Shown here piece by piece: positions 1-64,000 of a stretch of DNA of 64,000 bases. The notes beneath the pieces were generated by a model. That model saw nothing but the letters and a program-made list of their open reading frames with translations. It ran no database searches and was not told the origin of the DNA. Position numbers and translations under genes: made by a program. The stretch covers positions 62,001 to 126,000 of the forward strand of contig JANWZD010000004.1 of the NCBI GenBank assembly GCA_025054935.1, written 5' to 3'. The first letter of the stretch is position 1. Every line of letters begins with the position of its first letter. The DNA comes from Dehalococcoidia bacterium. GTDB taxonomy: Bacteria > Chloroflexota > Dehalococcoidia > SpSt-223.

Positions 1-1317
1 GGCGTAGTCGCGGGGGCGGGCGGCGCGGCGGCCGCTCTTGTCCGCGGCGTCGCGCCGGCAGTGCGGCTGTTCGTCCCCGCGGGCGATGAACCGCGTCGTG
101 CCGTCGGCGCGGAGCGAGACGAAGCGTCTCCTTCCGCGCCGGGAGAACCGCGCCCTCACCCGCAGCGGCGCGCTGCGGGCGGCTGGCGGCGTTTTCTCGC
201 TGGCGCTCTTGCCGCGGTCATCGTAGTCGCTGCTCTGGGGCTGACGCTGCCGACGATGGTCACGAAAGATCGCGGCGAAGCAGCCTATGTCAACGCGATG
301 ACCGAAGCAGAGCGCTCCTACCGGGCCGCGCTGACATCGACTGACCAAGGGTTTGCGCGAACTCGTCTTCGCGAGGCGGAATTTGCAGTAGGGCGGGCGC
401 TCGATGCGCGCAGAGACGACCCCGCCGCCCTCAAGCTCCAGGAGGCGGTCAAAGCGGAGATCCAGAAGCTCGACCGGGTCGTGCGCGTGGGGGGGGTGCA
501 GCAGGTCATCGACCTTGCTGCCGCGGGAGCGCGCGATCCCAGCGGCCTCGTTGTGGAAGGAGGAACGACCGCCTACGTGCTGGACCCTAGTCCGTGGGGG
601 GTCCGGAAGATCGCGCTGGAGCCGAACAAGCCGAAGGAGCCTCAGATCGTCGCCGTCCGAGGCACGCAGACCGACGGCGTCGCCGTCGGCGACCCGATGG
701 CGATCGCGTGGCTTTACCCGGTGGATGCTCGCTCTCGCGTCGGGGTGATCGTGCTCGACCGCGACCGCCGTTTGTTCTACCAGCCGGCGAACCGGCCGCT
801 TGTCGAGCTTGCGGTCCGAGGCGCCAGCGCATGGCAAAGCGTCCAAGCGATCCGCGGCTATGTCGGCAATCTGTATATCCTCGACCCGAAAGCGAACCAG
901 GTGTGGCGCTACCTGCCGAACTGGAGCGGATACGACACTGAAATGCGGGGCATTCTCGAGGGCGCCCAGATCGCCGATGCCCGCGACTTCTCGATCGACG
1001 GCAACATCTATGTGCTGACCGAGAGCGGTAAGGTGTGGAAATTTGTCGACGGCATCGGCACCGAATTTGATCTCCGCTCGCTCGATAAACCGCTCAACAA
1101 GCCGACGGCGATCGTGACCGGAGCGACTGCCCGGGGCGTCTACGTCGCCGATCCCGCCAATCACCGCATCGTCGTGTTCGACAAAGAAGGCCGCCTGCAG
1201 CGCCAGCTCGTCTCCGAAACCTTCAGCGGCATGACTGCGCTCGCGGTCGATGAGGCGCTCGGCAAGTTCTGGTTCATCGCGGGGAAAAAGCTGTTCTGGG
1301 CGCCGTTGCCGAAATAG
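1..1317 (+). CDS. Membrane-anchored beta-propeller protein, 5' end outside the window
   Basis: The frame is open to the left edge, so the N terminus is missing; an internal GTG at 61 is not a convincing start. A Pro/Ala/Arg-rich cytoplasmic stretch is followed by one membrane segment at window residues ~66-87 (a run of L, A, V and I). Next comes a charged helical stretch (~90-160), then ~250 residues with repeated strand-like units such as VYVADPANHRIVVFDKEG and NLYILDPKANQVWRY, typical of NHL/SMP-30-like propellers. The domain is probably extracytoplasmic. Chloroflexota proteins of this layout often carry a PP2C phosphatase domain at the N terminus, but that part is not visible here, so it is only a suggestion. 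Convergent with the next gene. Confidence 0.7.
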   Translation, partial: GVVAGAGGAAAALVRGVAPAVRLFVPAGDEPRRAVGAERDEASPSAPGEPRPHPQRRAAGGWRRFLAGALAAVIVVAALGLTLPTMVTKDRGEAAYVNAMTEAERSYRAALTSTDQGFARTRLREAEFAVGRALDARRDDPAALKLQEAVKAEIQKLDRVVRVGGVQQVIDLAAAGARDPSGLVVEGGTTAYVLDPSPWGVRKIALEPNKPKEPQIVAVRGTQTDGVAVGDPMAIAWLYPVDARSRVGVIVLDRDRRLFYQPANRPLVELAVRGASAWQSVQAIRGYVGNLYILDPKANQVWRYLPNWSGYDTEMRGILEGAQIADARDFSIDGNIYVLTESGKVWKFVDGIGTEFDLRSLDKPLNKPTAIVTGATARGVYVADPANHRIVVFDKEGRLQRQLVSETFSGMTALAVDEALGKFWFIAGKKLFWAPLPK

Positions 1318-1482
1318 GGCGCTTGTCCCCCCTGCCGGGCGCCCCGGCCGGCTTGGCGCTCGCCGCGTTCGCGCCCGCTGGGGAGGCGGCGGTCCCGCTC
1401 GAGGAGGATCCGCTCGGCAGGGGAGGTCGGCGCAATGTTCTCGTGAGCGGCGAGTGCGCGTCTGAGAGGCGACTTGTCGTCA

Positions 1483-2169
1483 TCACCGCGCCGATGGCGC
1501 AGGCGCGCCCATCGCTTCCCAGAACAGTTCGGCGATGCGGCGGTGGCCTGCATCGCTGGGATGAAAGCCGTCGGCGGAGACATAGTCGGGGGAGAAGGCG
1601 AGGTCGCGCCACGCCCGGGCGAGGTCGACCACGACCGCGCCGTTCGCGGCTGCCACCCGAGCGATGACGCCATTCCATTCCTCGACGCGCCTCGCCAGCT
1701 GCTGCTGGTCGCGTCCCGCGAGCGCGGGAAGCGCACCGAGATGCGGGATGGTCGCGATGAAGACCTGCGCGCGGGTTCCCTCGCTTAAAGAGCGGAGCAG
1801 GAAATCGAGGTCTCGCTCATAGGCGGAGAGCGGCGTGCCGGCGAGGAAATCGTTGACGGCGAGCCAAATAAGGACATAATCGGGAGAGGCGGCAAGGGCG
1901 ACAGGAAGCTGGGAGACGATCGCGTCAGCAATCCGAGCGCCAGGCTGCCCCAGATTGCGCAGTTGCGTGCCGGCGGGCATCTGCTGGTGCACTTGCGGCA
2001 CCCAGCCCGTCCGCGCTGGGTCGGAGGCGCCGATGCCAACGGCGTCCGAGGCGCCGATCGCGACGAGGACGAGGGGGCGAGGCGCAGCGGGAGGGACATC
2101 CTGCCTGCCGCAGCTGGCGAGGGCGGTCACGGTAGCGAGGAGAAAGAGGGACCAACGCGCGCCGATCAT
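1483..2169 (-). CDS. SGNH/GDSL-like hydrolase, predicted lipoprotein
   Basis: A protein of 228 residues. The N terminus has a lipoprotein signal ending in LASC with Cys20 as the lipidation site. Block I of the SGNH fold reads IGASDAVG, so the usual GDS is GAS with Ser41 as the candidate nucleophile. Block III may be LAVND (the glycine of GxND replaced), and block V is DGFHPSDAGH with the Asp and His of the triad. The enzyme should hydrolyse an ester (lipid or acetylated sugar) on the outer face of the membrane; the substrate cannot be read from sequence. The ATG at 2169 is chosen because the lipobox lies at the expected distance; no good ribosome site is visible. It is followed by a convergent gene and lies downstream of the GntR regulator in the same direction. 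Confidence 0.78.
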   Translation of the reverse strand: MIGARWSLFLLATVTALASCGRQDVPPAAPRPLVLVAIGASDAVGIGASDPARTGWVPQVHQQMPAGTQLRNLGQPGARIADAIVSQLPVALAASPDYVLIWLAVNDFLAGTPLSAYERDLDFLLRSLSEGTRAQVFIATIPHLGALPALAGRDQQQLARRVEEWNGVIARVAAANGAVVVDLARAWRDLAFSPDYVSADGFHPSDAGHRRIAELFWEAMGAPAPSAR

Positions 2170-2221
2170 GGAAGGACCACGGCGTCCGCTCTAGGCGGGG
2201 AGCTCGACCGGGCTTGGCTGC

Positions 2222-2926
2222 TTAGCCGGTCAGGACACTCAATGACGTGCGCTGTCCTAGCCGCAGATGCGCGATCATCTCGTCCCGCACCTGCTCGGGC
2301 GTTCCTTCGCGCAGCACGTCGATCAGGCGCTGGTGCGCGTTGAGAAATTCATCCCAGCCGTTGATGCCCGCGCGGCGGGCCACGCGGTAGGTGAACCCAA
2401 GCTCCATGAAGGGGCCGAGCATCTGAACCAGCCGAGGATTGTCGCCGGCGTTGTAGATCAGTTGATGGAAGCGAACGTGCTGGCTGACGATGCGCACCGG
2501 CTCATTGGTCTTGACCGACTCGCGCATCGCTTCCAGCGCCTCCTCAAGCTGGGTAAAGCCGGTCTTGCGGAGATTGTCGATCGCTTTCACCGCTGCCGGC
2601 ACCTCGAGAAATTCGCGAATCTCGTAGATTTGCCGGATGTCGCTCTCGGTGAAAGAGGCGACGCGAAAGCCGCGGTGAGCGAGCGATTCGACGAAGCCGT
2701 CGCGTTCGAGCTTATGAAGCGCCTCCCGAAGCGGGATACGGCTGACGCCGAGCTCGCTGGCGAGCCGCTCTTCGACGATTTTCATCCCAGGCGGAAGACG
2801 CTCCTCGATGATGGCGTTGCGCAGGGTGGTGTAGATCTCCTCGCTCAGGAGTCGAGGACGAACAGCTAAGCCAGTCAGTCCAGTCAGGAGCCGCCTCCTT
2901 ATGGTCACAAGTATTCGGGTTACCAT
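2222..2926 (-). CDS. GntR-family (FadR/FCD) transcription regulator
   Basis: A protein of 234 residues from the ATG at 2926. The N-terminal winged helix contains VEERLASELGVSRIPLREAL and a RGFRVASF wing. The C-terminal all-helical FCD domain has the effector-pocket His (FHQLIYN) seen in FadR-type regulators of carboxylate metabolism. A longer frame begins at TTG 2947, but a TATACA -10 box ends six bases before ATG 2926, which favours a leaderless ATG. It is divergent from comF and shares the GTATAC-centred promoter dyad with it, so it may autoregulate. The ligand is unknown; FCD members usually bind organic acids. Confidence 0.85.
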   Translation of the reverse strand: MVTRILVTIRRRLLTGLTGLAVRPRLLSEEIYTTLRNAIIEERLPPGMKIVEERLASELGVSRIPLREALHKLERDGFVESLAHRGFRVASFTESDIRQIYEIREFLEVPAAVKAIDNLRKTGFTQLEEALEAMRESVKTNEPVRIVSQHVRFHQLIYNAGDNPRLVQMLGPFMELGFTYRVARRAGINGWDEFLNAHQRLIDVLREGTPEQVRDEMIAHLRLGQRTSLSVLTG

Positions 2927-2932
2927 TCCACT

Positions 2933-2939
2933 GTATACT
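2933..2939. promoter_or_regulatory. Overlapping divergent -10 boxes on a GTATAC palindrome
   Basis: GTATAC at 2933-2938 reads as TATACT on the plus strand (2934-2939) and TATACA on the minus strand. It lies between the GntR gene and comF. The minus-strand box ends 6 bases from ATG 2926. GTATAC is also a core often seen in FadR-type GntR operators (GTnnnAC), so regulator binding here is possible. Confidence 0.45.
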
Positions 2940-2940
2940 T

Positions 2941-3609
2941 TTGGCAACTGTCAGTCAAGGGGCTGCCATCGTTCTCACGTGCATTCTGGATTTCCTCTTC
3001 CCGCGCCGCTGCCTCGGCTGCGGCGTCGAAGGACGGTATCTCTGCCGCCGCTGCCACCCGATGGCCGTTCCTCGCTGTCCTCGCTGCGGCGCGACGGCTG
3101 GCTGCAGCTGCTGGGTGGGCTCGCCGCTTGACGCGGTTGCGTCGCTCGGCGCCTATCATGGTCTGCTTGCGCTGGCGATCCGGACGATGAAATATCGCGG
3201 CGTCGCCGACATTGCCCGCGAGCTTGGAGAGGCGCTCGGTTCTGCCGTCGCAGCGGGGGAGGTGCTGGTGCCGGTGCCGCTGCACCCGCAGCGTGAGCGC
3301 GAACGGGGCTATAACCCTGCCGCTCTGCTCGCGCGCGCGGCGGCGCATCGCCGGGGGAAGGTCGCCCGGTGCCTGAAGCGGGTGCGGGCTACCCCGACCC
3401 AAGTTGGGCTCGATGCTGCGGCGCGCCGGCGCAATGTTGCCGGCGCCTTTGCCCTTGCCGGCTCGCTGCCGCCCGCCCTCGTTTTGATCGACGACGTGAT
3501 AACGACCGGGGCCACCCTTGAAGAGTGTGCGCGGGCGGCGCGCGCGGCTGGCGTTCGCGCTGTGCGCGCCCTCGTCGTTGCCCACGCCCAGCTTGACAAA
3601 GACCGTTGA
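2941..3609 (+). CDS. comF: ComF-family phosphoribosyltransferase-like protein
   Basis: A protein of 222 residues with the ComF layout: an N-terminal zinc-ribbon-like part (CLGCG, CRRC, CPRCGATAGCSC) followed by a type I phosphoribosyltransferase fold. The PRPP-binding loop is VLIDDVITTGAT near residues 180-191, and PVPLHPQRERERGYNPA is the ComF signature. The family is linked to natural DNA uptake and, in some bacteria, to recombination. TTG at 2941 is the only standard start that gives the full zinc ribbon, yet it sits right behind a -10 box, so the real start may be non-standard. It stands alone, divergent from the GntR gene. Confidence 0.85.
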   Translation: MATVSQGAAIVLTCILDFLFPRRCLGCGVEGRYLCRRCHPMAVPRCPRCGATAGCSCWVGSPLDAVASLGAYHGLLALAIRTMKYRGVADIARELGEALGSAVAAGEVLVPVPLHPQRERERGYNPAALLARAAAHRRGKVARCLKRVRATPTQVGLDAAARRRNVAGAFALAGSLPPALVLIDDVITTGATLEECARAARAAGVRAVRALVVAHAQLDKDR

Positions 3610-3721
3610 CGACAGGCCGGCACAGCCAGCTGGGCGGAGCGTGCGGGCGACGGGAAGGCGCGCCGCGAACCGGATGGACTGCAAGCGGGAGCGGCGTGCG
3701 AGGGCGGGAAAGCGGCGCTCG

Positions 3722-3865
3722 CTAGATCGCTTGAACGAGCGAGGAATACATGCTGCCGATCCGCGGGCCGACCAGAACGAGCACCGCGATCACTACGACG
3801 GCAACGAGGAAGATGATGAGGGCATATTCGATCATCCCTTGCCCTGACTGGCCGTCATCGTGCAT
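3722..3865 (-). CDS. Flp/Fap-type pilin
   Basis: A protein of 47 residues from ATG 3865, which is preceded by the strong ribosome site GAGGAGGAG. It begins MHDDGQSGQGMIEYALI, the class IVb (Flp) pilin signature: a glycine-type prepilin cleavage site, then Glu and Tyr in the E-Y motif and a single hydrophobic helix (LIIFLVAVVVIAVLVLV). A longer frame reaches 3907 but overlaps the preceding gene without a ribosome site. The mature pilin should assemble into a tight-adherence-type pilus, but no Tad genes lie in the window. It follows the response regulator by 23 bases and is probably co-transcribed with it. Confidence 0.8.
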   Translation of the reverse strand: MHDDGQSGQGMIEYALIIFLVAVVVIAVLVLVGPRIGSMYSSLVQAI

Positions 3866-3888
3866 CTCGAGCTCCTCCTCGCGGGACG

Positions 3889-4569
3889 CTAATCGACCTT
3901 GATCCACCCGCGGCGCAGCGCAAAGACGACCGCCGCAGTCCGGTCATTGACGGCGAGCTTACGCAAGATCGACGTGATGTGGTTCTTCACGGTCTGATCG
4001 CTGATTTTGAGCGCGCGGGCGATCTCCTTGTTCGAGTTACCGCGCGCAATATAGTCGAGGATCTCGATCTCGCGATTGGAGAGCGGCGCAAAGAGCGGCT
4101 CGATCTCCTTCTCTACCATGTTCAATTCGCGGAACTCGCGCAGGACGCGCGAGGCGACTTGGGGACGAGTGAGCACGGTCTCGTTGATGAGGTATTCGCC
4201 GCTGGCGACCCGGCGGATGCCCGCGATCAGTTCCTCAGCGGAGGTCTCCTTGCCGAAGAAGGCGGAAGCGCCGGCGCGGATCGCTTGGAAGAGCATCTCT
4301 TCGTCGTCGCCGGCGCCAGAGAGCAGAACAAAGGCGGTGCTGCGCGCCGCCATCCGCATCTTCCGCGTCAGCTCGAGCCCGTCGATCCCCGGTAACCGCA
4401 CATCGGCGATCACCACGTCTGGCTGCAGCCAGTCGACGAGTTCAAGCGCTTGGGGTCCTTCGCCGCATTCGCCCACGATCTCGAAGTCGGGCTCGTCGGA
4501 GAGGATGGTCCGCAGCCCCTGGCGGAAGATCGCTTGCGGGTCGACCAACAGTACCCGAATCTTCTCCAC
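3889..4569 (-). CDS. NarL/FixJ-family response regulator
   Basis: A protein of 226 residues. The receiver domain covers ~1-120 with phosphoacceptor Asp56 (VVIADVRLPG), acidic pocket Asp10, Ser84 at the switch position and Lys107 (FFGK). The C-terminal LuxR-type helix-turn-helix covers ~160-226 (LSNREIEILDYIARGNSNKEIARAL, with the first part longer than a core HTH). No sensor kinase is adjacent, so this is an orphan regulator here. It sits directly upstream of the Flp pilin gene in the same direction, so regulation of pilus or surface functions is a reasonable inference. Confidence 0.9.
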   Translation of the reverse strand: MEKIRVLLVDPQAIFRQGLRTILSDEPDFEIVGECGEGPQALELVDWLQPDVVIADVRLPGIDGLELTRKMRMAARSTAFVLLSGAGDDEEMLFQAIRAGASAFFGKETSAEELIAGIRRVASGEYLINETVLTRPQVASRVLREFRELNMVEKEIEPLFAPLSNREIEILDYIARGNSNKEIARALKISDQTVKNHITSILRKLAVNDRTAAVVFALRRGWIKVD

Positions 4570-4669
4570 GCACCCCTCCGGTCGCCGGACCCTGCTCGCT
4601 GCGCGAGCCCCGGCGTCCCTACTCGCATTCTACCACAGCGGCGGTCTGGTCGCCTGCTCCTCTCTCCGG

Positions 4670-5641
4670 TCAGTTAGCGGGGGCGATCTCCGCAGGATCG
4701 ACCAGCGTCGCGGCGCGCACCGCACTGTCGCGCAGCCGCCGCGCGAAGGCGTTGCCATAAAAGAGGAGATAGTCCTCCAGGCGGCTTGACCAGTAGGCGC
4801 CGTCATGCCCGCCCGGCTGCGGCCGCCACTGATGCGCGATCCCTCGCTCAAGCAACGTCTGATGCAGCTGCTCCGCTCGCGCTCGCCAGGGGTCGCTATC
4901 GCCCGTGTCGATCCAGATATCAAGGTCGAGGCGCGCAACCTGCTTGGCGAGGGACATCGGGTCGCGGCGCTCGAAATCAGGGCCCCGGCCGAAGAAGGGG
5001 AATGCTTCACGCTCTGTGCGCAAGCCGGGACTGTGGGCGCCGACGGTTGCGAAGAGATGGGGATTGTTCCACGCTAACTGCAGCGCCCCGTGTCCGCCGG
5101 CCGAGATCCCGCCGATCGCGCGAAGCTCGCGGCTGCCCGCGATCGGTTCACTCGCTTCCACCAGGGGGATAAACTCAGTGATGAGGTAGTCGCGCCAGCG
5201 TGGGCCATCGGGGCGGTGGTTCATCCAGTACCCATCTTCGCCGCTTGGCATCACGATCACCATCGGCGGGATGACCCGCTGCGCGATCAGCCGGTCCGCT
5301 TCTTGGACGATCCCAATCGCGGGCCACTGCGAACAGTCGGCGCCGAGGCCATGCAGCAGGTAGAGCACGGGATAGCGCTGGTCGCCGCGCTCAGCCCCAG
5401 CTGGCCGGTAGACGAGATACGGCAACTCGCGGCTGAGGATACGGCTCGCAATCGTGCGCTGGACGACGGTCCCTTGAGACGCGGTCGGGGATGAGGCCGC
5501 GCTGGACTCGCTTCGGGAGAGCGCAGGTGGCTGCGAGAAAGTGGCGCCGCCGACCCCGGCAAGGGGGCGTACGCTGAAGAGCACGCCTAGACCGCTGCTG
5601 CACCCGCCAACCAGCAGCGCTGCAAGGAGGAGCCGCTTCAT
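4670..5641 (-). CDS. Esterase-D-family alpha/beta hydrolase, predicted lipoprotein
   Basis: A protein of 323 residues from ATG 5641. A short lipoprotein signal ends in LLVGGC (Cys14). The body is the esterase-D/Fes-like fold: an HGLGAD oxyanion loop, the nucleophile elbow GISAGGHGA, an Asp in DTGDSDPWR and a His in PGGHDGAYW. The enzyme probably hydrolyses carboxylic esters at the cell surface; mycolyl-transfer or feruloyl-esterase activities occur in the same fold and cannot be told apart here. The frame extends to 5710, but the extra residues precede a clean signal peptide and are not used. Divergent from the nitroreductase gene across a shared promoter dyad at 5718-5725. Confidence 0.83.
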   Translation of the reverse strand: MKRLLLAALLVGGCSSGLGVLFSVRPLAGVGGATFSQPPALSRSESSAASSPTASQGTVVQRTIASRILSRELPYLVYRPAGAERGDQRYPVLYLLHGLGADCSQWPAIGIVQEADRLIAQRVIPPMVIVMPSGEDGYWMNHRPDGPRWRDYLITEFIPLVEASEPIAGSRELRAIGGISAGGHGALQLAWNNPHLFATVGAHSPGLRTEREAFPFFGRGPDFERRDPMSLAKQVARLDLDIWIDTGDSDPWRARAEQLHQTLLERGIAHQWRPQPGGHDGAYWSSRLEDYLLFYGNAFARRLRDSAVRAATLVDPAEIAPAN

Positions 5642-5717
5642 GGGAGCAGAGCCTTGCCTCGACCGGTGATTTCGTGGAGGCGCCCCGCGGACCGCTCTCC
5701 GGTCACGCACATTTCAT

Positions 5718-5725
5718 ACTATAGT
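5718..5725. promoter_or_regulatory. Palindromic divergent -10 (ACTATAGT)
   Basis: The perfect 8-bp palindrome ACTATAGT gives TATAGT on both strands, one -10 box facing the esterase lipoprotein gene and the other facing the nitroreductase gene. The two promoters cannot both be occupied at once, so the genes may be expressed in a mutually exclusive way. Confidence 0.45.
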
Positions 5726-5840
5726 GTGTCAGCCCTGCCAAAAGCGAGCGGCGGCTAAGGGTAAGAGGCGCTCACGCCGGTCCCAGCTGGCGCTGGACAG
5801 CGCAGCGGGTTTCGATACGATTCGCTCGGGAGTGCGCACG

Positions 5841-6473
5841 ATGACCATGAGCGTTCAGGAGGCAATCCGCGCTCGGCGAACGATCAAAGAGTACCGGCCG
5901 GACCCGGTGCCCCGGCAGCTTATCGAGACCGTGCTCCAGGCGGCCGCTTGGGCGCCGAATCACCACCTCACGCAGCCGTGGCGCTTCATTGTGCTCGAAG
6001 GCGCTGCCCGCATTCCGCTCGCAGAATTGCGCCGCGCTCTTAAGCGCCGCGAACTGCGCGAAAAAGGGGCGCCGCCCGACCAAGTCGAAGCCGAGGCCGC
6101 GGAATCTGGCGCGAAGCTGCTGCGGGCGCCCGTGCTGATCGTGGTTGCCTGCCAGCAAATCGGCGACACGGTCCGCCGCGAGGAGGACTACTCGGCAACA
6201 GCCGCCGCTATTCAGAATATGCTGCTCGCCGCAACCGAGCTGGGGCTCGGCACATTCTGGACTAGCGGCCCGCTCGCTCTCGCCCCCGAGACCAACGCCC
6301 TGTTCGACCTCGACCCGAGCGACCGGATTGTCGGGATCATCCATCTCGGCTTTCCAGCCGAAACGCCGGCGCCCACCCATCGCCCTCCTCCCCCAACCCG
6401 CTGGATTGCTCCCCACGAGGTGCCGAAGCTCGTCGGACGGATCGAACGGCTCGTCAATGGCGGAGTGGGGTAG
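5841..6473 (+). CDS. Nitroreductase-family NAD(P)H-dependent flavoprotein
   Basis: A protein of 210 residues from ATG 5841. The FMN-binding Arg-rich start SVQEAIRARRTIKEYRPDPV and the APNHHLTQPWRFIV loop are typical of the YdjA-like branch of the nitroreductase family. The conserved C-terminal part includes IGIIHLGFPAE-type FMN contacts (here VGIIHLGFPAE). These enzymes form FMN homodimers and reduce nitro compounds or quinones with NAD(P)H; the substrate is unknown. A longer frame from 5724 exists, but the extra residues are basic and unlike the family. No operon partner: ruvC starts ~120 bases downstream with its own ribosome site. Confidence 0.88.
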   Translation: MTMSVQEAIRARRTIKEYRPDPVPRQLIETVLQAAAWAPNHHLTQPWRFIVLEGAARIPLAELRRALKRRELREKGAPPDQVEAEAAESGAKLLRAPVLIVVACQQIGDTVRREEDYSATAAAIQNMLLAATELGLGTFWTSGPLALAPETNALFDLDPSDRIVGIIHLGFPAETPAPTHRPPPPTRWIAPHEVPKLVGRIERLVNGGVG

Positions 6474-6595
6474 CCAGTCGCCTCCTCCGCTGCGGCAGGA
6501 CCGACAGCGTCCTGAAGCGATTGCGTGCTGGTGCCATCTTCGCTACGATTGACTAGAACGAACGTTCCGAGCGATGCTCCAGTCAGGGTGAGGCG

Positions 6596-7084
6596 ATGAC
6601 GGAGCAGCGGATCGTCGGGGTCGACCCCGGGCTCGGCACGACCGGCTACGGGGTGATCGCTGTCCGCGGCGCAACCATCGAACTGGTTGAGGGGGGGACG
6701 ATCCGCCCAGCCAACCGGCGCGCGCCGATTGAACAGCGGCTTGCGACGATCTTCGGCGATATCAGCGCGCTGCTGCGCGAGATGCAGCCGGTGGTCGTCG
6801 CGATCGAGGACGTATATACGCGGTATGAGCGGCCGCGGACGGCGATCCTGATGGGGCATGCGCGTGGCGTTATCGCCCTCGCTGCTGGTCTTGCCAATAT
6901 TCCCGTCGAGGCCTACACCGCCTCGCAGGTGAAGCGGGCGCTCACTGGCGAGGGGCGCGCGAGCAAGGGCCAAGTTCAGCGGGCCGTGGCCGAGGTGCTG
7001 GGGCTCCCCCGCGTTCCTGAGCCTCCTGATGTCGCTGATGCGCTTGCTCTCGCGCTCACGTGCGCGAACGCGAGGCGAGGATGA
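6596..7084 (+). CDS. ruvC: Crossover junction endodeoxyribonuclease RuvC
   Basis: A protein of 162 residues, the usual RuvC length. It resolves Holliday junctions by paired nicking as a dimer. Acidic active-site residues are visible: Asp10 in GVDPGLGTTGYG, Glu70 in VAIEDVYTRYERPRTAI, and the Asp pair in PDVADALALAL near the C terminus. ATG 6596 has the ribosome site AGGGTGAGG. The stop overlaps the ruvA start (ATGA), the classical ruvC-ruvA-ruvB order. Confidence 0.97.
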   Translation: MTEQRIVGVDPGLGTTGYGVIAVRGATIELVEGGTIRPANRRAPIEQRLATIFGDISALLREMQPVVVAIEDVYTRYERPRTAILMGHARGVIALAAGLANIPVEAYTASQVKRALTGEGRASKGQVQRAVAEVLGLPRVPEPPDVADALALALTCANARRG

Positions 7085-7713
7085 TTGCGTACTTGGAAGG
7101 GTTGCTCGTCGAGGTCCATTCAGACCGGATCATTGTCGATGTCGGCGGAGTCGGCTACGAGGTCATCGTGCCGTACTTCGTCAAGCGCAGCTTCGACCAG
7201 AAATTGGCGCAGTCGAACGGCGCGCCGCCAAAGGTGAAAGTGGTTACGCTCTACCGGGTCTCCCCCCAAAATCCGAAGCCGGAGCTGATCGGATTTGAAA
7301 CGGTCGACGAGCGCATTTTCTTCGAGAAGCTGCTGACCGTCTCGGGGATCGGCGCGGCAAAAGCGGCCAAGGCGCTGGTGTATTCTGTCTCGACCATTGC
7401 GCGCTTCATCGAAGAGAACGATGTCGAGCAATTAGCGCGGCTGCCCGGCTTTGGGCGGCGCACGGCGGAGAAGGTGATCGCCGAGCTGCGGGGGAAAGTG
7501 TTGAAGGAGGCGCTGCTCGCGGACGAGCGCTTTGCGGACCTCCCCTCGCTTGACCAAGAGATCGACAAAGAAGCGCTCGAAGTGCTGCGCCGTCTTGGCT
7601 TCACGCAGGTCGAGGCAAAAGCAGCGATCCAAGCGGCGCGCAAGCGGAGCGGGCCGATTGAATCGGCCGAAGAGCTCGTCCAAGCAGCGCTGCGGGCGCA
7701 GGCACAGGGCTAG
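7081..7713 (+). CDS. ruvA: Holliday junction branch migration protein RuvA
   Basis: A protein of 210 residues starting [12 protein letters not shown] at ATG 7081, matching the family start; a GTG at 7060 would add seven residues that RuvA does not have. Domain I is an OB-fold ([12 protein letters not shown]). Domain II has two helix-hairpin-helix motifs ([16 protein letters not shown] and [16 protein letters not shown]). Domain III (~165-210) binds RuvB. RuvA tetramers hold the four-way junction while RuvB drives migration. ATGA overlap with ruvC; 16 bases before ruvB. Confidence 0.97.
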
Positions 7714-7729
7714 CGGAAAGGAGGGGGCG

Positions 7730-8761
7730 ATGGCACGGGAGAAGGTCGTCAAACGAGGAACGCCTCCTAACGAGGACGCGCCGACACCGCTTTCTCTCGC
7801 CGAGGAACCGGCAATCAAGTCGCTCCGGCCGCGGCGGCTGGCCGAATATATCGGCCAAACGCACGTCGTCGCCAACTTGCGCGTTGCGCTGCAGGCGGCC
7901 AAGCAGCGCGGGGAGCCACTCGACCATGTGCTCCTTCACGGTCCGCCGGGGCTCGGCAAAACAACGCTCTCGCACATCATCGCTGCCGAGATGGAGACGA
8001 CGATGATCGCCACCTCGGGGCCGATGTTGGAAAAACCGAAGGATCTACTGGGCATTCTGACCAATCTCGAAACAGGCCAAGTGCTCTTTATCGACGAGAT
8101 CCATCGGATTCCTCATGTCGTGGAGGAGTTTCTCTACGCGGCGATGGAGGATTTTCAGGTCGATTTCGTCCTCGACCGAGGGGCGTTTGCGCGGACGATC
8201 AAGATCCCCATCAAGCCTTTCACCCTGGTTGGCGCGACAACGCGAGCTGGGCTGCTGACAGCGCCGCTTCGCGACCGCTTCGGCATCTTTCTGCACCTCG
8301 ATTTCTATACTCCTGAGGAACTGGCGGAGGTGGTTTCCCGCTCGGCGGATATCCTCGGGATCCCGATCGAGCCGGAGGGCGCGGCCGAGATCGCGCGCCG
8401 GTCCCGCGGGACCCCGCGCATCGCGAACCGGCTGCTCCGGCGCGTGCGCGACTACGCGCAGGTCCATGGGGAAGGGGTGATCACGCGCGAGATCGCGCAG
8501 CTCGCTCTTGAACGGGAGGGGATCGACGAGCGCGGTCTCGATGCGCTCGACCGCCGCTACCTCTGGACGATCAGCGAACTGTACGCCGGGGGGCCGGTTG
8601 GCATCGAGGCGCTCGCCGCAACGCTGAACGAGGAGCCTGACACCCTGGAGGAGGTAGTCGAGCCCTACCTGCTGAAGCAGGGCTATGTCATTCGCACCGC
8701 TTCCGGCCGAAAGACACCGTCTTCCCGTCCCGACCAGCCCCCTCTTTTCTCGCTCGACTAG
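7730..8761 (+). CDS. ruvB: Holliday junction ATP-dependent helicase RuvB
   Basis: A protein of 343 residues from ATG 7730, preceded by GGAAAGGAGGGGG. The AAA+ ATPase has Walker [12 protein letters not shown], Walker B LFIDEIHR, the sensor 1 region VGATTRAG, the arginine finger region APLRDRFGI, and a C-terminal winged helix ([10 protein letters not shown]). It forms the hexameric motor of the RuvAB complex. The N-terminal ~25 residues are longer than in E. coli RuvB and of low complexity, as is common in GC-rich bacteria. It is the last gene of the ruvCAB operon; no terminator is evident after it. Confidence 0.97.
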
Positions 8762-9108
8762 CGCCTCGCTCGCCGTAAGCGGAGGGCAGGACGCCTTCTC
8801 GTTGGCGTGGCCCCTCGCGCACGCCCTTGGTCTGAGGGAGCGTCAGCAGGGCAGCGGTCTCTTCCCGCGATGGCGGGGCGCTGCCCCACGCTTCCTCATG
8901 GGCGCGCCTCTCGCCCGGCGGGAAGCTGCTCGAGCGGGCGTCTCCCGAACGCGATCGCTGCGCAGCTCGAGCGAACGCCCGAACCCGAGCCGGCAGCCGA
9001 CCCCTAGCCTGCGAGATGGCCGCCGGCAGCAGCGGACCCCGCAGAGCGCGCAGCCGCGCCACTCATTTGCTATAGTCAGCACTGACATATTTGGGGAGGA
9101 CAGCCGCC
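8762..9108. other. GC-rich spacer with promoter at its right end
   Basis: About 350 bases between ruvB and the first flavoprotein. Frames run through it on both strands because stops are rare at this GC content, but none has a ribosome site or family-like sequence. The only feature seen is the TATAGT box at 9071-9076. Confidence 0.5.
9071..9076 (+). promoter_or_regulatory. -10 box for the flavoprotein pair
   Basis: TATAGT, ~32 bases upstream of ATG 9109. It is followed at once by the short inverted repeat GTCAG-CA-CTGAC (9074-9085), which could be an operator at the transcript start. Confidence 0.45.
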
Positions 9109-9570
9109 ATGATGGCTCCACACAAGACGTGGGACAAGGCGCATCTCGACAGAATCCAGGCGATCCTCGATCGAACGGCCAAGAACGCTCGCCCGGAGGC
9201 GGCACGGATCTTCGCGCGTGACGACTGGAGGTTCAACGCCGAGCAGTTTATGGAGTTCTGGCAGAACACCCACTGGTGCACGGTTGCCTCAGTGGGGCCG
9301 AATGGCCAGCCCCACCTGGCGGTTATCCATTCCTACTTTCAGCCGGATGGGCGGCTGACAATGCGGATGTTCACCAACTCCCTGCGCGCGAAGGATTTGC
9401 AGACCAACAACCGGGTTGCTCTCAACAAGAACGCTGACGGCGCGGTAGCGACGGTCTACGGCCGGGCACGCATTGTGCCCGGAAGCGAAGCCGTTCGGCA
9501 GGGGGCGGAGAGCGTTGAGGTCGAGATCGACATCACGAGCATTTATGCCATGAAACCGAAGCGAGACTAG
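9109..9570 (+). CDS. Pyridoxamine 5'-phosphate oxidase-fold flavoprotein, copy 1
   Basis: A protein of 153 residues. The split-barrel FMN-binding fold is recognised by CTVASVGPNGQPHLAVIHSYF, then TMRMFTNSLRAKDLQTNNRVAL and a C-terminal SVEVEIDITSIYAMK strand. ATG 9109 follows GGGGAGGA at good spacing; an in-frame TTG at 9091 lies upstream of that site. Family members reduce or bind F420/FMN-linked substrates, haem or pyridoxal compounds; which one applies here is unknown. The N-terminal ~45 residues (WDKAHLDRIQAILDRTAKN) form a helical extension shared with the next gene. Confidence 0.82.
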   Translation: MMAPHKTWDKAHLDRIQAILDRTAKNARPEAARIFARDDWRFNAEQFMEFWQNTHWCTVASVGPNGQPHLAVIHSYFQPDGRLTMRMFTNSLRAKDLQTNNRVALNKNADGAVATVYGRARIVPGSEAVRQGAESVEVEIDITSIYAMKPKRD

Positions 9571-9580
9571 CGAGGGAGCA

Positions 9581-10045
9581 ATGACTGCGGAGACCATTGC
9601 TCGCGACCCGGCGTTTGTCCAGCGCATTCAGGAATTGCTCGACCGGTCGGCGGCAACGGCCACCCCCGAAGTGGGACGCACGTTTGCCCGTCCGGACTGG
9701 CGGCTTGATGCGCAGACGTTCCTTGACCTCTGGCATCAGCAGCGCGCCTGCACGGTCGCGTCGGTTGGTCCGAAAGGCCAGCCGCATCTAGCGATGGTGC
9801 ATGCCGACTTTCAGCCCGACGGGCGGCTGACGATGCGCATGTTCACCAACTCGGTGCGTGCCAAGGATCTCCGGACGAATAACCGGGTCGCCCTGCAGAA
9901 ACATCTTGACGGCGCGGTAATGACGATCTACGGCCGCGCCCGCCCCGTGCCTGGGACGGAGGCGAGCCGAAACGGGATTGAGAGCATCGAAGTCGAGATC
10001 GAGCCGACGCGGATCTATGCCATGAAACCGCAGGGCGGGCGATAG
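9581..10045 (+). CDS. Pyridoxamine 5'-phosphate oxidase-fold flavoprotein, copy 2
   Basis: A protein of 154 residues, a clear tandem paralogue of the gene 10 bases upstream: same length, same helical N-terminal extension, and nearly the same core (CTVASVGPKGQPHLAMVH, TMRMFTNSVRAKDLRTNNRVAL). ATG 9581 is preceded by GAGGGAG. The two products may form a heterodimer, since these proteins act as dimers with FMN at the interface. Ends facing mdh across a 478-base spacer. Confidence 0.82.
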   Translation: MTAETIARDPAFVQRIQELLDRSAATATPEVGRTFARPDWRLDAQTFLDLWHQQRACTVASVGPKGQPHLAMVHADFQPDGRLTMRMFTNSVRAKDLRTNNRVALQKHLDGAVMTIYGRARPVPGTEASRNGIESIEVEIEPTRIYAMKPQGGR

Positions 10046-10523
10046 CAGCGTCGGCGGCCGTTCCCGCTTGCGCGGCGGAGCGAGAGGTTTCGCCCAACGG
10101 TTGTGCGGCGCCGTCCGGACCAGGGAGCAGACGTTCCGCGGAATGGCGGCCGCCGCGCCTCGGGGGCCGACGTCGAGGGAGTGAGCAGCTAGGTCCTTCC
10201 TCCGCGCGCGGGTCGGCGTCGGCGGCCGACCGCTCCCTGCGCGGCGCCAATCCGAACGGCTGCCCCAGCGCTTCAGCCTGAAGGGCGACTTCGCCCCAGA
10301 CCTCGGAGCCGGGCGTCGCAGCCGCTGTTCGACAGCCACGCGGGGCGTCCCGGTCTGCGGCGAGCGCCGTGTCAGCAGCTGAACGCGGGCGGACCAGACG
10401 GTTGACGCTCGTCTCGATAGCCTCTTCTGCCCTGACCGGCCGGCGCCATGCAAGCGTCCGCGCCCGGTTGCCGCACTGCCGCCTGCCATTCCCTAGCGGC
10501 GAGGCGGGGCAGCGCTGGGGGCG
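10046..10523. other. GC-rich spacer between convergent genes
   Basis: 478 bases between the second flavoprotein and the 3' end of mdh. I see no gene, no tRNA and no U-tailed hairpin. Long chance frames cross it. Confidence 0.5.
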
Positions 10524-11453
10524 CTACACCCCGATCACGTCGACGAGCTCTTTCACCGCGTTGGCCGAACGCTTGAGGGCGGCGTCTTCCTCCGGCGTCA
10601 GGGTCAGCTGGATGATTTCCTCGACGCCGTTTCTGCCGAGCTTGACCGGAACGCCGACGCAGAGGCCGGAGATCCCATACTCGCCCTGCAGCATGACACA
10701 GCACGGCAGGATCTTCTTCTTGTCGAGGACCACCGCGTCGACCATCTCGACCGTTGCCGCTGAGGGCGCGTAGTACGCTGACCCCGTCTTGAGATAGCGG
10801 ACAATCTCCGCTCCGCCGTCCGCTGTCCGCTGCTCGATCTCGCGCAGGCGCGCTGGCGGGATCAGTTCGGTCACGGGAATGCCTGCGACGGTCGTGTAGC
10901 GCGAGAGCGGCACCATGGTGTCGCCGTGGCCGCCAAGCACAGTCGCGTGGACATTTTCGACCGAGACGTTCAGCTCTTGGGCGATGAACGTGCAGAACCG
11001 CGCGGAGTCGAGCACTCCCGCCTGGCCAAAGACCCGATTGCGCGGAAAGCCGCTGCGCTTGAGCGCAAGCTGCGTCATGGCGTCGAGCGGGTTGGAGACC
11101 ACGATGAGGATCGCGTTCGGCGAATACCGCACGACCTGATCGGTGACGCTCGCAACGATGTCGGCGTTGGTGCGGAGGAGGTCGTCGCGGCTCATCCCGG
11201 GCTTGCGCGCAACGCCGGACGTAATGATCACAATGTCGCTATTGGCGGTCGGCGCGTAGTCGTTTGTTCCGATGAGCGCGGTGTGGTAGCCGTAAATCGG
11301 ACCGGATTGCAGGATATCGAGCGCCTTGCCTTGCGGCAGCCCCTCGACGATATCGACAAGGACGACATCGGCGTAGTCACGTTCAGCGAGACGCTGAGCT
11401 GTCGTTCCTCCAACATTGCCGGCGCCCACAACGGTGATCTTGGTCCGTTTCAT
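10524..11453 (-). CDS. mdh: Malate dehydrogenase, LDH-like type
   Basis: A protein of 309 residues, the size of the Chloroflexus enzyme. It oxidises malate to oxaloacetate with NAD+ in the TCA cycle. The NAD fold starts [16 protein letters not shown]; the Asp of VLVDIVEG selects NAD. The substrate loop [12 protein letters not shown] carries the Arg that reads malate rather than lactate, and catalytic His is in [11 protein letters not shown], paired with Asp in GVLDSARF. Its ATG overlaps the MurE-like stop (ATGA), making it the third gene of an operon. A second TCA gene, citrate synthase, lies 20 kb away. Confidence 0.95.
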
Positions 11454-12967
11454 TCTGTCCTCCTGAGCCCATCTGCTGAGTGGGGCGCGTGATAGCCAAG
11501 GTCGCGCAGCAGTTCACGGGCGACGACGACGTCGTCGAAGGGGATGCGACGCCCGTTCCATTCAAGCACCGTTTCGTGGCCGCGGCCTGCCACAAGCACG
11601 GTATCGTGCGGCGCTGCCTGCGCAAAAGCGCGGCGCATCGCTTCGCGCCGGTCGAGGCAGCGCATCACAGCCGGCTGGCGGCCGCTTTGCGCGATCCCCG
11701 CTTCGATCGCGTCCGCGATCTGAGCGGGGTCTTCGGAATAGGGGTCATCCATGGTGACGATGATGACATCGGCAAAGGCTGCGGCGATCTCTCCCATTCG
11801 CGGACGGTTGGCAGGGTCGCGCTCGCCGGCGTGACCGAACACCGCGATCAGCCGGCCGGGGGTCAGCGGGCGGAGCGTCGCGAGCACCGCCCCGAGCGCG
11901 AGCGGCGTGTGAGCAAAGTCGACCACAACCCGAAACGGCTGCCCCGCGTCGACCACTTCCAGCCGGCCTTTGATCGGCGGCATGGCTTCGGCGGCGCGAG
12001 CGACCGCCTCAAGCGGGATGCCTTCGGCGAGGGCGACGGCGGCCGCTGCCAGCCAGTTCTGAACGTTGAACTGCCCGATCAGCCGGGTGCGGATGGGAAT
12101 GCGGCCGAACGGCGAGACGAGCTGGAAGGTGGTGCCTGCGGCGCTTGTCGCGATTGCTTCGGCGCGGACATCGCCCTGCGCAAGCCCGAACCGCAGCTGG
12201 CGGGCGTGAGCGGGGACGGTCAAGCGATCGCTCAACGGGTTCTCGGCGTTGCGGACGGCGATCCCGCCCTCCTCGAGCAGCGCGAAGAGGCGCGCTTTGG
12301 CGGCAATATAGGCCTCCAAGGTGCCGTGATAGTTCAGATGCTCGGCGTCGAGGACTGTGCAGAGTGCCGAGGAGAAGCGAACGCCGTCCAGCCGGCGCTG
12401 GTCGAGGGCGTGCGAACTCGCTTCGATCACGGCGCGCCGGCAGCCGGCGTCGACCATTTCGGCGAGAAGGGCTTGGATCGTCACGGCATCGGGGGTGGTC
12501 AGAGCGGTCGCATTGACGCGGTCGTCGCCAGCAACGATCCGGATCGTCGTCACGAGCCCGCTCCGTTCACCGGCCGCCTCGTAGATAGCCCAGAGCAGGT
12601 GGCTGGTGGTGGTCTTGCCGTCGGTCCCCGTGACGCCGCTGACGCGCAGCTGTCGCGCGGGGTGGCCGTAGAAGGCGGCGGCGATCTGGGCAAGCGCCTC
12701 GCGGGCGTTTGGGACGACGATCGCGGGAACAGCGGGCGGCTCCGGAAGCGCTTGGACGACGACCGCGACGGCACCAGCAGCGATCGCCTGCGGGATGAAA
12801 CGCGCGCCGTCTGTGGTCGTCCCGGGCACGGCAACGAACAGGTCGCCTGGCCGAACGAGGCGGCTGTCAAACTGGATGCCGGTGACGAGCGGGTCGCCGC
12901 CGGTCAGCCGCGCGCCGGGGACGGCGGCAGCTAAGCGCGCGAGCCGTGCCGAACGCGGTGCAGTCAC
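11450..12967 (-). CDS. murE: MurE-like UDP-MurNAc-tripeptide ligase
   Basis: A protein of 505 residues with all three Mur ligase domains: a MurE-type N domain ([16 protein letters not shown]), the ATPase ([15 protein letters not shown], with Asp where most have Asn), and a C domain with [16 protein letters not shown]. Mur ligases add the third amino acid of the peptidoglycan stem. The amino-acid signature usually reading DNPR (meso-DAP) or DNPA/DDPR types is here DDPYSEDP, so the substrate is uncertain; Chloroflexus uses ornithine, which would fit a non-DAP pocket. LNYHG replaces the common LDYHG. It overlaps both neighbours by ATGA, far from any division cluster in this window, so a specialised role cannot be excluded. 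Confidence 0.85.
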
Positions 12968-14055
12968 GCCGGCGCGCCCCAGGCGCGCATCGATCGCGGA
13001 GCGAGTGCCTCGCCGAGCGCGAAGAGGGCGGTGACAAGCAGAGGATACCGCGTGGACCAGCAGGCGGCGTGACCATCGCGTTCATGCAGCCCCAAGCGCT
13101 CCTGGGCATAGCGCCAGAGACCGGCGGCGGCCTCTTCGTCGCCCGCCTCGCGCGCCGCCACGAAGGCGAAGGCGCTATTGAGAGCTTCGTCGGCAATCTC
13201 TAGGAGCGCATTCGGCCAGCGCGCCGGCACGCGCGCCAGTGCGCCGCGCCACACCAGTTCGCGTCGGAAGCGAGGGTAGAGGGAGTCGAACAGCTCCGGG
13301 TCGACGGGAGAAAGAAACGCCATGCTCCAGGCATCCATTACCCGGACGTTCAGCGGGATGACGAAGTCGCGCTCCGTCAAGTAGGCGACCTGAAAGATCC
13401 CGCCGCGGCGGCGCACCATCCGCTGACGCACCCACCGGTTCCACGCCGTTACCAGCGGCCGGTGGTCGGTGCCATGCGCGGCATCATAGAGCAGCAGGGC
13501 AAGCGCTGCGTGCGTGTTGCAGGCGACGTAAACATTGCCCGGCTCGCAGGTCACGCCGTGGCAGCGGTTGGCGGCCATTTGGCGCGCAATAGCCGCGACA
13601 ACGCCGTCGTGCGTGTACTCGTGCCGGCTTGCTGCCGCGTCGTCGAGGAGGAAGGGTCGGTCGAACCGGCGGTCGCCCGTCAGCCGTTCATAGATGCCGA
13701 TCAACTGAGCAAGGTGGCCGCTATATTGGATGTTATGCGGGAAGATCGGGTCGAGCGCCGCACCTCGGGCGAGCCAGTAGCGCCACACCTCCGGCTGGAG
13801 AAATCGATCGATGAGGGCTCCGAGCGCTGCTCCTACTTCGGCGGCAGGGGCTCCGAGTCGCTCGGCGAGTGCGGCAAGCGCGTAGCCGTGAAACGCGATC
13901 TGAAAGCGGAGCCCGAAGTTGCCCGCCTCGAAGCGCGGCTGCCGGTAGGCAGACCAGTCGTTGAGCGGCCGCTGCGCGGCGGTGAGCAGATAGCGGAACA
14001 GCGCCTCGGCGTACCCCGCATCGGCGGACCGCCGGGCGAGGGGCAGCGTGGCCAA
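12964..14055 (-). CDS. Linalool dehydratase/isomerase (LinD)-like (alpha/alpha)6-barrel protein
   Basis: A protein of 363 residues from TTG 14055 (GGAGGAA just upstream; the -10 TATACT at 14086-14091 lies inside the longer frame from 14154 and rules it out). It matches the Castellaniella LinD family in order: LNDW (Asp33), RFQIAFHGYALAALA, NIQYSGHL (His114), TGDRRF, AANRCHGVTCEPGNVYVACN (Cys170 and Cys179, nine apart as in LinD Cys171/Cys180), YDAAHGTDHR and YPRFRREL. LinD hydrates myrcene and isomerises geraniol/linalool; the conserved Asp, His and two Cys suggest an active dehydratase or isomerase, but the substrate is unknown. There is no signal peptide, unlike the periplasmic LinD. First gene of the operon; overlaps murE by ATGA. 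Confidence 0.8.
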   Translation of the reverse strand: MATLPLARRSADAGYAEALFRYLLTAAQRPLNDWSAYRQPRFEAGNFGLRFQIAFHGYALAALAERLGAPAAEVGAALGALIDRFLQPEVWRYWLARGAALDPIFPHNIQYSGHLAQLIGIYERLTGDRRFDRPFLLDDAAASRHEYTHDGVVAAIARQMAANRCHGVTCEPGNVYVACNTHAALALLLYDAAHGTDHRPLVTAWNRWVRQRMVRRRGGIFQVAYLTERDFVIPLNVRVMDAWSMAFLSPVDPELFDSLYPRFRRELVWRGALARVPARWPNALLEIADEALNSAFAFVAAREAGDEEAAAGLWRYAQERLGLHERDGHAACWSTRYPLLVTALFALGEALAPRSMRAWGAPA

Positions 14056-14085
14056 GCTGTTCCTCCGTTCCGTCGATCGGCAGGA

Positions 14086-14091
14086 AGTATA
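14086..14091 (-). promoter_or_regulatory. -10 box of the LinD-like/murE/mdh operon
   Basis: TATACT on the minus strand, with transcription expected near 14079 and ribosome site GGAGGAA just before TTG 14055. No clear -35. Confidence 0.5.
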
Positions 14092-14165
14092 GCCGACCCC
14101 GCCCAGCAGGCTGCGCGCGCGCTGCTGGCAAAGCAGTCCGAGCATGGCGACCAAGCGCGCAGCGC

Positions 14166-14213
14166 CGATCGCTTGCCCGCCCTCGCTCGCTGCGAAGGGG
14201 GGGCAAGCGATCG
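14166..14213. repeat. Inverted repeat, 13-bp perfect stem
   Basis: Arms CGATCGCTTGCCC (14166-14178) and GGGCAAGCGATCG (14201-14213) are exact complements around a 22-base loop. It lies ~75 bases upstream of the LinD-like operon promoter. There is no U-tract, so it is not a plain terminator; it could be a protein-binding dyad or a structured RNA. Confidence 0.6.
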
Positions 14214-14753
14214 CGAGGGCGTCAGGAAGCGGGACGCGCCCTGTCCGCCGCTTGCTTCAGTCGGCGTTCTGCGCGCCGGTGCCGATGAGATCGCGCGTTC
14301 TGCGGCAGACAGCCGTACCAGCGCGAGCGACCCGGGTGGCGGCGTTGCCGACCCGACTGGCGCAGTGCCGACCAGGGAGCGGCCGACCGCTGCCGCCCGC
14401 TTAGCCGGCGACCCCCTGCTCCGAGAGGGCATCCGACGGGGCGTGCCGGCGCGCTGCGCAGCAGCGGGCGCTCGCCTGACGAGCACGGCCGGCAGCGGTC
14501 GGCTCGCTCCCCTCTCGGCGCGGACGGCAGCGGCGCGCTTCTCCTGCTCCGGCACGCGGCTGCTCGCCGCTTATGCGTACTTGCGCCCAGCCGCTCCCCT
14601 CACTCTATTGATCCGACCGCGCTTCGCCTCTTTCGAGGGACGGCGCCTGACAGCGGCTGAGCAGTCGGGGGAGGCCGCTCTCTCCGCCAAGGCGTGGCGT
14701 CGGGGCGCACGCGCTGGCCGTTCGAGGCGGCGGCACCGGACGGCGGGCAGCGC

Positions 14754-15380
14754 ATGATCTGGCTTCCCCGGCCGCTGGTGCGGCTGGCGTTTGAGCTGCT
14801 CTACGGTCCGCTGGCGCCGTGCTACGACTGGGTGAGCCGAACGTTCTTTCTCGGGCAGTGGGCCCACTGGCAGCAGGCCGCCCTCGCCTTCGTTGAGGGG
14901 CGGGTCCTCGAGATCGGCTCGGGCACCGGGGCGCTCCAGCTCGTTGCGGTTGAGCAGGGGCGCGACTGGGTCGCTGTCGAGCGCTCGGCCCAGATGATCC
15001 GGCAAGCCCGCCGCCGCTTTCGGCGCGCAGGGGTGGCGGCAGGTCTCGTTCGGGGAGAGGCAGCGGCGCTCCCGATCCAGACGGCGCGCGTCGACGGCGT
15101 CGTGAGCACTTTCCCCACCGAGTACATTTTCGCTGAGGCAGTGCATCAGGAGATTGCGCGCGTGCTCCGGCCGGGAGGGGTGGCCGTCGTTGTGCTTGCT
15201 GGCGCGCTCCGGCCGACGGGACCGCTCGGCGCAGTGCTTGACCAGCTGCATCATCTTGTGGTGGGCGATGCGCCCGCGCTCGAGGGGTTTCCTAGGTCCA
15301 CTGGACTGACGTGGACAGCTCGGTGGATCCCAAGTCCGCAAGGCAAGGCGCTTGTGCTCATCGGCAAGCGGATGCCCTGA
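14754..15380 (+). CDS. SAM-dependent class I methyltransferase
   Basis: A protein of 208 residues from ATG 14754. Motif I is VLEIGSGTGALQL, the motif II acidic residue is in VAVERSAQMI, and the post-I region includes LPIQTARVDGVVSTFPTEYI and the LRPGGVAVVVLAG strand typical of the Methyltransf_11 group. The N-terminal VRLAFELLYGPLAPCYDWVSRTFFLGQW resembles ubiquinone/menaquinone-type or lipid methyltransferases. The substrate is not identifiable. A GTG at 14694 would add 20 residues of spacer-like sequence. Followed 83 bases later by the HD-GYP gene. Confidence 0.83.
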   Translation: MIWLPRPLVRLAFELLYGPLAPCYDWVSRTFFLGQWAHWQQAALAFVEGRVLEIGSGTGALQLVAVEQGRDWVAVERSAQMIRQARRRFRRAGVAAGLVRGEAAALPIQTARVDGVVSTFPTEYIFAEAVHQEIARVLRPGGVAVVVLAGALRPTGPLGAVLDQLHHLVVGDAPALEGFPRSTGLTWTARWIPSPQGKALVLIGKRMP

Positions 15381-15421
15381 CCTCTTCAGAGGCGCTTCGT
15401 TCGGGCCGAAAAGGGAAGTGC

Positions 15422-15439
15422 GGACGCGCGCACGCGTCC
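15422..15439. repeat. Short inverted repeat before the HD-GYP gene
   Basis: GGACGCG (15422-15428) and CGCGTCC (15433-15439) with a 4-base loop. It lies between the methyltransferase stop and the HD-GYP start, with no U-run. It could be a weak terminator or an RNA element in the HD-GYP leader. Confidence 0.35.
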
Positions 15440-15462
15440 ACACCCGTGCTCGAAAGGCCGCC

Positions 15463-16656
15463 ATGCGCCGCATTCCCGTCTCAATGCTGCGTCCAGGCGA
15501 TCGGCTGGGGCAGGCGCTTCGCAATGATCGCGGCGACATCTTGGTCCAACCGGGAGTTCCCCTCACGCCGGAGATGATCACCTCAATCCGGCGGCGAGGG
15601 TTTTACGCCGTCTATGTCCGCGACGGCATCGCCGATGACGTCATTCCGGAGGACGTGATCTCCGACCGGGTGCGGGCAGTGACGGTCCGCCATATCAGCG
15701 AGCTGTTTTCTCTCTCGGCCCAAGAGAAGAGCAACAGCCGCTCACGAACATCGGGGATCGAACTGGCGCGGGCGCGCAAGACTCAGCGACTGCTTGAGGC
15801 GGTACGCCAAGACGTCGATCTCATCTTGAATGAAGTGCTCGACCACGACATCTTGACCGGCATTACGGCACTGAAAAGTTACGACGACTACACCTTCCAC
15901 CATTCGGTCGATGTTGCCGTGATCGCAATCCTGCTCGGCCGGTCGCTGCGTCTTCGTCCGGATGAGCTGCGCCAGCTCGCGCTTGGGGCGCTGCTGCATG
16001 ACATCGGCAAGATGTTCATCCCCGCGGAGATCTTGAACAAGCCGGGCCCGCTGACGAGCGAGGAAATGCGCACTATGCAGCAACATACCGAGCTCGGCTT
16101 CCGCTACCTTGCGGAGGGAAGCATCGGCGACTACGTCGCTAACCATGTCGCCTTCCAGCATCATGAGCGTCAGGATGGCGGCGGCTACCCGCGGGGATTG
16201 CACGGTGCCAATCGGCTGCGGCGTGACGAGCATGACCGCTTCGACCGCACGCGGATCCATCCGCTTGCCGAGATTGCGGCGGTCGCCGACGTCTACTCGG
16301 CTTTGTCTTCTGACCGCCCCTACCGGCCAGCGATGACGCCCGAAGCGATCCGGGCGACGATCCGCCAGATGGCGGGGCGTCATCTCAATGAGGAAGTTGT
16401 CACCTCATTCTTCGCCACGGTCCCACTCTTCCCGGTCGGTGCGCCGGTGCGCATTACCGGCGGCCGATATGATGGCTACACCGGCGTGGTCGTCGAAAAT
16501 CGTCCGGGGCGGCTCGACCGTCCGGTGGTTCGGCTGACGCTTGACCCGCGCGGCCAGCTGCTGGAGCCGGAAGAGTTCGCCACGCACACCGACCCCGACT
16601 GCATGCTTACGACCCCGCCGCCGGCGCCGGCCCCGCCGCTCGCGGCCGCAGGATGA
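15463..16656 (+). CDS. HD-GYP domain protein, probable cyclic-di-GMP phosphodiesterase
   Basis: A protein of 397 residues from ATG 15463 (AAAGG upstream). The N-terminal part ([21 protein letters not shown] is shortened here to its core [12 protein letters not shown]) is the DUF3391-like entry domain. The HD-GYP domain covers ~125-320: HHSVDVA (~145), LLHDIGK (~178), [17 protein letters not shown] (~227-240) and [13 protein letters not shown]. The GYP loop is intact, so c-di-GMP hydrolysis is expected. The C-terminal tail has a KOW-like strand pair ([14 protein letters not shown]) and ends in a Pro/Ala-rich stretch. The last 50 bases overlap the convergent glgX gene. Confidence 0.9.
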
Positions 16657-18733
16657 ACACGGCGAGCGAGCGCGATTCGAGGGGGTAGACCCCCATCGAA
16701 TGGAGGCCGCGCTCATCCGGCCGCGCTGTGTCCTCAAACAACTCCCAGACGCCGTTCGCCGGAGGCAGGACAAAACGCACCGGCTCAGGCGCTGCATTCA
16801 TCAGGACGAGCAGGGTGTCGCCTGTGACTGGTCGGCCGTATTCGTCGATCTCATTGAGGGACTCTCCCGAGAGCAGCATGCCGAAGGTGTGGAGGTCGGC
16901 ACGGAGCCAATCATCGCTCGTCATCTCCCGGCCATCAGGGCGGAGCCAAGTGATGTCCTTGGGGCCGCTGCCGTTGGGGGAGGTGCCGGCGAAGAACGTC
17001 TGGCGCCGCAAGACCGGCTGGCTCTGCCGGAAGCGGATCATCCGCTTCGTCCACTCGAGCAGGTTGTGCTGCCACGGCTTGAGATCCCAATTGACCCAGC
17101 TGATCGCGTTGTCTTGGCAGTAGGGGTTGTTATTGCCCTGCTGCGTGCGCCCGATCTCGTCGCCGGCGAGGATCATCGGAACCCCGCTCGAGAGGAGAAG
17201 AGTGGCGAGGAAGTTGCGTCGCTGGCGATCGCGCAGGGTTAAGATCGCGGGGTCATCGGTTGGGCCTTCGTGACCGCAATTCCAGCTCAGGTTGTGGTCG
17301 GTGCCGTCGCGGTTATTCTCGCCATTTGCTTCGTTGTGCTTCTGGTTGTAGGAGACAAGGTCGGTAAGCGTGAACCCGTCGTGGCAGGTGACAAAGTTGA
17401 TCGAGGCCCAAGGGTGTCGTCCGTCAGCTTGATACAGGTCGCTCGATCCGGTGAGGCGGTAGCCCATCTCGGGCGCGAGGCCGGCATCTCCTTTCCACCA
17501 CGCGCGCACGGCATCGCGGTAACGGCCGTTCCATTCTGTCCAGAGGATAGGGAAGCGGCCGACCTGATAGCCGTCCTCACCGATATCCCAGGGTTCGGCG
17601 ATCAGCTTGACCCGCGAGATGATGGGGTCTTGATGAATGACGTCGAAGAAGGAGCCCAGCCGGTCGACGCGGTGCTCTTCGCGCGCGAGGGTCGTCGCCA
17701 GATCGAAGCGGAACCCGTCGACATGCATCTCCTGCACCCAGTAGCGGAGCGAGTCCATGATCAGCTGCAAGACCTGAGGGTGGGGGCTGTTGAGCGTATT
17801 GCCGACCCCCGTGTAATCAACGTAAAACCGCGGTCGAGCTGGAACGAGACGATAGTAGGTGGGGTTGTCGATCCCGCGGAAGGAGAGGGTAGGGCCGAGG
17901 TGGTTGCCTTCGGCCGTGTGATTGAAGACGACGTCGAGGATCACCTCGATGCCGGCAGCGTGGAGGGCCTTTACCATGGTCTTGAACTCGCGCACGACGT
18001 TGCCGTCGGCGCGGTTGACGGCGTAGCGCGCTTCCGGGGCGAAATAGTTGATCGTGTTGTAGCCCCAGTAATTGACGAGACCGCGGTCGCGCAGCCAGCG
18101 GTCGTCGGTGAAGGCGTGGACGGGCAGCAGTTCGACAGCTGTGATCCCGAGCTCTTGGAGGTAGCGCAGCACAGGCGGCGAGGCGAGGCCGAGATAGGTG
18201 CCGCGCAGCTCCGGCTCGATTTCAGGATGAAGCTTGGTAAACCCTTTGACGTGCAGTTCGTAGATGATGGTCCGGTTCCACGGGATCTCGGGATGGCGGT
18301 CGTTGCCCCAGTCGAAGTGGCCGTCGATCACGATCCCTTTCGGCACTGCGAAGGCGTCGTCGCGATCATCGCGCGTGAGGTCGTCGCAGCCCGGGGGATA
18401 GGCGAAGACCGGGCCGTACCAGTCGACTTCTCCGTCGAGTGCCCGAGCGTAAGGGTCGATCAGCAGTTTGGCGGGGTTGAAGCGCAGTCCCGCTTCGGGA
18501 TCGTAGGGACCGTCGATGCGGTAGCCGTAGCGCTGGCCGACCTTCACTCCCGGCAGATAGCCGTGCCAGATGTGGCCGGTCCGTTTCGGCAGCGGGATGC
18601 GCTCCTCCACGTCGCCGGAGAAGAGGCAGAGGATGACATTCGTTGCCCGCTCCGAGTAGATGGCGAAGTTCGTGCCGCGGTCGTCGGGGGTCGCGCCGAG
18701 CGGGTACGGCTTGCCTGGCCAGACCTCGCGCAT
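16607..18733 (-). CDS. glgX: Glycogen debranching enzyme GlgX
   Basis: A protein of 708 residues from ATG 18733 (AGAGG ten bases upstream). It hydrolyses alpha-1,6 branches of glycogen-derived limit dextrin. It has an N-terminal CBM48 ([19 protein letters not shown]), then a GH13 catalytic barrel: [10 protein letters not shown], nucleophile Asp in VDGFRFDLA (~340), acid Glu in LIAEPWD (~379), and the His-Asp of [11 protein letters not shown] (~450). The C-terminal beta domain ends in a Pro/Ala tail. The frame continues upstream to 19201 without family sequence. No other glycogen genes are adjacent. Confidence 0.95.
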
Positions 18734-18847
18734 GGCAGTCGAACCTCTTGCCAAGAGCTGAGAAGTGGCGGAGACATTCTCGTTCAACCGTAGCAAATCT
18801 TCGCGGCCGCTGCCCGCGGTTCGCATGACCTGCTCGACAGGACCGAG

Positions 18848-18853
18848 TAGACT
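18848..18853 (+). promoter_or_regulatory. -10 box, leaderless arrangement
   Basis: TAGACT ends six bases before GTG 18860, so transcription would start at or next to the start codon. Confidence 0.4.
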
Positions 18854-18859
18854 TTCACT

Positions 18860-19135
18860 GTGAACCACGATCGCGCTGCGCTGTGGACGATGCTCGGCGT
18901 TGCCATCGGGTTTAAGTTCTTCGGCGCCCTTCTCATCCTCCTTGCCGACCAGTCGCACGAAGCAGTTACTTTCGTCGTGGCGACCCATTGGCCGTTTCTT
19001 CTGCCCTTCGCTGCCCTGCTCGGCCCGGGCGTGTGGTGGTGGCGGCTTCTGCGGGCGCGCGCGAAGCGCCGCCAGCTCATCGCTGCCGAATGGCGCGAGG
19101 ACGACCTGCCGACAACCCCGCGCCTCGATCGGTGA
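18860..19135 (+). CDS. Small two-helix membrane protein
   Basis: A protein of 91 residues from GTG 18860. Two hydrophobic segments are clear: ~8-28 ([20 protein letters not shown]) and ~42-62 ([19 protein letters not shown]), followed by a basic cytoplasmic tail (RARAKRRQL). I do not recognise a family. The sharp hydrophobic/charged pattern and the -10 box at the start support a real gene. Divergent from glgX with ~125 bases between them. Confidence 0.6.
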
Positions 19136-19661
19136 GCGCGCTGTCCCGCAGAGGCGGGCCCTGCGCAGCGGCTGAAGTGCGCGGAGAGAGCAAGGTGTCA
19201 ATGTAGTGGGGCGGAGCGGCCGCTCGCTCCGGACGGCGGGAGGGGTGCTGCGCTCTCGGCTACTCCCGCGACGCGCGATGGCCGCGCCGCCAGAACGCCT
19301 TCTCCGGGGCGCAGAGCGGAAAGGGCAGCATTCCGGCGCCGACGCGCTGTACCCGAGGCGCGTCGAACCTGCCGTTCTGATCGCATCCTATTCGCGGCCT
19401 GCGCTCTCCTCACGCTGCGGGGAGCGTGCTCTCGGCCGCTCTGCTGTCCGCGTTCTCGCGGCCGGCCGGGCGAGATCGGAGCAGTTGGGCTGCTGGGCGC
19501 CGCGCGGGTACAGGCTCGCCCGTGCGTGGTGGCTGCCGGTGACGCTCGTTTCGTTGCTGCTCGTTATGTGACAGCGGCGGGTGAACTCCCGCAGTCGACG
19601 GGAGTGGGAGAGCGGATGGAGGAGCGAAGCAGGTCAGCGTCCCAAACGCTGTCAGTCGGCA
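19136..19661. other. GC-rich spacer with one hairpin
   Basis: No gene is supported here. A 7-bp inverted repeat, ACTCCCG and CGGGAGT, lies at 19585-19605 near the 3' end of the unknown minus-strand gene and might end its transcript, though it has no U-run. Confidence 0.4.
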
Positions 19662-20423
19662 CTAGAGCGGAGAACCGCAGGCGTACTGAACGTAGCAGCG
19701 AAGCGTTTCGAGTTCTGAAATGCTCAGCTGTTCGCCGGTGTCGCGCCAGCGGACTGTATGCTGCTCGGCCCAGCGCCGGAAGTCTGGAACTTCAGTCTCC
19801 CGTATGTGCAGGCCGGGAATTTCTCCGGTTGGCGGCGGCGTGGTCTCGACCAGCGTGTTCCAGAGCGATTCCAAATCGTCTTTGATCTCGGCTATCTGTT
19901 CTTCCGATAGCTGTAGATTTGGAATTTTGGGAAGCACCCGGAGGAACTCGGCGGCGGGGTGGGTTTGAATGAATTTGCGAGCGACGGCGGGGTCATCCAC
20001 CATGTTCCAAGGAGGCTCACTCGGAACCGACGATTCTTCAATCCAACGCAAGCGCAGATTTTCGAAGAAGGCATCATCGCCTTTGCCGGGCGGGACGATG
20101 TAGCACAGCCATGACCAATCGTACCCCAATTCGGCGATGAACAGATAGCCGTCGCCGAAATTGTACCCTTTGAGCCTCACGACTTCTCCGCCAATATGGT
20201 CGGTCCACCCTGATGAGTAGAATTGCCAGACATCCTCTGCAAAGTCGTCGAGGTGCATATCTTCCTCTCGCAATGCAGAGACCAAGCTTTCGAAGCCGCC
20301 TGCAACTGCTGTGGAGGGCTCGTAGATCTCTTTGATGGAAGATTTCTTCACGCCGAGCTCTCGCCAAAGCAAGCGGCGAAAGCCGGCCTTGGTGTACTCA
20401 CGGAACGGTTTTCTTCGCGCCAT
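19662..20423 (-). CDS. Conserved-looking protein of unknown function
   Basis: A protein of 253 residues from ATG 20423, preceded by the strong site AAAGGAGGAGGG. It starts with a basic helical segment (MARRKPFREYTKAGFRRLLW). A Trp/Asp-rich middle follows (DVWQFYSSGWTDHIGG, GYDWSWLCYIVPPGKGDD), then a helical region and a C-terminal part (FRRWAEQHTVRWRDTG). No signal peptide or membrane segment. It is visibly lower in GC than its neighbours, with long mixed-sequence codons. I do not recognise the family. It overlaps the upstream gene by 26 bases, so the two are probably translated together. An acquired accessory module is a fair guess. Confidence 0.72.
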   Translation of the reverse strand: MARRKPFREYTKAGFRRLLWRELGVKKSSIKEIYEPSTAVAGGFESLVSALREEDMHLDDFAEDVWQFYSSGWTDHIGGEVVRLKGYNFGDGYLFIAELGYDWSWLCYIVPPGKGDDAFFENLRLRWIEESSVPSEPPWNMVDDPAVARKFIQTHPAAEFLRVLPKIPNLQLSEEQIAEIKDDLESLWNTLVETTPPPTGEIPGLHIRETEVPDFRRWAEQHTVRWRDTGEQLSISELETLRCYVQYACGSPL

Positions 20424-20718
20424 GCTCCCTCCTCCTTTGCGCGAGTGTGTCTGCTGCGACCCAACGCGGATCGTCGAGCGCTGCCTGAATTTCGTTGCCG
20501 GCAAGCCGTGCCTGCCGCTGATCGGGGGTGAGGGTATTGATGAACTCCTTTATCTCCTCGACGAGCCAGTCAGGCCACTTTGGATAGCAGCCCCATCGCT
20601 CATGGCAACGTCTCAGGCGCTGCGCCATCGGTCCCTCCCGGCACATCTGCGCGTAGAAGGCCCGGTTCAGCGCATCGGCCTCTGGCATGCTCCTGCGATA
20701 AGGCGATAGTTTTATCAT
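20398..20718 (-). CDS. Small protein of unknown function, partner of the gene downstream
   Basis: A protein of 106 residues from ATG 20718, which follows a TAAGAT box by seven bases (leaderless). An internal ATG at 20628 has the better ribosome site GGGAGGG and would give 76 residues. It is basic and helical: CHERWGCYPKWPDWLVEEIKEF, in which WGCYPKWPDWLVEEI stands out, then TPDQRQARLAGNEI. No family recognised. Its 3' end overlaps the next gene by 26 bases. The size and coupling resemble small-large accessory pairs, but there is no evidence for toxin, defence or phage function. Confidence 0.55.
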   Translation of the reverse strand: MIKLSPYRRSMPEADALNRAFYAQMCREGPMAQRLRRCHERWGCYPKWPDWLVEEIKEFINTLTPDQRQARLAGNEIQAALDDPRWVAADTLAQRRREHGAKKTVP

Positions 20719-20725
20719 AAAAATA

Positions 20726-20731
20726 ATCTTA
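20726..20731 (-). promoter_or_regulatory. -10 box in an AT-rich patch
   Basis: TAAGAT on the minus strand, within the AT-rich run 20711-20731, seven bases before ATG 20718. This is one of the few AT-rich patches in the window. Confidence 0.45.
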
Positions 20732-21217
20732 TCCGATCGCGTTCCTCTTGCGCTGCGCGCGGCGCGCCGCTTCCTTGGCCGCGCGGCGGTGCTCGGCGTC
20801 GCGCGGGCTGGCCGGTCGAAGGCAGGAGGGCAGCGGCAGAGCGTTGTCGAGAACGCCGTCCATTCCGTGAGAGGGGAGAGCCTCCCGCAGCATGCTGCTG
20901 CGGACTGCGCGGCGCTCTCCGTCGCCGGCGCGCCGCAGCAATGGGAGTACCTCACCGGCCCTGTCGCGGAGCGCTGCTTTGAGGCCGGCGCGCCGCACGG
21001 AAGGCTGACGCGTCGCCCTGCGGAAGTGATCGGAATGGCTGCGGCATCACGACCGGTTCGGGCCCAGCACTGGGCGCGATCGAGCGGAACCATGCTCGCG
21101 GCGCCGACCGGCCTTTCACCGGGGAGCGGGGCGCGCGGCTCGATACACTGGGCGCGCGATGCTCTTTGCGGTCACAAGTTCACTTCATAATAAAATAAAG
21201 CGATGCGGTGATAGCGC
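20732..21217. other. Spacer between divergent genes
   Basis: About 490 bases. The right end (21184-21200) is strongly AT-rich with a TAAAAT box at 21191-21196 serving the zinc-ribbon gene. The rest is GC-rich, with two nearby copies of GCCGGCGCGCCGC, and no gene is seen. Confidence 0.5.
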
Positions 21218-21835
21218 GTGAATGCCGTCTTCTGTGATGCCTGCGGTTCCGAAAACCCCGCCGCCGCACGGTACTGCTTCAACTGCGGCGCGCCCCTTAC
21301 GCGCGGGCAGCCTCGCGGCGTATCGCTACCCCCGCAATTTGACGAGGCGCAGGAGGAAAGCTTTCTCGCCCCAAACCGTCGCCCCTCGGCACTCATTGGC
21401 TTCCTCCGCGAAGCGCTGCTCTTGTTGGGGTCTTTCCTGATGGGCATGGGCGGCGCGACTTACCTCTTTGGCTCCTTGCTCAACGTCTTCGCCGCCCTTG
21501 TCTTCGCCTATCTCCTCTGGGGCGTCTTCGGTTTGCTGGGTGCCATTGCCCTCCTGCCAGTCGCCATGGTCGGAGTGCCGCTGCTGATGGGATTGCAGTA
21601 CGGCTTGTGGCAGCCGCTGCTTGGCCCGCTCTCAGTCTATGTTGTCGCTTTCGTGGTCTATGGCGTTGGGCGGCTGCTCACGGGAAAACACGAACCGAAA
21701 GAAGTGACCATGATAATCGGGGTCGTTCTCGGCTTCATCGGCCTCTGCGTCGTATGGTCGTATCTTTCGCTGCTGGCGGGAGCAGTTGAGATTGTCAGCC
21801 CTGATGGAACTGTCCGCCCCCTCCTGACCCGCTAG
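21218..21835 (+). CDS. Zinc-ribbon membrane protein
   Basis: A protein of 205 residues from GTG 21218. An N-terminal zinc ribbon (FCDACGSENPAAARYCFNCG, two CxxC pairs) is joined by an acidic linker to four or five membrane segments between ~60 and ~195 (IGFLREALLLLGSFLMGMG, VFAALVFAYLLWGVFGLLG, VYVVAFVVYGVGRLL, VTMIIGVVLGFIGLCVVW). Such zinc-ribbon-plus-membrane proteins are common and mostly uncharacterised; a regulatory or scaffolding role is likely. No operon partner. Confidence 0.75.
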   Translation: MNAVFCDACGSENPAAARYCFNCGAPLTRGQPRGVSLPPQFDEAQEESFLAPNRRPSALIGFLREALLLLGSFLMGMGGATYLFGSLLNVFAALVFAYLLWGVFGLLGAIALLPVAMVGVPLLMGLQYGLWQPLLGPLSVYVVAFVVYGVGRLLTGKHEPKEVTMIIGVVLGFIGLCVVWSYLSLLAGAVEIVSPDGTVRPLLTR

Positions 21836-22313
21836 CAGGAGGCGCCATCCTCGCTCCCCCTCTTCGCTCGGACCCTGCCGCCCGCTCACGACCATGTCGC
21901 TGCCAAATTCGCTTGTCTTTGGAGGGCGCCGCTTCTCCCGCTCAGCGCTCGGCACGCCATCGCCTCCTAAGCTCCCCGTTGCCGGCTCGTCGCGCTGGGC
22001 TCTCTCGTTGGCACAGTTCTGCGTCTGTAGTTCACGCGTCTTTTTAGGACACACGCGGTTTGAGGCCGTCTTGCTCCCGGGGTCGATCTCCGGGGAGTGC
22101 AGCACGTGCTCGGGCACGCTCAGATTGCGCGCACCGCGAACCTCTCTACCCATGTGATGCCTGTACTGCTTCAGGATGCAGCACCCGCGATGGCCAAAGC
22201 CCGGTGGGAGACGCCGGCGATAGGCGAGCTGATTGGCGAGCTGACGAGGACGAGGGGGCAGAGAGACGCGAGAAGGACGGGGGGCGTGAGCGTGACACGA
22301 GGGTGAAAGCGGG
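21836..22313. other. Spacer before tRNA-Lys
   Basis: 478 bases with no supported gene. A frame at 22190-22306 encodes a short peptide with a lasso-leader-like pattern but no matching core or maturation genes, so I do not call it. Confidence 0.4.
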
Positions 22314-22386
<73 letters not shown>

Positions 22387-22441
22387 AGAACGGTCACCTC
22401 ACAATCATACCGGATAAGAGGCGGAAGGAACCAGAGCGCCC

Positions 22442-23662
22442 CTAGAAGATCAATTCGCGCTCGACCGCACTCTCATCGAGGTCGAGCGGGGCAACACGAT
22501 AGACGGTCAAACCGGGAAGCGGCCCCAGATCCGCGTCGCCGATAAGGATAAGAACGATCGGATGGCCAGCGCGCTGCAGCGCGGTGAGAACAGCGAGCAG
22601 CGGTTCGGCCGCGATCGCCGTGACACAGACGATCGTCGCCGCCCACGGCAGCGCGCGGCGCTCTTGGCGCAGCAACTCATCAAGCGACAGCGTGACGAAG
22701 GGCGACAGCTTCGCCAGCGCTTCAAGCAGCCGGATCAGCTGGTCGTTCCCGCGGCCCGGCGCAATTTTGAGCGGCCGGTCCGAGCCGTGGACCATGCCGT
22801 TCGCCATGATCCCAACCGGAAATCCCTCAGCCAGCGCGTGCGCAGCGGCAGAGGCGGCCACCGTAATCGCTGTCTCAAGCAAGTCCGGCCGCGTGCCCTG
22901 CCACGAGTAGTCCAAGGTGGCGAGGTTGAGCACAAGATACAAGTCAAGCGTCGCGGTCGGGTCAAACTGCTTCACCTGAAGATCGCCGGTGCGGGCGGTC
23001 GCCTTCCAGTGAACGCGCTTGAGCGGGTCTCCCGGCTCGAACGGGCGGACCGCCCGCAGCCGCGTGGGGTCCTCAAAAAGACGCTCGCGTGCCCGGTAGT
23101 CTCCAAAAGGCTGCTTCGCCGGCAGCCCAAGCTGATCCACCGGCACGATCTTCGGGTAGATGAGCAGATAGTCAAGGTCAGGCACCTCCCGTTCGCGCTG
23201 CCCGAACCCGAAGACGTCGCCCGAGCGGAGGGTCGCCGGTCCGAACGCCCAATACCCCCGCGCTCGGCACCGGAGCCGGTAGCGGCGGATGACGCGCTCA
23301 TACGGGCCAAGCGAATACATGTTCGACAGCAGGACACGACGCGGTCGCGCTGAAGGAAAGAGCGGCTCCTCCCCGACCGGCAGCGCGAGCGGGACCTCGT
23401 CATCCACCTCGAGCCAGGGAAGCGGCAGCAGCTTGCGGTTCACGGCTTCCACTGCAAGCTCGATCTCTTCGCCGAAGAAAGCGCGCCGCTGGCTGAAATG
23501 GCGACGGTATTCGACCCGGTCGAGCGACCGCGTAATCCACAGGCGAGCAAGCCCCGAACTGACCAGCAGCAGCGCGAGCAGCAGGGCGAGCGGATAGAGA
23601 CGAAGACCAACCGCTGCCAGCAGCAGCGCCACCGTCATCGGAACAAGAGCGCGACTAATCAC
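22442..23662 (-). CDS. DUF58 domain membrane protein
   Basis: A protein of 406 residues. Two N-terminal hydrophobic helices (~5-45) are followed by a beta-rich part and the DUF58 core: VRPFEPGDPLKRVHWKATART, the family signature near residue 210, and a VWA-like region with LVLNLATLDYSW. DUF58 proteins are encoded with MoxR ATPases and are thought to be matured or assembled by them, often in envelope functions. Its start overlaps the MoxR stop (ATGA). Last gene of the PHP-MoxR-DUF58 operon; the transglutaminase gene often found after it is absent here. Confidence 0.9.
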   Translation of the reverse strand: MISRALVPMTVALLLAAVGLRLYPLALLLALLLVSSGLARLWITRSLDRVEYRRHFSQRRAFFGEEIELAVEAVNRKLLPLPWLEVDDEVPLALPVGEEPLFPSARPRRVLLSNMYSLGPYERVIRRYRLRCRARGYWAFGPATLRSGDVFGFGQREREVPDLDYLLIYPKIVPVDQLGLPAKQPFGDYRARERLFEDPTRLRAVRPFEPGDPLKRVHWKATARTGDLQVKQFDPTATLDLYLVLNLATLDYSWQGTRPDLLETAITVAASAAAHALAEGFPVGIMANGMVHGSDRPLKIAPGRGNDQLIRLLEALAKLSPFVTLSLDELLRQERRALPWAATIVCVTAIAAEPLLAVLTALQRAGHPIVLILIGDADLGPLPGLTVYRVAPLDLDESAVERELIF

Positions 23663-24606
23663 GCTTCAACGGGGACCGGAACCGCGTTCACAATTTCGTC
23701 AACAATCTCAGCCGCGCTTCGTCCGCGCAGCCGCGTGCCGGCTTTCAGCAGCACGCGATGCGCCAGCACAAAGGGCGCGAGCCGTTTCACATCGTCAGGC
23801 AGGACATAGCGCCGCCCCTCGATGGCCGCAAGTGCCTGCCCGCCCCGATAGAGGCCAAGGCTCGCCCGCGGGCTTGCTCCCAACTCAATCGTCGGGTGGT
23901 CGCGCGTCGCGCGGACGAGGCGCACAACATACTCTTCGACCGCCTCCGAGACATACACCTGCCGCACGTCGCGCTGCAGGCGGAGCAGTTCGTCGGCGGA
24001 GACCACCGGCGTCAAGTCGACGACCGGGTTCGATTCGCGAAAGCGCACGAGGATCTCGCGCTCTTCACTCTCGTCAGGATAGCCGAGCTTCACTCGCAGC
24101 AGGAAGCGGTCAAGCTGGGCTTCCGGGAGAGGAAAGGTCCCTTCAAGTTCGATCGGGTTTTGGGTGGCGAGGACAAGAAATGGGCGGGGGAGCGCCCGCG
24201 TTTCCCCCTCGACGCTCACTTGGCGCTCTTCCATCGCCTCAAGGAACGCCGACTGGGTGCGGGGGGTCGCTCGGTTGATCTCATCAGCAAGAATGATCTG
24301 GGCGTGGATGGGGCCCGGCCGGTAGACGAACTCGCCCGTGCGCGTGTCGTAGATCGTCGTCCCGAGCACATCCGAGGGCAGCAGGTCCGGCGTGCATTGG
24401 ATGCGCCGGAATGTGCACCCCAGGGAGCGCGCAATGCTCCGCGCGAGCGTCGTTTTGCCGATGCCGGGAACATCCTCAAGCAGGACATGGCCTTCGCAGA
24501 GGAGCGCAACCAGCACCAGATCGATCACGTCGCGCTTGCCCACGATCACTCGCTCGACGTTCTCGCGGACGGCATCGGCGACGGCCTGAATGCGTTCGAC
24601 GCTCAT
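23659..24606 (-). CDS. MoxR-family AAA+ ATPase
   Basis: A protein of 315 residues from ATG 24606 (overlapping the PHP stop as ATGA; ATG 24621 is also in frame). It has Walker A LEDVPGIGKTTLA, Walker B IILADEINRA, sensor 1 LATQNPIELEGTFPLPEAQ (the MoxR hallmark) and a C-terminal lid with GASPRASLGL. MoxR ATPases act as chaperones for VWA/DUF58 partners, here the next gene. Cytoplasmic. Confidence 0.93.
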   Translation of the reverse strand: MSVERIQAVADAVRENVERVIVGKRDVIDLVLVALLCEGHVLLEDVPGIGKTTLARSIARSLGCTFRRIQCTPDLLPSDVLGTTIYDTRTGEFVYRPGPIHAQIILADEINRATPRTQSAFLEAMEERQVSVEGETRALPRPFLVLATQNPIELEGTFPLPEAQLDRFLLRVKLGYPDESEEREILVRFRESNPVVDLTPVVSADELLRLQRDVRQVYVSEAVEEYVVRLVRATRDHPTIELGASPRASLGLYRGGQALAAIEGRRYVLPDDVKRLAPFVLAHRVLLKAGTRLRGRSAAEIVDEIVNAVPVPVEA

Positions 24607-25472
24607 CGCGCAAGCGCCCATCGTGCGAGGAAGTCGGCGTGGCGATGGGAGTCGCTCCCGCTCGTCTCCCCAAGGCCGAGGTCTGCCGCAACGGCGCGGA
24701 GACGGGCGATCACTGCCTGTTCTGCTGTCGCGTCGAAGAGATGAGGCGAACAGGCTGCGTACGGATAGTCGGTTTCCACGGCATCAAGCCCGGCGGCAGC
24801 AAAGGCGCGCAGATCGCGCTCGGGGTCGAACCATCCTTCGCGGATGCCGTACGCTGGGTGGGCAATCGCGGCGCGGCCGCCCGCGGCGTGGATCAACGCA
24901 ATCGCTTCCGGAACGCTGAGCCGGGCGAGCGTCGTTGTCGGGCGGATCTGCTCGCGGAACCAGCGCGCCGCCGACTCGTAGGTCGGGAAGACCCCCCGGT
25001 CGAGGAGCGGCTGGATCAGGTTGGGCCGCATGAATGTCTCCCGCGGCGGAACAAACACCTCCTCAGGCCGCAGAACACCGTTCAGCTGGGCATTCACCTG
25101 CGCAAGCTCCTCCTCAGTCCGCCGCCGCCGCAGCGCTTGGACCCGGCGGCAGTGATCGAGCAGAGGCGGCGAAGAGGGGTCGACCCCATGCCCCAGAACG
25201 TGGATCTCGTGCCCGCGCAGCTCTGCGTCGATCTCAATCGCGGGGAGGAGGGTGATGTCAAGTTCTCGCGCGAGCGATTCGATCCGACCGGAGTCGAGAT
25301 GGAACGCGCCGACCGTCTCGTGGTCCGCGATAGCGAGAACGCGAACGCCCGCCTCATGTGCCATCCTCACGATCGCAAAGGGGTGAAGGTCGCCATCGGA
25401 GAGGATGGAATGGACGTGGAGGTCGACCGCAAACCGAAGAATCCTTGCCTCCTGAGGACGGCGTTGTGCCAT
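24603..25472 (-). CDS. PHP-domain phosphoesterase
   Basis: A protein of 289 residues. PHP metal-binding motifs are in order: VDLHVHSILSDG, IADHETVGA, the PAIEIDAE region, AIAHPAYG and GSDSHRH at the C terminus. This is the YciV-like (RNase AM / 3',5'-nucleoside bisphosphate phosphatase) length and layout, so RNA or nucleotide 5'-phosphate hydrolysis is likely. Start choice is uncertain: ATG 25472 overlaps a TAGAAT -10 box, and CAGGAGG lies ~27 bases inside the frame in front of an ATT codon. First gene of the operon with MoxR and DUF58. Confidence 0.85.
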   Translation of the reverse strand: MAQRRPQEARILRFAVDLHVHSILSDGDLHPFAIVRMAHEAGVRVLAIADHETVGAFHLDSGRIESLARELDITLLPAIEIDAELRGHEIHVLGHGVDPSSPPLLDHCRRVQALRRRRTEEELAQVNAQLNGVLRPEEVFVPPRETFMRPNLIQPLLDRGVFPTYESAARWFREQIRPTTTLARLSVPEAIALIHAAGGRAAIAHPAYGIREGWFDPERDLRAFAAAGLDAVETDYPYAACSPHLFDATAEQAVIARLRAVAADLGLGETSGSDSHRHADFLARWALAR

Positions 25473-25550
25473 TCTATCAAATCCCCTTCGCTTCCTTGCT
25501 TGGAAGGATGAACCGGAGCGCCTATTCCCCGTCGCGAGGCGCGGCCTGAC

Positions 25551-26762
25551 ATGCCGTTAGGCTTTTTCGCATTCGCGTGGATGCGCGGGTGGGAGGTGCT
25601 CGCGGTCTTCACCAAACTCGGGCTCACATCGTTCGGCGGCCCAATCGCTCATCTCGGCTACTTCCGAGAGGAACTCGTGCAGCGGCGACGCTGGCTGGAT
25701 GACCGCGAGTACGCCGACATGGTGGCGCTCTGTCAAGTTCTTCCCGGACCGACGAGCAGCGAGGTGGCCATGGCAATCGGGATCGCGCGGGCAGGCCTGC
25801 TTGGTGCACTGCTGGCGTGGCTCGGCTTTACTGCCCCTTCGGCAATCGCGATGCTCGCGTTTGCGCTGCTGGTCGGAGGCGGGCCGCCGGCGCGCGGCCC
25901 GCTCGCCGGGGCGCTGCAGGGATTGAAAGTAGTGGCGGTGGCGGTCGTTGCCCAAGCGGTCTGGGGCATGGCGCGCTCGCTTGCGCCGGATCGCCCCCGC
26001 GCCACGATCGCCATTGCCGCGGCAGCGGCCGCGCTGCTCTGGCAGACCCCACTCGCCCAGATCGCGATCATCGCAGCGGCGGCGGTCGTTGGCTGGAAAG
26101 CGCTCTCTGCCGAGAGCGCAGCCCCGCCTGCGGCGCGTCCCGTTCCGATCTCGCGGCGGGCTGGGGCGGTTGCACTCGCCGCCTTTGGTCTGCTCTTGCT
26201 CGCCCTGCCGCTCGGGCGCGCCGCGACCGCCAGTCCGGCGCTCGCCGTCGCCGATGCGTTCTATCGCGCCGGCGCCTTAGTCTTTGGCGGCGGGCATGTC
26301 GTGCTGCCCCTCCTCGCGGCTGACGTCGTCCCCGCGGGCTGGGTGACTGAAGACCAGTTCCTCGCCGGCTACGGCGCAGCCCAAGCCCTCCCCGGGCCGT
26401 TGTTCACCTTCGCTGCCTATCTCGGGGCGGTGCGCGCGCAACCGCCTGCCGGCGTCATCGGCGGGCTGCTCGCGCTTGGGGCGATTTTCTTGCCCGCCGG
26501 GCTGCTTGTGATAGGCGTGCTGCCCTTCTGGGATGCGCTGCGCTCGCAGCAGGGCTTGCGCTCAGCACTGAACGGGGTGAACGCTGCCGTTGTCGGGATC
26601 CTGCTCGCCGCACTTTACTCGCCCGTCATGACAAGCGCGGTCCACACCCCGCTTGACGCGGCCGCAGCGCTGATTGCGTTCCTCTTGCTGGTTATCTGGG
26701 CCGTTCCGCCGTGGGCGGTTGTCCTGCTGACGGCAGCCGCCGGCACGCTCTATTCGAGGTAG
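25551..26762 (+). CDS. chrA: Chromate transporter family protein (ChrA, long form)
   Basis: A protein of 403 residues with two homologous halves of about six helices each, the long-chain CHR form. The N half has [19 protein letters not shown] and [13 protein letters not shown]; the C half has [19 protein letters not shown] and [18 protein letters not shown]. These GGP/PGP motifs define the family, which exports chromate and possibly other oxyanions such as sulfate. Start ATG 25551; divergent from the PHP gene. Its last 13 bases overlap the convergent rpoD stop. Confidence 0.92.
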
Positions 26763-28054
26763 TCTTTCAGCTTTTTGCTCCGGCTGGGGTGGCGCAGTTT
26801 GCGGAGCGCCTTGGCTTCGATCTGCCGAATCCGTTCGCGCGTCACCTTCAGCTCCGCCCCGACCTCTTCAAGCGTGCGCGTCCGCCCTCCATTCTCAAGA
26901 CCGAAGCGCAGCTCCAGCACCCGCCGCTCGCGCGGCGAGAGGGAGTTCAGAACGTCGTTCACTTGCTCTTTGAGCAGCTGGCGCGAGGCGGCATCCATCG
27001 GCGCCGGGGCGCCGCGGTCCTCGATGAAGTCGCCCAGGTGGCTATCCTCTTCCTCGCCGATCGGCGTCTCGAGCGAGACCGGCTGCAGCGCCGCTTTGCG
27101 GATCTCGCGGACCCGCTCTGCGGTAAAGGGCCCATATCCCATCGCTTTCATCTCGTCGGCAATTTCTTGGTCGGTCGGCTCCCGCCCAAGCTCCTGGAGA
27201 AGCTTCCGCGAGGCGCGATGGAGATTGTTGATCGTCTCAACCATGTGGACTGGGATCCGGATCGTCCGCGCTTGGTCGGCAATCGCTCGCGTAATCGCCT
27301 GCCGGACCCACCATGTCGCGTAGGTCGAGAATTTGTACCCGAGCGTGTAGTCAAACTTATCGACTGCGCGCGTGAGCCCGATGTTGCCTTCTTGGATGAG
27401 ATCGAGAAGCGACAAGCCGCGGCCCATGTACTTCTTGGCGATCGAGACGACAAGCCGCAGGTTCGCTTCTGTCAGGGCTTGGTGAGCGCGCCGGCCATCG
27501 TCGACCACCTCCAAGAGGGCAACTGCTTCCGGGGGGAGGTCGCGGCCGTAGCGTTGGACGAGATCGGGGCTGCGGCCGTTGATCAGGTCCACCATGATCT
27601 TCTCTTTGAGAGGCGCCGGCACGCACTCGAGGGCGGCGAACTGCTCTTTCGCCTTATTGCCCGCCTCCATCCGCTTAGCCAGCTCGACCTCGTCAGCGGC
27701 GGTCAGCAGCTTGACCCGGCTGATCTCGCGCAGATACATCCGGACCGGGTCGTCGATCGCTTCGTCCTCGGCGGTCGCAGCGACCGTCGCCTCGATCGCC
27801 TCGGGCTCGGCTTCTTCCGCCTCGATTTCGCGCAACTCGGCAAGCGGCGGCGCCTCCGGCAGGATCTCGTCTGCGGCTTCCGGCTCGACGAGCGTCTCTA
27901 CGGACAGCGGCTCGCTCGCTTCGAGCGCGGCGACGGGGTCGTAGTCGAGGTCGTGATCGTCGGCATCGTCGTCCGGGTCAGTCATCAGGTCGGGAGGGAG
28001 CGGCGGGATGCCATCATCCGTAGAAGCGCCGCGGCCCTTCCGTTTTGCGCTCAT
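26750..28054 (-). CDS. rpoD: RNA polymerase primary sigma factor (sigma-70, RpoD)
   Basis: A protein of 434 residues from ATG 28054 with ribosome site GGAGGCGGAG. An acidic, low-complexity N terminus (~20-95) is followed by region 1.2 ([17 protein letters not shown]), regions 2.1-2.4 ([16 protein letters not shown], the core helix [18 protein letters not shown]), region 3, and region 4 with [23 protein letters not shown]. The exact 2.4 match to primary sigma factors fits the TATACT/TATAAT -10 boxes seen through the window. The region 1-2 spacer is short, as in Gram-positive-type RpoD/SigA. Confidence 0.96.
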
Positions 28055-28173
28055 ACTCCGCCTCCTGCCGAGGTCCGTTCCCGGCGGCTCGCCGGTCCAC
28101 ACTTGCGACCTGCCTCTTCCCCGCTGTTGCCGCAGCAGGGATGCAGTCGGCCAAATTGGGTGGAACCCGCAGA

Positions 28174-28179
28174 ATTATA
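28174..28179 (-). promoter_or_regulatory. -10 box of rpoD
   Basis: Perfect TATAAT on the minus strand, ~120 bases upstream of the rpoD start. No convincing -35. Confidence 0.5.
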
Positions 28180-28296
28180 CCGATGGCCGCTGTCTCCTCC
28201 TACCACAAACGGCGCTTCCATCGTCAGTAGGTCATCCGCGTCGTCACGCCCGGCCAGCAGCGCTTTGCGCGCCTCCTAGGAGAGCGCTGAGGCGAT

Positions 28297-28324
28297 TGCT
28301 CGCCTGCTTGGCTGCTGATATACT
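28297..28324 (+). promoter_or_regulatory. Promoter of the LCP gene
   Basis: TTGCTC and TATACT separated by 16 bases. Leader of ~80 bases to GTG 28409. Confidence 0.5.
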
Positions 28325-28408
28325 GCGCCGCTGAGAGCGAACACGCTTCTTGCATCCAGTTTGACGCGCCTGCATCCGGCCCCAGGGGCCACTCAGCATG
28401 GAGCGCTT

Positions 28409-29725
<1,317 letters not shown>

Positions 29726-29750
29726 CCCCGGCAAATTCTTTCCCCTGTGC

Positions 29751-29756
29751 TATATT
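29751..29756 (+). promoter_or_regulatory. -10 box upstream of the glycosyltransferase
   Basis: TATATT followed by a T-run; ~120 bases upstream of ATG 29876. The T-run could also end the LCP transcript, but no stem precedes it. Confidence 0.3.
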
Positions 29757-29875
29757 TTTTCTGGGCATGGCGTCAGCCGGGGCGCATGGCGTCCCAGTGC
29801 GTGCTGCGAGAGGCGGGGCGCCAGCCCAGCGTCGTCCGATTCACGGGCATTGTCGCCCGAGAAAGTGAGCGCCCC

Positions 29876-30613
29876 ATGCCCAAGGCGTCCATCATCATCC
29901 GCGCGAAGAACGAAGCCCGCTTCATCGGCGAGACCCTCGAAGCGATTGCCAACCAGCGCGAACGCGACTATGAGGTGATCGTCGTTGACTCCGGGTCAAC
30001 GGATGAGACCCTCGCTATCGCGCGACGGTTCGGGGTCAAGATTATCGAGATCAAGCCCGAGGAGTTTACCTACGGCTACGCGCTGAACGTGGGGATGCGC
30101 GAGGCGCGCGGCGAATATCTGATCTCGCTGAGCGCCCACTCTACCCCTGTTGACGACAACTGGCTGAGCGCAGCCATCGCCGGGTTTACGGACCCGCTGG
30201 TCGCTGGCGTCTACGGCCGCGAGCTCCCCCGGGCGGATGCGAGTTTCGCTGACTGGTTTGGGGCGTGGATCAGCGGCACACTGAGCACCAAGCCGAACCG
30301 CCTTACGTCCGGAATGGGGTTCTCGAACCGGAATGGCGCGGTTCGGCGTTCGGTCTGGCTCAACGTGCCGTTTGATGAGCGGCTTCCTGGCGCGGAAGAC
30401 CTCGCTTGGGCGCGAACGGTACACCGCCTCGGCTACGCGATTACCTACCAGCCGGCGATGGCGGTGTATCACTCGCATCGCGAGTCGCTGCCGAAGCTGT
30501 TGCGGCGGCTGCGCAAAGATCAGCCGGTGATCGCGCGGATTGCGCTCGGCTTCTACGACCGGCCGGAGTTGAACCGCTTTCGCGTCCGCCGGCCGCAGGC
30601 CGAGCGCTCCTAA
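29876..30613 (+). CDS. Family 2 glycosyltransferase
   Basis: A protein of 245 residues from ATG 29876. GT-A fold: KASIIIRAKNEARFIGETLEAI, the nucleotide-sugar Asp in VIVVDSGSTDETL, and ISLSAHSTPVDDNWL where the usual DxD region sits; the acceptor-side motif GAEDLAWARTVHRLGYAI matches ED..W of rhamnosyl- and glucosyltransferases. Probably acts on envelope glycopolymer, consistent with the LCP neighbour. No membrane helices. Confidence 0.87.
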   Translation: MPKASIIIRAKNEARFIGETLEAIANQRERDYEVIVVDSGSTDETLAIARRFGVKIIEIKPEEFTYGYALNVGMREARGEYLISLSAHSTPVDDNWLSAAIAGFTDPLVAGVYGRELPRADASFADWFGAWISGTLSTKPNRLTSGMGFSNRNGAVRRSVWLNVPFDERLPGAEDLAWARTVHRLGYAITYQPAMAVYHSHRESLPKLLRRLRKDQPVIARIALGFYDRPELNRFRVRRPQAERS

Positions 30614-30619
30614 GGCTCC

Positions 30620-31123
30620 TCAGGAGATCGGGATCCGCTTCGCCGCCGGCTCGGGCGTTTCGGCTTTCGGGATGCGGATCTCGAGGACCCCGTCCTTATA
30701 CTCGGCGGTGATGGCGTCGGGGTTCACGCCGGTCGGAAGCGCCAAGCGGCGATAGAAGCTGCCGTACGACCGCTCGAGGCGGTAGTAGTCTTCTTCTTTC
30801 ACCTCGCTCTCGCTCTTGCGCTCCCCTTCAATAACGAGGTCGCCCTCCTGAACGGTGACCCGGATGTCGTCCTTGGACACCCCCGGCAGCTCTGCCTTGA
30901 CGATGAGGTGGTTCCCTTTCTCGAAGACATCCATCCGCGGTGCCCACGTGAAGCCAGGAGCGAGAGTGCGGCTCGCCGGCCGCGCGAGCGGCCACCCGAA
31001 ATCGAACAGGCGCGCCATCTCCTCGCGCATTTCATCGAACAGCGCGAACGGGTCCCACCGCCGCGAGCGTGTAACGGCCGGAGGCTGCGCAGGTTTGTCC
31101 GGGACTGAGGGTTGGGACGTCAT
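30620..31123 (-). CDS. Hsp20-family small heat shock protein
   Basis: A protein of 167 residues. The alpha-crystallin domain spans ~58-155: PRMDVFEKGNHLIVKAELPGV, GDLVIEGERKSE, SFYRRLALPTGVNPDAI, and the closing GVLEIRIPK. The C-terminal IPI (KRIPIS) is the I-x-I anchor used in oligomer assembly. It is an ATP-independent holdase. Ribosome site GAAGGAG. Convergent with the glycosyltransferase, six bases apart. No CIRCE-like operator seen upstream. Confidence 0.95.
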   Translation of the reverse strand: MTSQPSVPDKPAQPPAVTRSRRWDPFALFDEMREEMARLFDFGWPLARPASRTLAPGFTWAPRMDVFEKGNHLIVKAELPGVSKDDIRVTVQEGDLVIEGERKSESEVKEEDYYRLERSYGSFYRRLALPTGVNPDAITAEYKDGVLEIRIPKAETPEPAAKRIPIS

Positions 31124-31344
31124 TCGGCTCCTCCTTCAGCTCGATGTCTCACGACACTGGTGAGCAACCTCAACCCTAGATCGATCAGTCCCGTTGGCGC
31201 AACGGCCGAATGGACTGATTTTCCCTGCGAGAGGACCATGTCCGCTTCGGGGGCCCGGAAGCGGCGGCTCTCTCGCCGGGCATCGCCCGCGGAACGTCTC
31301 TTCTCGAGGAAGGCCCTCAGGATCGCCCGAGCGCGGCGGCAACG

Positions 31345-32676
<1,332 letters not shown>

Positions 32677-32738
32677 TCCAACCTCGTCGTTGTCTGTTCT
32701 CCACGCGACCGTGCGCCGAGCGCGGGCCGTACAGAGGT

Positions 32739-32744
32739 ACTATA
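32739..32744 (-). promoter_or_regulatory. -10 box of citrate synthase
   Basis: TATAGT on the minus strand, leader of ~55 bases to the ATG at 32676. Confidence 0.45.
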
Positions 32745-33124
32745 CGAATTCTGCCCCCTGGATCGCGATCGTCTTTTTCGCGCTCTCGCCTCCGGTGGGA
32801 CGGGCGGCTGCGCACGGGGGCGCGCTGCCGGCGGGGACCTCCTCTCCTCGCTGCCGTCTTGGCTTGCGGGAGGTGCCGGTCATTGGGTTCGGATCATCTT
32901 CGGTCGCGGGGCGCCCTCAGCGCCGGAAGCGGCGTCTTGAGCATGGGCGCAGGACCGCGCCGCGAGGAGAGCGCCCCGCAGAGAGGGGCAAAACGCCCGG
33001 CGCAGGAGACGCCGAGGACCCAGATGACCGCTGCCCCGCAAGCGCCCGAGTGCGCCGGCAGCCGTTGGCGGGGCGGGAGGGAACGACACGGCCGTGCGGC
33101 GGCGGGCGCGCCCCGCGCGCTCCC

Positions 33125-33130
33125 TATACT
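33125..33130 (+). promoter_or_regulatory. -10 box of the CPBP protein
   Basis: TATACT, 15 bases before GTG 33146, so the leader would be only about 8 bases. Confidence 0.5.
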
Positions 33131-33145
33131 TTTGCTTGATCGCCC

Positions 33146-36100
33146 GTGAACCTGCGCTCTGCTCGCCGCCTGCCCTTCTTCGTCGACCGCTGGCTGCTGG
33201 TGATGGCAGTGCTCGGCATCGCCGGGGTTGGCATTGTCCTCCTCTTCCGCGACCGCGGGGTGCCGATCGCGGCGATCGAGTTTCGGGTCCTTCAGCCCGG
33301 CGCGGAGGCGACCGCGCGCGCCTTTCTCGAAGCCCGAGGAGTCGACCTGCGCGACTTCCGAGCATCCGTTTCGTTCGAAACCGACCGCGACGCCCAAGGC
33401 TATCTCGAGCGAGTAGCGGGGCAACGCGCGCTCGATCGCATCGCGGCGGCCGAGGCGACTATCTGGCGCTGGCGGGTGCGGTTCTTCCGCGAACTCGATC
33501 CTCTCGAATATCTCGTCTCGGTCCGGCCCGACGGCGCCGTTGTGGGGTGGGCGCGCGTGCTGCCCGAAGCGGCTGCCGCTCCCTCGCTCGATGAAGAGGC
33601 GGCGCGCACCCTCGCCGAGACGGCGCTTCAGAGCGCGGGGCGAACTCTTGCCGGCTGGTCGCTCGTTGGCGCTGCGCGCGAAACCCGCCCCAACCGGGTG
33701 GATTATCGGTTCACGTGGGAGCGCGACGATTGGCAGGTGGGCGACGCCCGGCTCCGGCAGACAGTTCTCGTTCAGGGCGACACCGTCGGCGGCTGGTTCG
33801 ACTTCGTTCGAACCCCCGAGAGCTGGGTGCGCGCTCTTCGGATCGAGACGAACCGCGGGGTAGTGCTCGCCAATATTGGCTGGACCCTGACCTACGCGAT
33901 CGGGCTGGCGGCGGCGACAGTCTTCCTCGCAGAGTGGCGGGCGGGGCGGACGCGCCGGGGCGTTCCTCTCGCGCTGATGGGGGGCTTCCTCATTGTCGGG
34001 CTGGCGGCGCTCTTCAACCAGCTGCCGCTCTGGGTAGCGAGCGCGCCGACGACGATGACGGTCGGGGCCTACGTGCTCGCCCAGCTTCGCGATCAGCTCG
34101 GCCAGCTAGTTCCCTCTCTCGCTGTGGTGGGGATGGCCGCGGCCGCGGGGTTGGCGCTCTGGCCGCGCGCGTTTCCTCAGCTGCCGCACCCTCTCGCGGA
34201 CCTGACCCCGGCCGGCTGGCGGACGCGCCGTTTTGTCACCGCCGTTCTCTTCGGCTATCTCGCGGCCGGCGCGTGGCTCGGCTACTTCACCGTGTACTAC
34301 TGGCTCGGCTCGGCGTTCTTTGGGGTCTGGTCGCCGGTTGAGCTGCCGTATCGCGATGTCATGAGCGGTGCTTTCCCTCCCGCCTTTCCCCTCGTTGTCG
34401 GCGCGGCGGCGGCGATCGCCGAGGAGACGGTTTTCCGGCTCTTCGCGATCCCGGCGGGGACACTTGCGCTCGCGTGGCTCTGGAAGCGCGGCACTGGCCG
34501 CTCCCCCCGCCGGCGCGCCCAGGCGCTCCTCGTTGGGATCGTGATTGTTGTCGCCGCGCTTGTCTGGGGCAGTCTGCATTCGACCTATCCCCAGCTGCCG
34601 TTCTATGTCCGCGCGGTCGAAGTCGCTGTCATCGGGGTGCTTGCCGGCGTGGTGCTGCTGCGGTGGGGGCTCGTCGCCACCCTGACGACCCATTACGTCG
34701 GCAATACGAGCGTCGTGGGGGTGCTGTTCCTGCTTTCCGGCAATCCTGCCCTGCAGGCGGGGGCGATAGTGGTCATCGCCTTGCCGCTGCTTTCGCTCGT
34801 GCCAGCAGCCCTCGCGCTCTTGAGGGGCTCGGCGCTGCCAGACCTGCCTCCGCAGCCGACGCTCGCGCCAGTCTCGCCGCCGACCGCTCCCTCTCGCTCC
34901 GTGCCATCCCTGCGGCCGTGGCCGGCGTGGACCCTTGTTGTGGCGGTCGCGGCGCTCGGGGCCGTCGCTGTTTTTGCGCCGCCGCGTCCTCACGATGCGC
35001 TGCGGATGGCGACGACCCGCGAAGAAGCAGTTCTCGCCGCTGCGCAGGCGCTTCGCCAGATCGGCGCGCCGGTCGATTTCCCCCTGGTGGTAGCGGAGGT
35101 GGTCGACCGGTCAGGGGGGGCCGAGGCGACGTTCCTGCTGCGGACCCTCGGACCGGCCGAGACCGCGCGCTTCTATGAAACGACGCTGCCGCCGGCGGTC
35201 TGGAATGTCCGCTTTGTGCGTCCCCTGCAAAAGGAGGAGGCGGCCGTCCAGATCGGGCCCTCGGGCACGCTCGCGGGAGTGGCCCGTCAGGTGGAAGAGA
35301 CGGCGCCGGGCGCGGCGCCGACCCTGGCGGACGCGCGCGCGGTCGCCGAACGATGGCTGCAAGAGCTGACCGGCCGGAGCGCGTGGTCCTTAGTCTCGGC
35401 CTCGCAGACGCGGCGCGACCAGCGCGTCGACAGTGTTTTTGTCTGGGAGCGCGCCGATTGGTCGGCCGGTCCCGCCGAGGCAGCGGCGACCCTGCGCGTC
35501 CAGATCGTCCTCTATGGGAATGAGCTTGGGCTCTATCAGCCGTTTCTCAAGCTGCCGGAAGAGTTTGTGCGCGCCTTGCGGCGCGACACCGGGGTCGAGG
35601 GCGCCGTGCGGACCGCGCGCGACCTCGCGCTGCTCGGCGTCGGGGTGGTGGTGGTGGTCTTCTTTGTCCGGTCGCTTCGGCGCAGTGAGACCGATGTCAT
35701 GCTTGGAGGGAAGCTGGCCGCTTTCGTGGGGCTGGCGCTGCTCGTCTCTCTGATCGCCGATCTCCCGCGAGCGCTGGCCTCTTATAGTTCAACGCTCGAT
35801 CTGCCTGGCTTTGCGCTCTGGCGCCTCAGCAGCCAGGTTCGGGAGAGCCTCCTGGTCCTCGGGGCGGTAGTCGCCTTGGGCATGCTCGTGCCGGTGCTGC
35901 TGCGTCAGCAAGGCCAGCAGGTTGCCCCCCCGACCGGGCGCGAGGTGGCGCTCGGCCTGCTCGGCGCGCTCGGGGTCGTTGCTGCTGCGGCCGCCGGCTG
36001 GGCGCTCCACGCGTGGCTGGCGCCGGCGACCCTCCGCGCCCCGGCAGGGCTGCCCCCGTTCGATGGAGCGCTTCCCGCTGCGCTCGCGGCGAGTCTTGCC

Positions 36101-36514
36101 GTTCAGCGCGCGGTCGTCGGAGGAACGGTCGCGGCGGTCGTGCTGCTGATCGTCGGTCGCCTGCCGGCTCGAGGCCAACTGGCGGCTGCGGCGGCGCTCG
36201 GCGGGCTTGTCGGCGCCGCGGACCGGGTAGGCCCGGAAGCGGCGGTCGGCGGAGTGCTGGGTGCGGGGGGCGCCCTGCTCTTCCTGCTCTTCGGCCGCGT
36301 TGCCGGACCATCCCTTTGGGCGCCGATGATCGCGCTGGGAGGCGCCGCTCTGGTGAGCGAGGGCGTCGGCCTCCTGCGCTACAGCGCTGCCGGCTGGTAT
36401 CTCAGCAACGGGGTTGTCCTCCTCGCCCTCATCCCCCTGCTGGCCGCGGGACTGCTCAGGCGGCGCTTCCGCGCTCGGCGGGTGGCGCCGCCGGCGTCCG
36501 GGACCGCGCAATAA
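33146..36514 (+). CDS. Giant CPBP-family (CaaX protease-like) membrane protein with internal duplication
   Basis: A protein of 1122 residues from GTG 33146. After a signal-anchor helix (~17-34) comes an extracytoplasmic domain (~40-245, including DYRFTWERDDWQVGD), then a membrane block with the CPBP motifs: AEETVFR (~425-431), GSLHSTYPQLPFY (~472-485) and THYVGN (~514-519). A second extracytoplasmic domain (~640-840, with SVFVWERADWSAGP) clearly repeats the first, followed by another membrane block (~850-1110) that has lost the protease motifs. CPBP proteins cleave or sense membrane substrates; this length is several times the usual ~250 residues. It stands alone. Confidence 0.85.
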   Translation: MNLRSARRLPFFVDRWLLVMAVLGIAGVGIVLLFRDRGVPIAAIEFRVLQPGAEATARAFLEARGVDLRDFRASVSFETDRDAQGYLERVAGQRALDRIAAAEATIWRWRVRFFRELDPLEYLVSVRPDGAVVGWARVLPEAAAAPSLDEEAARTLAETALQSAGRTLAGWSLVGAARETRPNRVDYRFTWERDDWQVGDARLRQTVLVQGDTVGGWFDFVRTPESWVRALRIETNRGVVLANIGWTLTYAIGLAAATVFLAEWRAGRTRRGVPLALMGGFLIVGLAALFNQLPLWVASAPTTMTVGAYVLAQLRDQLGQLVPSLAVVGMAAAAGLALWPRAFPQLPHPLADLTPAGWRTRRFVTAVLFGYLAAGAWLGYFTVYYWLGSAFFGVWSPVELPYRDVMSGAFPPAFPLVVGAAAAIAEETVFRLFAIPAGTLALAWLWKRGTGRSPRRRAQALLVGIVIVVAALVWGSLHSTYPQLPFYVRAVEVAVIGVLAGVVLLRWGLVATLTTHYVGNTSVVGVLFLLSGNPALQAGAIVVIALPLLSLVPAALALLRGSALPDLPPQPTLAPVSPPTAPSRSVPSLRPWPAWTLVVAVAALGAVAVFAPPRPHDALRMATTREEAVLAAAQALRQIGAPVDFPLVVAEVVDRSGGAEATFLLRTLGPAETARFYETTLPPAVWNVRFVRPLQKEEAAVQIGPSGTLAGVARQVEETAPGAAPTLADARAVAERWLQELTGRSAWSLVSASQTRRDQRVDSVFVWERADWSAGPAEAAATLRVQIVLYGNELGLYQPFLKLPEEFVRALRRDTGVEGAVRTARDLALLGVGVVVVVFFVRSLRRSETDVMLGGKLAAFVGLALLVSLIADLPRALASYSSTLDLPGFALWRLSSQVRESLLVLGAVVALGMLVPVLLRQQGQQVAPPTGREVALGLLGALGVVAAAAAGWALHAWLAPATLRAPAGLPPFDGALPAALAASLAVQRAVVGGTVAAVVLLIVGRLPARGQLAAAAALGGLVGAADRVGPEAAVGGVLGAGGALLFLLFGRVAGPSLWAPMIALGGAALVSEGVGLLRYSAAGWYLSNGVVLLALIPLLAAGLLRRRFRARRVAPPASGTAQ

Positions 36515-36535
36515 AAAAAGGCCGGCACTGCCGGC
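36513..36535 (-). terminator. Intrinsic terminator of the minus-strand unit
   Basis: On the minus strand, stem GGCCGGCA/TGCCGGCC with a single-base loop is followed by seven U residues. It ends the transcript carrying the racemase-fold gene and the small gene, right at the stop codon of the convergent CPBP gene. Confidence 0.8.
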
Positions 36536-36544
36536 CCATGGCTC

Positions 36545-36559
36545 CGAGCCCAGTGGGCT
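36545..36559. repeat. Small hairpin between the short gene and its terminator
   Basis: GAGCCC and GGGCTC around a 3-base loop; it touches the stop codon of the short gene and lies ten bases before the terminator stem. Confidence 0.4.
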
Positions 36560-36630
36560 CAGCTGCTGGCACACTCCTTCGGAAGGTGCTCGCTCGATCC
36601 CACCGGACTCGGACGCTGGTCATCTCGCAT
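36559..36630 (-). CDS. Candidate 23-residue small protein
   Basis: ATG 36630 is preceded by AGGAGGTG, one of the best ribosome sites in the window, at a spacing of six. It encodes MRDDQRPSPVGSSEHLPKE plus CASS, then TGA. The start is polar and charged, with one Cys near the C terminus and no hydrophobic segment. It lies 53 bases after the racemase-fold stop and ~25 bases before an intrinsic terminator, so it is framed by real expression signals. I know no family. It may be a genuine small protein, a leader-like peptide, or a chance frame behind a good ribosome site. Confidence 0.45.
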   Translation of the reverse strand: MRDDQRPSPVGSSEHLPKECASS

Positions 36631-36683
36631 CGGCACCACCTCCTTTCTTTCGCTGCCACTCTATCATGCTTGCGGAAGCGGGG

Positions 36684-37541
36684 TCAAGCAGCTCCAGCCG
36701 AACCTTCCGCCTGCGCCCGATCGGCTTGGCGCAGACCGAACATCTCGCGAACGCGGGCGAGCGTTTCTTTGCTGGGTCCGGCGTATGCTCCCGCACGGCT
36801 GCGAACGATCCCGAACGCGCGGTGGAGATCGACGAGCGCTTCGATCAGCTTGATTGCGCTCGCCATGAGGTCGACCACGGGCGCGCCGGTGCCGGGGATC
36901 TCGAATAGGTTCGCGCCGGAGACTGCCATGGAGAGCACGGTGTCGCCGGCGATGATCACCTCGGCGCCCTGATCGATCAGCTGGCGCGAACGCTGCTCAA
37001 AGCGGGTGAGGATCTCATCGTGCCGGCGCTCGGCGAGGTCGGCGAGATAGCGCTGTTGCGGCATATCGATCGGCAGCATGCCGACGCAGCGGTCGAGCAC
37101 GCCATAGCGGGCGAGCAAATGACGGCGGTGACGGTAGCGCTTCGCAAGCGGGACCCCCTCGTCGAAAGCGTTCGTCACGATGCCGAAACGCTCTCCCCAG
37201 ATCGTGGCGAAATGCGTCGCAGCTTCCATCAGGCCGACAACGGGAATGTCGAGGATCTCCTTCGCCTCGTGGAGGCCCGGGTCGCTGCTCATCCCGATGA
37301 TCACGCCGTCGTAGCCCGCCTCGCCGGCACCGGCGACCGTCTCCACGATCTCGCGGTCGGAGATGGTGCGGACATAGTCGGTCCACCAGTCGCTCCAATT
37401 TGTGATCCCCCGCGCGGTGGGGACGATCGTCACATCCGTGTCTGGCCGTCGGACGCGATCGAGAATGGCCATCACGCTGCCGAAGACTACCCCCTCGCGA
37501 AACGGGCTGACGGGACCGGGATACTGGTACCAAATGCGCAC
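36684..37541 (-). CDS. Asp/Glu/hydantoin racemase-fold protein lacking the catalytic cysteines
   Basis: A protein of 285 residues from GTG 37541 (AAGGAGG upstream). The two-domain racemase fold is plain: YDGVIIGMSSDPGL aligns with the first Cys motif of hydantoin racemase (ACFDDPGL), and GAEVIIAGDTVLSMAV with the second (GCxGL). Both cysteines are replaced, by Met84 and Asp200. The superfamily also includes arylmalonate decarboxylase and maleate isomerase, which keep at least one. So it is either inactive in the usual sense, or a different lyase or a binding protein. GEAAxH is MEAATHF here. Followed by the small gene at 36559. Confidence 0.83.
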   Translation of the reverse strand: MRIWYQYPGPVSPFREGVVFGSVMAILDRVRRPDTDVTIVPTARGITNWSDWWTDYVRTISDREIVETVAGAGEAGYDGVIIGMSSDPGLHEAKEILDIPVVGLMEAATHFATIWGERFGIVTNAFDEGVPLAKRYRHRRHLLARYGVLDRCVGMLPIDMPQQRYLADLAERRHDEILTRFEQRSRQLIDQGAEVIIAGDTVLSMAVSGANLFEIPGTGAPVVDLMASAIKLIEALVDLHRAFGIVRSRAGAYAGPSKETLARVREMFGLRQADRAQAEGSAGAA

Positions 37542-37609
37542 GTGCCGCCTCCTTGGGGCGAGTGTAGCACGGCAGCCGCGGATGACAGACTGCTCTTCCG
37601 CCCGATACC

Positions 37610-38461
37610 ATGTCCCTCGCTGTGTATCTTGAACTGCCCGCGCGCGGCCTCACTGTCTTTGTTGTCGACACGGGCCAGCCTGCTGGCGAGCCCGTTGTGC
37701 TGCTTCACGGGATGCTGACGACCGGGGAGAACGGCTTTCGGGGGGAGATCGCCGCGCTTAGCGATCGCTACCGCGTGATCGTTCCTGATGCCCGCGGCCA
37801 TGGCCGCACTCTCGGGCCGCCTGAGCCGTTTTCGTTTCACGTCCTAGCGCTCGATACCATCGCGCTGGTCGAGGCGCTCGGCGTGCGGCGGGCGCACTTT
37901 GTCGGCTTTTCGCTCGGAGCGATGGAGCTGCTTGTCCTTGCGCGCCTCCGCCCGGACCTTGTGCGCTCGCTGGTGCTGATGGGCGGCGGGCCCTGCTTCG
38001 ACGAGGCCACTCGCCATCAGATCGCCCGCATCAGCGCCTCTCCCCCCTCGTCGCTGCTGCAGCGGCTCACGGAGTGGCACGAGCCGGCGCAGGGAAAGGG
38101 AGCGGCGCAGCGGCTGCTGGCGCAGTGGCGGCAGCTTTCGCTCTCCGGCGAACTGGCGCTCACGCCGGCGGAGCTGCAGGAGATCGCCGCGCCGACCCTG
38201 CTTCTCTTCGGCGACCGCGACCCGTTCTATGCCGCCGACCTGCCGATCCGCATGCGTGCCGCCCTTCCGCACGCCGAACTGTGCATCGTCCCCAACAGCG
38301 GCCACGCGGTTAACCTTGCCAACCCTGCGCTTGTCCAGTTGGCAATCCGCCAATTTTTGGCGCGGCATCCCTTGAGTGCGGAGGAGCTGCCGGCTGGGCG
38401 CGGGGCGGGAAGGGCAGAAGACGCGCCCAGCGGCGACGAAGACCCGATCGGCATGGGATAG
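37610..38461 (+). CDS. Alpha/beta hydrolase
   Basis: A protein of 283 residues. Fold landmarks: oxyanion loop LLHGMLTTGENGF, PDARGHGRT, nucleophile Ser in VGFSLGAM, Asp in LLFGDRDPFYAADL and His in PNSGHAVNLANP. Hydrolases of this type cleave esters, lactones or C-C bonds; the substrate is not evident. The last ~30 residues are a polar tail unlike the family. Divergent from the racemase-fold gene with ~70 bases between. Followed by two tRNA genes. Confidence 0.85.
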   Translation: MSLAVYLELPARGLTVFVVDTGQPAGEPVVLLHGMLTTGENGFRGEIAALSDRYRVIVPDARGHGRTLGPPEPFSFHVLALDTIALVEALGVRRAHFVGFSLGAMELLVLARLRPDLVRSLVLMGGGPCFDEATRHQIARISASPPSSLLQRLTEWHEPAQGKGAAQRLLAQWRQLSLSGELALTPAELQEIAAPTLLLFGDRDPFYAADLPIRMRAALPHAELCIVPNSGHAVNLANPALVQLAIRQFLARHPLSAEELPAGRGAGRAEDAPSGDEDPIGMG

Positions 38462-38553
38462 CGTCCGCGCGCTCAGGGAGGCGCTTCCCGCTCGAGCAGC
38501 TCGTGCCTCCGTAGCTCGCTTCGCGGCCGCTGTGCTAAACTCAAAAGCCGTGC

Positions 38554-38627
38554 GGTGGGCGTAGCCGAGCGGTCAAGGCGCCAGATTGTGGCTCTGGAGA
38601 TCGAGGGTTCGAATCCCTCCGTCCACC
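38554..38627 (+). tRNA. tRNA-His (GTG)
   Basis: Extra 5' G (38554) paired with discriminator C, the His identity element. Acceptor GTGGGCG with CGTCCAC, anticodon loop GATTGTGGCT (GTG), T-arm GAGGGTTCGAATCCCTC. CCA is not encoded. A TAAACT box lies ~20 bases upstream. Confidence 0.95.
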
Positions 38628-38633
38628 CCTTCT

Positions 38634-38707
38634 GCCCCTGTAGCTCAGTGGATCAGAGCGTCTGACTTCGGATCAGAAGGTCGCGGGTTCGAATCCTGCC
38701 GGGGGTG
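38634..38707 (+). tRNA. tRNA-Arg (TCG)
   Basis: Follows tRNA-His by six bases, probably one transcript. D-arm GCTCAGTGGATCAGAGC, anticodon loop GACTTCGGAT (TCG), T-arm GCGGGTTCGAATCCTGC, acceptor GCCCCTG with CGGGGGT. CCA is not encoded. Confidence 0.93.
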
Positions 38708-38836
38708 CCCATCCTTGCGGAACGCGTGCCCCTCCGCCTGCTGCCCAGAACTGCGTTGCGACCGCTTCTCGACCCGGGCGGCGCGTTCGGCTTCGGAGCT
38801 GCGGTCGCTCCGTTCCCGGCATCAGGCCCGGGACAG

Positions 38837-39670
38837 CTAGTGCATCTCCTCCCCGCCCGAGACATTCAGCGCTTCGCCGGTGATGTATTCAGCATCTTCC
38901 GAGCATAAGAACGCGACGGCGTTGGCGGTGTCTTCCTGCCGGCCGGGCCGACCGAGCGGAATGCGCTGGCGCATGGCGGCAAGATACTCCTCGAGCGTGC
39001 GGCCGGTCGCCTTGCTGAAGAATTCGTTCTGCCACGCGCCGAGATCGGTCGTGACATGGTTTGGGCAGACGGCGTTGACGGTGATCCCATAGGGGCCGAG
39101 CTCGATGGCGGCGCTTCGGGTCAGGCCGATGACCCCGTGCTTGCTCGCGGTGTAGGCGGCGGCGTAGGGAAAGCCGGACTTCCCCGCTTGGGACGCGATG
39201 TTCACAATGCGGCCCCCGCGGCCTTGGGCGATCATCTGGCGGGCGGCATGCTTGATCCCGAGAAAAGTGCCCGTCAGATTGACGGCGAGGACAGTGTTCC
39301 AGTCGGCGATATCGGTTTCGGTCACGAGGGACATCAGGTAGCCGATACCGGCGTTGTTGACGAGGATATCCAGCCGGCCGAACGCTTCGACCGTGCGGGC
39401 GATGAGGTCTGCGACCTGCGCTTCCTCGCGGACATCGCACGCGATCGCCATCGCCCGCCGCCCCGTCGCCTGCAGGTCGGCAACGACCTCCTGCATCTCC
39501 TCTGTTTCGGCGACGAGCCCGGCTGGGAAGTGGCGGCCGCTCGCGCGCCCGAGGTCGGCGATCACGATGTCTGCTCCGTCGCGCGCAAGGCGGAGCGCGA
39601 TCGCCTTCCCCAAGCCGCGATGCCGTCCGGCACCGGTGACGATTGCGACTTTCCCTTCTAGTCCGCTCAT
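38837..39670 (-). CDS. Short-chain dehydrogenase/reductase
   Basis: A protein of 277 residues. Classical SDR motifs: cofactor loop TGAGRHRGLGKAIA, NNAG (ILVNNAGIGY), catalytic Ser in NIASQAGKSG and YTASK (Tyr and Lys). Asp in IADLGRASG suggests NAD preference. C-terminal LCSEDAEYITGEALNVSGGEEMH. Oxidises or reduces an alcohol/carbonyl; substrate unknown. The start overlaps the stop of the HapK-like gene (ATGA), so they form a two-gene operon. Confidence 0.9.
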   Translation of the reverse strand: MSGLEGKVAIVTGAGRHRGLGKAIALRLARDGADIVIADLGRASGRHFPAGLVAETEEMQEVVADLQATGRRAMAIACDVREEAQVADLIARTVEAFGRLDILVNNAGIGYLMSLVTETDIADWNTVLAVNLTGTFLGIKHAARQMIAQGRGGRIVNIASQAGKSGFPYAAAYTASKHGVIGLTRSAAIELGPYGITVNAVCPNHVTTDLGAWQNEFFSKATGRTLEEYLAAMRQRIPLGRPGRQEDTANAVAFLCSEDAEYITGEALNVSGGEEMH

Positions 39671-39990
39671 CGTGACTCTCCCAACGCAAGCTGCTCGGTC
39701 AGGATGAAGATGGGGTCTTCCGCAAACTGCCGGAACTCGGCGGCGATCTCTTGGATGGCCTCCGTTCCGATCTCGCTGCCGAAGCGAGCGAGATCGTTCA
39801 CTTCGATAACCTCAATATAGTGATAGGGGGGATTGCCGCCGCCGAGCAGCCCCGTCGCTCGCAGAACCCGAAACGAGTCGACGGAGGTGAGCGCAGAGAC
39901 CGTGGGCACATCTCGCTCGACTGCCCAACGCTCATATGCTTCCCGCGCAGCGTCAGCCTTCAGATTGAACAACACGATGAGCGTGGCCAA
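39667..39990 (-). CDS. HapK/RedY-like small alpha-beta barrel protein
   Basis: A protein of 107 residues. The sequence [20 protein letters not shown], then [20 protein letters not shown] and [14 protein letters not shown], matches the REDY-like HapK family of dimeric alpha-beta barrel (ferredoxin-like) proteins. HapK is known from prodigiosin-type clusters, but homologues are widespread and accompany SDR enzymes in breakdown pathways. Role here: probably a small enzyme or partner acting with the SDR downstream. Confidence 0.7.
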
Positions 39991-40129
39991 GGCAGTCCTC
40001 CTTGTGGTCGATGCGATCAGCCTAGCAGAGCGCTGCCACTCCGTGCGCGAGCAGCAAAAACGCAGCCTCCTTGCTCTCGCCTGCTCCTGCCGCGCCCCGC
40101 TTCCTGCCCTCTCCGGACGGAGCGCGTGC

Positions 40130-40135
40130 TATACT
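40130..40135 (+). promoter_or_regulatory. -10 box of the carboxyltransferase gene
   Basis: TATACT within GTGCTATACTGCG, ~45 bases upstream of ATG 40180. Confidence 0.5.
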
Positions 40136-40179
40136 GCGCCGGCGCAACTTTCTTCCTCCCCACACGCGGTGAAGCTGGT

Positions 40180-41730
40180 ATGTCCATCGAAGCACGGTTA
40201 GCCCAACTGCGGCAGCTGCGCGAACAGGCGAAGCTCGGCGGCGGGCAGAAGCGGATCGAGGCGCAGCACGCCCGAGGCAAGCTGACAGCGCGCGAGCGTA
40301 TCGACTTGCTCCTCGACGAGGGAACGTTCGTCGAATTCGACATGTTCGTCACTCATCGCGCGACCGAGTTTGGGCTGGCGGACCAGAAATATCTCGGCGA
40401 CGGCGTGGTGACGGGCTGGGGCAAGATCGATGGCCGGCCGGTCTTTGTCTTCTCCCAAGATTTCACGGTCTTCGGCGGCTCGCTCTCCGAAACCTATGCC
40501 GAGAAAATCTGCAAGATTATGGACCTCGCGCTCCAGAACGGCGTGCCGATTATCGGCCTGAACGACTCGGGCGGGGCACGCATCCAAGAGGGAGTGGCCT
40601 CGCTTGCAGGCTACGCCGAGATTTTCACGCGCAATGTCCTTGCCTCCGGCGTCATTCCGCAGATCTCGGCGATCCTCGGGCCCTGCGCCGGCGGCGCCGT
40701 CTACTCCCCGGCGATCACGGATTTCATCTTCATGGTCCAAGATACGTCCTACATGTTCGTCACGGGGCCGGATGTGGTGAAGACCGTGACACATGAGGAG
40801 GTGACGTTCGAGGAGCTCGGCGGCGCTATCACTCACAGCACGATCTCAGGCGTTGCGCATTTTGCGGCGGCAAGCGAGGCAGAGTGTCTGGAGGGGATCC
40901 GGCGGCTGCTCTCGTTTCTTCCGTTGAACAATGCCGAAGATCCGCCGCGCGGGCCGCAAGACGATCCTCCCGACCGGATGGACCCCGAGCTTGATTACAT
41001 CGTGCCGGAAGACCCGAAGAAGTCCTACGACATGCACGAGGTGATCCGGCGTGTTGTCGATCACGGTGACTTCTTCGAAGTGATGGAAGGCTGGGCCCAG
41101 AACATCATCATCGGCTTTGCCCGCCTTGATGGCCGCCCGGTTGGGATTGTCGCTCAGCAGCCTTCTGTGCTCGCAGGGGTGCTCGACATCAACTCCTCGA
41201 TCAAGGGTGCCCGCTTCGTCCGCTTCTGCGATGCCTTCAACATCCCGATCGTGACTTTTGTCGATGTTCCCGGCTTCCTGCCTGGCGTCGCTCAGGAGCA
41301 TGGCGGCATCATCCGCAACGGCGCAAAATTGCTCTACGCCTACTGCGAAGCGACGGTACCGAAGCTGACGGTCATCACCCGCAAAGCCTACGGCGGCGCA
41401 TATGACGTGATGGGCTCGAAGCATGTCCGCGCCGACCTCAATCTTGCGTGGCCGACCGCGGAGATTGCGGTCATGGGGCCGGAGGGGGCCGTCAACATCA
41501 TCTTCCGCGCTCGGATCGAACGTGCCGAAGATCCTGCCGCCGAGCGCGAAGCGCTGATCGCGGAGTATGTCGAAAAGTTTGCCAACCCCTATGTCGCTGC
41601 CAGCCGGGGATTTCTCGACGACGTTATCGAACCGCGCCAGACCCGTCCGCGGCTGATCGCCGGTCTCGAGATGCTCGAAAACAAGCGGGTGACAAACCCG
41701 CCGAAGAAGCACGGCAATATCCCGCTCTAG
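40180..41730 (+). CDS. Acyl-CoA carboxylase carboxyltransferase (beta) subunit
   Basis: A protein of 516 residues from ATG 40180. Biotin-dependent carboxyltransferase of the propionyl-/acetyl-CoA type. Crotonase-like N half with [20 protein letters not shown] (acyl-CoA oxyanion) and C half with [29 protein letters not shown] and [16 protein letters not shown]. Asp at the substrate-selecting position in the [19 protein letters not shown] neighbourhood fits propionyl-CoA preference. The biotin carboxylase/BCCP subunit is not in the window. Alone on this strand. Confidence 0.93.
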
Positions 41731-42635
41731 TGCGCGAGGACGCCGAAGCGCGTCAGGACGCTTCTTGCCCGCGCCACGTCCTCCGGCGGGTTGCGCCGGT
41801 CGAACTCGCAGACGCGCAGCGCGTGAGGGGGCAGGTGGGCGGCAACCAGCGACCACTCCATCTCGCCGGTGCCGATGGCGAAATGATCGCGGGTGCCGCG
41901 CAGTTCGTGCAGGTGCACGCCGATGATCCGCGGGCCAAGCGTTTCGAGCCAAGCGCGCTGCGTGCCAAACCCCAGCAGTTCCTGCCCGGCAGCGTGGCCG
42001 ACGTCGTGCCAGTAACCGACCGGCCCCTCCTGCCCTGCCTCGAGGAGCAGCAGCATCTCCTCGAGGTTCGGGATCTCAAAGACGTTGTAGCGGGTCTCGA
42101 GCCCGATCGAGACGCCCCGCGCCGCAGCATAAGGAGCGATTTCGCGGATGCTGCGGAGCGACTGCTCGAGGTAGGGGCCGGCATTTGCGGCGCGCTCCGC
42201 CGCGAGGGCATCGCGTAGCGTCCAAAACTCATCGCTGCCCCGCTCGCCCGCCGCAACCAGTTCGCGGAGCCGCGCCTGCTTCGTGCTGTCGACTGGGATC
42301 GTTGCGACGTGGACGACAACCGCTTCCGCGCCGAGGCGAGCAGCGAAGTCGATCGTCGCTTTCGTCAGCCGGACCGCGGCGCGGCGCTCCTCCTCGTCTG
42401 TCGCTCCAAGCGACAGCTCATAGCTCCAGCGTCCATCGTCCGTCTGGCGCGCCGGGCAGGGGTTGTGGACGCTGCGCAGAGGCGGGCCGTCTCCCGGCTC
42501 TGCGATCCAGCTGGGGGGCGCCTCATAGTTGAATTCAACAGCGTCGAACCCCAGCTCTGCGGCGGCGCGCCGAAACGCGGCAGCAGTCGCAAAGCGCCCA
42601 ACCGCCCACATGCTCGAAAGCGCAAGGCAGGTCAC
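41727..42635 (-). CDS. Sugar phosphate isomerase/epimerase-type TIM barrel
   Basis: A protein of 302 residues from GTG 42635. AP-endonuclease-2-like TIM barrel: VVVHVATIP, the metal Glu in [20 protein letters not shown], and [23 protein letters not shown]. These residues bind a divalent metal. Probably an isomerase or epimerase of a sugar or cyclitol. Its start overlaps the last base of the rseP stop, so the pair is likely co-transcribed. Converges on the carboxyltransferase with a 4-base overlap. Confidence 0.8.
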
Positions 42636-43951
42636 TAGCGCAAGAGGCTCTCGCCGCTCACCAAGCGGACGACGTCGTTGAAGGTGATGGCGATGATGAG
42701 GGTAAACAGGAACACTGCGCCGATCAGATGGGCAAACCGCTCCTTATCGGGGGAGATCCGCTTGCCGCCGCGCACCGCTTCGAGAAGCACGAACATGATC
42801 CGCCCGCCGTCGAGCATCGGGATCGGCAGCGCATTGATGATTGCGAGATTGAGGCTGAGCAGCGCCATCAAGTCGAGCAGGACGGCGGGGCCGGTGCGCG
42901 TCGCCTGCTGGGCGACTTGGCCGGTGATCTCATAGATGCCGACGGGGCCGGCAACCTGCGGGGCAGAGCGCTGCGCGATCATGCTGGTGATGTCGTTCTT
43001 GAACAGCACCAGCATCTCCCATCCGCGCTGGATCCCCGCCGGGACCGCCTCGAGCGGCGAAAGCGCCCGGGTCTGCTGGCGGAGATAACTCTCGGTCAGT
43101 TGGGTGGTGCTCACGCCGAGCGCATTCGCCACGGCAGCAAGGTACTCCTCGCGCAGCTGCCCCCCGGTCATCCCGCGCTGAGCGGCCTGCTCGCGCTCCC
43201 ACGCTGTGCGGCCGATGTTCTCCGCGCCGGCCAGTTCCCACACCTGCACGACGTCGACCGGAACGCCGACACGCTCGGCCAGCTGGGCGGTTGTCAGCCC
43301 ACGCTCGACGCGGTAGCGCCAGATCGGGTTCTCAAGGCCGATTAGGATGCCCGTTGCTCCCTCGCCGGGGGGCGGCGCAATGCGCGGCGTGACGCGAGCA
43401 AGGACCTCGCGGCCGTCGCGCCGAACGATGACATCCATCGGCTGGCCGAGATTGAGGGTAACGTTGTAGCGCAGTTCGCCAAGCCCCCGGATCGGGCGCC
43501 CATTAACGCTCACGATCACATCATCAGGGCGCAGGCCGCCGATCTCGGCGGGCGACCCAGGACGCACGCCGAGAATGACGACGTTGCCGACCGTCTCGGT
43601 TCGCGGCAGCATCGCGCTCACCGTGAACAGCACAAAGGCGAGCAGCACATTCATGACGACGCCGCCCGACAGGATCGCCAAGCGCCAGGGAATGCTCTGC
43701 GCCGCGAGGCTGCGCGGGTCACTGGGGTCCTCTTCGCCGACCATCCGCACAAAGCCGCCGAGGGGGAGGAGGTTGAGCGAATACTCCGTCTCGCCGCGGC
43801 GAATGGCAAACAGCCGCGGCGGGTAGCCGACCGCGAATTCGAGCACCCGCACGCCGGCGCGCTTGGCGGTCAGAAAATGGCCGAGCTCATGGACAACGAC
43901 CAGCACGACCAAAACGACCGCGAATGTCGCGAGATTCAGCACGATTTCCAC
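42635..43951 (-). CDS. rseP: Site-2 zinc metalloprotease RseP with an inserted helical module
   Basis: A protein of 438 residues from GTG 43951 (GGAGGT upstream; the longer frame to 43984 lacks a site). It has HELGH (~21-25) in the first membrane helix, a single PDZ domain (~130-205, PGSPAEIGGLRPDDVIVSVNG), and the final NALPIPMLDGGR motif. Cleaves anti-sigma factors or signal-peptide remnants within the membrane. Odd: between PDZ and the later helices, ~211-297, lies a polar helical insert with two repeats of HTH-like character (LTTAQLAERVGVPVDVVQVW and LREEYLAAVANALGVSTTQL), not in typical RseP. Confidence 0.9.
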   Translation of the reverse strand: MEIVLNLATFAVVLVVLVVVHELGHFLTAKRAGVRVLEFAVGYPPRLFAIRRGETEYSLNLLPLGGFVRMVGEEDPSDPRSLAAQSIPWRLAILSGGVVMNVLLAFVLFTVSAMLPRTETVGNVVILGVRPGSPAEIGGLRPDDVIVSVNGRPIRGLGELRYNVTLNLGQPMDVIVRRDGREVLARVTPRIAPPPGEGATGILIGLENPIWRYRVERGLTTAQLAERVGVPVDVVQVWELAGAENIGRTAWEREQAAQRGMTGGQLREEYLAAVANALGVSTTQLTESYLRQQTRALSPLEAVPAGIQRGWEMLVLFKNDITSMIAQRSAPQVAGPVGIYEITGQVAQQATRTGPAVLLDLMALLSLNLAIINALPIPMLDGGRIMFVLLEAVRGGKRISPDKERFAHLIGAVFLFTLIIAITFNDVVRLVSGESLLR

Positions 43952-44040
43952 TCGGGACCTCCGGACGGGGCGCTCTGCGAGCAATTGTACGTCACGTTGC
44001 CCGCTCAGCTGAGCAGAGCGCGCCGAAGTGAGCTGTTCTC

Positions 44041-45885
44041 TTAGGGAATCCTTAGTTCCGGCAGCGCGCCGGCGCGGGGAAGTGCCGGGCCGTCCGGCTC
44101 GCCCCGCACTGTCACCTCGAGCGTGTAGACCCCCGGCGCGAGCGAGGCGGGCAGATCAAACCGCTCCCAGATCCGCTCCCCGATGATGCCGCGCCCGGTC
44201 TCGAAAAAGCCGCTGCCGGCGCGCGGCGGGCGGATACGCTCTGCGGCGACCGTTCCGTCCGGGCGGCGCAGCCGCACTTCTTGCCGGTAGCCGTCCACCC
44301 GCCAGCCGGGTTCCCAGCGGGCCATCACCTCCCAAACGAGACCGAGCGACCCGGGCTGGAGGTCGACGGCAGCAAGCCGCAGCACCTGCCCGAAGCGCAC
44401 GTCGGTCACGATGCCGGGCAGCTGCTCCTGCCGCTGGAACAGCGCAAATCCCTCCTCGTTCGCCACAAGGCGGTAGAGCGGGTTCCGCAGGAGCTCCGCC
44501 ACCTCGCGGTCCCATGTTGCCCGGTCGACCGGGAAGGTTCCCCCTTCGTTATCAAGGATGATGAACTCTGCCCCATGGAGAGCCGGAAAGAGGTACAGAT
44601 GCTCGCGCCGGCTCAGGTGCGGCGCGAGATTTTCTTGGGCAGAGACACTCGCCTCGGGAGGAATGCGGGCGAACAACTGGGCAGCAACGGCGACGCGCGG
44701 CGCAACGACATAGCGCTCGGGGTCAAACCAGCCGCCGCCGGGGCCGGGCCCAAATTCGAGGTAGGTGGCAACCGCCGCCGCTCCCACTCCCAGCGCAATG
44801 GCTGAGGTCACGATAGGACGGCGCTCTCGCTGCTGCGCAAGCCGCGCTGTGCCAACCGCTGCCGCTACCGCAACCAGCGGAATGATCACGACGCCATACT
44901 GGCGGCCGAGGCTGTATTGGGCAGCATAAGAGCTGAGCAGCAGATAGCCGAACGTCGGCAGCGTGAGGACGAGGAGGGTGGGCGCAAGAACAGGAAGGAA
45001 GGCAAAGGGAGCGAAGAAGCTGAGCACAAACTCCAGCTTCACCGGCTGGAGCACGAGAGCGAGCACGAGGTCGGGACGCGTGAGCGCGGTGCGGACAATC
45101 TCGTCCGGCGAGCGGCCGAGCGTTTCGTAGCGGCTGACGTAGGTGTAAGCGCCGCTCCCCTCGAACCACGGGATGAGCAGCCCGATCGTGAGGATGGCCC
45201 AGGCAATGGCGGCGGTGACGATCGCGGCTCCGAGCGCGATGTCCTGCCTCGCCGCGCGAGGATGGCGGAAGCTGAGGAGGCCGCTCAGCAGCAGCGTTGC
45301 GCCGAAGCCGGCGGCGACGAAGGCGATCTCCTCCTTGCAGAGGAGCGCGCCGCTCAGCCAGAGAACGAGCGCGCGGCGGCGGCGGCGGACGAGTGCTTCG
45401 GCGGCGAAGGCGAGGGCCGGCACCGCGAGCGCGACTTCATGAAAGTCGTAGAGGACGGTGTGCTGCAGGGTTGGAGTGAGAAAGTATCCGACGACGAGCG
45501 CGGGGGGGAGGAGGGGCGACTGCGTCAGCCAGCGCGCTACGCGGTAGACCGGGAGGGCGCCGGCGGCAAGGAGGAGGCTCTGCGCGACAAGGATCGCCCG
45601 GACGTCGTTCCACACCCACGTGAGCGGCGCTAGGAGCGCGATCGCCGGCGAAAAGTGGTCGCCGAGGAGGATGGGGTTCGCGAGGTCGTCGATCTTGATG
45701 CTGACGGCGTAAGGCCGGCCAACCGCGGTGTTGTAGATCGCTTGGTCGAAGATCGCGAGGTCATAGGCGTTGCTGCGCAGGGCGTTGTGGCGCTGGATCG
45801 ACAGCGTCGTAAAGACCGCGAGAAACGCAAGCGCTGCCGCCAGCGAAAGGAGAGGCGCCGCGATAGGCGGGACCCGGCGGAGCAA
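44041..45885 (-). CDS. DUF2079 polytopic membrane protein
   Basis: A protein of 614 residues from TTG 45885. About ten membrane helices in the first 380 residues, then a soluble C-terminal domain of beta-sandwich character (YLFPALHGAEFIILDNEGGTF; final GVYTLEVTVRG). DUF2079 signatures: LAIFDQAIYNTAVGRPY, GDHFSPAIALLAPL and YDFHEVALAVPALAFA. Distantly related to GT-C glycosyltransferases; activity unproven. Start uncertain: the frame stays open and hydrophobic upstream to ~46003 (APFGPIALAALVGAGV), but no ATG, GTG or TTG lies there. Confidence 0.87.
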   Translation of the reverse strand: MLRRVPPIAAPLLSLAAALAFLAVFTTLSIQRHNALRSNAYDLAIFDQAIYNTAVGRPYAVSIKIDDLANPILLGDHFSPAIALLAPLTWVWNDVRAILVAQSLLLAAGALPVYRVARWLTQSPLLPPALVVGYFLTPTLQHTVLYDFHEVALAVPALAFAAEALVRRRRRALVLWLSGALLCKEEIAFVAAGFGATLLLSGLLSFRHPRAARQDIALGAAIVTAAIAWAILTIGLLIPWFEGSGAYTYVSRYETLGRSPDEIVRTALTRPDLVLALVLQPVKLEFVLSFFAPFAFLPVLAPTLLVLTLPTFGYLLLSSYAAQYSLGRQYGVVIIPLVAVAAAVGTARLAQQRERRPIVTSAIALGVGAAAVATYLEFGPGPGGGWFDPERYVVAPRVAVAAQLFARIPPEASVSAQENLAPHLSRREHLYLFPALHGAEFIILDNEGGTFPVDRATWDREVAELLRNPLYRLVANEEGFALFQRQEQLPGIVTDVRFGQVLRLAAVDLQPGSLGLVWEVMARWEPGWRVDGYRQEVRLRRPDGTVAAERIRPPRAGSGFFETGRGIIGERIWERFDLPASLAPGVYTLEVTVRGEPDGPALPRAGALPELRIP

Positions 45886-46078
45886 CGGCGCGCCGATCGC
45901 GCCGACGCCTGCGCCAACCAGTGCCGCGAGCGCAATCGGCCCGAAGGGGGCAAGCGCGACGATCAGCGGCTCGATCGGCTGTTCTCCAGCAGCGAAAGCG
46001 CTGCCTCACTGCGCAGGGGCAGCAGATCCGGCAGCCGGTGCAGCGGCAAAACCACAGCCACGCTCGCTCGAACACCCG

Positions 46079-46426
46079 CTAGAAGAAGAGAAAGAGCACT
46101 ATCCCGACCACGCCGAGCGCGCCAGCCGCGACCTGAAGCGGCAACCCGACCTGAAGCCATTGGGCATCGGCGTAGAAGAGCAGCAGCCCGAGCCCGAGGG
46201 TGACCATGCCGAGGGGCCGCAGCCGCCGGCGCGGGGCCCTCGGCGTTGTCGGCGTCGGCGGTTCGGCGGCATCGCTCGGCTCTTCGACAAGTTCGCCCCG
46301 GGCGCCGGCTTGGAAGTTCTTGACCGCCTTGGGGAGCGCGGTTCCCAGCTCGCTCAGCCGGCCGGCGCCGAAAATGATCAGCACGACCAGCAAGATGATG
46401 AGAAGCTCGCCGACCCCGATCCCCAT
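46079..46426 (-). CDS. tatA: Sec-independent translocase TatA/E with a C-terminal membrane extension
   Basis: A protein of 115 residues. A standard TatA core: membrane helix [19 protein letters not shown], then the amphipathic [18 protein letters not shown] with Phe of the FG motif (IFGAGR). It forms the pore of the Tat pathway. Unusually, a linker (~45-70) leads to two further hydrophobic segments (~73-85 and ~97-115), which ordinary TatA lacks. TatC is not in the window. DUF2079 follows on the same strand. Confidence 0.85.
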
Positions 46427-46592
46427 GATGCTGCCCTGCTCTCGCTTGGCTACTCGTCCGTCGGGGGATTCTAGCGGCTGACAGGGGTTCTCCCCGGCGC
46501 TTTGTCAGCAGCGGGCCCAGCGCGGCGCCGCACCCGGCAAAGAGCGGCCTCTTCCCGCAAGCGCGGCCGTGCCGGAGGAAGCAGGGAGGCTG

Positions 46593-46621
46593 TTGCCGGC
46601 TTGTTTGCTTCGCCCTATACT
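46593..46621 (+). promoter_or_regulatory. Promoter of the secreted glycosidase
   Basis: TTGCCG (46593-46598) and TATACT (46616-46621) with a 17-base spacer, the best -35/-10 pair on this strand outside trp. Leader ~65 bases. Confidence 0.55.
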
Positions 46622-46693
46622 CACGGCTCGGCTGCCCGGCCGCTCCTTGGGCGGAGAGGTCGGCGGCTAGAGCGCCCATTTCTGGGGGTGGAG

Positions 46694-48514
46694 ATGTCAC
46701 GCGCTTGGCGAATTGCCCTCTCGTTGGCCGTGCTGGCCGCGCTAGTCGTTCCGCTTGCCCGTCCTCAGCCAGCGACGGCGCAGGCTCGGCTCGACTACGA
46801 GATCCCCGGCGGGTGGTTCTATACCCAAGCCAACGGCTCGCCCCTCGGCACGAGCCCGAAAGGCTATGCCGTCACCAATGCGGACGGGGTGCCGTTCTAC
46901 AACGCTTTCCGCTTTGTCGGCGGGGTCGATGCCATCGGCTACCCGGTCAGCCAGCGGTTTAACTACCAAGGGTTCATCACCCAAGTCTTTCAGAAGGCGG
47001 TCTTTCAGTGGCGGCCGGACCTCGGCAATACGGTCGTCTTCGCTAACGTGATCGACGCGATCGGCGACGCGGGCAAGGATGGCTGGCTCGACGTTGTCCG
47101 CTCGACCCCAAATCGCTTGCCGACCAGCTTTGATGAGGGAGCGGCCAACTTCCAAGAGATCATCCGCCGGCGCCAAGCCCTGCTGGATGAAAACCCCGCG
47201 ATCAAGCAGCGCTATTTCTCCGTGCCTGACCCGATCTCGCTCTATGGCCTGCCGACCTCTCGCGTTGTCGACCGGGGGAACCACTTTGTCGTCCGCTTTC
47301 AGCGGGCCGTGATGCAGCACTATAAAGAGGATGTTCCGTGGGCGCGTCGCGGCCAAGTGCTGGTCGCCAATGGCGGCGACCTCGCCAAGGAAGCGGGGAT
47401 CTTCCCGCCGGAGGCGCTCGTTCCGACAGACCCGCCGGGAACCCCGGGCGCAACGCAGGCGCAGCCTGCCGCCGCTGCTCCGCCTCGCGGCAGCACGCCA
47501 ACCTATCCCTTCGGCTACGGCTTTCAAATTGACCAAGGCAACTTGGCCTACGGCATTGAGATGACCCGAAAGGCGGGCTTCAACTGGGTGAAGTTCCAAG
47601 TGCGCTGGGAGAACCTCGAGCCGACGAAAGGCCAAGTGAATTGGGGTGAGATCGACCGCTGGGTCAATGGCGCGGCGGGATTGCGGATCCTGCTCAGCGT
47701 TGTCACCGCGCCTCGCTGGGCGCGGCCGCCCGACACCGACTTCAGCGTGCCCGGTCCGCCCGCCAACCCCCAAGATTTTGCCGATTTCGTCGCCGCTCTC
47801 GCTGCCCGCTACAGGGGGAGGGTGCACGCGATAGAGATCTGGAACGAGCAGAATCTCTGGTACGAGTGGGGCGGGCGCGGGCGCAAACTGTCTGCGAAGC
47901 AGTACATCGACCTGCTGCGGGCATCGTACACTGCCATCAAGCGCGCCAATCCTGAGATGGTGGTCGTCTCGGGTGCGCCCACCCCAACCGGGGTGAACGA
48001 CGGCGACATCGCGATCGACGACCTCGTCTATCTCCAACAGATGTACGACCACGGGCTGCGAGACATCTCCGACGCGATAGGGATCCATCCCAGCGGCTAC
48101 AACAATCCGCCCGACGACTGGATCGACCGCAAGACGGTCCCGACCACCACGTTCAAGGGCCATGGGTCGGTCTACTTCCGCCGGATCGAGCAGTTCCGCG
48201 AAGTCATGGTCCAGTATGGCGACGCCAACAAGCAGTTGTGGGCGACCGAGTTCGGCTGGGCAAGCTCGCCGAACCCGTATCCCGAGTACTCCTACGCGCG
48301 CGATAACTCGGAGGAGCAGCAGGCTGCCTATCTCGTCCGCGCGTTCCAGATCGGGAGAGAGAAGGGCTACATGGGGCCGATGTTCGTCTGGAACTTGAAC
48401 TTCGCAGCTGGCGCCGAGCCGGACGACCGCTACGGCAAGCGCGCCTTCTCCGTCCTCTATCCCGATGGGCGGCCGCGGCCGGCCTACACGGCGCTCGCCA
48501 ACATGCCGAAATAG
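46694..48514 (+). CDS. Secreted clan-A glycoside hydrolase (GH39/GH5-like)
   Basis: A protein of 606 residues from ATG 46694 (GGGGGTGGAG upstream). The signal peptide ends ATAQA. The N-terminal ~210 residues carry a GYPVSQRF/TQVFQKAVFQW module common in Chloroflexota secreted proteins, then a Pro/Ala linker (~245-270). The catalytic TIM barrel has acid/base Glu in IEIWNEQN and nucleophile Glu in LWATEFGW, spaced as in clan GH-A. Substrate unknown. Own promoter. Confidence 0.87.
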   Translation: MSRAWRIALSLAVLAALVVPLARPQPATAQARLDYEIPGGWFYTQANGSPLGTSPKGYAVTNADGVPFYNAFRFVGGVDAIGYPVSQRFNYQGFITQVFQKAVFQWRPDLGNTVVFANVIDAIGDAGKDGWLDVVRSTPNRLPTSFDEGAANFQEIIRRRQALLDENPAIKQRYFSVPDPISLYGLPTSRVVDRGNHFVVRFQRAVMQHYKEDVPWARRGQVLVANGGDLAKEAGIFPPEALVPTDPPGTPGATQAQPAAAAPPRGSTPTYPFGYGFQIDQGNLAYGIEMTRKAGFNWVKFQVRWENLEPTKGQVNWGEIDRWVNGAAGLRILLSVVTAPRWARPPDTDFSVPGPPANPQDFADFVAALAARYRGRVHAIEIWNEQNLWYEWGGRGRKLSAKQYIDLLRASYTAIKRANPEMVVVSGAPTPTGVNDGDIAIDDLVYLQQMYDHGLRDISDAIGIHPSGYNNPPDDWIDRKTVPTTTFKGHGSVYFRRIEQFREVMVQYGDANKQLWATEFGWASSPNPYPEYSYARDNSEEQQAAYLVRAFQIGREKGYMGPMFVWNLNFAAGAEPDDRYGKRAFSVLYPDGRPRPAYTALANMPK

Positions 48515-48557
48515 GCCTGCTCAGCCCGCCGCAGCGCTCCGCCGGCAAGGGAACTGT

Positions 48558-48585
48558 CTGACCTTCCGAACAGGTGCGCTATAAT
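48558..48585 (+). promoter_or_regulatory. Promoter of the trp operon
   Basis: CTGACC (48558-48563), 16 bases, then perfect TATAAT (48580-48585). Transcription would start near 48592, giving a leader of ~360 bases. Confidence 0.65.
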
Positions 48586-48639
48586 CGGCATGCGGCACTC
48601 TGGCCGGCAGGAAGAATGCTGCCGGCTAGTGCGCTCAGG

Positions 48640-48915
48640 TCCATACTGGAACGACGTCGAACGAGACGAGTACGCTCCCAGCGAAGCTCAGAGAGCCGCG
48701 GCAGGTGTGAGGCGGCGCTGGCGCAGGAGAGGAATGGACTCGGGAGTCGCGGTCCGAACCCCGAACGGGCAGTAGGCGCCGCCGGCTGGCCTCCGTTAGC
48801 AGGCACCGGGCATCGCCTTTCGGGCCGTGCTCCGAACGAGGGTCCGCCAGCAGCGGGCTGAAGCAGGGTGGCACCACGGGAAACGCCTCTCGTCCCTCAC
48901 GGACGCGAGGCGTTT
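48640..48915 (+). ncRNA. T-box riboswitch, Trp specifier
   Basis: Landmarks in order: AGTA of the GA motif (48669-48672), AGAGAG (48690-48695) and GGTGTGA (48704-48710) of the distal stem I loop, a specifier context GAATGGA with TGG at 48735-48737, and the T-box itself AGGGTGGCACCACGG (48865-48879), which pairs with the uncharged tRNA acceptor end. It overlaps function with the terminator at 48881-48915. Uncharged tRNA-Trp should stabilise the antiterminator and switch on the operon. The 5' boundary is approximate. Confidence 0.88.
48881..48915 (+). terminator. T-box-controlled terminator hairpin
   Basis: AAACGCCTC-T-CGTCC pairs with GGACG-C-GAGGCGTTT around a 5-base loop: 14 bp with one mismatch. 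The U-run is short (UUU), so termination may be weak or aided. Confidence 0.75.
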
Positions 48916-48952
48916 GCGCATTAACCCCAAAACCGCGGAAAGGAGCCGGTGC

Positions 48953-50314
48953 GTGGAACAGACGAAATATCTCCTCAGCGAATCCGAGATGCCGCGGCAG
49001 TGGTACAACATTGTGGCTGACCTGCCGGTGCCCCCGCCTCCGGTGCTGCATCCCGGGACGGGCCAGCCGATTGGCCCGGCCGACCTCGCTCCGCTCTTCC
49101 CGATGGCGCTCATCCTCCAAGAGGTGAGCACCGAGCGCTTTATCCCCATCCCCGACGAGGTGCTCGCTGTCTACCGCCTCTGGCGGCCGACCCCGCTCTA
49201 TCGCGCCCATGCTCTCGAGCGCGCGCTCGGGACGCCGGCGAAGATTTTCTACAAGTACGAGGGGGTCTCCCCGACCGGTTCCCATAAGCCGAACACGGCC
49301 GTCGCGCAGGTCTATTACAACAAGCAAGAAGGGGTGAAGCGCATCGCCACCGAGACTGGCGCCGGCCAGTGGGGCAGCGCGCTCGCGTTCGCCTGCAGCC
49401 TCTTTGGGCTTGAGGCGAAGGTCTACATGGTGAAGGCGAGCTACTACCAGAAGCCGTACCGCCGCTCGCTGATGGAAGTGTGGGGCGGCTCGGTCACGCC
49501 CAGCCCCAGTACCGAGACGAACGCCGGTCGGGCGGTCCTCGCCAAGGACCCCGACTCCCCCGGCAGCCTCGGCATCGCGATCTCCGAAGCGGTCGAAGAT
49601 GCCGCCAGCCGTGAGGATACGAAGTACTCGCTTGGGAGCGTCCTCAACCATGTCCTAATGCATCAGACGATCATCGGCGAGGAAGCCCTCAAGCAGCTGG
49701 CGCTCGCCGACGCCTATCCCGATGTCGTGATCGGCTGCGTTGGGGGCGGCAGCAACTTCGCCGGACTGGCGTTCCCCTTTGTGCGCGAGAAACTGACCGC
49801 CGGCAAGCCGACCCGCATCGTTGCCGTCGAGCCTGCCGCCGCGCCGTCGCTCACTCGCGGCAGGTACACCTACGACTTCGGCGATACGGTCGGCATGACC
49901 CCCCTCATCAAGATGCACACGCTCGGCCATCAGTTTATCCCCGACCCGATCCACGCCGGCGGGCTGCGCTACCACGGGATGGCGCCGCTCGTTTCGCTCC
50001 TCTATGAGCACGGCCTCATCGAGGCGCGGGCCTATCCGCAGAGGACCTGCTTCGAGGCGGCCGTCCAGTTTGCCCGGACAGAAGGCATCGTGCCCGCTCC
50101 CGAGTCGTCTCACGCCATCCGCGCCGCGATCGATGAGGCGCTGGCGGCCAAGGAGGCGGGCGAGCGGCGCACGATCCTGTTCAACCTGAGCGGCCACGGC
50201 CACTTCGACCTCGCCGCCTACGATGCCTATCTGGCAGGCAAGCTCGAAGATTTCGACTATCCGCCGGAGCGCGTCGCCGCAGCGTTGGCGACCCTCCCCA
50301 AGGTGCCGGCATGA
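48953..50314 (+). CDS. trpB2: Tryptophan synthase beta-like protein TrpB2
   Basis: A protein of 453 residues from GTG 48953. It is the longer TrpB2 type: N-terminal extension ([19 protein letters not shown]), PLP Lys in [12 protein letters not shown], phosphate-binding [10 protein letters not shown], and [15 protein letters not shown]. TrpB2 makes Trp from indole and Ser, usually without TrpA, and may salvage indole. It is the first gene after the T-box, followed by trpS with an ATGA overlap. A standard TrpB closes the operon. Confidence 0.93.
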
Positions 50315-51306
50315 AGCGCATTCTCACAGGCGATCGCCCGACCGGCAAAGGCCATCTTGGCCACTATGTCGGCTCGTGGGAGAACCGCGTCAAGCTCCAA
50401 GACGAGTACGAATGCTTCTTCCTGATCGCCGACCTCCACACCTTGACGACGGCGGTAGACCGGACCGCGAACATTGCCGAGAACGTGCGCGACCTCGTTC
50501 TCGACTGGCTGGCGGTCGGCATCGACCCCGCGAAGTCGACGATCTACCTTCAGTCGCTTATTCCTGAGGTGACGGAGCTGTTCTGGATCTTCTCCTGCCT
50601 CGTAACGGTGCCGCGAGCGCAGCGGATCCCCACGCTCAAGGATGTGATGCGCGACTTGCATATCGAAGAGCCGTCGGTTGGGCTGCTCTCCTATCCGATC
50701 CTGCAGGCGGCCGACGTGCTGATGGTGCGGGCCGAGCTTGTGCCGGTGGGAAAGGACCAAGAGTCGCACATCGAGCTCCTGCGCGAGATCGCGCGCCGCT
50801 TCAATCGGCTTTACGGGCCGGTCTTTCCGGAAGCGCAGGCGCTCACGGGGCGCGTACCGACCCTCGTCGGAACCGACGGCCAAGCGAAGATGAGCAAATC
50901 GCTCAACAACGCGATTTTCCTCTCTGACCCGCCCGACGTCGTCGAACAGAAAGTGCGCGGCATGTACACCGATCCGAAGCGGCTGCGGGCGACCGACCCC
51001 GGCACGGTCGAAGGCAACCCGGTCTTCATCTATCACAACGTTTTCAACGACAACGTCGAGGAGGTGCGCGATCTCGAGGAGCGCTACCGGACAGGCCGGG
51101 TGGGCGATGTCGAGGTGAAGCAGAAGCTGGCGGCAGCGCTCAACCGCTTTCTCGCCCCGATCCGTGAGCGGCGGGCGCAGTTCGAGGCGAAGCCGGGGCT
51201 TGTCGATGAGATCATCCTCGCTGGGACGGCGCGGGCGCGCGCCGAGGCGCAAGAGACCTTGCGGCGAGCGAAGGAGGCGATGGGCCTGCCGTACGTGGGC
51301 GTGTGA
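50311..51306 (+). CDS. trpS: Tryptophanyl-tRNA synthetase
   Basis: A protein of 331 residues, class I synthetase. HIGH-like [16 protein letters not shown] as AKMSKS, and the Trp/AIDQ-type pocket regions typical of bacterial TrpRS (here [10 protein letters not shown]). It charges tRNA-Trp, the very tRNA read by the upstream T-box. ATGA overlap with trpB2; overlaps trpE. Confidence 0.95.
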
Positions 51307-52739
51307 TGTACGTTCCGAGCCTCGCGCAATTTCGTGATCTCGCCGCGCGCGGCAATCGCGTGCCGGTCTATCGCGAGATCGTCGCGGATCTTGAGACGCC
51401 AGTCTCAGCCTATCTCAAGATCGCGCGTGGCGACTACGCCTTTCTCCTCGAGTCGGTCGAGGGAGGAGAGCGGTTGGCGCGCTACAGCTTCATCGGCGCG
51501 GAGCCGTACCTCGTAGTGCGAGCCGATGGCCGAACCGACCCGCTGCTCGCCATCGAGGAGGAGCTGGCGCGCGTTCATCCCGTGCCGGTGCCGGGATTGC
51601 CGCGCTTTCATGGCGGCGCGGTCGGCTACCTCTCCTACGATGCAGTCCGCCATTTCGAACGGCTGCCCACCCCGGCTGCCGACCCGCTCGGCGTGCCGGA
51701 AGCGGTGTTCATGTTCACCGACACCCTCCTCGTTTTTGACCATCTTCGGCACCGGATCAAGGTGCTCTCCCACGCTCGGGTCAACGGCAACCTTGACCGC
51801 GCCTATGCTGAAGCGGTCGACCGGATCGAGGCCCTAGTCGAACGGCTGAATGGGGAGCTGCCGCGCCGTCAGAGCGGCGGACATCTGCCAAGGCGCGAGG
51901 AAGTCTGCTCCAACCTCTCGCCCGACCGCTACCTCGCGATGGTCGAGCGGGGCAAGGAGTATATCGCTGCCGGCGACATTATCCAGGTGGTGCTCGCGCA
52001 GCGCCTGTCGCGGCGGACGGCGGCGCATCCCTTTTCGGTCTACCGGGCGCTGCGCGCGATCAATCCCTCGCCGTATATGTATTTCCTCCATCTCGCTGAG
52101 TGCGACATCGTCGGCGCCTCGCCGGAGATGCTGGTGCGCGTCGAAGATGGCATCGTCGAGACCCATCCGATCGCGGGCACCCGGCCGCGCGGCCGGACCG
52201 AGGAGGAAGACGCGGCGCTCGAGGCCGAGCTGCGCGCCGACGAGAAGGAGCGCGCTGAACACATCATGCTGCTCGATCTCGGCCGGAACGATATCGGGCG
52301 GGTTGCCCTGCCGGGCAGCGTGCGGGTTACCCAACTGATGGATGTTGAGCGCTACTCGCACGTCATGCACCTCGTTTCCCACGTTGCGGGGCGGCTGCGT
52401 CCTGGGCTGACCGCCTTCGATGCACTGCGCGCCTGCTTTCCGGCGGGCACAGTCTCAGGCGCGCCGAAGATCCGGGCGATGGAGATCATTGCCGAGCTGG
52501 AGCCAGACCGCCGCGGCCCGTATGCCGGCGCGGTCGGCTACATCAGCTTCGGCGGCAACCTCGACACGGCTATCACCATCCGAACGATGGTGATGAAGGA
52601 CGGCGTGGCGACGGTTCAAGCCGGCGGCGGCATCGTCGCCGACAGTGTTCCGGAACTGGAATACCAGGAAAGCATCAACAAGGCGACGGCGGTGCTGCGC
52701 GCGATCGAAGTAGCCGAAGACCCGGAGAGCGGGCTATGA
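51306..52739 (+). CDS. trpE: Anthranilate synthase component I
   Basis: A protein of 477 residues from ATG 51306; a GTG at 51303 is directly in front. Converts chorismate and ammonia to anthranilate with TrpG. FLLESVEGGERLARYSFIG carries the Trp feedback site. Chorismate-binding half: LHLAECDIVGASPEMLVR, GTRPRGRTEEED, LDLGRNDIGRVA, FPAGTVSGAPKIRAM. Its start overlaps the trpS stop. Confidence 0.96.
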   Translation: MYVPSLAQFRDLAARGNRVPVYREIVADLETPVSAYLKIARGDYAFLLESVEGGERLARYSFIGAEPYLVVRADGRTDPLLAIEEELARVHPVPVPGLPRFHGGAVGYLSYDAVRHFERLPTPAADPLGVPEAVFMFTDTLLVFDHLRHRIKVLSHARVNGNLDRAYAEAVDRIEALVERLNGELPRRQSGGHLPRREEVCSNLSPDRYLAMVERGKEYIAAGDIIQVVLAQRLSRRTAAHPFSVYRALRAINPSPYMYFLHLAECDIVGASPEMLVRVEDGIVETHPIAGTRPRGRTEEEDAALEAELRADEKERAEHIMLLDLGRNDIGRVALPGSVRVTQLMDVERYSHVMHLVSHVAGRLRPGLTAFDALRACFPAGTVSGAPKIRAMEIIAELEPDRRGPYAGAVGYISFGGNLDTAITIRTMVMKDGVATVQAGGGIVADSVPELEYQESINKATAVLRAIEVAEDPESGL

Positions 52740-52748
52740 GGGGCACCG

Positions 52749-53336
52749 ATGATCCTGCTGCTTGACAACTACGACTCCTTTACGTGGAACCTTTATCAAT
52801 ATGTGGCCGAGCTCGGGGCAGAGGTGGAGGTAGTGCGCAACGATCAGGTCACGGTGGAGGACGTTCGAGCGCGGCGGCCGGAGCGGATCATCGTCTCGCC
52901 AGGCCCGTGCACGCCGAGAGAGGCGGGGGTCTCCGTCGAACTGATCCGCCGCCTCGGGCCGGAGATCCCGGTGCTTGGCGTCTGCCTCGGCCACCAATGC
53001 ATCGGCGAAGCGTTTGGGGGGCGCGTCGTGCGGGCGCCGGAGCTGATGCACGGCAAGACGTCGGCGATCTACCACCGCGGGAAAGGCGTCTTCGCCGGCC
53101 TGCCAAACCCCTTCGAGGCGATCCGCTATCACTCTCTGATGGTGGCGCCTGAAGACCTCCCCGACGAACTCGAGGTGACCGCTTGGACTGCGTCCGGCAT
53201 TATCATGGGGCTGCGGCACCGGCGCTATCCGATCGAGGGGGTCCAGTTTCATCCGGAGTCGATCATGACGGCGGTGGGGAAAGACCTGCTGCGGAATTTC
53301 CTTTCGCTGCCGGCGCCGGCGGAGGTGGCGCCATGA
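52749..53336 (+). CDS. trpG: Anthranilate synthase component II (glutamine amidotransferase)
   Basis: A protein of 195 residues. Class I amidotransferase: [28 protein letters not shown], nucleophile Cys in GVCLGHQCI, and His/Glu in [11 protein letters not shown]. Supplies ammonia from glutamine to TrpE. Nine bases after trpE; overlaps trpD by ATGA. Confidence 0.96.
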
Positions 53337-54343
53337 TCGTCGAAGCGCTCGGCCTGCTGGTTGAAGGCCGCTCGCTGCGCCGCGAGCAAGCCGCTGCCGC
53401 AATGGAGGAGCTGATGAGCGGCCAAGCGTCGCCGGCCCAAGCCGCCGCGTTTCTCGTCGCCCTCCGCATGAAAGGTGAGACGGTCGAGGAGATCGCCGGC
53501 ATGGCATCGGTGATGCGCGAGAAAGCAGCGCCGGTGCGTGTCACCGGCGCCGTCATCGACACGTGCGGGACGGGCGGTGACGGCCACGGCACGCTGAACA
53601 TCTCGACCGCCGCCGCGTTCGTTGCCGCCGGGGCGGGACTGAAGGTCGCCAAGCACGGCAACCGAGGGATGACGAGCAAATCGGGGTCGGCGGATGTGCT
53701 CGAGGCGCTCGGCTACCGGGTCGACCTCGAGCCGGAAGCGGTCGCCCGCTCGATCGAGACGGCAGGCTTCGGCTTCATGTTCGCGCAGCGCTATCACCCG
53801 GCGATGAGGCATGTCGCCCCGGTACGCCGCGAGATCGCCGTGCGGACAGTGTTCAACCTCCTTGGTCCGCTCACCAACCCGGCGCGGCCGGTGGCGCAGG
53901 TGATCGGTGTGCCCAGCCCGGCGGTTGCCGAGAAGATAGCCGCCGCGCTCCGCTTGCTCGGCGTCCAGCGCGGCATGGTCGTCGCCGGGCCGGACGGGCT
54001 CGACGAGATCGGGCTGCACGGCCCAACCGAAGCGTTCCTGCTCGGTCCGGAGGGGATTGAACGCCGGACGATCGAGCCGGCGATGGTCGGGCTCTCTGAG
54101 GCGCCGCTCGCCGCGGTCGCGGGGGGCACGCCCCAAGAGAACGCCGAGATGATCCGCGACATCTTCGCCGGTATGGGTGGTCCGCGCCGGGATATCGTTC
54201 TCCTCAATGCCGGCGCGGCACTCTTCGTCGGCGGGCTGGCACCGACCTGGGAAGAAGGGGTTGCCTATGCCGCCGAAGTGGTCCGCGCCGGACGGGCGCG
54301 CGAGGCGCTCGAGCGCGCTGTTGCCGTGAGCCAAGCAGCGTGA
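53333..54343 (+). CDS. trpD: Anthranilate phosphoribosyltransferase
   Basis: A protein of 336 residues from ATG 53333. PRPP site [38 protein letters not shown] and [14 protein letters not shown]. Transfers phosphoribose to anthranilate. GTGA overlap with trpC. Confidence 0.96.
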
Positions 54344-55149
54344 GCGAGTTTCTCAGCCGCATTGTTGCCGACCGCCGCGCCGACCTCGCAGAGGCGATGA
54401 GGCGCCTGCCGCTCGAAGCGCTGCGCGCGCGCTGCGCGGCGCTGCCGCCGGCGCTCGATTTTGCGGCACCGTTTCGCCGGCCTGGCGTCCAATTGATTGC
54501 GGAGATCAAGCGCACCTCGCCCGCCAAAGGCCGCCTCAATGCCGCGCCAGACCCTGTTGCCCTCGCTCGCGCTTATGCCGAGGGCGGGGCGGCGGCGATC
54601 TCGGTCCTGACCGAGCCGCGCCATTTCCACGGCTCGCTCGACGACCTCGCGGCCGTCCGGACGGCCTTGCCGGCGATGCCGCTGCTGCGCAAGGACTTTC
54701 TGCTGGACCCCTACCAAGTGTGGGAGGGTCGCGCCGCCGGCGCCGATGCCGTGCTGGTCATCGTCGCAATCGTCGACGACGCGCTGCTGTGCTCGCTGCT
54801 CGAGACGTCACGCGCGGCCGGCGTCGCGGCGCTCGTCGAGGTCAACACGCCGGACGAGGTGGCGCGCGCGGTTGCGGCGGGGGCCGCGATCATCGGCATC
54901 AACAACCGCAACCTGCGCACGTTCGAGGTCGATCTCCGGACGACCGAACGTCTGCGCCCGCTGATCCCGCCCGACCGGATCGTGCTGTCGCTCAGCGCTA
55001 TCGCCACGGAGGAGGATGTCCGCCGCCTGATCGCGTGGGGGGTGGATGGAATGCTCGTTGGAGAAACGCTGATGCGCTCGGGCGACCCGCGCCGGACGGC
55101 CGCCAAGCTGACCGCTTGGGGGCAGGCCGGCGTGACGGCGGTGTCATGA
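54340..55149 (+). CDS. trpC: Indole-3-glycerol phosphate synthase, altered catalytic loop
   Basis: A protein of 269 residues from GTG 54340. Ring closure of CdRP to indole glycerol phosphate. Conserved sites: IAEIKRTSPAKG (Glu and Lys), LRKDFLLDPYQ (general acid Lys), ALVEVNTPDE (general base Glu) and IGINNRNLRTFEVD. Odd: the near-invariant ESG after strand 7 reads LSA (Leu218, Ser219, Ala220), so the Glu is missing. ATGA overlap with trpF. Otherwise normal length and fold. Confidence 0.93.
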   Translation: MSEFLSRIVADRRADLAEAMRRLPLEALRARCAALPPALDFAAPFRRPGVQLIAEIKRTSPAKGRLNAAPDPVALARAYAEGGAAAISVLTEPRHFHGSLDDLAAVRTALPAMPLLRKDFLLDPYQVWEGRAAGADAVLVIVAIVDDALLCSLLETSRAAGVAALVEVNTPDEVARAVAAGAAIIGINNRNLRTFEVDLRTTERLRPLIPPDRIVLSLSAIATEEDVRRLIAWGVDGMLVGETLMRSGDPRRTAAKLTAWGQAGVTAVS

Positions 55150-55781
55150 GCGTCGCGGTCAAGATCTGCGGCCTGCGCGACCCGGCCGCAGTCGAAGCGG
55201 CGGTTGAAGCGGGCGCCGAGTTCATCGGGTTTGTCTTCGCGCCGAGCCCGCGCCGTGTCGCTCCTGAGGAAGCGGCCGCGCTCCGCCGGCGGGTCCCCCG
55301 GGGAGGGCCGCAGATTGTCGGTGTCTTCGTCAACGAGGCGCCGGCGACTGTGCGCGCGATCGCCGATACGGTCGGACTGGACATCGTGCAGCTCTGCGGC
55401 GCGGAGTCGCCGCAGGCGGAGTGGGGTCGTCCAGTCATTCGGGCAATCCGGCCGGCGGGGCGCATCCCTTGGCGCGCTCTCGCGCCATGGGTGGCTGGCG
55501 GGGCGCGGCTGCTGGTCGACTCTTTCAAGCCGGGGACGTTCGGCGGGTCGGGCGAGCTCGGCGATTGGGGGCTTGCGGCGCGGATTGCGCGTCGCTGGCC
55601 GATCCTGCTCGCCGGCGGGCTGCGCCCGGACAATGTTGCCGCCGCGATCGCCGCAGTCCGTCCTTGGGGCGTCGATGTCTCGAGCGGCGTCGAAACGGCT
55701 GGCCGAAAAGACCCTGCGAAGATCCGCGCTTTCGTCGACCAGGCGCGAGCTGCTTTCCCGAAAGAAGGAGAACGCCGATGA
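55146..55781 (+). CDS. trpF: Phosphoribosylanthranilate isomerase
   Basis: A protein of 211 residues from ATG 55146. Catalytic Cys in [37 protein letters not shown], and Asp/phosphate loop in [11 protein letters not shown] and VDVSSGVET. Amadori rearrangement of PRA. ATGA overlaps at both ends. Confidence 0.95.
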
Positions 55782-56980
55782 CAAGCGTGCTTTCCCGGCC
55801 GGACTCCCTCGGCCGGTTCGGTCCCTTCGGCGGACGCTTCGTCCCTGAGACGCTGATGCCGGCGCTCGCCGAGCTCGAATACGCCTTCATCGAGGCGCGT
55901 GCTGACCCAGGCTTCCAGTCAGAGCTGGACCGGCTGCTGCGCGAGTACGTTGGCCGGCCGACGCCCCTCACCTTCGCCGAGCGGCTGACCGCGCATGCGG
56001 GCGGGGCGAAGATCTTCCTGAAGCGGGAAGACCTCGCGCACACCGGCGCTCACAAGATCAACAACGCTCTCGGTCAAGCGCTGCTCGCCAAGCGGATCGG
56101 CAAGCGGCGCGTCATCGCTGAGACCGGCGCCGGCCAGCATGGCGTCGCGACCGCGACTGTCTGCGCGCGGCTTGGCCTCGAATGCGCTGTCTACATGGGC
56201 GAAGAAGACATCCGCCGCCAATCGCTGAATGTCTTCCGGATGCGCCTGCTCGGTGCGGAGGTGATCCCGGTCAGCAGCGGCAGCCGGACGCTGAAGGATG
56301 CGATCAACGAGGCAATCCGCGACTGGGTTGCCAATGTGCGGACGACCCACTACCTGATCGGCAGCGCTGTCGGGCCGCACCCCTATCCGTGGATCGTCCG
56401 CGAATACCAATCGGTGATCGGCCGCGAGGCGCGGGCCGCCATCCTTGAGTTGACCGGCAAGCTGCCGGCGGCGGTAATCGCCTGCGTCGGCGGCGGGTCG
56501 AACGCGATCGGCATGTTCTACCCCTTCGCCGAGGACGCAGGGGTCCGGCTGATCGGCGTTGAGGCGGCCGGCGCGGGCCTAGAGACCGGCAAACATGCTG
56601 CAACCCTCGTTGCCGGCGAAGTCGGCGTTCTCCACGGGGCGCGGAGCTATGTCCTCCAAGACGAATGGGGCCAAGTGCGGGAGACGCACAGCATCTCGGC
56701 CGGCCTCGACTATCCGGGCGTCGGCCCTGAGCATGCTTTCTTCCGCGAGATCGGGCGCGCTGAATACCGTGCCGCGACGGACGCAGAGGCGCTTGAGGGC
56801 TTCCAGCTGCTCTGCCGCACTGAAGGGATCATCCCCGCGCTCGAGCCGGCGCACGCCGTGCTGACGGCGGTTGAGGTGGCGCGGTCGCTGCCGGCCGACG
56901 AATCGGTCATCCTCAACCTGAGCGGGCGGGGCGACAAGGATATGCAGACCGTCGCCGCGGCGCTCGGGATCGTGCTCTAA
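55778..56980 (+). CDS. trpB: Tryptophan synthase beta subunit
   Basis: A protein of 400 residues. TrpB1 type: [22 protein letters not shown] Lys in [38 protein letters not shown], and GRGDKDMQT. It should need TrpA, but no trpA follows; the next gene faces the other way. Second trpB of the operon. Confidence 0.96.
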
Positions 56981-57323
56981 AAGCCGCGCCCCGACCGCCA
57001 AATGCGCGTGCCGACCTCCCGCTGGGCGGCCGCTGCGCGACCATTTCGTGCCGCCGCTGCGAGACCGGCAGTACGGCCGCGGAGCGACTGACGGAGGGCG
57101 CGCTCTCGCTCCGCCTGAGGCCAAGAGCGTCTTCCGCTCGTGCAGCAGCGCCGCTGGGTTGACGCCGAATGCGGCCGCTCCTGCCCCGAAAGCGGACGAA
57201 CGGCCCGCAGGACGGGTCCAGCGTTCCGTCCACGCCGCCAACCGTAAGCGCCCAAAGGGCGTCATTGCGCCGGCGGTCGCGATCGCTGCCTGGCTTCTGG
57301 GTGGGCATCCACTTGAACTGCGG
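56981..57323. other. Spacer after the trp operon
   Basis: 343 bases between convergent genes. Only a small hairpin CGCCC-AAA-GGGCG (57249-57261) is seen; no trpA remnant and no U-tailed terminator. Confidence 0.5.
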
Positions 57324-57656
57324 TCAGCGGAGGCGGAGCGAGTAGAGATAGGCGTCGATAAGGACTAGCCCCGCCACGATCGCGGGCGCGAGCGCAAACA
57401 TCCAAGTTAGGCCCGCCGTCAGCTCGATGGGGACGACTAGGGCGTAGAGCCCGATGACGACGAGCACCGGCGCAAGCTGGATCATCCGCCGGCCGGCGTG
57501 GTAGTTCACGGCGTACCAATGGCGGTCCGACTTGAGGGCGTTCGGAAAGCGCGCGCCGTACCAGCCGCGCGGAACGCGCCGCAGGTAGAGAGGGAGCGCC
57601 AAGAGAATGAATGCTGCCCCCGCTGCCACATTGATTGCGCCGAGCCAGACCGCCAT
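57324..57656 (-). CDS. SdpI-family membrane protein
   Basis: A protein of 110 residues from ATG 57656 (GGAG seven bases upstream). Three helices (~5-22, ~58-75, ~80-103) with PNALKSDRHWYAVNYHAGR between the first two, the SdpI family loop. SdpI gives immunity to a toxic peptide in Bacillus, but most homologues have unknown roles. Divergent from the flavoprotein. Confidence 0.75.
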   Translation of the reverse strand: MAVWLGAINVAAGAAFILLALPLYLRRVPRGWYGARFPNALKSDRHWYAVNYHAGRRMIQLAPVLVVIGLYALVVPIELTAGLTWMFALAPAIVAGLVLIDAYLYSLRLR

Positions 57657-57742
57657 CGCTCGCTCCGGGGGAGGGCGGCTCCTTGACACCGCTCGCCTTC
57701 GCCCTTAACGTGACGGCGGGATCGTAGTGGAAGGAGCACGGC

Positions 57743-59218
57743 ATGACGATGACCACCCTGCGGCCAGAGACGGCCGCGGCCGAGGGGTTCCAGCCAGATA
57801 TCATCGCGGTCGGCGCGGGGACGGCCGGCTTGATCCTTGCCTACTCGGCGGCCGAGGCCGGGGCGCGGGTGCTCTTGCTCGAAAAGACGAACCGCGTCGG
57901 CGGCACGCTCTATGTCTCGAGCGGGATGTTCTCAGCCGGCGGCACGCGGCGCCAGCGCGAGCGCGGCATCGACGATTCGCCCGATGAGCATTTCGCTGAC
58001 ATCCTCCGCATCAGCCGCAACACCGTGAACCGTGAACTTGTCCGCCGCTATGTCGACCTCGCGCCCGCCTTTGTCGACTGGCTGCAGGACAACGGCTTCG
58101 AGTTTGAGGAGAGCTGCCCCGTCATCATCTATGGCCACGAGCCGTATAGCAAGCCGCGGACCTATTGGGGCGCGGAGAACGGCCGTTCCTTGCTCAAGCT
58201 GCTCAACCGCCTGCTCGAGCCGCACTTTGCGAGCGGCCGTGTCCGTGTCGTCTTCAACGCGCCGGCGGAGCGGCTCGTGATGGAGGGCGATCGCGTTGTC
58301 GGGGTGGTCGCTGCTGGCCGCGACTACCGCGCGCCGGCAGTCGTTCTGACAACGGGCGGCTATTCAAGCAGCCCCGAACTGTTCGCTCGCTTCACGGGCG
58401 GGCGGCGGCTCGTCTCGATCGGCAATCCCGCCTCAACGGGCGATGGGCTGCTGCTTGGGGAGGCGGTCGGCGCGCAGCTTGTCGGCTCCGAGTATTTTCT
58501 CCCCACTTTCGGCGGGATCGAAGACCCCGATCATCCCGGACGGGTCTACACCTCCGCGCCCGACGAGTGGGATATCACTGCCCGGCTGGTGCCGCAGACG
58601 CGGATGCCCTGGGAGGTGTGGGTCAACCAGCGGGGCGAGCGCTTCATCCGCGAGGATGAGGAGAGCGTCGATAACCGCGAGCGGGCGCTGCTTCACCAGC
58701 CCGACATGCGCTTCTGGGTCGTCTTCGACGACCGCATCCTTGAAGAGTCGCCGCCGCTGATCCTCCGCTGGCCCGCGCCGGAGATCCGCGCGAAAGCGAA
58801 GGAGGGGCGGCTTGTCCTTGCCGCTGATACCATCGACCGCCTGGCGGCGAAGATGGACGTTCCTGCAGCGACGCTGCAGGCGACGATCGATGCCTACAAC
58901 GCGGCGCTCGCTGCCGGCGCTCCCGACCCGCTTGGCCGCCAGCACCGGCCTCTCCCTATCGTTCAGCCGCCGTTCTACGCCATCAAGCAGCAGGGGATCG
59001 TCCTGCGGACGTGGACCGGGCTTCGAGCCGACCGCGACTTGCGCATCCTCCGGCCGGACGGCACGCCGATCGCGGGGTTATACGGAGTGGGCGAGGTGCT
59101 CGGCGCCGCCACCTTCAGCGGCGACTCCTTCTGCGGCGGGATGAGCATCGGTCCGGCGCTCGTCTTCGGCCGGGAGCTCGGCCAGCGTCTCGCTCGGCAG
59201 GTTGCCGCCGCTGCCTGA
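57743..59218 (+). CDS. FAD-dependent fumarate reductase/ketosteroid dehydrogenase-like oxidoreductase
   Basis: A protein of 491 residues (GGAAGGAG before ATG 57743). FAD fold: IIAVGAGTAGLILAYSAAEAG and LLLEKTNRVGGTLYVSSG; the closing FAD motif GLYGVGEVLGAATFSGDSF. The catalytic cap lies at ~130-380. The group includes fumarate reductases, 3-ketosteroid dehydrogenases and tricarballylate enzymes; substrate not assignable. No signal peptide. Followed by a glycosyltransferase 32 bases downstream. Confidence 0.87.
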   Translation: MTMTTLRPETAAAEGFQPDIIAVGAGTAGLILAYSAAEAGARVLLLEKTNRVGGTLYVSSGMFSAGGTRRQRERGIDDSPDEHFADILRISRNTVNRELVRRYVDLAPAFVDWLQDNGFEFEESCPVIIYGHEPYSKPRTYWGAENGRSLLKLLNRLLEPHFASGRVRVVFNAPAERLVMEGDRVVGVVAAGRDYRAPAVVLTTGGYSSSPELFARFTGGRRLVSIGNPASTGDGLLLGEAVGAQLVGSEYFLPTFGGIEDPDHPGRVYTSAPDEWDITARLVPQTRMPWEVWVNQRGERFIREDEESVDNRERALLHQPDMRFWVVFDDRILEESPPLILRWPAPEIRAKAKEGRLVLAADTIDRLAAKMDVPAATLQATIDAYNAALAAGAPDPLGRQHRPLPIVQPPFYAIKQQGIVLRTWTGLRADRDLRILRPDGTPIAGLYGVGEVLGAATFSGDSFCGGMSIGPALVFGRELGQRLARQVAAAA

Positions 59219-59250
59219 GCGGCACGCTGACTCTGCTAGCATTCGCGGCG

Positions 59251-60087
59251 ATGGCCAAGCCGCTCGCCCTGTCGCTGGTCATTCCGGCGTATAACGAAGC
59301 CCGCCGCCTGCCGCGGACGCTCGCCGCGCTCGCGCGGGCGCTTGCCGCTCGGCCGGAGCGGTGCGAGGTGATCGTCGTCGATGATGGCAGCCACGACGGC
59401 ACTGCCGATGTCGTCCGCGCTGCCCGCCTGCCCGGCCTGCGCCTGATCTCCTACCAGCCGAACCGGGGCAAAGGCTACGCCGTCCGCACCGGCATGCTGT
59501 CGGCGAGTGGGGCGATCGTCGGCTTCATGGACGCCGACCTTTCGACTGACCTCGCCGCGATCGATACTGCTCTGCGCGAGATCGCGGCAGGATGGGACAT
59601 CGTCATCGGCTCGCGCGCGCTTCCGGGAGCCCAGATCATCGTTCCGCAGCCGCGCTACCGGGTCGTCGCCACGCGGATCTTCAATCTCCTTCAAGTCGCC
59701 ATGTCTGGCGTGCGCGGCTACGCCGATACCCAATGCGGGTTCAAGATGATGACAGCCGCGGCAGCGCGCGACATCTTTCGCCGTGCCCGCATTGATGGCT
59801 TCATGTTCGACATCGAGCTGCTCTTCCTAGCGGAGCGGCTCGGCTACCGCGTGCGCGAGGTTCCGGTTACGTGGACGAACGACCCGGCCTCGCGCTTGCG
59901 CATCGTTCGCGACACCGCCCGCATGTTCCGCGACTTGGCCCGCATCCGATGGGCGGGGCGCACGCTCCGGCCGCGCCGCCGTCACTCGGCGATGGCGACG
60001 ATGCGGAAGCCGCCCGCCTCGCCAAGCAGGCGCGCCGTCGGGACACTCTCCTCACCGGCAAGCCAGCGCGACCAGGGGCGAGGATAG
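59251..60087 (+). CDS. Dolichyl-phosphate-mannose-type glycosyltransferase (GT2)
   Basis: A protein of 278 residues from ATG 59251. DPM1-like GT2: LVIPAYNEARRLPRTLAAL, VIVVDDGSHDGTADVV, NRGKGYAVRTGMLSA, MDADLSTDLA (DxD) and GYADTQCGFKMMT. It likely makes a polyprenyl-phosphate sugar for the GT-C enzyme encoded opposite. The last ~35 residues (after WAGRTLRPRRR) are unlike the family and lie over the convergent gene, a 106-base overlap; a lost stop or an erased end is likely. A TAGCAT box ends eight bases before the ATG. Confidence 0.88.
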   Translation: MAKPLALSLVIPAYNEARRLPRTLAALARALAARPERCEVIVVDDGSHDGTADVVRAARLPGLRLISYQPNRGKGYAVRTGMLSASGAIVGFMDADLSTDLAAIDTALREIAAGWDIVIGSRALPGAQIIVPQPRYRVVATRIFNLLQVAMSGVRGYADTQCGFKMMTAAAARDIFRRARIDGFMFDIELLFLAERLGYRVREVPVTWTNDPASRLRIVRDTARMFRDLARIRWAGRTLRPRRRHSAMATMRKPPASPSRRAVGTLSSPASQRDQGRG

Positions 60088-61463
60088 GCATTGCCGATGA
60101 GGATGACAGTCGCGCCGTAGCGGCGCGCGAGCGCGATCGCCTCGGCAGGCGGCAGGTTCGGCATGACAATGGCAGGCTGACCGCTGATGGCGGCGTAGGT
60201 CCCGGGGTCGGCGGCGACGACGGTCGCTCCTGGCGCGCTCGCCTCGACGACGGCAGCCGCGGCCGCGAGCGCGCTGCGCCAGCTGCGCCACTCGCTCACC
60301 TGCTGCCAGCCGAGACCAGTGCCGGCGACGATCGCTCCTCCGAGCGCGATCAGCGCGAGCCGCTGCCGTGCTTGGGCGGGCGGGAGCCGCCGGCGTGCCG
60401 CGAGCCAGTCGGCGACGCGATGGAGGCCGAGAACCGCGCCGGCCGCGAAGGCGGGGATGAGCGCCGTCAGGCCGTGGGCGAAGGCGCCGCGCCCCCGGGG
60501 TAAAGGCAACAAACACGACGCTGACACCAGCAGCAGGCCGAGATAGACGAGCGGCGCGGGCCGCCGCTGGAGGAGCAGCCCGGCCAGTCCGACGGGGGTC
60601 CAGAAGAGATGGCCGAGCAGCGCCAGCACCGCGAGGTTGAGGCCAAGGGCGACCAGCTTTTCGCCTGCGATCGTGCCGACCCCGCGTCCCCACCAGTCGG
60701 CTGCGGTCGCGCCGCCGGGGCGAAAGAGGTCGTTGTATTCGGTCAGCCAGACCGTCGCCACGCCGATGAACGGCGGCCAGCCGAACGTCGCGGCGTTGCG
60801 GATGACCCACGGAGCGACGACTGCTCCGAACGCAGCCGCGCCGAGCAGAGCCGCTGCTGGGTCGCGACGGAGCCGAACGATGATGAGGGCAGCGAGCAGC
60901 AGGAACCCATCGGCGCGGGCGAGCTGCGCGAGGCCGGCGAACGCACCGCCAAGAAGGGCGCTCCGTCTCCCTGCGCGGTCGGCGAGGATGAGCGCGAGCG
61001 CGCCGAGCGGCGCGAACACCGTCATCGGGTCGGTGGTCGCCCAATGCGCGGCGACGCTCCCCGCAGTCAGCGCGAGGCCTGCCGCAATCCACTCGTCGGC
61101 GGGAGTGCCGCCGGCGATCCGCGTCAGCCAAGCGGCGATCGGCGCGAGGAGGGCCGAGAGGAGCAGACCGGGCAGGACGGCGGCCGGCCAGCTGTCTCCG
61201 GTCAGCAGCAGCCCGCCGGCGGCCAGCAGCGCGCCGAGCGGCATCCAGTAGTCGTGACTGGGGTGGATGACGGCATCGGGCAGCCGCAGCCAGTGCCAGA
61301 TCACCGGCGCGGTCAGCCCCTCGCCCGCCGCCAGCCGCTTGGCGACCAGCAGCTGGTAGGAGGCATCGAGGTAGCCTGGTCCGTCGACCGGGAAGAGCCA
61401 GAGCAGCCGAGCGGCGACAGCGACGGCGAAGAGAGCGAGCAACCGGCTAGCTCCGGCAGGCAT
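59982..61463 (-). CDS. PMT/ArnT-like membrane glycosyltransferase (GT-C)
   Basis: A protein of 493 residues from ATG 61463. Around eleven hydrophobic helices; the first loop DGPGYLDASYQLLVAKRLAAGEGLT holds the acidic residue expected in GT-C enzymes, and HPSHDYWMPLG resembles the loop of PMT/DUF2298-like proteins. The C-terminal soluble part (YAAISGQPAIVMPNLPPAEA, ATVILIGNAYP) is typical of such proteins in Chloroflexota. It should transfer a sugar from a polyprenyl phosphate outside the cell. Follows the epimerase gene. Confidence 0.82.
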   Translation of the reverse strand: MPAGASRLLALFAVAVAARLLWLFPVDGPGYLDASYQLLVAKRLAAGEGLTAPVIWHWLRLPDAVIHPSHDYWMPLGALLAAGGLLLTGDSWPAAVLPGLLLSALLAPIAAWLTRIAGGTPADEWIAAGLALTAGSVAAHWATTDPMTVFAPLGALALILADRAGRRSALLGGAFAGLAQLARADGFLLLAALIIVRLRRDPAAALLGAAAFGAVVAPWVIRNAATFGWPPFIGVATVWLTEYNDLFRPGGATAADWWGRGVGTIAGEKLVALGLNLAVLALLGHLFWTPVGLAGLLLQRRPAPLVYLGLLLVSASCLLPLPRGRGAFAHGLTALIPAFAAGAVLGLHRVADWLAARRRLPPAQARQRLALIALGGAIVAGTGLGWQQVSEWRSWRSALAAAAAVVEASAPGATVVAADPGTYAAISGQPAIVMPNLPPAEAIALARRYGATVILIGNAYPRPWSRWLAGEESVPTARLLGEAGGFRIVAIAE

Positions 61464-61488
61464 GGCCTCGCGATGAGAGGACCGGCGG

Positions 61489-62472
61489 TTACACCGCCAG
61501 CCGCGCTGCCGTCTCCTCGGCAAGGCGGGAGCGCCAATAGGCGAGGATCCGGTCGATGCTGACAGAGAGGGGGATCTCGGGCGCCCAGCCGGTGTCGGCG
61601 CGGAGCTTGCTGTTATCGCCGAGCAGGATCGGCTCGTCGCTCGGCCGAAGCCGGGCCGGGTCTTCCTCGACCGTGACCGTGACGGCGGTCTTCGAGAGGA
61701 CGAGGGCGAGCACGTCCCTGATCACCGGCGCCTCGCCCGAGCAGAGGTTATACGGCTCTCCTGGCCGGCCCCGCTCGAGGAGCAGCCAGAGCGCTCGGCA
61801 GACGTCGCGCACGTCGGTGAAGTCGCGGCGCGGCGTCAGGTTGCCAACGCGGACAACGGGCGGCCGCAGTCCCGCTTCGATCTCGGCGACCTGCTTGCAG
61901 AAGGTCTGGACGGCAGTGCGCTCGCCCTGGCGCGGCCCGATGTGGTTGAACGAGCGGGTGATGTAAGTGCGCAGCCCGAAGTTGGCGAAATACTGGTAGG
62001 CGAGCAGCTCTTGCGCGACCTTGCTGACGCCGTACGGACTGAGTGGCCGCAGCGGCATCGTCTCGACGATCGGGCAGTCCTCCGGCCGGATGAAGCCATA
62101 TTCCGCGCTCGAACCGGCGACATGGACAGCAGTGTGCGGCGAGCGATGGCGGACCGTCTCGAGGAGGTTGATCGTGCCGATGACGTTTGCTTGGACGGTG
62201 AGGGCGGGGGCGTCCCACGACTCTGAGGGATAGCTCTGGGCCGCGAGGTGGAAGATGCGGTCCGGCCGGCTGATCGCGACGGCGCGCTCGACGGAGGAAC
62301 GGTCTTCGATATCGCCCTCGATGATCTCGATGCGGCCGATAAGGTGGCGGATAGTTGCCGGGTCGCTGCGCCAACGCTTGAAGCCGTAGACCTTCACTCC
62401 TGGCTGCTCAAGCAGGTATTCAGCCAGATGACTGCCGACGAGGCCGGTGATGCCAGTGATCAGCACGTTCAT
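61489..62472 (-). CDS. NAD-dependent epimerase/dehydratase, GDP-deoxysugar reductase type
   Basis: A protein of 327 residues from ATG 62472 (AAGGAAAG upstream). Extended SDR: ITGITGLVGSHLAEYL, HLAAQSYPSESWDAP, Ser and SPYGVSKVAQELLAYQY (Tyr/Lys), RSFNHIGPRQGER, and RRDFTDVRDVCRAL. Best match is to GDP-4-keto-6-deoxymannose reductase/GMD-like enzymes, giving deoxysugars for surface glycans. Its start overlaps by ATGA the end of the decayed kinase frame, so the two once formed an operon. Confidence 0.9.
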   Translation of the reverse strand: MNVLITGITGLVGSHLAEYLLEQPGVKVYGFKRWRSDPATIRHLIGRIEIIEGDIEDRSSVERAVAISRPDRIFHLAAQSYPSESWDAPALTVQANVIGTINLLETVRHRSPHTAVHVAGSSAEYGFIRPEDCPIVETMPLRPLSPYGVSKVAQELLAYQYFANFGLRTYITRSFNHIGPRQGERTAVQTFCKQVAEIEAGLRPPVVRVGNLTPRRDFTDVRDVCRALWLLLERGRPGEPYNLCSGEAPVIRDVLALVLSKTAVTVTVEEDPARLRPSDEPILLGDNSKLRADTGWAPEIPLSVSIDRILAYWRSRLAEETAARLAV

Positions 62473-63465
62473 CGTTCTTTCCTTCGAACCGAGCGCCCCT
62501 GCTGGCGGATGATGCAAAAGCCGCCGTCGTTGAACAGCGCGGAGATCGCCGGCGGGCGCATCCCAAGCACAAGGCCGGGCTGAAACCGCTGCCCAGCCGC
62601 ATCGGACACGGCCGCGACGCTCGGGTTTGGCGGTCTGAGAAGCTCTTGCACGTTCGACAAAGCTTGACGGATGCGGTCGCCCAGGGCAAGCAGCGTCGGC
62701 TGGCTGGCGGCCGCTCGATGCCGGACGGCGGCCGACCGGCCGCTGCCGGGTGCTGGTCGGCTTCCCGCTGACAGCGTAGACCGCCTCCGGATCGGAGAGG
62801 GAGAAACCTGCCCGCGCGGCTCCCCCGCTCGACCGGCTCGGCGCGGCGCGGCGGGGGAGACCCCGGAACCGGCCCGCGACCGGCCCGGCCGGCAGCAGAA
62901 TGCCAGCGCCTCCGCTGCGGCTGGAGCAGCGCGGTCCCGATCCCAGCCAGCACGAGCGCCGCTGCGAGCGAGAAGAACTCGGCGGCGGAGGGGCCGCGAG
63001 GCCGCCTCGCGCTGGCGCCTCGCCGGCGACGGCGGCAACCGCGTCGGCGGTGTAGCAGCGGTCCGCCGACTGCTTCGCCATGGCGCGCTGGCAGATGTCG
63101 TCCGCTGCCAACCAGCTTAGCGATCCCGACGTCAGCCGGCTTCACCCGGGGCTGGCGGAGTGGGGCGCCGTTGTCGGCTCCTCGCAGCAGAACATTCGAC
63201 AGCTACAGGTCGCGATGGACGATGCCGCGGCCGCGAGCGAAATCGAGGGCGGCGGCAAGGTGCTGAACGACGGGCAGGGGGAGCGATCTCGCGGGGACGG
63301 CATCGCGCAGGGGGCTGCCGGCAGCGTAGAGAGGCGATACCGTCCGATGCGCCGAAGGGACGATCGGGGAGGAGCTACCGCTGCTCAAGGCGCCCGTCGC
63401 CGCAGCCCCTGCCGGAAGCGCTCGAGGAAGGTCAAGTCGTGCTGGAACGAGGGCGGCAGCGCCGG
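62469..63465 (-). pseudogene. Decayed Ser/Thr protein kinase
   Basis: Kinase pieces occur in order on the minus strand but in different frames: FLERFRQGL of the N-lobe (~63430), LAAALDFARGRGIVHRDL of the catalytic loop (63265-63203), then a stop and a shift to LSNVLLRG (~63190), ADVGIAKLVGS replacing DFG (~63140), and AMAKQSADRCYTADAV of the C-lobe (~63080). A linker rich in Ala/Arg is followed by RIRQALSNVQELLRPPNPSV to SVRRKER, whose stop overlaps the epimerase start. Much of the glycine loop and activation segment is gone. The HRD Asp survives but the protein cannot be made whole. Confidence 0.75.
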
Positions 63466-63567
63466 CCATTCTCCCCTCACGCCGGCGCCGCCTTCGTCCG
63501 CCGCTCTCGCGCGGGTGCTGTCAGCGCACAGCCGTGCGCGCCGGCAGCGGCACGCCGACAGCTCTGT

Positions 63568-64000
63568 CTAGTCGCCGGCGAGCACCTTGAGGCGGCGCCG
63601 AACGACTGCGACCACCGGCGGCGGATCGGACTGGCGCCGAAAGCGCAGCGTGGGGAACGTCAGCCGCTCTCGGCGTACGAGGAATTGCAGCACCGTCAGC
63701 ACGACGGCGAAGGCGGCGCCAAAGGCGAGCGCGGCCTGCGTGCCGAAGAGGGGCCGAACATCCCCGGTCACCTTCAGGGCAAAGACAGCGCCGGCAGCGC
63801 TTTGGCGGAGCGAGACGCGCTGCGCCGCGACGATCCCGACTGCGGCCTGGTCGACACGCGCCCGCCGGCCGGCGAGCACGACCGGCGCCCGGCTCTGGTC
63901 GAGCGTGACATCGCGCCCCGCCACCATGCCGGCTGCGGCATTCGGGCCGAGCCGGACTGTGCCGCCGGTGACCGCGCCGGCGCCGCTTTGGAGGAGGTCC
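63568..64000 (-). CDS. Beta-helical repeat membrane protein, 5' end outside the window
   Basis: The frame is open to the right edge; 143 codons remain. It shows short repeats of the type GxxxAGRDVTLDQSRAP, VVLAGRRARVDQAAVG, IVAAQRVSLRQSAAG, each a rung of a right-handed beta-helix or beta-roll. A single membrane helix follows (ALAFGAAFAVVLTVLQFLV) and then a basic tail with RFRRQSDPPPVVAVVRRRLK. Polymer-forming or surface scaffold proteins look like this; no firm family. Just upstream of the decayed kinase on the same strand. Confidence 0.6.
   Translation of the reverse strand, partial: DLLQSGAGAVTGGTVRLGPNAAAGMVAGRDVTLDQSRAPVVLAGRRARVDQAAVGIVAAQRVSLRQSAAGAVFALKVTGDVRPLFGTQAALAFGAAFAVVLTVLQFLVRRERLTFPTLRFRRQSDPPPVVAVVRRRLKVLAGD

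Follow-up and report, generated by a model that had tools for sequence, protein, structure and literature searches.

A gene at positions 33146-36514 of the window (the whole 64,000-nucleotide stretch analysed) encodes a 1122-residue protein that, by sequence comparison, genuinely consists of a long-form CPBP unit duplicated in tandem, with a predicted protease in its first half and a catalytically dead copy in its second. Another 14 Chloroflexota genomes encode a full-length homologue. The open reading frame starts with GTG, lies on the forward strand, as do all its features given below, and belongs to a contig of a 3.57 Mb genome; its bounds and length are exactly those claimed in an earlier, sequence-only reading. 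The architecture is well supported; that half 2 regulates half 1 is our inference. On balance we favour a single-chain protease-pseudoprotease pair in which the dead half gates the live half.

The internal duplication proposed in the sequence-only reading was confirmed by direct comparison of the halves. Residues 1-600 and 601-1122 align with 111 bits (blastp, E=3e-30, 30% identity), phmmer matched half 1 to half 2 with E=1.8e-22, and profile-profile comparison of the halves from 5 species gave a probability of 100 and E=4.1e-44. Each half consists of one transmembrane segment (TM), an extracytoplasmic domain of about 200 residues and approximately nine further TM. In half 1, TM1 (residues 16-38, 33191..33259, assigned by hydropathy) is followed by extracytoplasmic domain 1 (residues 39-237, 33260..33856), by TM2-5 (residues 238-404, 33857..34357, assigned by hydropathy, positive loops and homology to half 2) and by a CPBP/Rce1-like catalytic core (residues 405-560, 34358..34825). 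A variable, positively charged linker, predicted to be cytoplasmic (residues 561-592, 34826..34921), connects the halves; its identity to relatives is low (58/32/24/17%), and the loop 557-594 carries on average 4.9 K/R vs 1.4 D/E. Half 2 comprises its own TM1 (residues 593-614, 34922..34987, hydropathy), extracytoplasmic domain 2 (residues 615-815, 34988..35590, recognized by homology to domain 1 and shared invariant residues), TM2-5 (residues 816-958, 35591..36019, homologous to TM2-5 of half 1) and a degenerate core (residues 959-1105, 36020..36460). The two extracytoplasmic domains described previously are thus both present, although the second spans about 615-815 instead of 640-840 and the first about 39-237. 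Each is followed, as had been described, by a membrane block, which we find to have about nine TM, and the additional TM at 593-614 precedes the second domain.

Comparison of separate segments located the similarity. Domain 1 matched domain 2 with E=2.7e-49 (segment profile comparison) and TM2-5 of half 1 matched TM2-5 of half 2 with E=1.5e-13 (hhalign); on these alignments the extracytoplasmic domain and the first four TM of half 2 are clearly homologous to their counterparts in half 1, and the possibility that the second membrane block is unrelated to the first is excluded for these four TM. Hydropathy averaged over eight relatives indicated about nine TM after the extracytoplasmic domain in both halves, with alternating K/R-rich loops, and both domains are therefore predicted to lie outside and the linker and C-terminus inside. 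Structure models of the halves, for which the alignment input consisted of the window and L006 sequences only, were poor in their membrane parts (mean pLDDT 46 and 52, with values under 50 for that of half 2).

The core of half 1 matched PF02517, the Rce1-like family of Pfam, over residues 413-521 with 27.3 bits at a cut-off of 22.4. It contains motif 1, EExxxR (E426, E427 and R431; 34421..34438), motif 2, W474xxxH478 within WGSLHSTYPQ (34565..34579), and motif 3, H516xxxN520 (34691..34705), and all seven residues are invariant in 15/15 tandem proteins. Of these, EExxxR and HxxxN correspond to the catalytic motifs reported for MmRce1 and the myxosortase MrtX (PMC11980579). No residue expected of a glutamic intramembrane endopeptidase is missing from half 1, which is predicted to be a protease, apparently an active one.

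Relatives outside the phylum were sought by tblastn of the relatives' half 1 against plasmids, and this search brought up three informative proteins. SkfC (500 aa), encoded in an skf operon, and a Paenibacillus protein (542 aa) belong to Bacillota and are single-copy CPBP proteins. They matched the half 1 profile with E=8.7e-15 and E=1.2e-16, respectively, the homology covering profile positions 60-513 in SkfC and starting at position 183 in the Paenibacillus protein, and hardly matched the half 2 profile. Since this layout also occurs in CPBP proteins that have a single copy and 500-542 aa, half 1 can be assigned to the long-form CPBP proteases. The length of about 250 residues against which the protein had originally been measured is therefore not the appropriate reference, the duplicated unit corresponding to the known, SkfC-like long form of about 500-540 residues. 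The single-copy homologues whose search had been proposed were thus found outside the phylum; within the phylum sample no clear case of a single-copy version was seen. In the literature, skfC is listed as a putative protease or maturation gene (PMC8172795, PMC13343845).

Only the first membrane block keeps the protease motifs, as the sequence-only reading had noted: in the window protein EExxxR, WxxxH and HxxxN occur in the first half only, EExxxR and [FW]xxxH are absent from 15/15 second cores, and PF02517 matched none of the 5 second halves tested and none of the further second halves scanned. The descent of half 2 from a CPBP unit is seen in the homology of its domain and TM2-5 and in the alignment anchored on the latter. 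For the last membrane block we considered whether an unrelated domain replaced the CPBP core, since direct core-to-core comparison was no better than shuffles (score 14.6 vs a mean of 12.5; 13/100 shuffles as high). When anchored on TM2-5, however, the alignment extended past TM5, ended just before the EE motif and scored 107.1; the highest score among 100 shuffles of the part that follows was 89.5. Together with the equal TM number and charge pattern of the halves and a protein linking the N and C cores, this makes replacement improbable in our view.

The linking protein, the third of the outside relatives, comes from Gemmatirosa kalamazoonensis (868 aa, L078:3681-6287, plasmid 2, NZ_CP007130.1) and is the only kinase fusion found. 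It consists of a zinc ribbon, a Ser/Thr kinase (PF00069, E=2.2e-36) and then an extracytoplasmic domain and multi-TM block devoid of the CPBP catalytic residues. It matched the N profile with E=2.2e-13 and the C profile with E=3.7e-12 (473 columns), i.e. over most of the profile length, and its last block beat 200/200 shuffles against both the N core and the C core. In a rough tree the Gemmatirosa unit grouped next to the C halves, on a long branch and weakly supported (80/62). This protein is the main bridge between the cores and makes a dead CPBP-like block a plausible state of the domain. Position, topology, the anchored alignment and the bridging protein thus support a relationship between the last block of half 2 and the CPBP core, whereas the direct comparison does not.

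The diverged core of half 2 nevertheless contains fixed positions: P970 and N1088-G1089, the latter in the last TM (36407..36412), are invariant in 15/15 tandem proteins despite the strong divergence around them. They speak for the reading that half 2 gained a new catalytic or transport function, for instance modifying or exporting a peptide cut by half 1. We consider this unlikely, as the membrane block of half 2 contains neither HExxH nor GxGD, has few conserved polar residues, and half 2 has no match to any Pfam family above threshold.

The extracytoplasmic domain of half 1 was modelled fairly confidently (pLDDT mostly 70-90) as helix-strand-helix-three strands followed by helix-four strands, and domains 1 and 2 share an invariant W, R, R-D, R, G and P. 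Sub-threshold matches to DUF4901 (YcdB/YcdC repeat, PF16244) were obtained in 9/15 tandem proteins and lay over this domain where examined; the best among the homologue halves scanned reached 25.3 bits (E=1.9e-5) at a cut-off of 27 bits, and the window protein itself gave no PF16244 match. Foldseek returned weak matches to DUF2874 (PepSY-like), BLIP-like, PsbP and DcrB structures, fold searches of the PDB returned nothing with E <0.001, and a PDB sequence search nothing relevant. From the model, the helix-strand pattern, the sub-threshold DUF4901 matches and the homology to domain 2 we read domain 1 as PepSY/YcdB-like in outline, without claiming proven membership. In the phylum sample the domain was confidently detected only in the tandem proteins.

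Including the window protein, 15 tandem proteins are known to us from this survey, the 14 homologues having lengths of 1085-1196 aa. Their genomes comprise two congeners, two of the same class, three from other families of the phylum and seven from one family with genome sizes of 6-7 Mb. A class-wide search of 393 genomes found the tandem gene only in the window's genome and four others. The protein of one congener (G002) is identical to that of the Dehalococcoidia MAG KatS3mg060, the only record retrieved by a contig scan with the single protein, and the host is accordingly taken to be a Chloroflexota member of this class. No member was found on viral contigs, and searches re-centred on G077, G219 and G137, which mostly resampled the same genomes, added no new members. 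In one of the second halves (G219, L033:2337-4199) the TM4-TM5 loop contains an AHPEPA repeat, which resembles an in-frame insertion of a repetitive palindromic DNA element.

In a tree built from the extracytoplasmic domain and TM2-5, the N halves and the C halves fell on opposite sides of one branch with support of 100/100, and the duplication is therefore older than the split of these lineages: on this phylogeny it occurred once, before they separated. The pair is fused in every genome where it was found. Half 2 has lost the protease motifs and diverges faster than half 1, as a decaying, functionless remnant would. Its full length in 15/15 proteins from several Chloroflexota families and the invariant residues in both its domains speak against decay, however, and so does selection. 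Between congeners dN/dS amounted to 0.07-0.10 for half 1, 0.16 for domain 2 and 0.33-0.35 for the half 2 membrane part, and values of 0.35-0.46 were obtained for the degenerate core (residues 959-1105); all are rough, as synonymous sites are near saturation. By this measure half 2 is under purifying selection throughout, looser than that on half 1, on which ground decay was rejected; we regard it as extremely improbable.

The tandem gene stands alone, with a citrate synthase gene upstream on the opposite strand and a convergent Asp/Glu racemase gene downstream. Directly 3' of the stop codon lies a hairpin with a T run (36519..36537, no strand assigned), which serves at least the convergent gene at 36684-37541. 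At the 5' end (33120-33148), TATACT ends about 15 bases before the GTG and a clear ribosome-binding site is absent, so that the transcript is possibly leaderless. Another intramembrane protease, of the RseP (site-2) type, is encoded 6 kb downstream in the window (42635-43984; TIGR00054 above cut-off). The genome (G000) has six PF02517 loci in total (L046-L051), the open frames of the other five comprising 274-420 aa. A search for a conserved operon or substrate gene found no gene neighbour conserved between lineages; a neighbour is shared only among the f76 genomes. In these 6-Mb genomes the tandem gene is followed after about 30 bases by a DUF4388 gene (L037:5328-6811, with the same place in five other f76 genomes) and then by a DUF3806 gene; both are possible operon partners there.

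In the favoured reading, half 1 would cleave a membrane-embedded or membrane-proximal peptide substrate. Half 2 would not cut. A peptide or envelope signal would be sensed by its extracytoplasmic domain, and packing of its membrane block against half 1 would open or close the active site or present the substrate. Such a role would resemble that of the iRhoms, which are dead relatives of rhomboids, and that of a sensor module attached to a kinase. As the pairing is kept across the phylum and the dead unit occurs on a kinase in another phylum, this unit is probably an integral sensor or regulator of the protein. The data are consistent with the earlier suggestion of a protease fused to its regulatory copy, and these same two observations strengthen it. 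The control itself we infer from the dead unit being the membrane partner of that kinase, from the higher conservation of domain 2 relative to the surrounding membrane part, and from the general behaviour of intramembrane pseudoproteases such as iRhoms, regulatory and catalytically dead relatives of an intramembrane protease (PMC6451368, PMC3149277). Domain 2 is the best conserved part of half 2 (identity to relatives 73/59/35/37%, compared with 53/44/23/21% for TM2-5 and 56/40/23/16% for the core), suggesting that it has its own function.

The main rival is that half 2 is a structural partner only, replacing the second subunit of an ancestral homodimer, so that the chain forms a heterodimer within itself, and stabilizing or positioning half 1 with no sensing role. 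The identical topology of the halves, the duplication of the unit as a whole and the faster evolution of the half 2 membrane part relative to its extracytoplasmic domain are all compatible with it. A purely structural role accounts less well for the conservation of domain 2, and the unit also occurs on a kinase with no live CPBP partner at all; we therefore judge it a rather less probable alternative to sensing and gating by half 2.

Prokaryotic CPBP proteases have been described as largely unexplored (PMC11980579). Little is known of how the bacterial enzymes are controlled. The tandem protein, in which a live and a dead copy are naturally joined and kept together phylum-wide, offers a defined system for testing pseudoprotease regulation in cis. 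The dead unit on the kinase hints that membrane domains derived from CPBP proteins have receptor roles as well, and if they do, the reading of some multi-TM domains of 'unknown' function on bacterial kinases would change. Tentatively, and with less confidence than we attach to gating within the tandem protein, the dead CPBP-like unit might be a general bacterial sensory input module, used by Ser/Thr kinases in Gemmatimonadota and in tandem with its live ancestor in Chloroflexota. The long SkfC-like form is known; what appears to be new is that a dead copy occurs in tandem with a live one and, separately, linked to a kinase. A literature search, with most subscription journals outside its coverage, turned up no paper on either arrangement.

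Among known systems, the CPBP/Rce1 proteases (PF02517; MmRce1, MrtX) share with half 1 EExxxR, the [FW]xxxH-type motif, HxxxN and a score above the Pfam cut-off, but the tandem protein is much longer and has a large extracytoplasmic domain and a fused dead second copy. SkfC and the Paenibacillus protein share the TM, extracytoplasmic region, TM block and CPBP core of half 1 and differ in being single-copy. The gene for SkfC is part of a bacteriocin operon with skfA, skfB and skfEF; the window gene is not, its neighbours being the citrate synthase and Asp/Glu racemase genes. The likeness to YcdB/YcdC and PepSY-like periplasmic domains consists of the sub-threshold DUF4901 and weak Foldseek matches, and in the papers searched no link between these domains and a CPBP protease was found. 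The iRhoms provide the working analogy for half 2, that of a dead relative that regulates, although they belong to an unrelated fold family and are separate polypeptides in eukaryotes. In the Gemmatirosa kinase, as in half 2, the whole unit lacks the protease residues, but its fusion partners there are a zinc ribbon and a protein kinase, both cytoplasmic, where half 2 has a live CPBP half.

Follow-up and report, generated by a model that had tools for sequence, protein, structure and literature searches.

According to those parts of PMC2494555 that deal with them, Trp T-boxes were found in 2008 upstream of trpE and of a trpB-like gene in two Dehalococcoides genomes; a Trp T-box before a trpB-like gene is thus already published for Dehalococcoides. 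T-box leaders of class I (RF00230; the B. subtilis type) consist of a Stem I with both T-loops, a specifier loop, Stem II, an F-box and a T-box bulge, and depend on competition between an antiterminator and a terminator. In TBDB, as far as its entry format is set out in PMC7778990, class I entries are trimmed to a penta-U tract. The parts of PMC7583486 that treat Stem I state that most translational T-boxes have a shorter Stem I without the T-loop motif. For the translational ileS T-boxes of the Actinobacteria, the relevant part of PMC1262725 describes a hairpin that contains the Shine-Dalgarno (SD) box.

Here we describe a Trp T-box in a 64,000-nucleotide stretch of a Dehalococcoidia genome (assembly GCA_025054935.1, contig JANWZD010000004.1, positions 62,001 to 126,000 of the forward strand), which we call the window. 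The element has all the class I parts listed above, including the antiterminator/terminator competition, but its U-tract consists of three U in place of the penta-U of TBDB. It resembles the Dehalococcoides elements of PMC2494555 in class, specificity and trpB-like first gene, and differs from them in that a single T-box serves trpB2, trpS and the trp genes together; this comparison covers specificity and gene context. With the ileS elements of PMC1262725 it shares a GC-rich host and a hairpin that no good U-run follows, but their hairpin sequesters the Shine-Dalgarno box and the window hairpin does not.

A complete Trp T-box leader precedes the trp operon

The genes downstream of the leader, all on the + strand like the features described below, are arranged in the order trpB2-trpS-trpE-trpG-trpD-trpC-trpF-trpB and overlap or are separated by short gaps. 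The first gene, trpB2 (48953-50314; TIGR01415, 666 bits; NF009057, 757 bits), encodes a TrpB-like PLP enzyme and starts with GTG at 48953; the nearest named record for this protein is from Dehalococcoidia bacterium KatS3mg060 (93% protein identity). It is followed by trpS, encoding tryptophan--tRNA ligase (50311-51306; TIGR00233, 313 bits), trpE (51306-52739; TIGR00564, 575 bits), trpG (52749-53336; TIGR00566, 247 bits), trpD (53330-54343; TIGR01245, 411 bits), trpC (54340-55149; NF001377, 277 bits), trpF (55146-55781; NF002298, 178 bits, below the model cut-off of 215) and trpB (55775-56980; TIGR00263, 627 bits). The operon (48953-56980) opens with trpB2 and trpS, and a second trpB, of the ordinary type, closes it. 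Visual inspection of the open reading frames up to 64000 showed no trpA.

A sigma-70-like promoter, CTGACC-16 nt-TATAAT, is located at 48558-48585 (10 of 12 matches; 0.0 expected in shuffled sequences), and the nearest relative, L035, has TTGACG and TATAGT at its own T-box when inspected by eye. The position of the promoter implies a leader of about 320 nt up to the end of the terminator hairpin. An additional strong hairpin (48595-48634; 16-nt arms, 81% complementary; z -3.3) separates the promoter from the T-box and occupies the extreme 5′ end of the transcript. It is missing from the two related species in the alignment; a second copy was sought in the genome and none was found, nor was a repeat origin.

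The RF00230 covariance model matched 48648-48900 over its full length (model positions 1-219) with 69.7 bits and an E-value of 3.9e-15 in a scan of 501 bases. The gathering score of the family is 93, so a default Rfam scan omits the element; close relatives in an equivalent gene context reach 80-85 bits, likewise below 93. The low score affects only the automatic label; the remaining T-box features (specifier, bulge and antiterminator) are all present. An earlier reading of the sequence alone had called this a Trp T-box with a TGG specifier at 48735, proposed the RF00230 search, and named a score below threshold or a specifier other than Trp as grounds for abandoning the claim. The full-length match, with UGG at 48735-48737 as the specifier, upholds it, and the shortfall in score is a formal one. 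The Trp T-box is therefore confirmed, and its leader is complete.

The RF00230 alignment placed an AGUA at 48669-48672, on the 5′ side of the specifier loop, which we take to be the S-turn motif of Stem I. It also placed the UGG specifier codon, a Stem II region with a GAAC...AGUA S-turn motif (48756-48776) and the F-box CCGUUAG of the IIA/B pseudoknot (48793-48799); the T-box sequence, AGGGUGGCACC, occupies 48865-48875. Following the definitions in the Stem I part of PMC7583486, the first T-loop of the elbow-binding motif of distal Stem I is AGAGA at 48690-48694 in the alignment, and the second (UGxRA) is UGUGA at 48706-48710, recognised in the sequence. Stem I is long and holds both interdigitated T-loops (AGAGA and UGxRA), as in class I leaders. 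The UGG specifier is invariant in four aligned rows, which represent three species because two rows come from the same record.

The same genome encodes a tRNA-Trp with anticodon CCA (locus L196; pattern search and ARAGORN), discriminator G and a 3′ end reading ...GCCA; among 45 tRNA matches in the genome, part of them identified, it is the one tRNA-Trp(CCA) found, and a second is possible. The UGGC of the T-box bulge (48869-48872) is complementary to its GCCA end, as expected of a UGGN bulge, and the UGG specifier agrees with the regulated trpB2-trpS-trp operon.

Antiterminator and terminator are mutually exclusive

The antiterminator (48865-48897) is formed by helix A1 (AGGG/CCCU), the bulge UGGCACC and helix A2, with a predicted energy of -8.8 kcal/mol. 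The terminator hairpin (48881-48915) is an inverted repeat with 15-nt arms at 48881-48895 and 48901-48915 and 5 nt between them; it has 14 pairs and one mismatch and a predicted energy of -22.8 kcal/mol. This pattern occurs once in the window and in none of 100 shuffles. The strand CGUCCCU (48891-48897) is common to the 3′ side of the antiterminator and the 5′ arm of the terminator, and the two structures are therefore mutually exclusive: the antiterminator (-8.8 kcal/mol) precludes the downstream hairpin (-22.8 kcal/mol).

The last three pairs of the terminator stem are A-U, and the degenerate U-tract (48913-48922) reads UUU followed by GCGCAUU, so that the 14-bp stem ending in only three U had been described correctly. 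No terminator-like site with at least five T in 8 nt was found here, the class I penta-U being represented by three U, and the NusG pause motif TTNTTT (named in PMC8060035) is absent.

We consider it reasonably probable that this element controls the trp operon as a transcriptional (class I) T-box for tRNA-Trp, with a terminator that has decayed to a suboptimal form and is probably factor-assisted or leaky. At the level of sequence, the aptamer, the UGG specifier, the UGGC bulge fitting tRNA-Trp and the strand shared by antiterminator and terminator all support it. Uncharged tRNA-Trp would stabilise the antiterminator and allow RNA polymerase to enter trpB2-trpS-trpEGDCFB; with charged tRNA-Trp this stabilisation would fail, and the hairpin would halt transcription around 48916-48924. 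As no more than three U come after the hairpin, termination is probably suboptimal: it would need pausing help of the NusA or NusG type or else would leak, in which case basal expression would be high and the induction ratio modest. Genes for NusA and Rho are present in the genome (Rho, 613.8 bits). For mycobacteria, the passages of PMC12288462 on these points describe NusG as an aid to termination where the poly-U tail is suboptimal, and the dispensability of the U-tract as disputed.

The U-tail of the window is rare among Dehalococcoidia T-boxes

U-tails were compared across 41 Dehalococcoidia genomes, each tail being scored by the count of T in its T-richest 8-nt stretch past the terminator loop. 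All matches but the three weakest rows were fetched, giving 99 loci. Nine of these were set aside because no T-box core could be recognised in them, which left 90 modules, at least one of which (L164) probably has the wrong core. One module had three T, seven had four, 12 had five, 26 had six, 42 had seven and two had eight. The single module with three T is that of the window, whose tail is therefore the U-poorest of the 90 Dehalococcoidia modules measured.

A second sample comprised 85 loci from new genomes among the matches listed (the best-scoring ones and those towards the bottom), of which seven were dropped. Here one module had one T, one had three, three had four, three had five, 21 had six, 48 had seven and one had eight. 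The minimum of one T (L286) is an artefact, its own sequence reading GGGGCUUUUUGUU. A tail as poor as that of the window is thus rare but not unique, and in both samples the majority of T-boxes in this bacterial class retain a U-run. The modules surveyed are not independent by descent, and the rows for L253 and L281 each represent the leading module of a tandem element.

Two associations suggested by the first sample were rejected. Poor tails went with short distances from hairpin to start codon among its 87 usable modules (Spearman 0.34, p 0.0014; Mann-Whitney p 0.008; p 0.003 with an alternative tail measure), but the link disappeared in 76 further usable modules (rho 0.02, p 0.88; Mann-Whitney p 0.61). 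Poor tails also seemed enriched among the trpB2 T-boxes of the first sample (p 0.04), but this was dropped as the count had included L029, a match lying upstream, and L023 and L027, which precede ordinary trpB at 33% identity. Among 13 true trpB2 T-boxes, identified by eye, five have at most five T, and three of those five belong to one genus.

The genome of the window contains four T-boxes at E <1e-10, and one further match, with 19.9 bits and E 0.04, is probably due to chance. The other three (L115, L116 and L117), followed by genes that we take from the starts of their reading frames to be ilvH-like, thrS-like and ilvB-like, respectively, end in at least five consecutive U. Such UUUUU+ tails fit U-dependent termination in this organism.

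In 464 kb of the same genome, 173 of 1479 hairpins were followed by three T in 8 nt, against 191 of 1478 in a control counting three A. At least five T followed 20 of 1479 hairpins, against 8 of 1478 in the A control. A survey of gene ends with naive ORF calls did not discriminate: at least five T were found at 2 of 50 hairpins at convergent gene ends (84 ends examined) and at 1 of 52 hairpins at divergent control sites (110 examined). By the 464-kb counts, U-rich terminators are sparse in this genome, and a tail of three U is in itself statistically unremarkable. Two points count against the preferred reading of a suboptimal class I terminator: none of the other 89 modules has so poor a U-tract, and the tail looks like one due to chance, hairpins with three T being no commoner than those with three A.

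The Shine-Dalgarno sequence lies outside the switched helices

The SD sequence, GGAAAGGAG, is located at 48937-48945, 21 nt past the hairpin, and no switched helix includes it; the earlier placement of a ribosome site (48938) outside the stem was accurate. Its predicted unpaired probability is similar whether folding is constrained to the terminator or to the antiterminator, and class II sequestration of the SD is thus not seen. We considered a translational, class II-like T-box in which the switch governs ribosome access to trpB2. The short U-run would suit such an element, as would an SD merely 21 nt past the hairpin, and positions 48800-48809 of the leader are 90% complementary to 48946-48955, which include the start codon. 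However, this complementarity involves the linker rather than the switched helices and was not seen by eye in two sister species. The link between tail and distance was also lost between samples (p 0.008 in the first, p 0.61 in the second). A further argument against this explanation is Stem I itself, which is long and has both T-loops, features mostly absent from translational T-boxes in the account of Stem I given in PMC7583486. Translational control is disfavoured by the position of the SD, its state-independent pairing and the type of Stem I, and we regard it as very unlikely.

The sequence-only reading had called the mechanism unclear, which was fair, but the hint of translational action that it included is not supported by these results. 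The remark that T-boxes of GC-rich bacteria often act on translation has its basis in ileS of Actinobacteria; there the hairpin contains the SD, and here it does not.

Conserved hairpins and interrupted or missing U-runs in related leaders

The T-box was compared with those of two sister species, G001 and G002. The T-box regions of G002 and KatS3mg060 are identical where aligned, and these were counted as one species. All three species of this genus retain the hairpin; the tail is variable, reading UUUGCGCAUU in the window, UUCGUUGUUAAU in G002 and UCUUUGAUUCU in G001. It is interrupted in all three, and those of G001 and G002 still have five T in 8 nt. Outside the genus, T-boxes with a UGG specifier or before trpB2 mostly have U-rich tails (seven of 8 in L131, L147, L022 and L019). 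The U-run was likely interrupted within the genus, and most strongly in the window, a history read from the tails rather than from a tree.

These interruptions, worst in the window, together with a stem mismatch in the window and G002 at a position that is paired in G001, could also indicate that the whole element is decaying, with a non-functional terminator and a constitutive operon. However, aptamer, specifier, T-box and antiterminator are nearly invariant among the three species, which fits continued selection on tRNA sensing, and we think general decay highly improbable.

In another Dehalococcoidia family, f34, the Trp/trpB2 T-boxes L140, L264 and L270 are complete, have UGG specifiers and score 93.2-95.6 bits. 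Their strong hairpins are followed by AAUAGUAUC, GCAAUUACC and AAUUGGUUAU, respectively, with no U-run in any of the three sampled. U-less hairpins thus recur in a second family. The hairpin might then stall RNA polymerase by itself, with release by Rho or by some other U-independent step, and the U-run would not be needed. The presence of a Rho gene (613.8 bits) and the small number of classical U-rich hairpins in the window genome (20 of 1479; A control, 8 of 1478) are compatible with such a step. Against it stand the UUUUU retained by the other T-boxes of that genome and the five T in 8 nt of G001 and G002, and we judge it unlikely. A broader form of the proposal, which we put forward as tentative and rather doubtful, is that in several Dehalococcoidia lineages the trpB2 Trp T-box may have become a hairpin-only platform that has lost its U-tract, where charged tRNA-Trp would act through a Rho- or pause-dependent off-switch. 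On this view, loss of the U-tract would be complete in f34 (three of three sampled) and near-complete in the window.

Other T-boxes in these genomes showed unusual arrangements. In L253 and L281 (f34), tandem modules follow one aptamer, the first hairpin being without a U-run and the second having UUUUU. In the window genome, a Leu-type T-box with a CUC specifier before the ilvH-like gene (L115:101-430, L197:615-940; G000:C3, about 106314-106640) combines a single Stem I with two complete T-box/antiterminator/terminator modules placed one after the other behind it, each with its own U-run; the two sister species (L122 and L125) share this layout. In sister-species T-boxes L119 (G001) and L128 (G002), preceding a gene that is presumably valS-like, the tail is U-poor in G001 (UGUUUGCG) and reads UUUUCGU in G002, with the SD immediately after the hairpin. 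'Partially tandem' T-boxes, with their action described as unknown, are mentioned in the part of PMC7583486 that lists such arrangements.

Discussion

In our preferred reading, a class I Trp T-box with a suboptimal terminator, the putative function of the hairpin is argued from its position within the T-box switch and from its conserved stem; these features, and not the tail, speak for it. In the open-licence literature, no title or abstract was found on T-box terminators lacking a U-run, which is weak evidence of their absence from the record. Databases of transcriptional T-boxes assume a penta-U tail, and elements that lack a recognisable terminator and score below the gathering threshold may therefore be missed or miscalled translational. 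The recurrence of U-less hairpins in another family is the part of these findings most worth experiment. If such hairpins truly terminate, the trp leaders of the Dehalococcoidia would provide natural pairs of leaders, one having the U and one lacking them, for studying the requirements of intrinsic terminators in a GC-rich, little-studied phylum.
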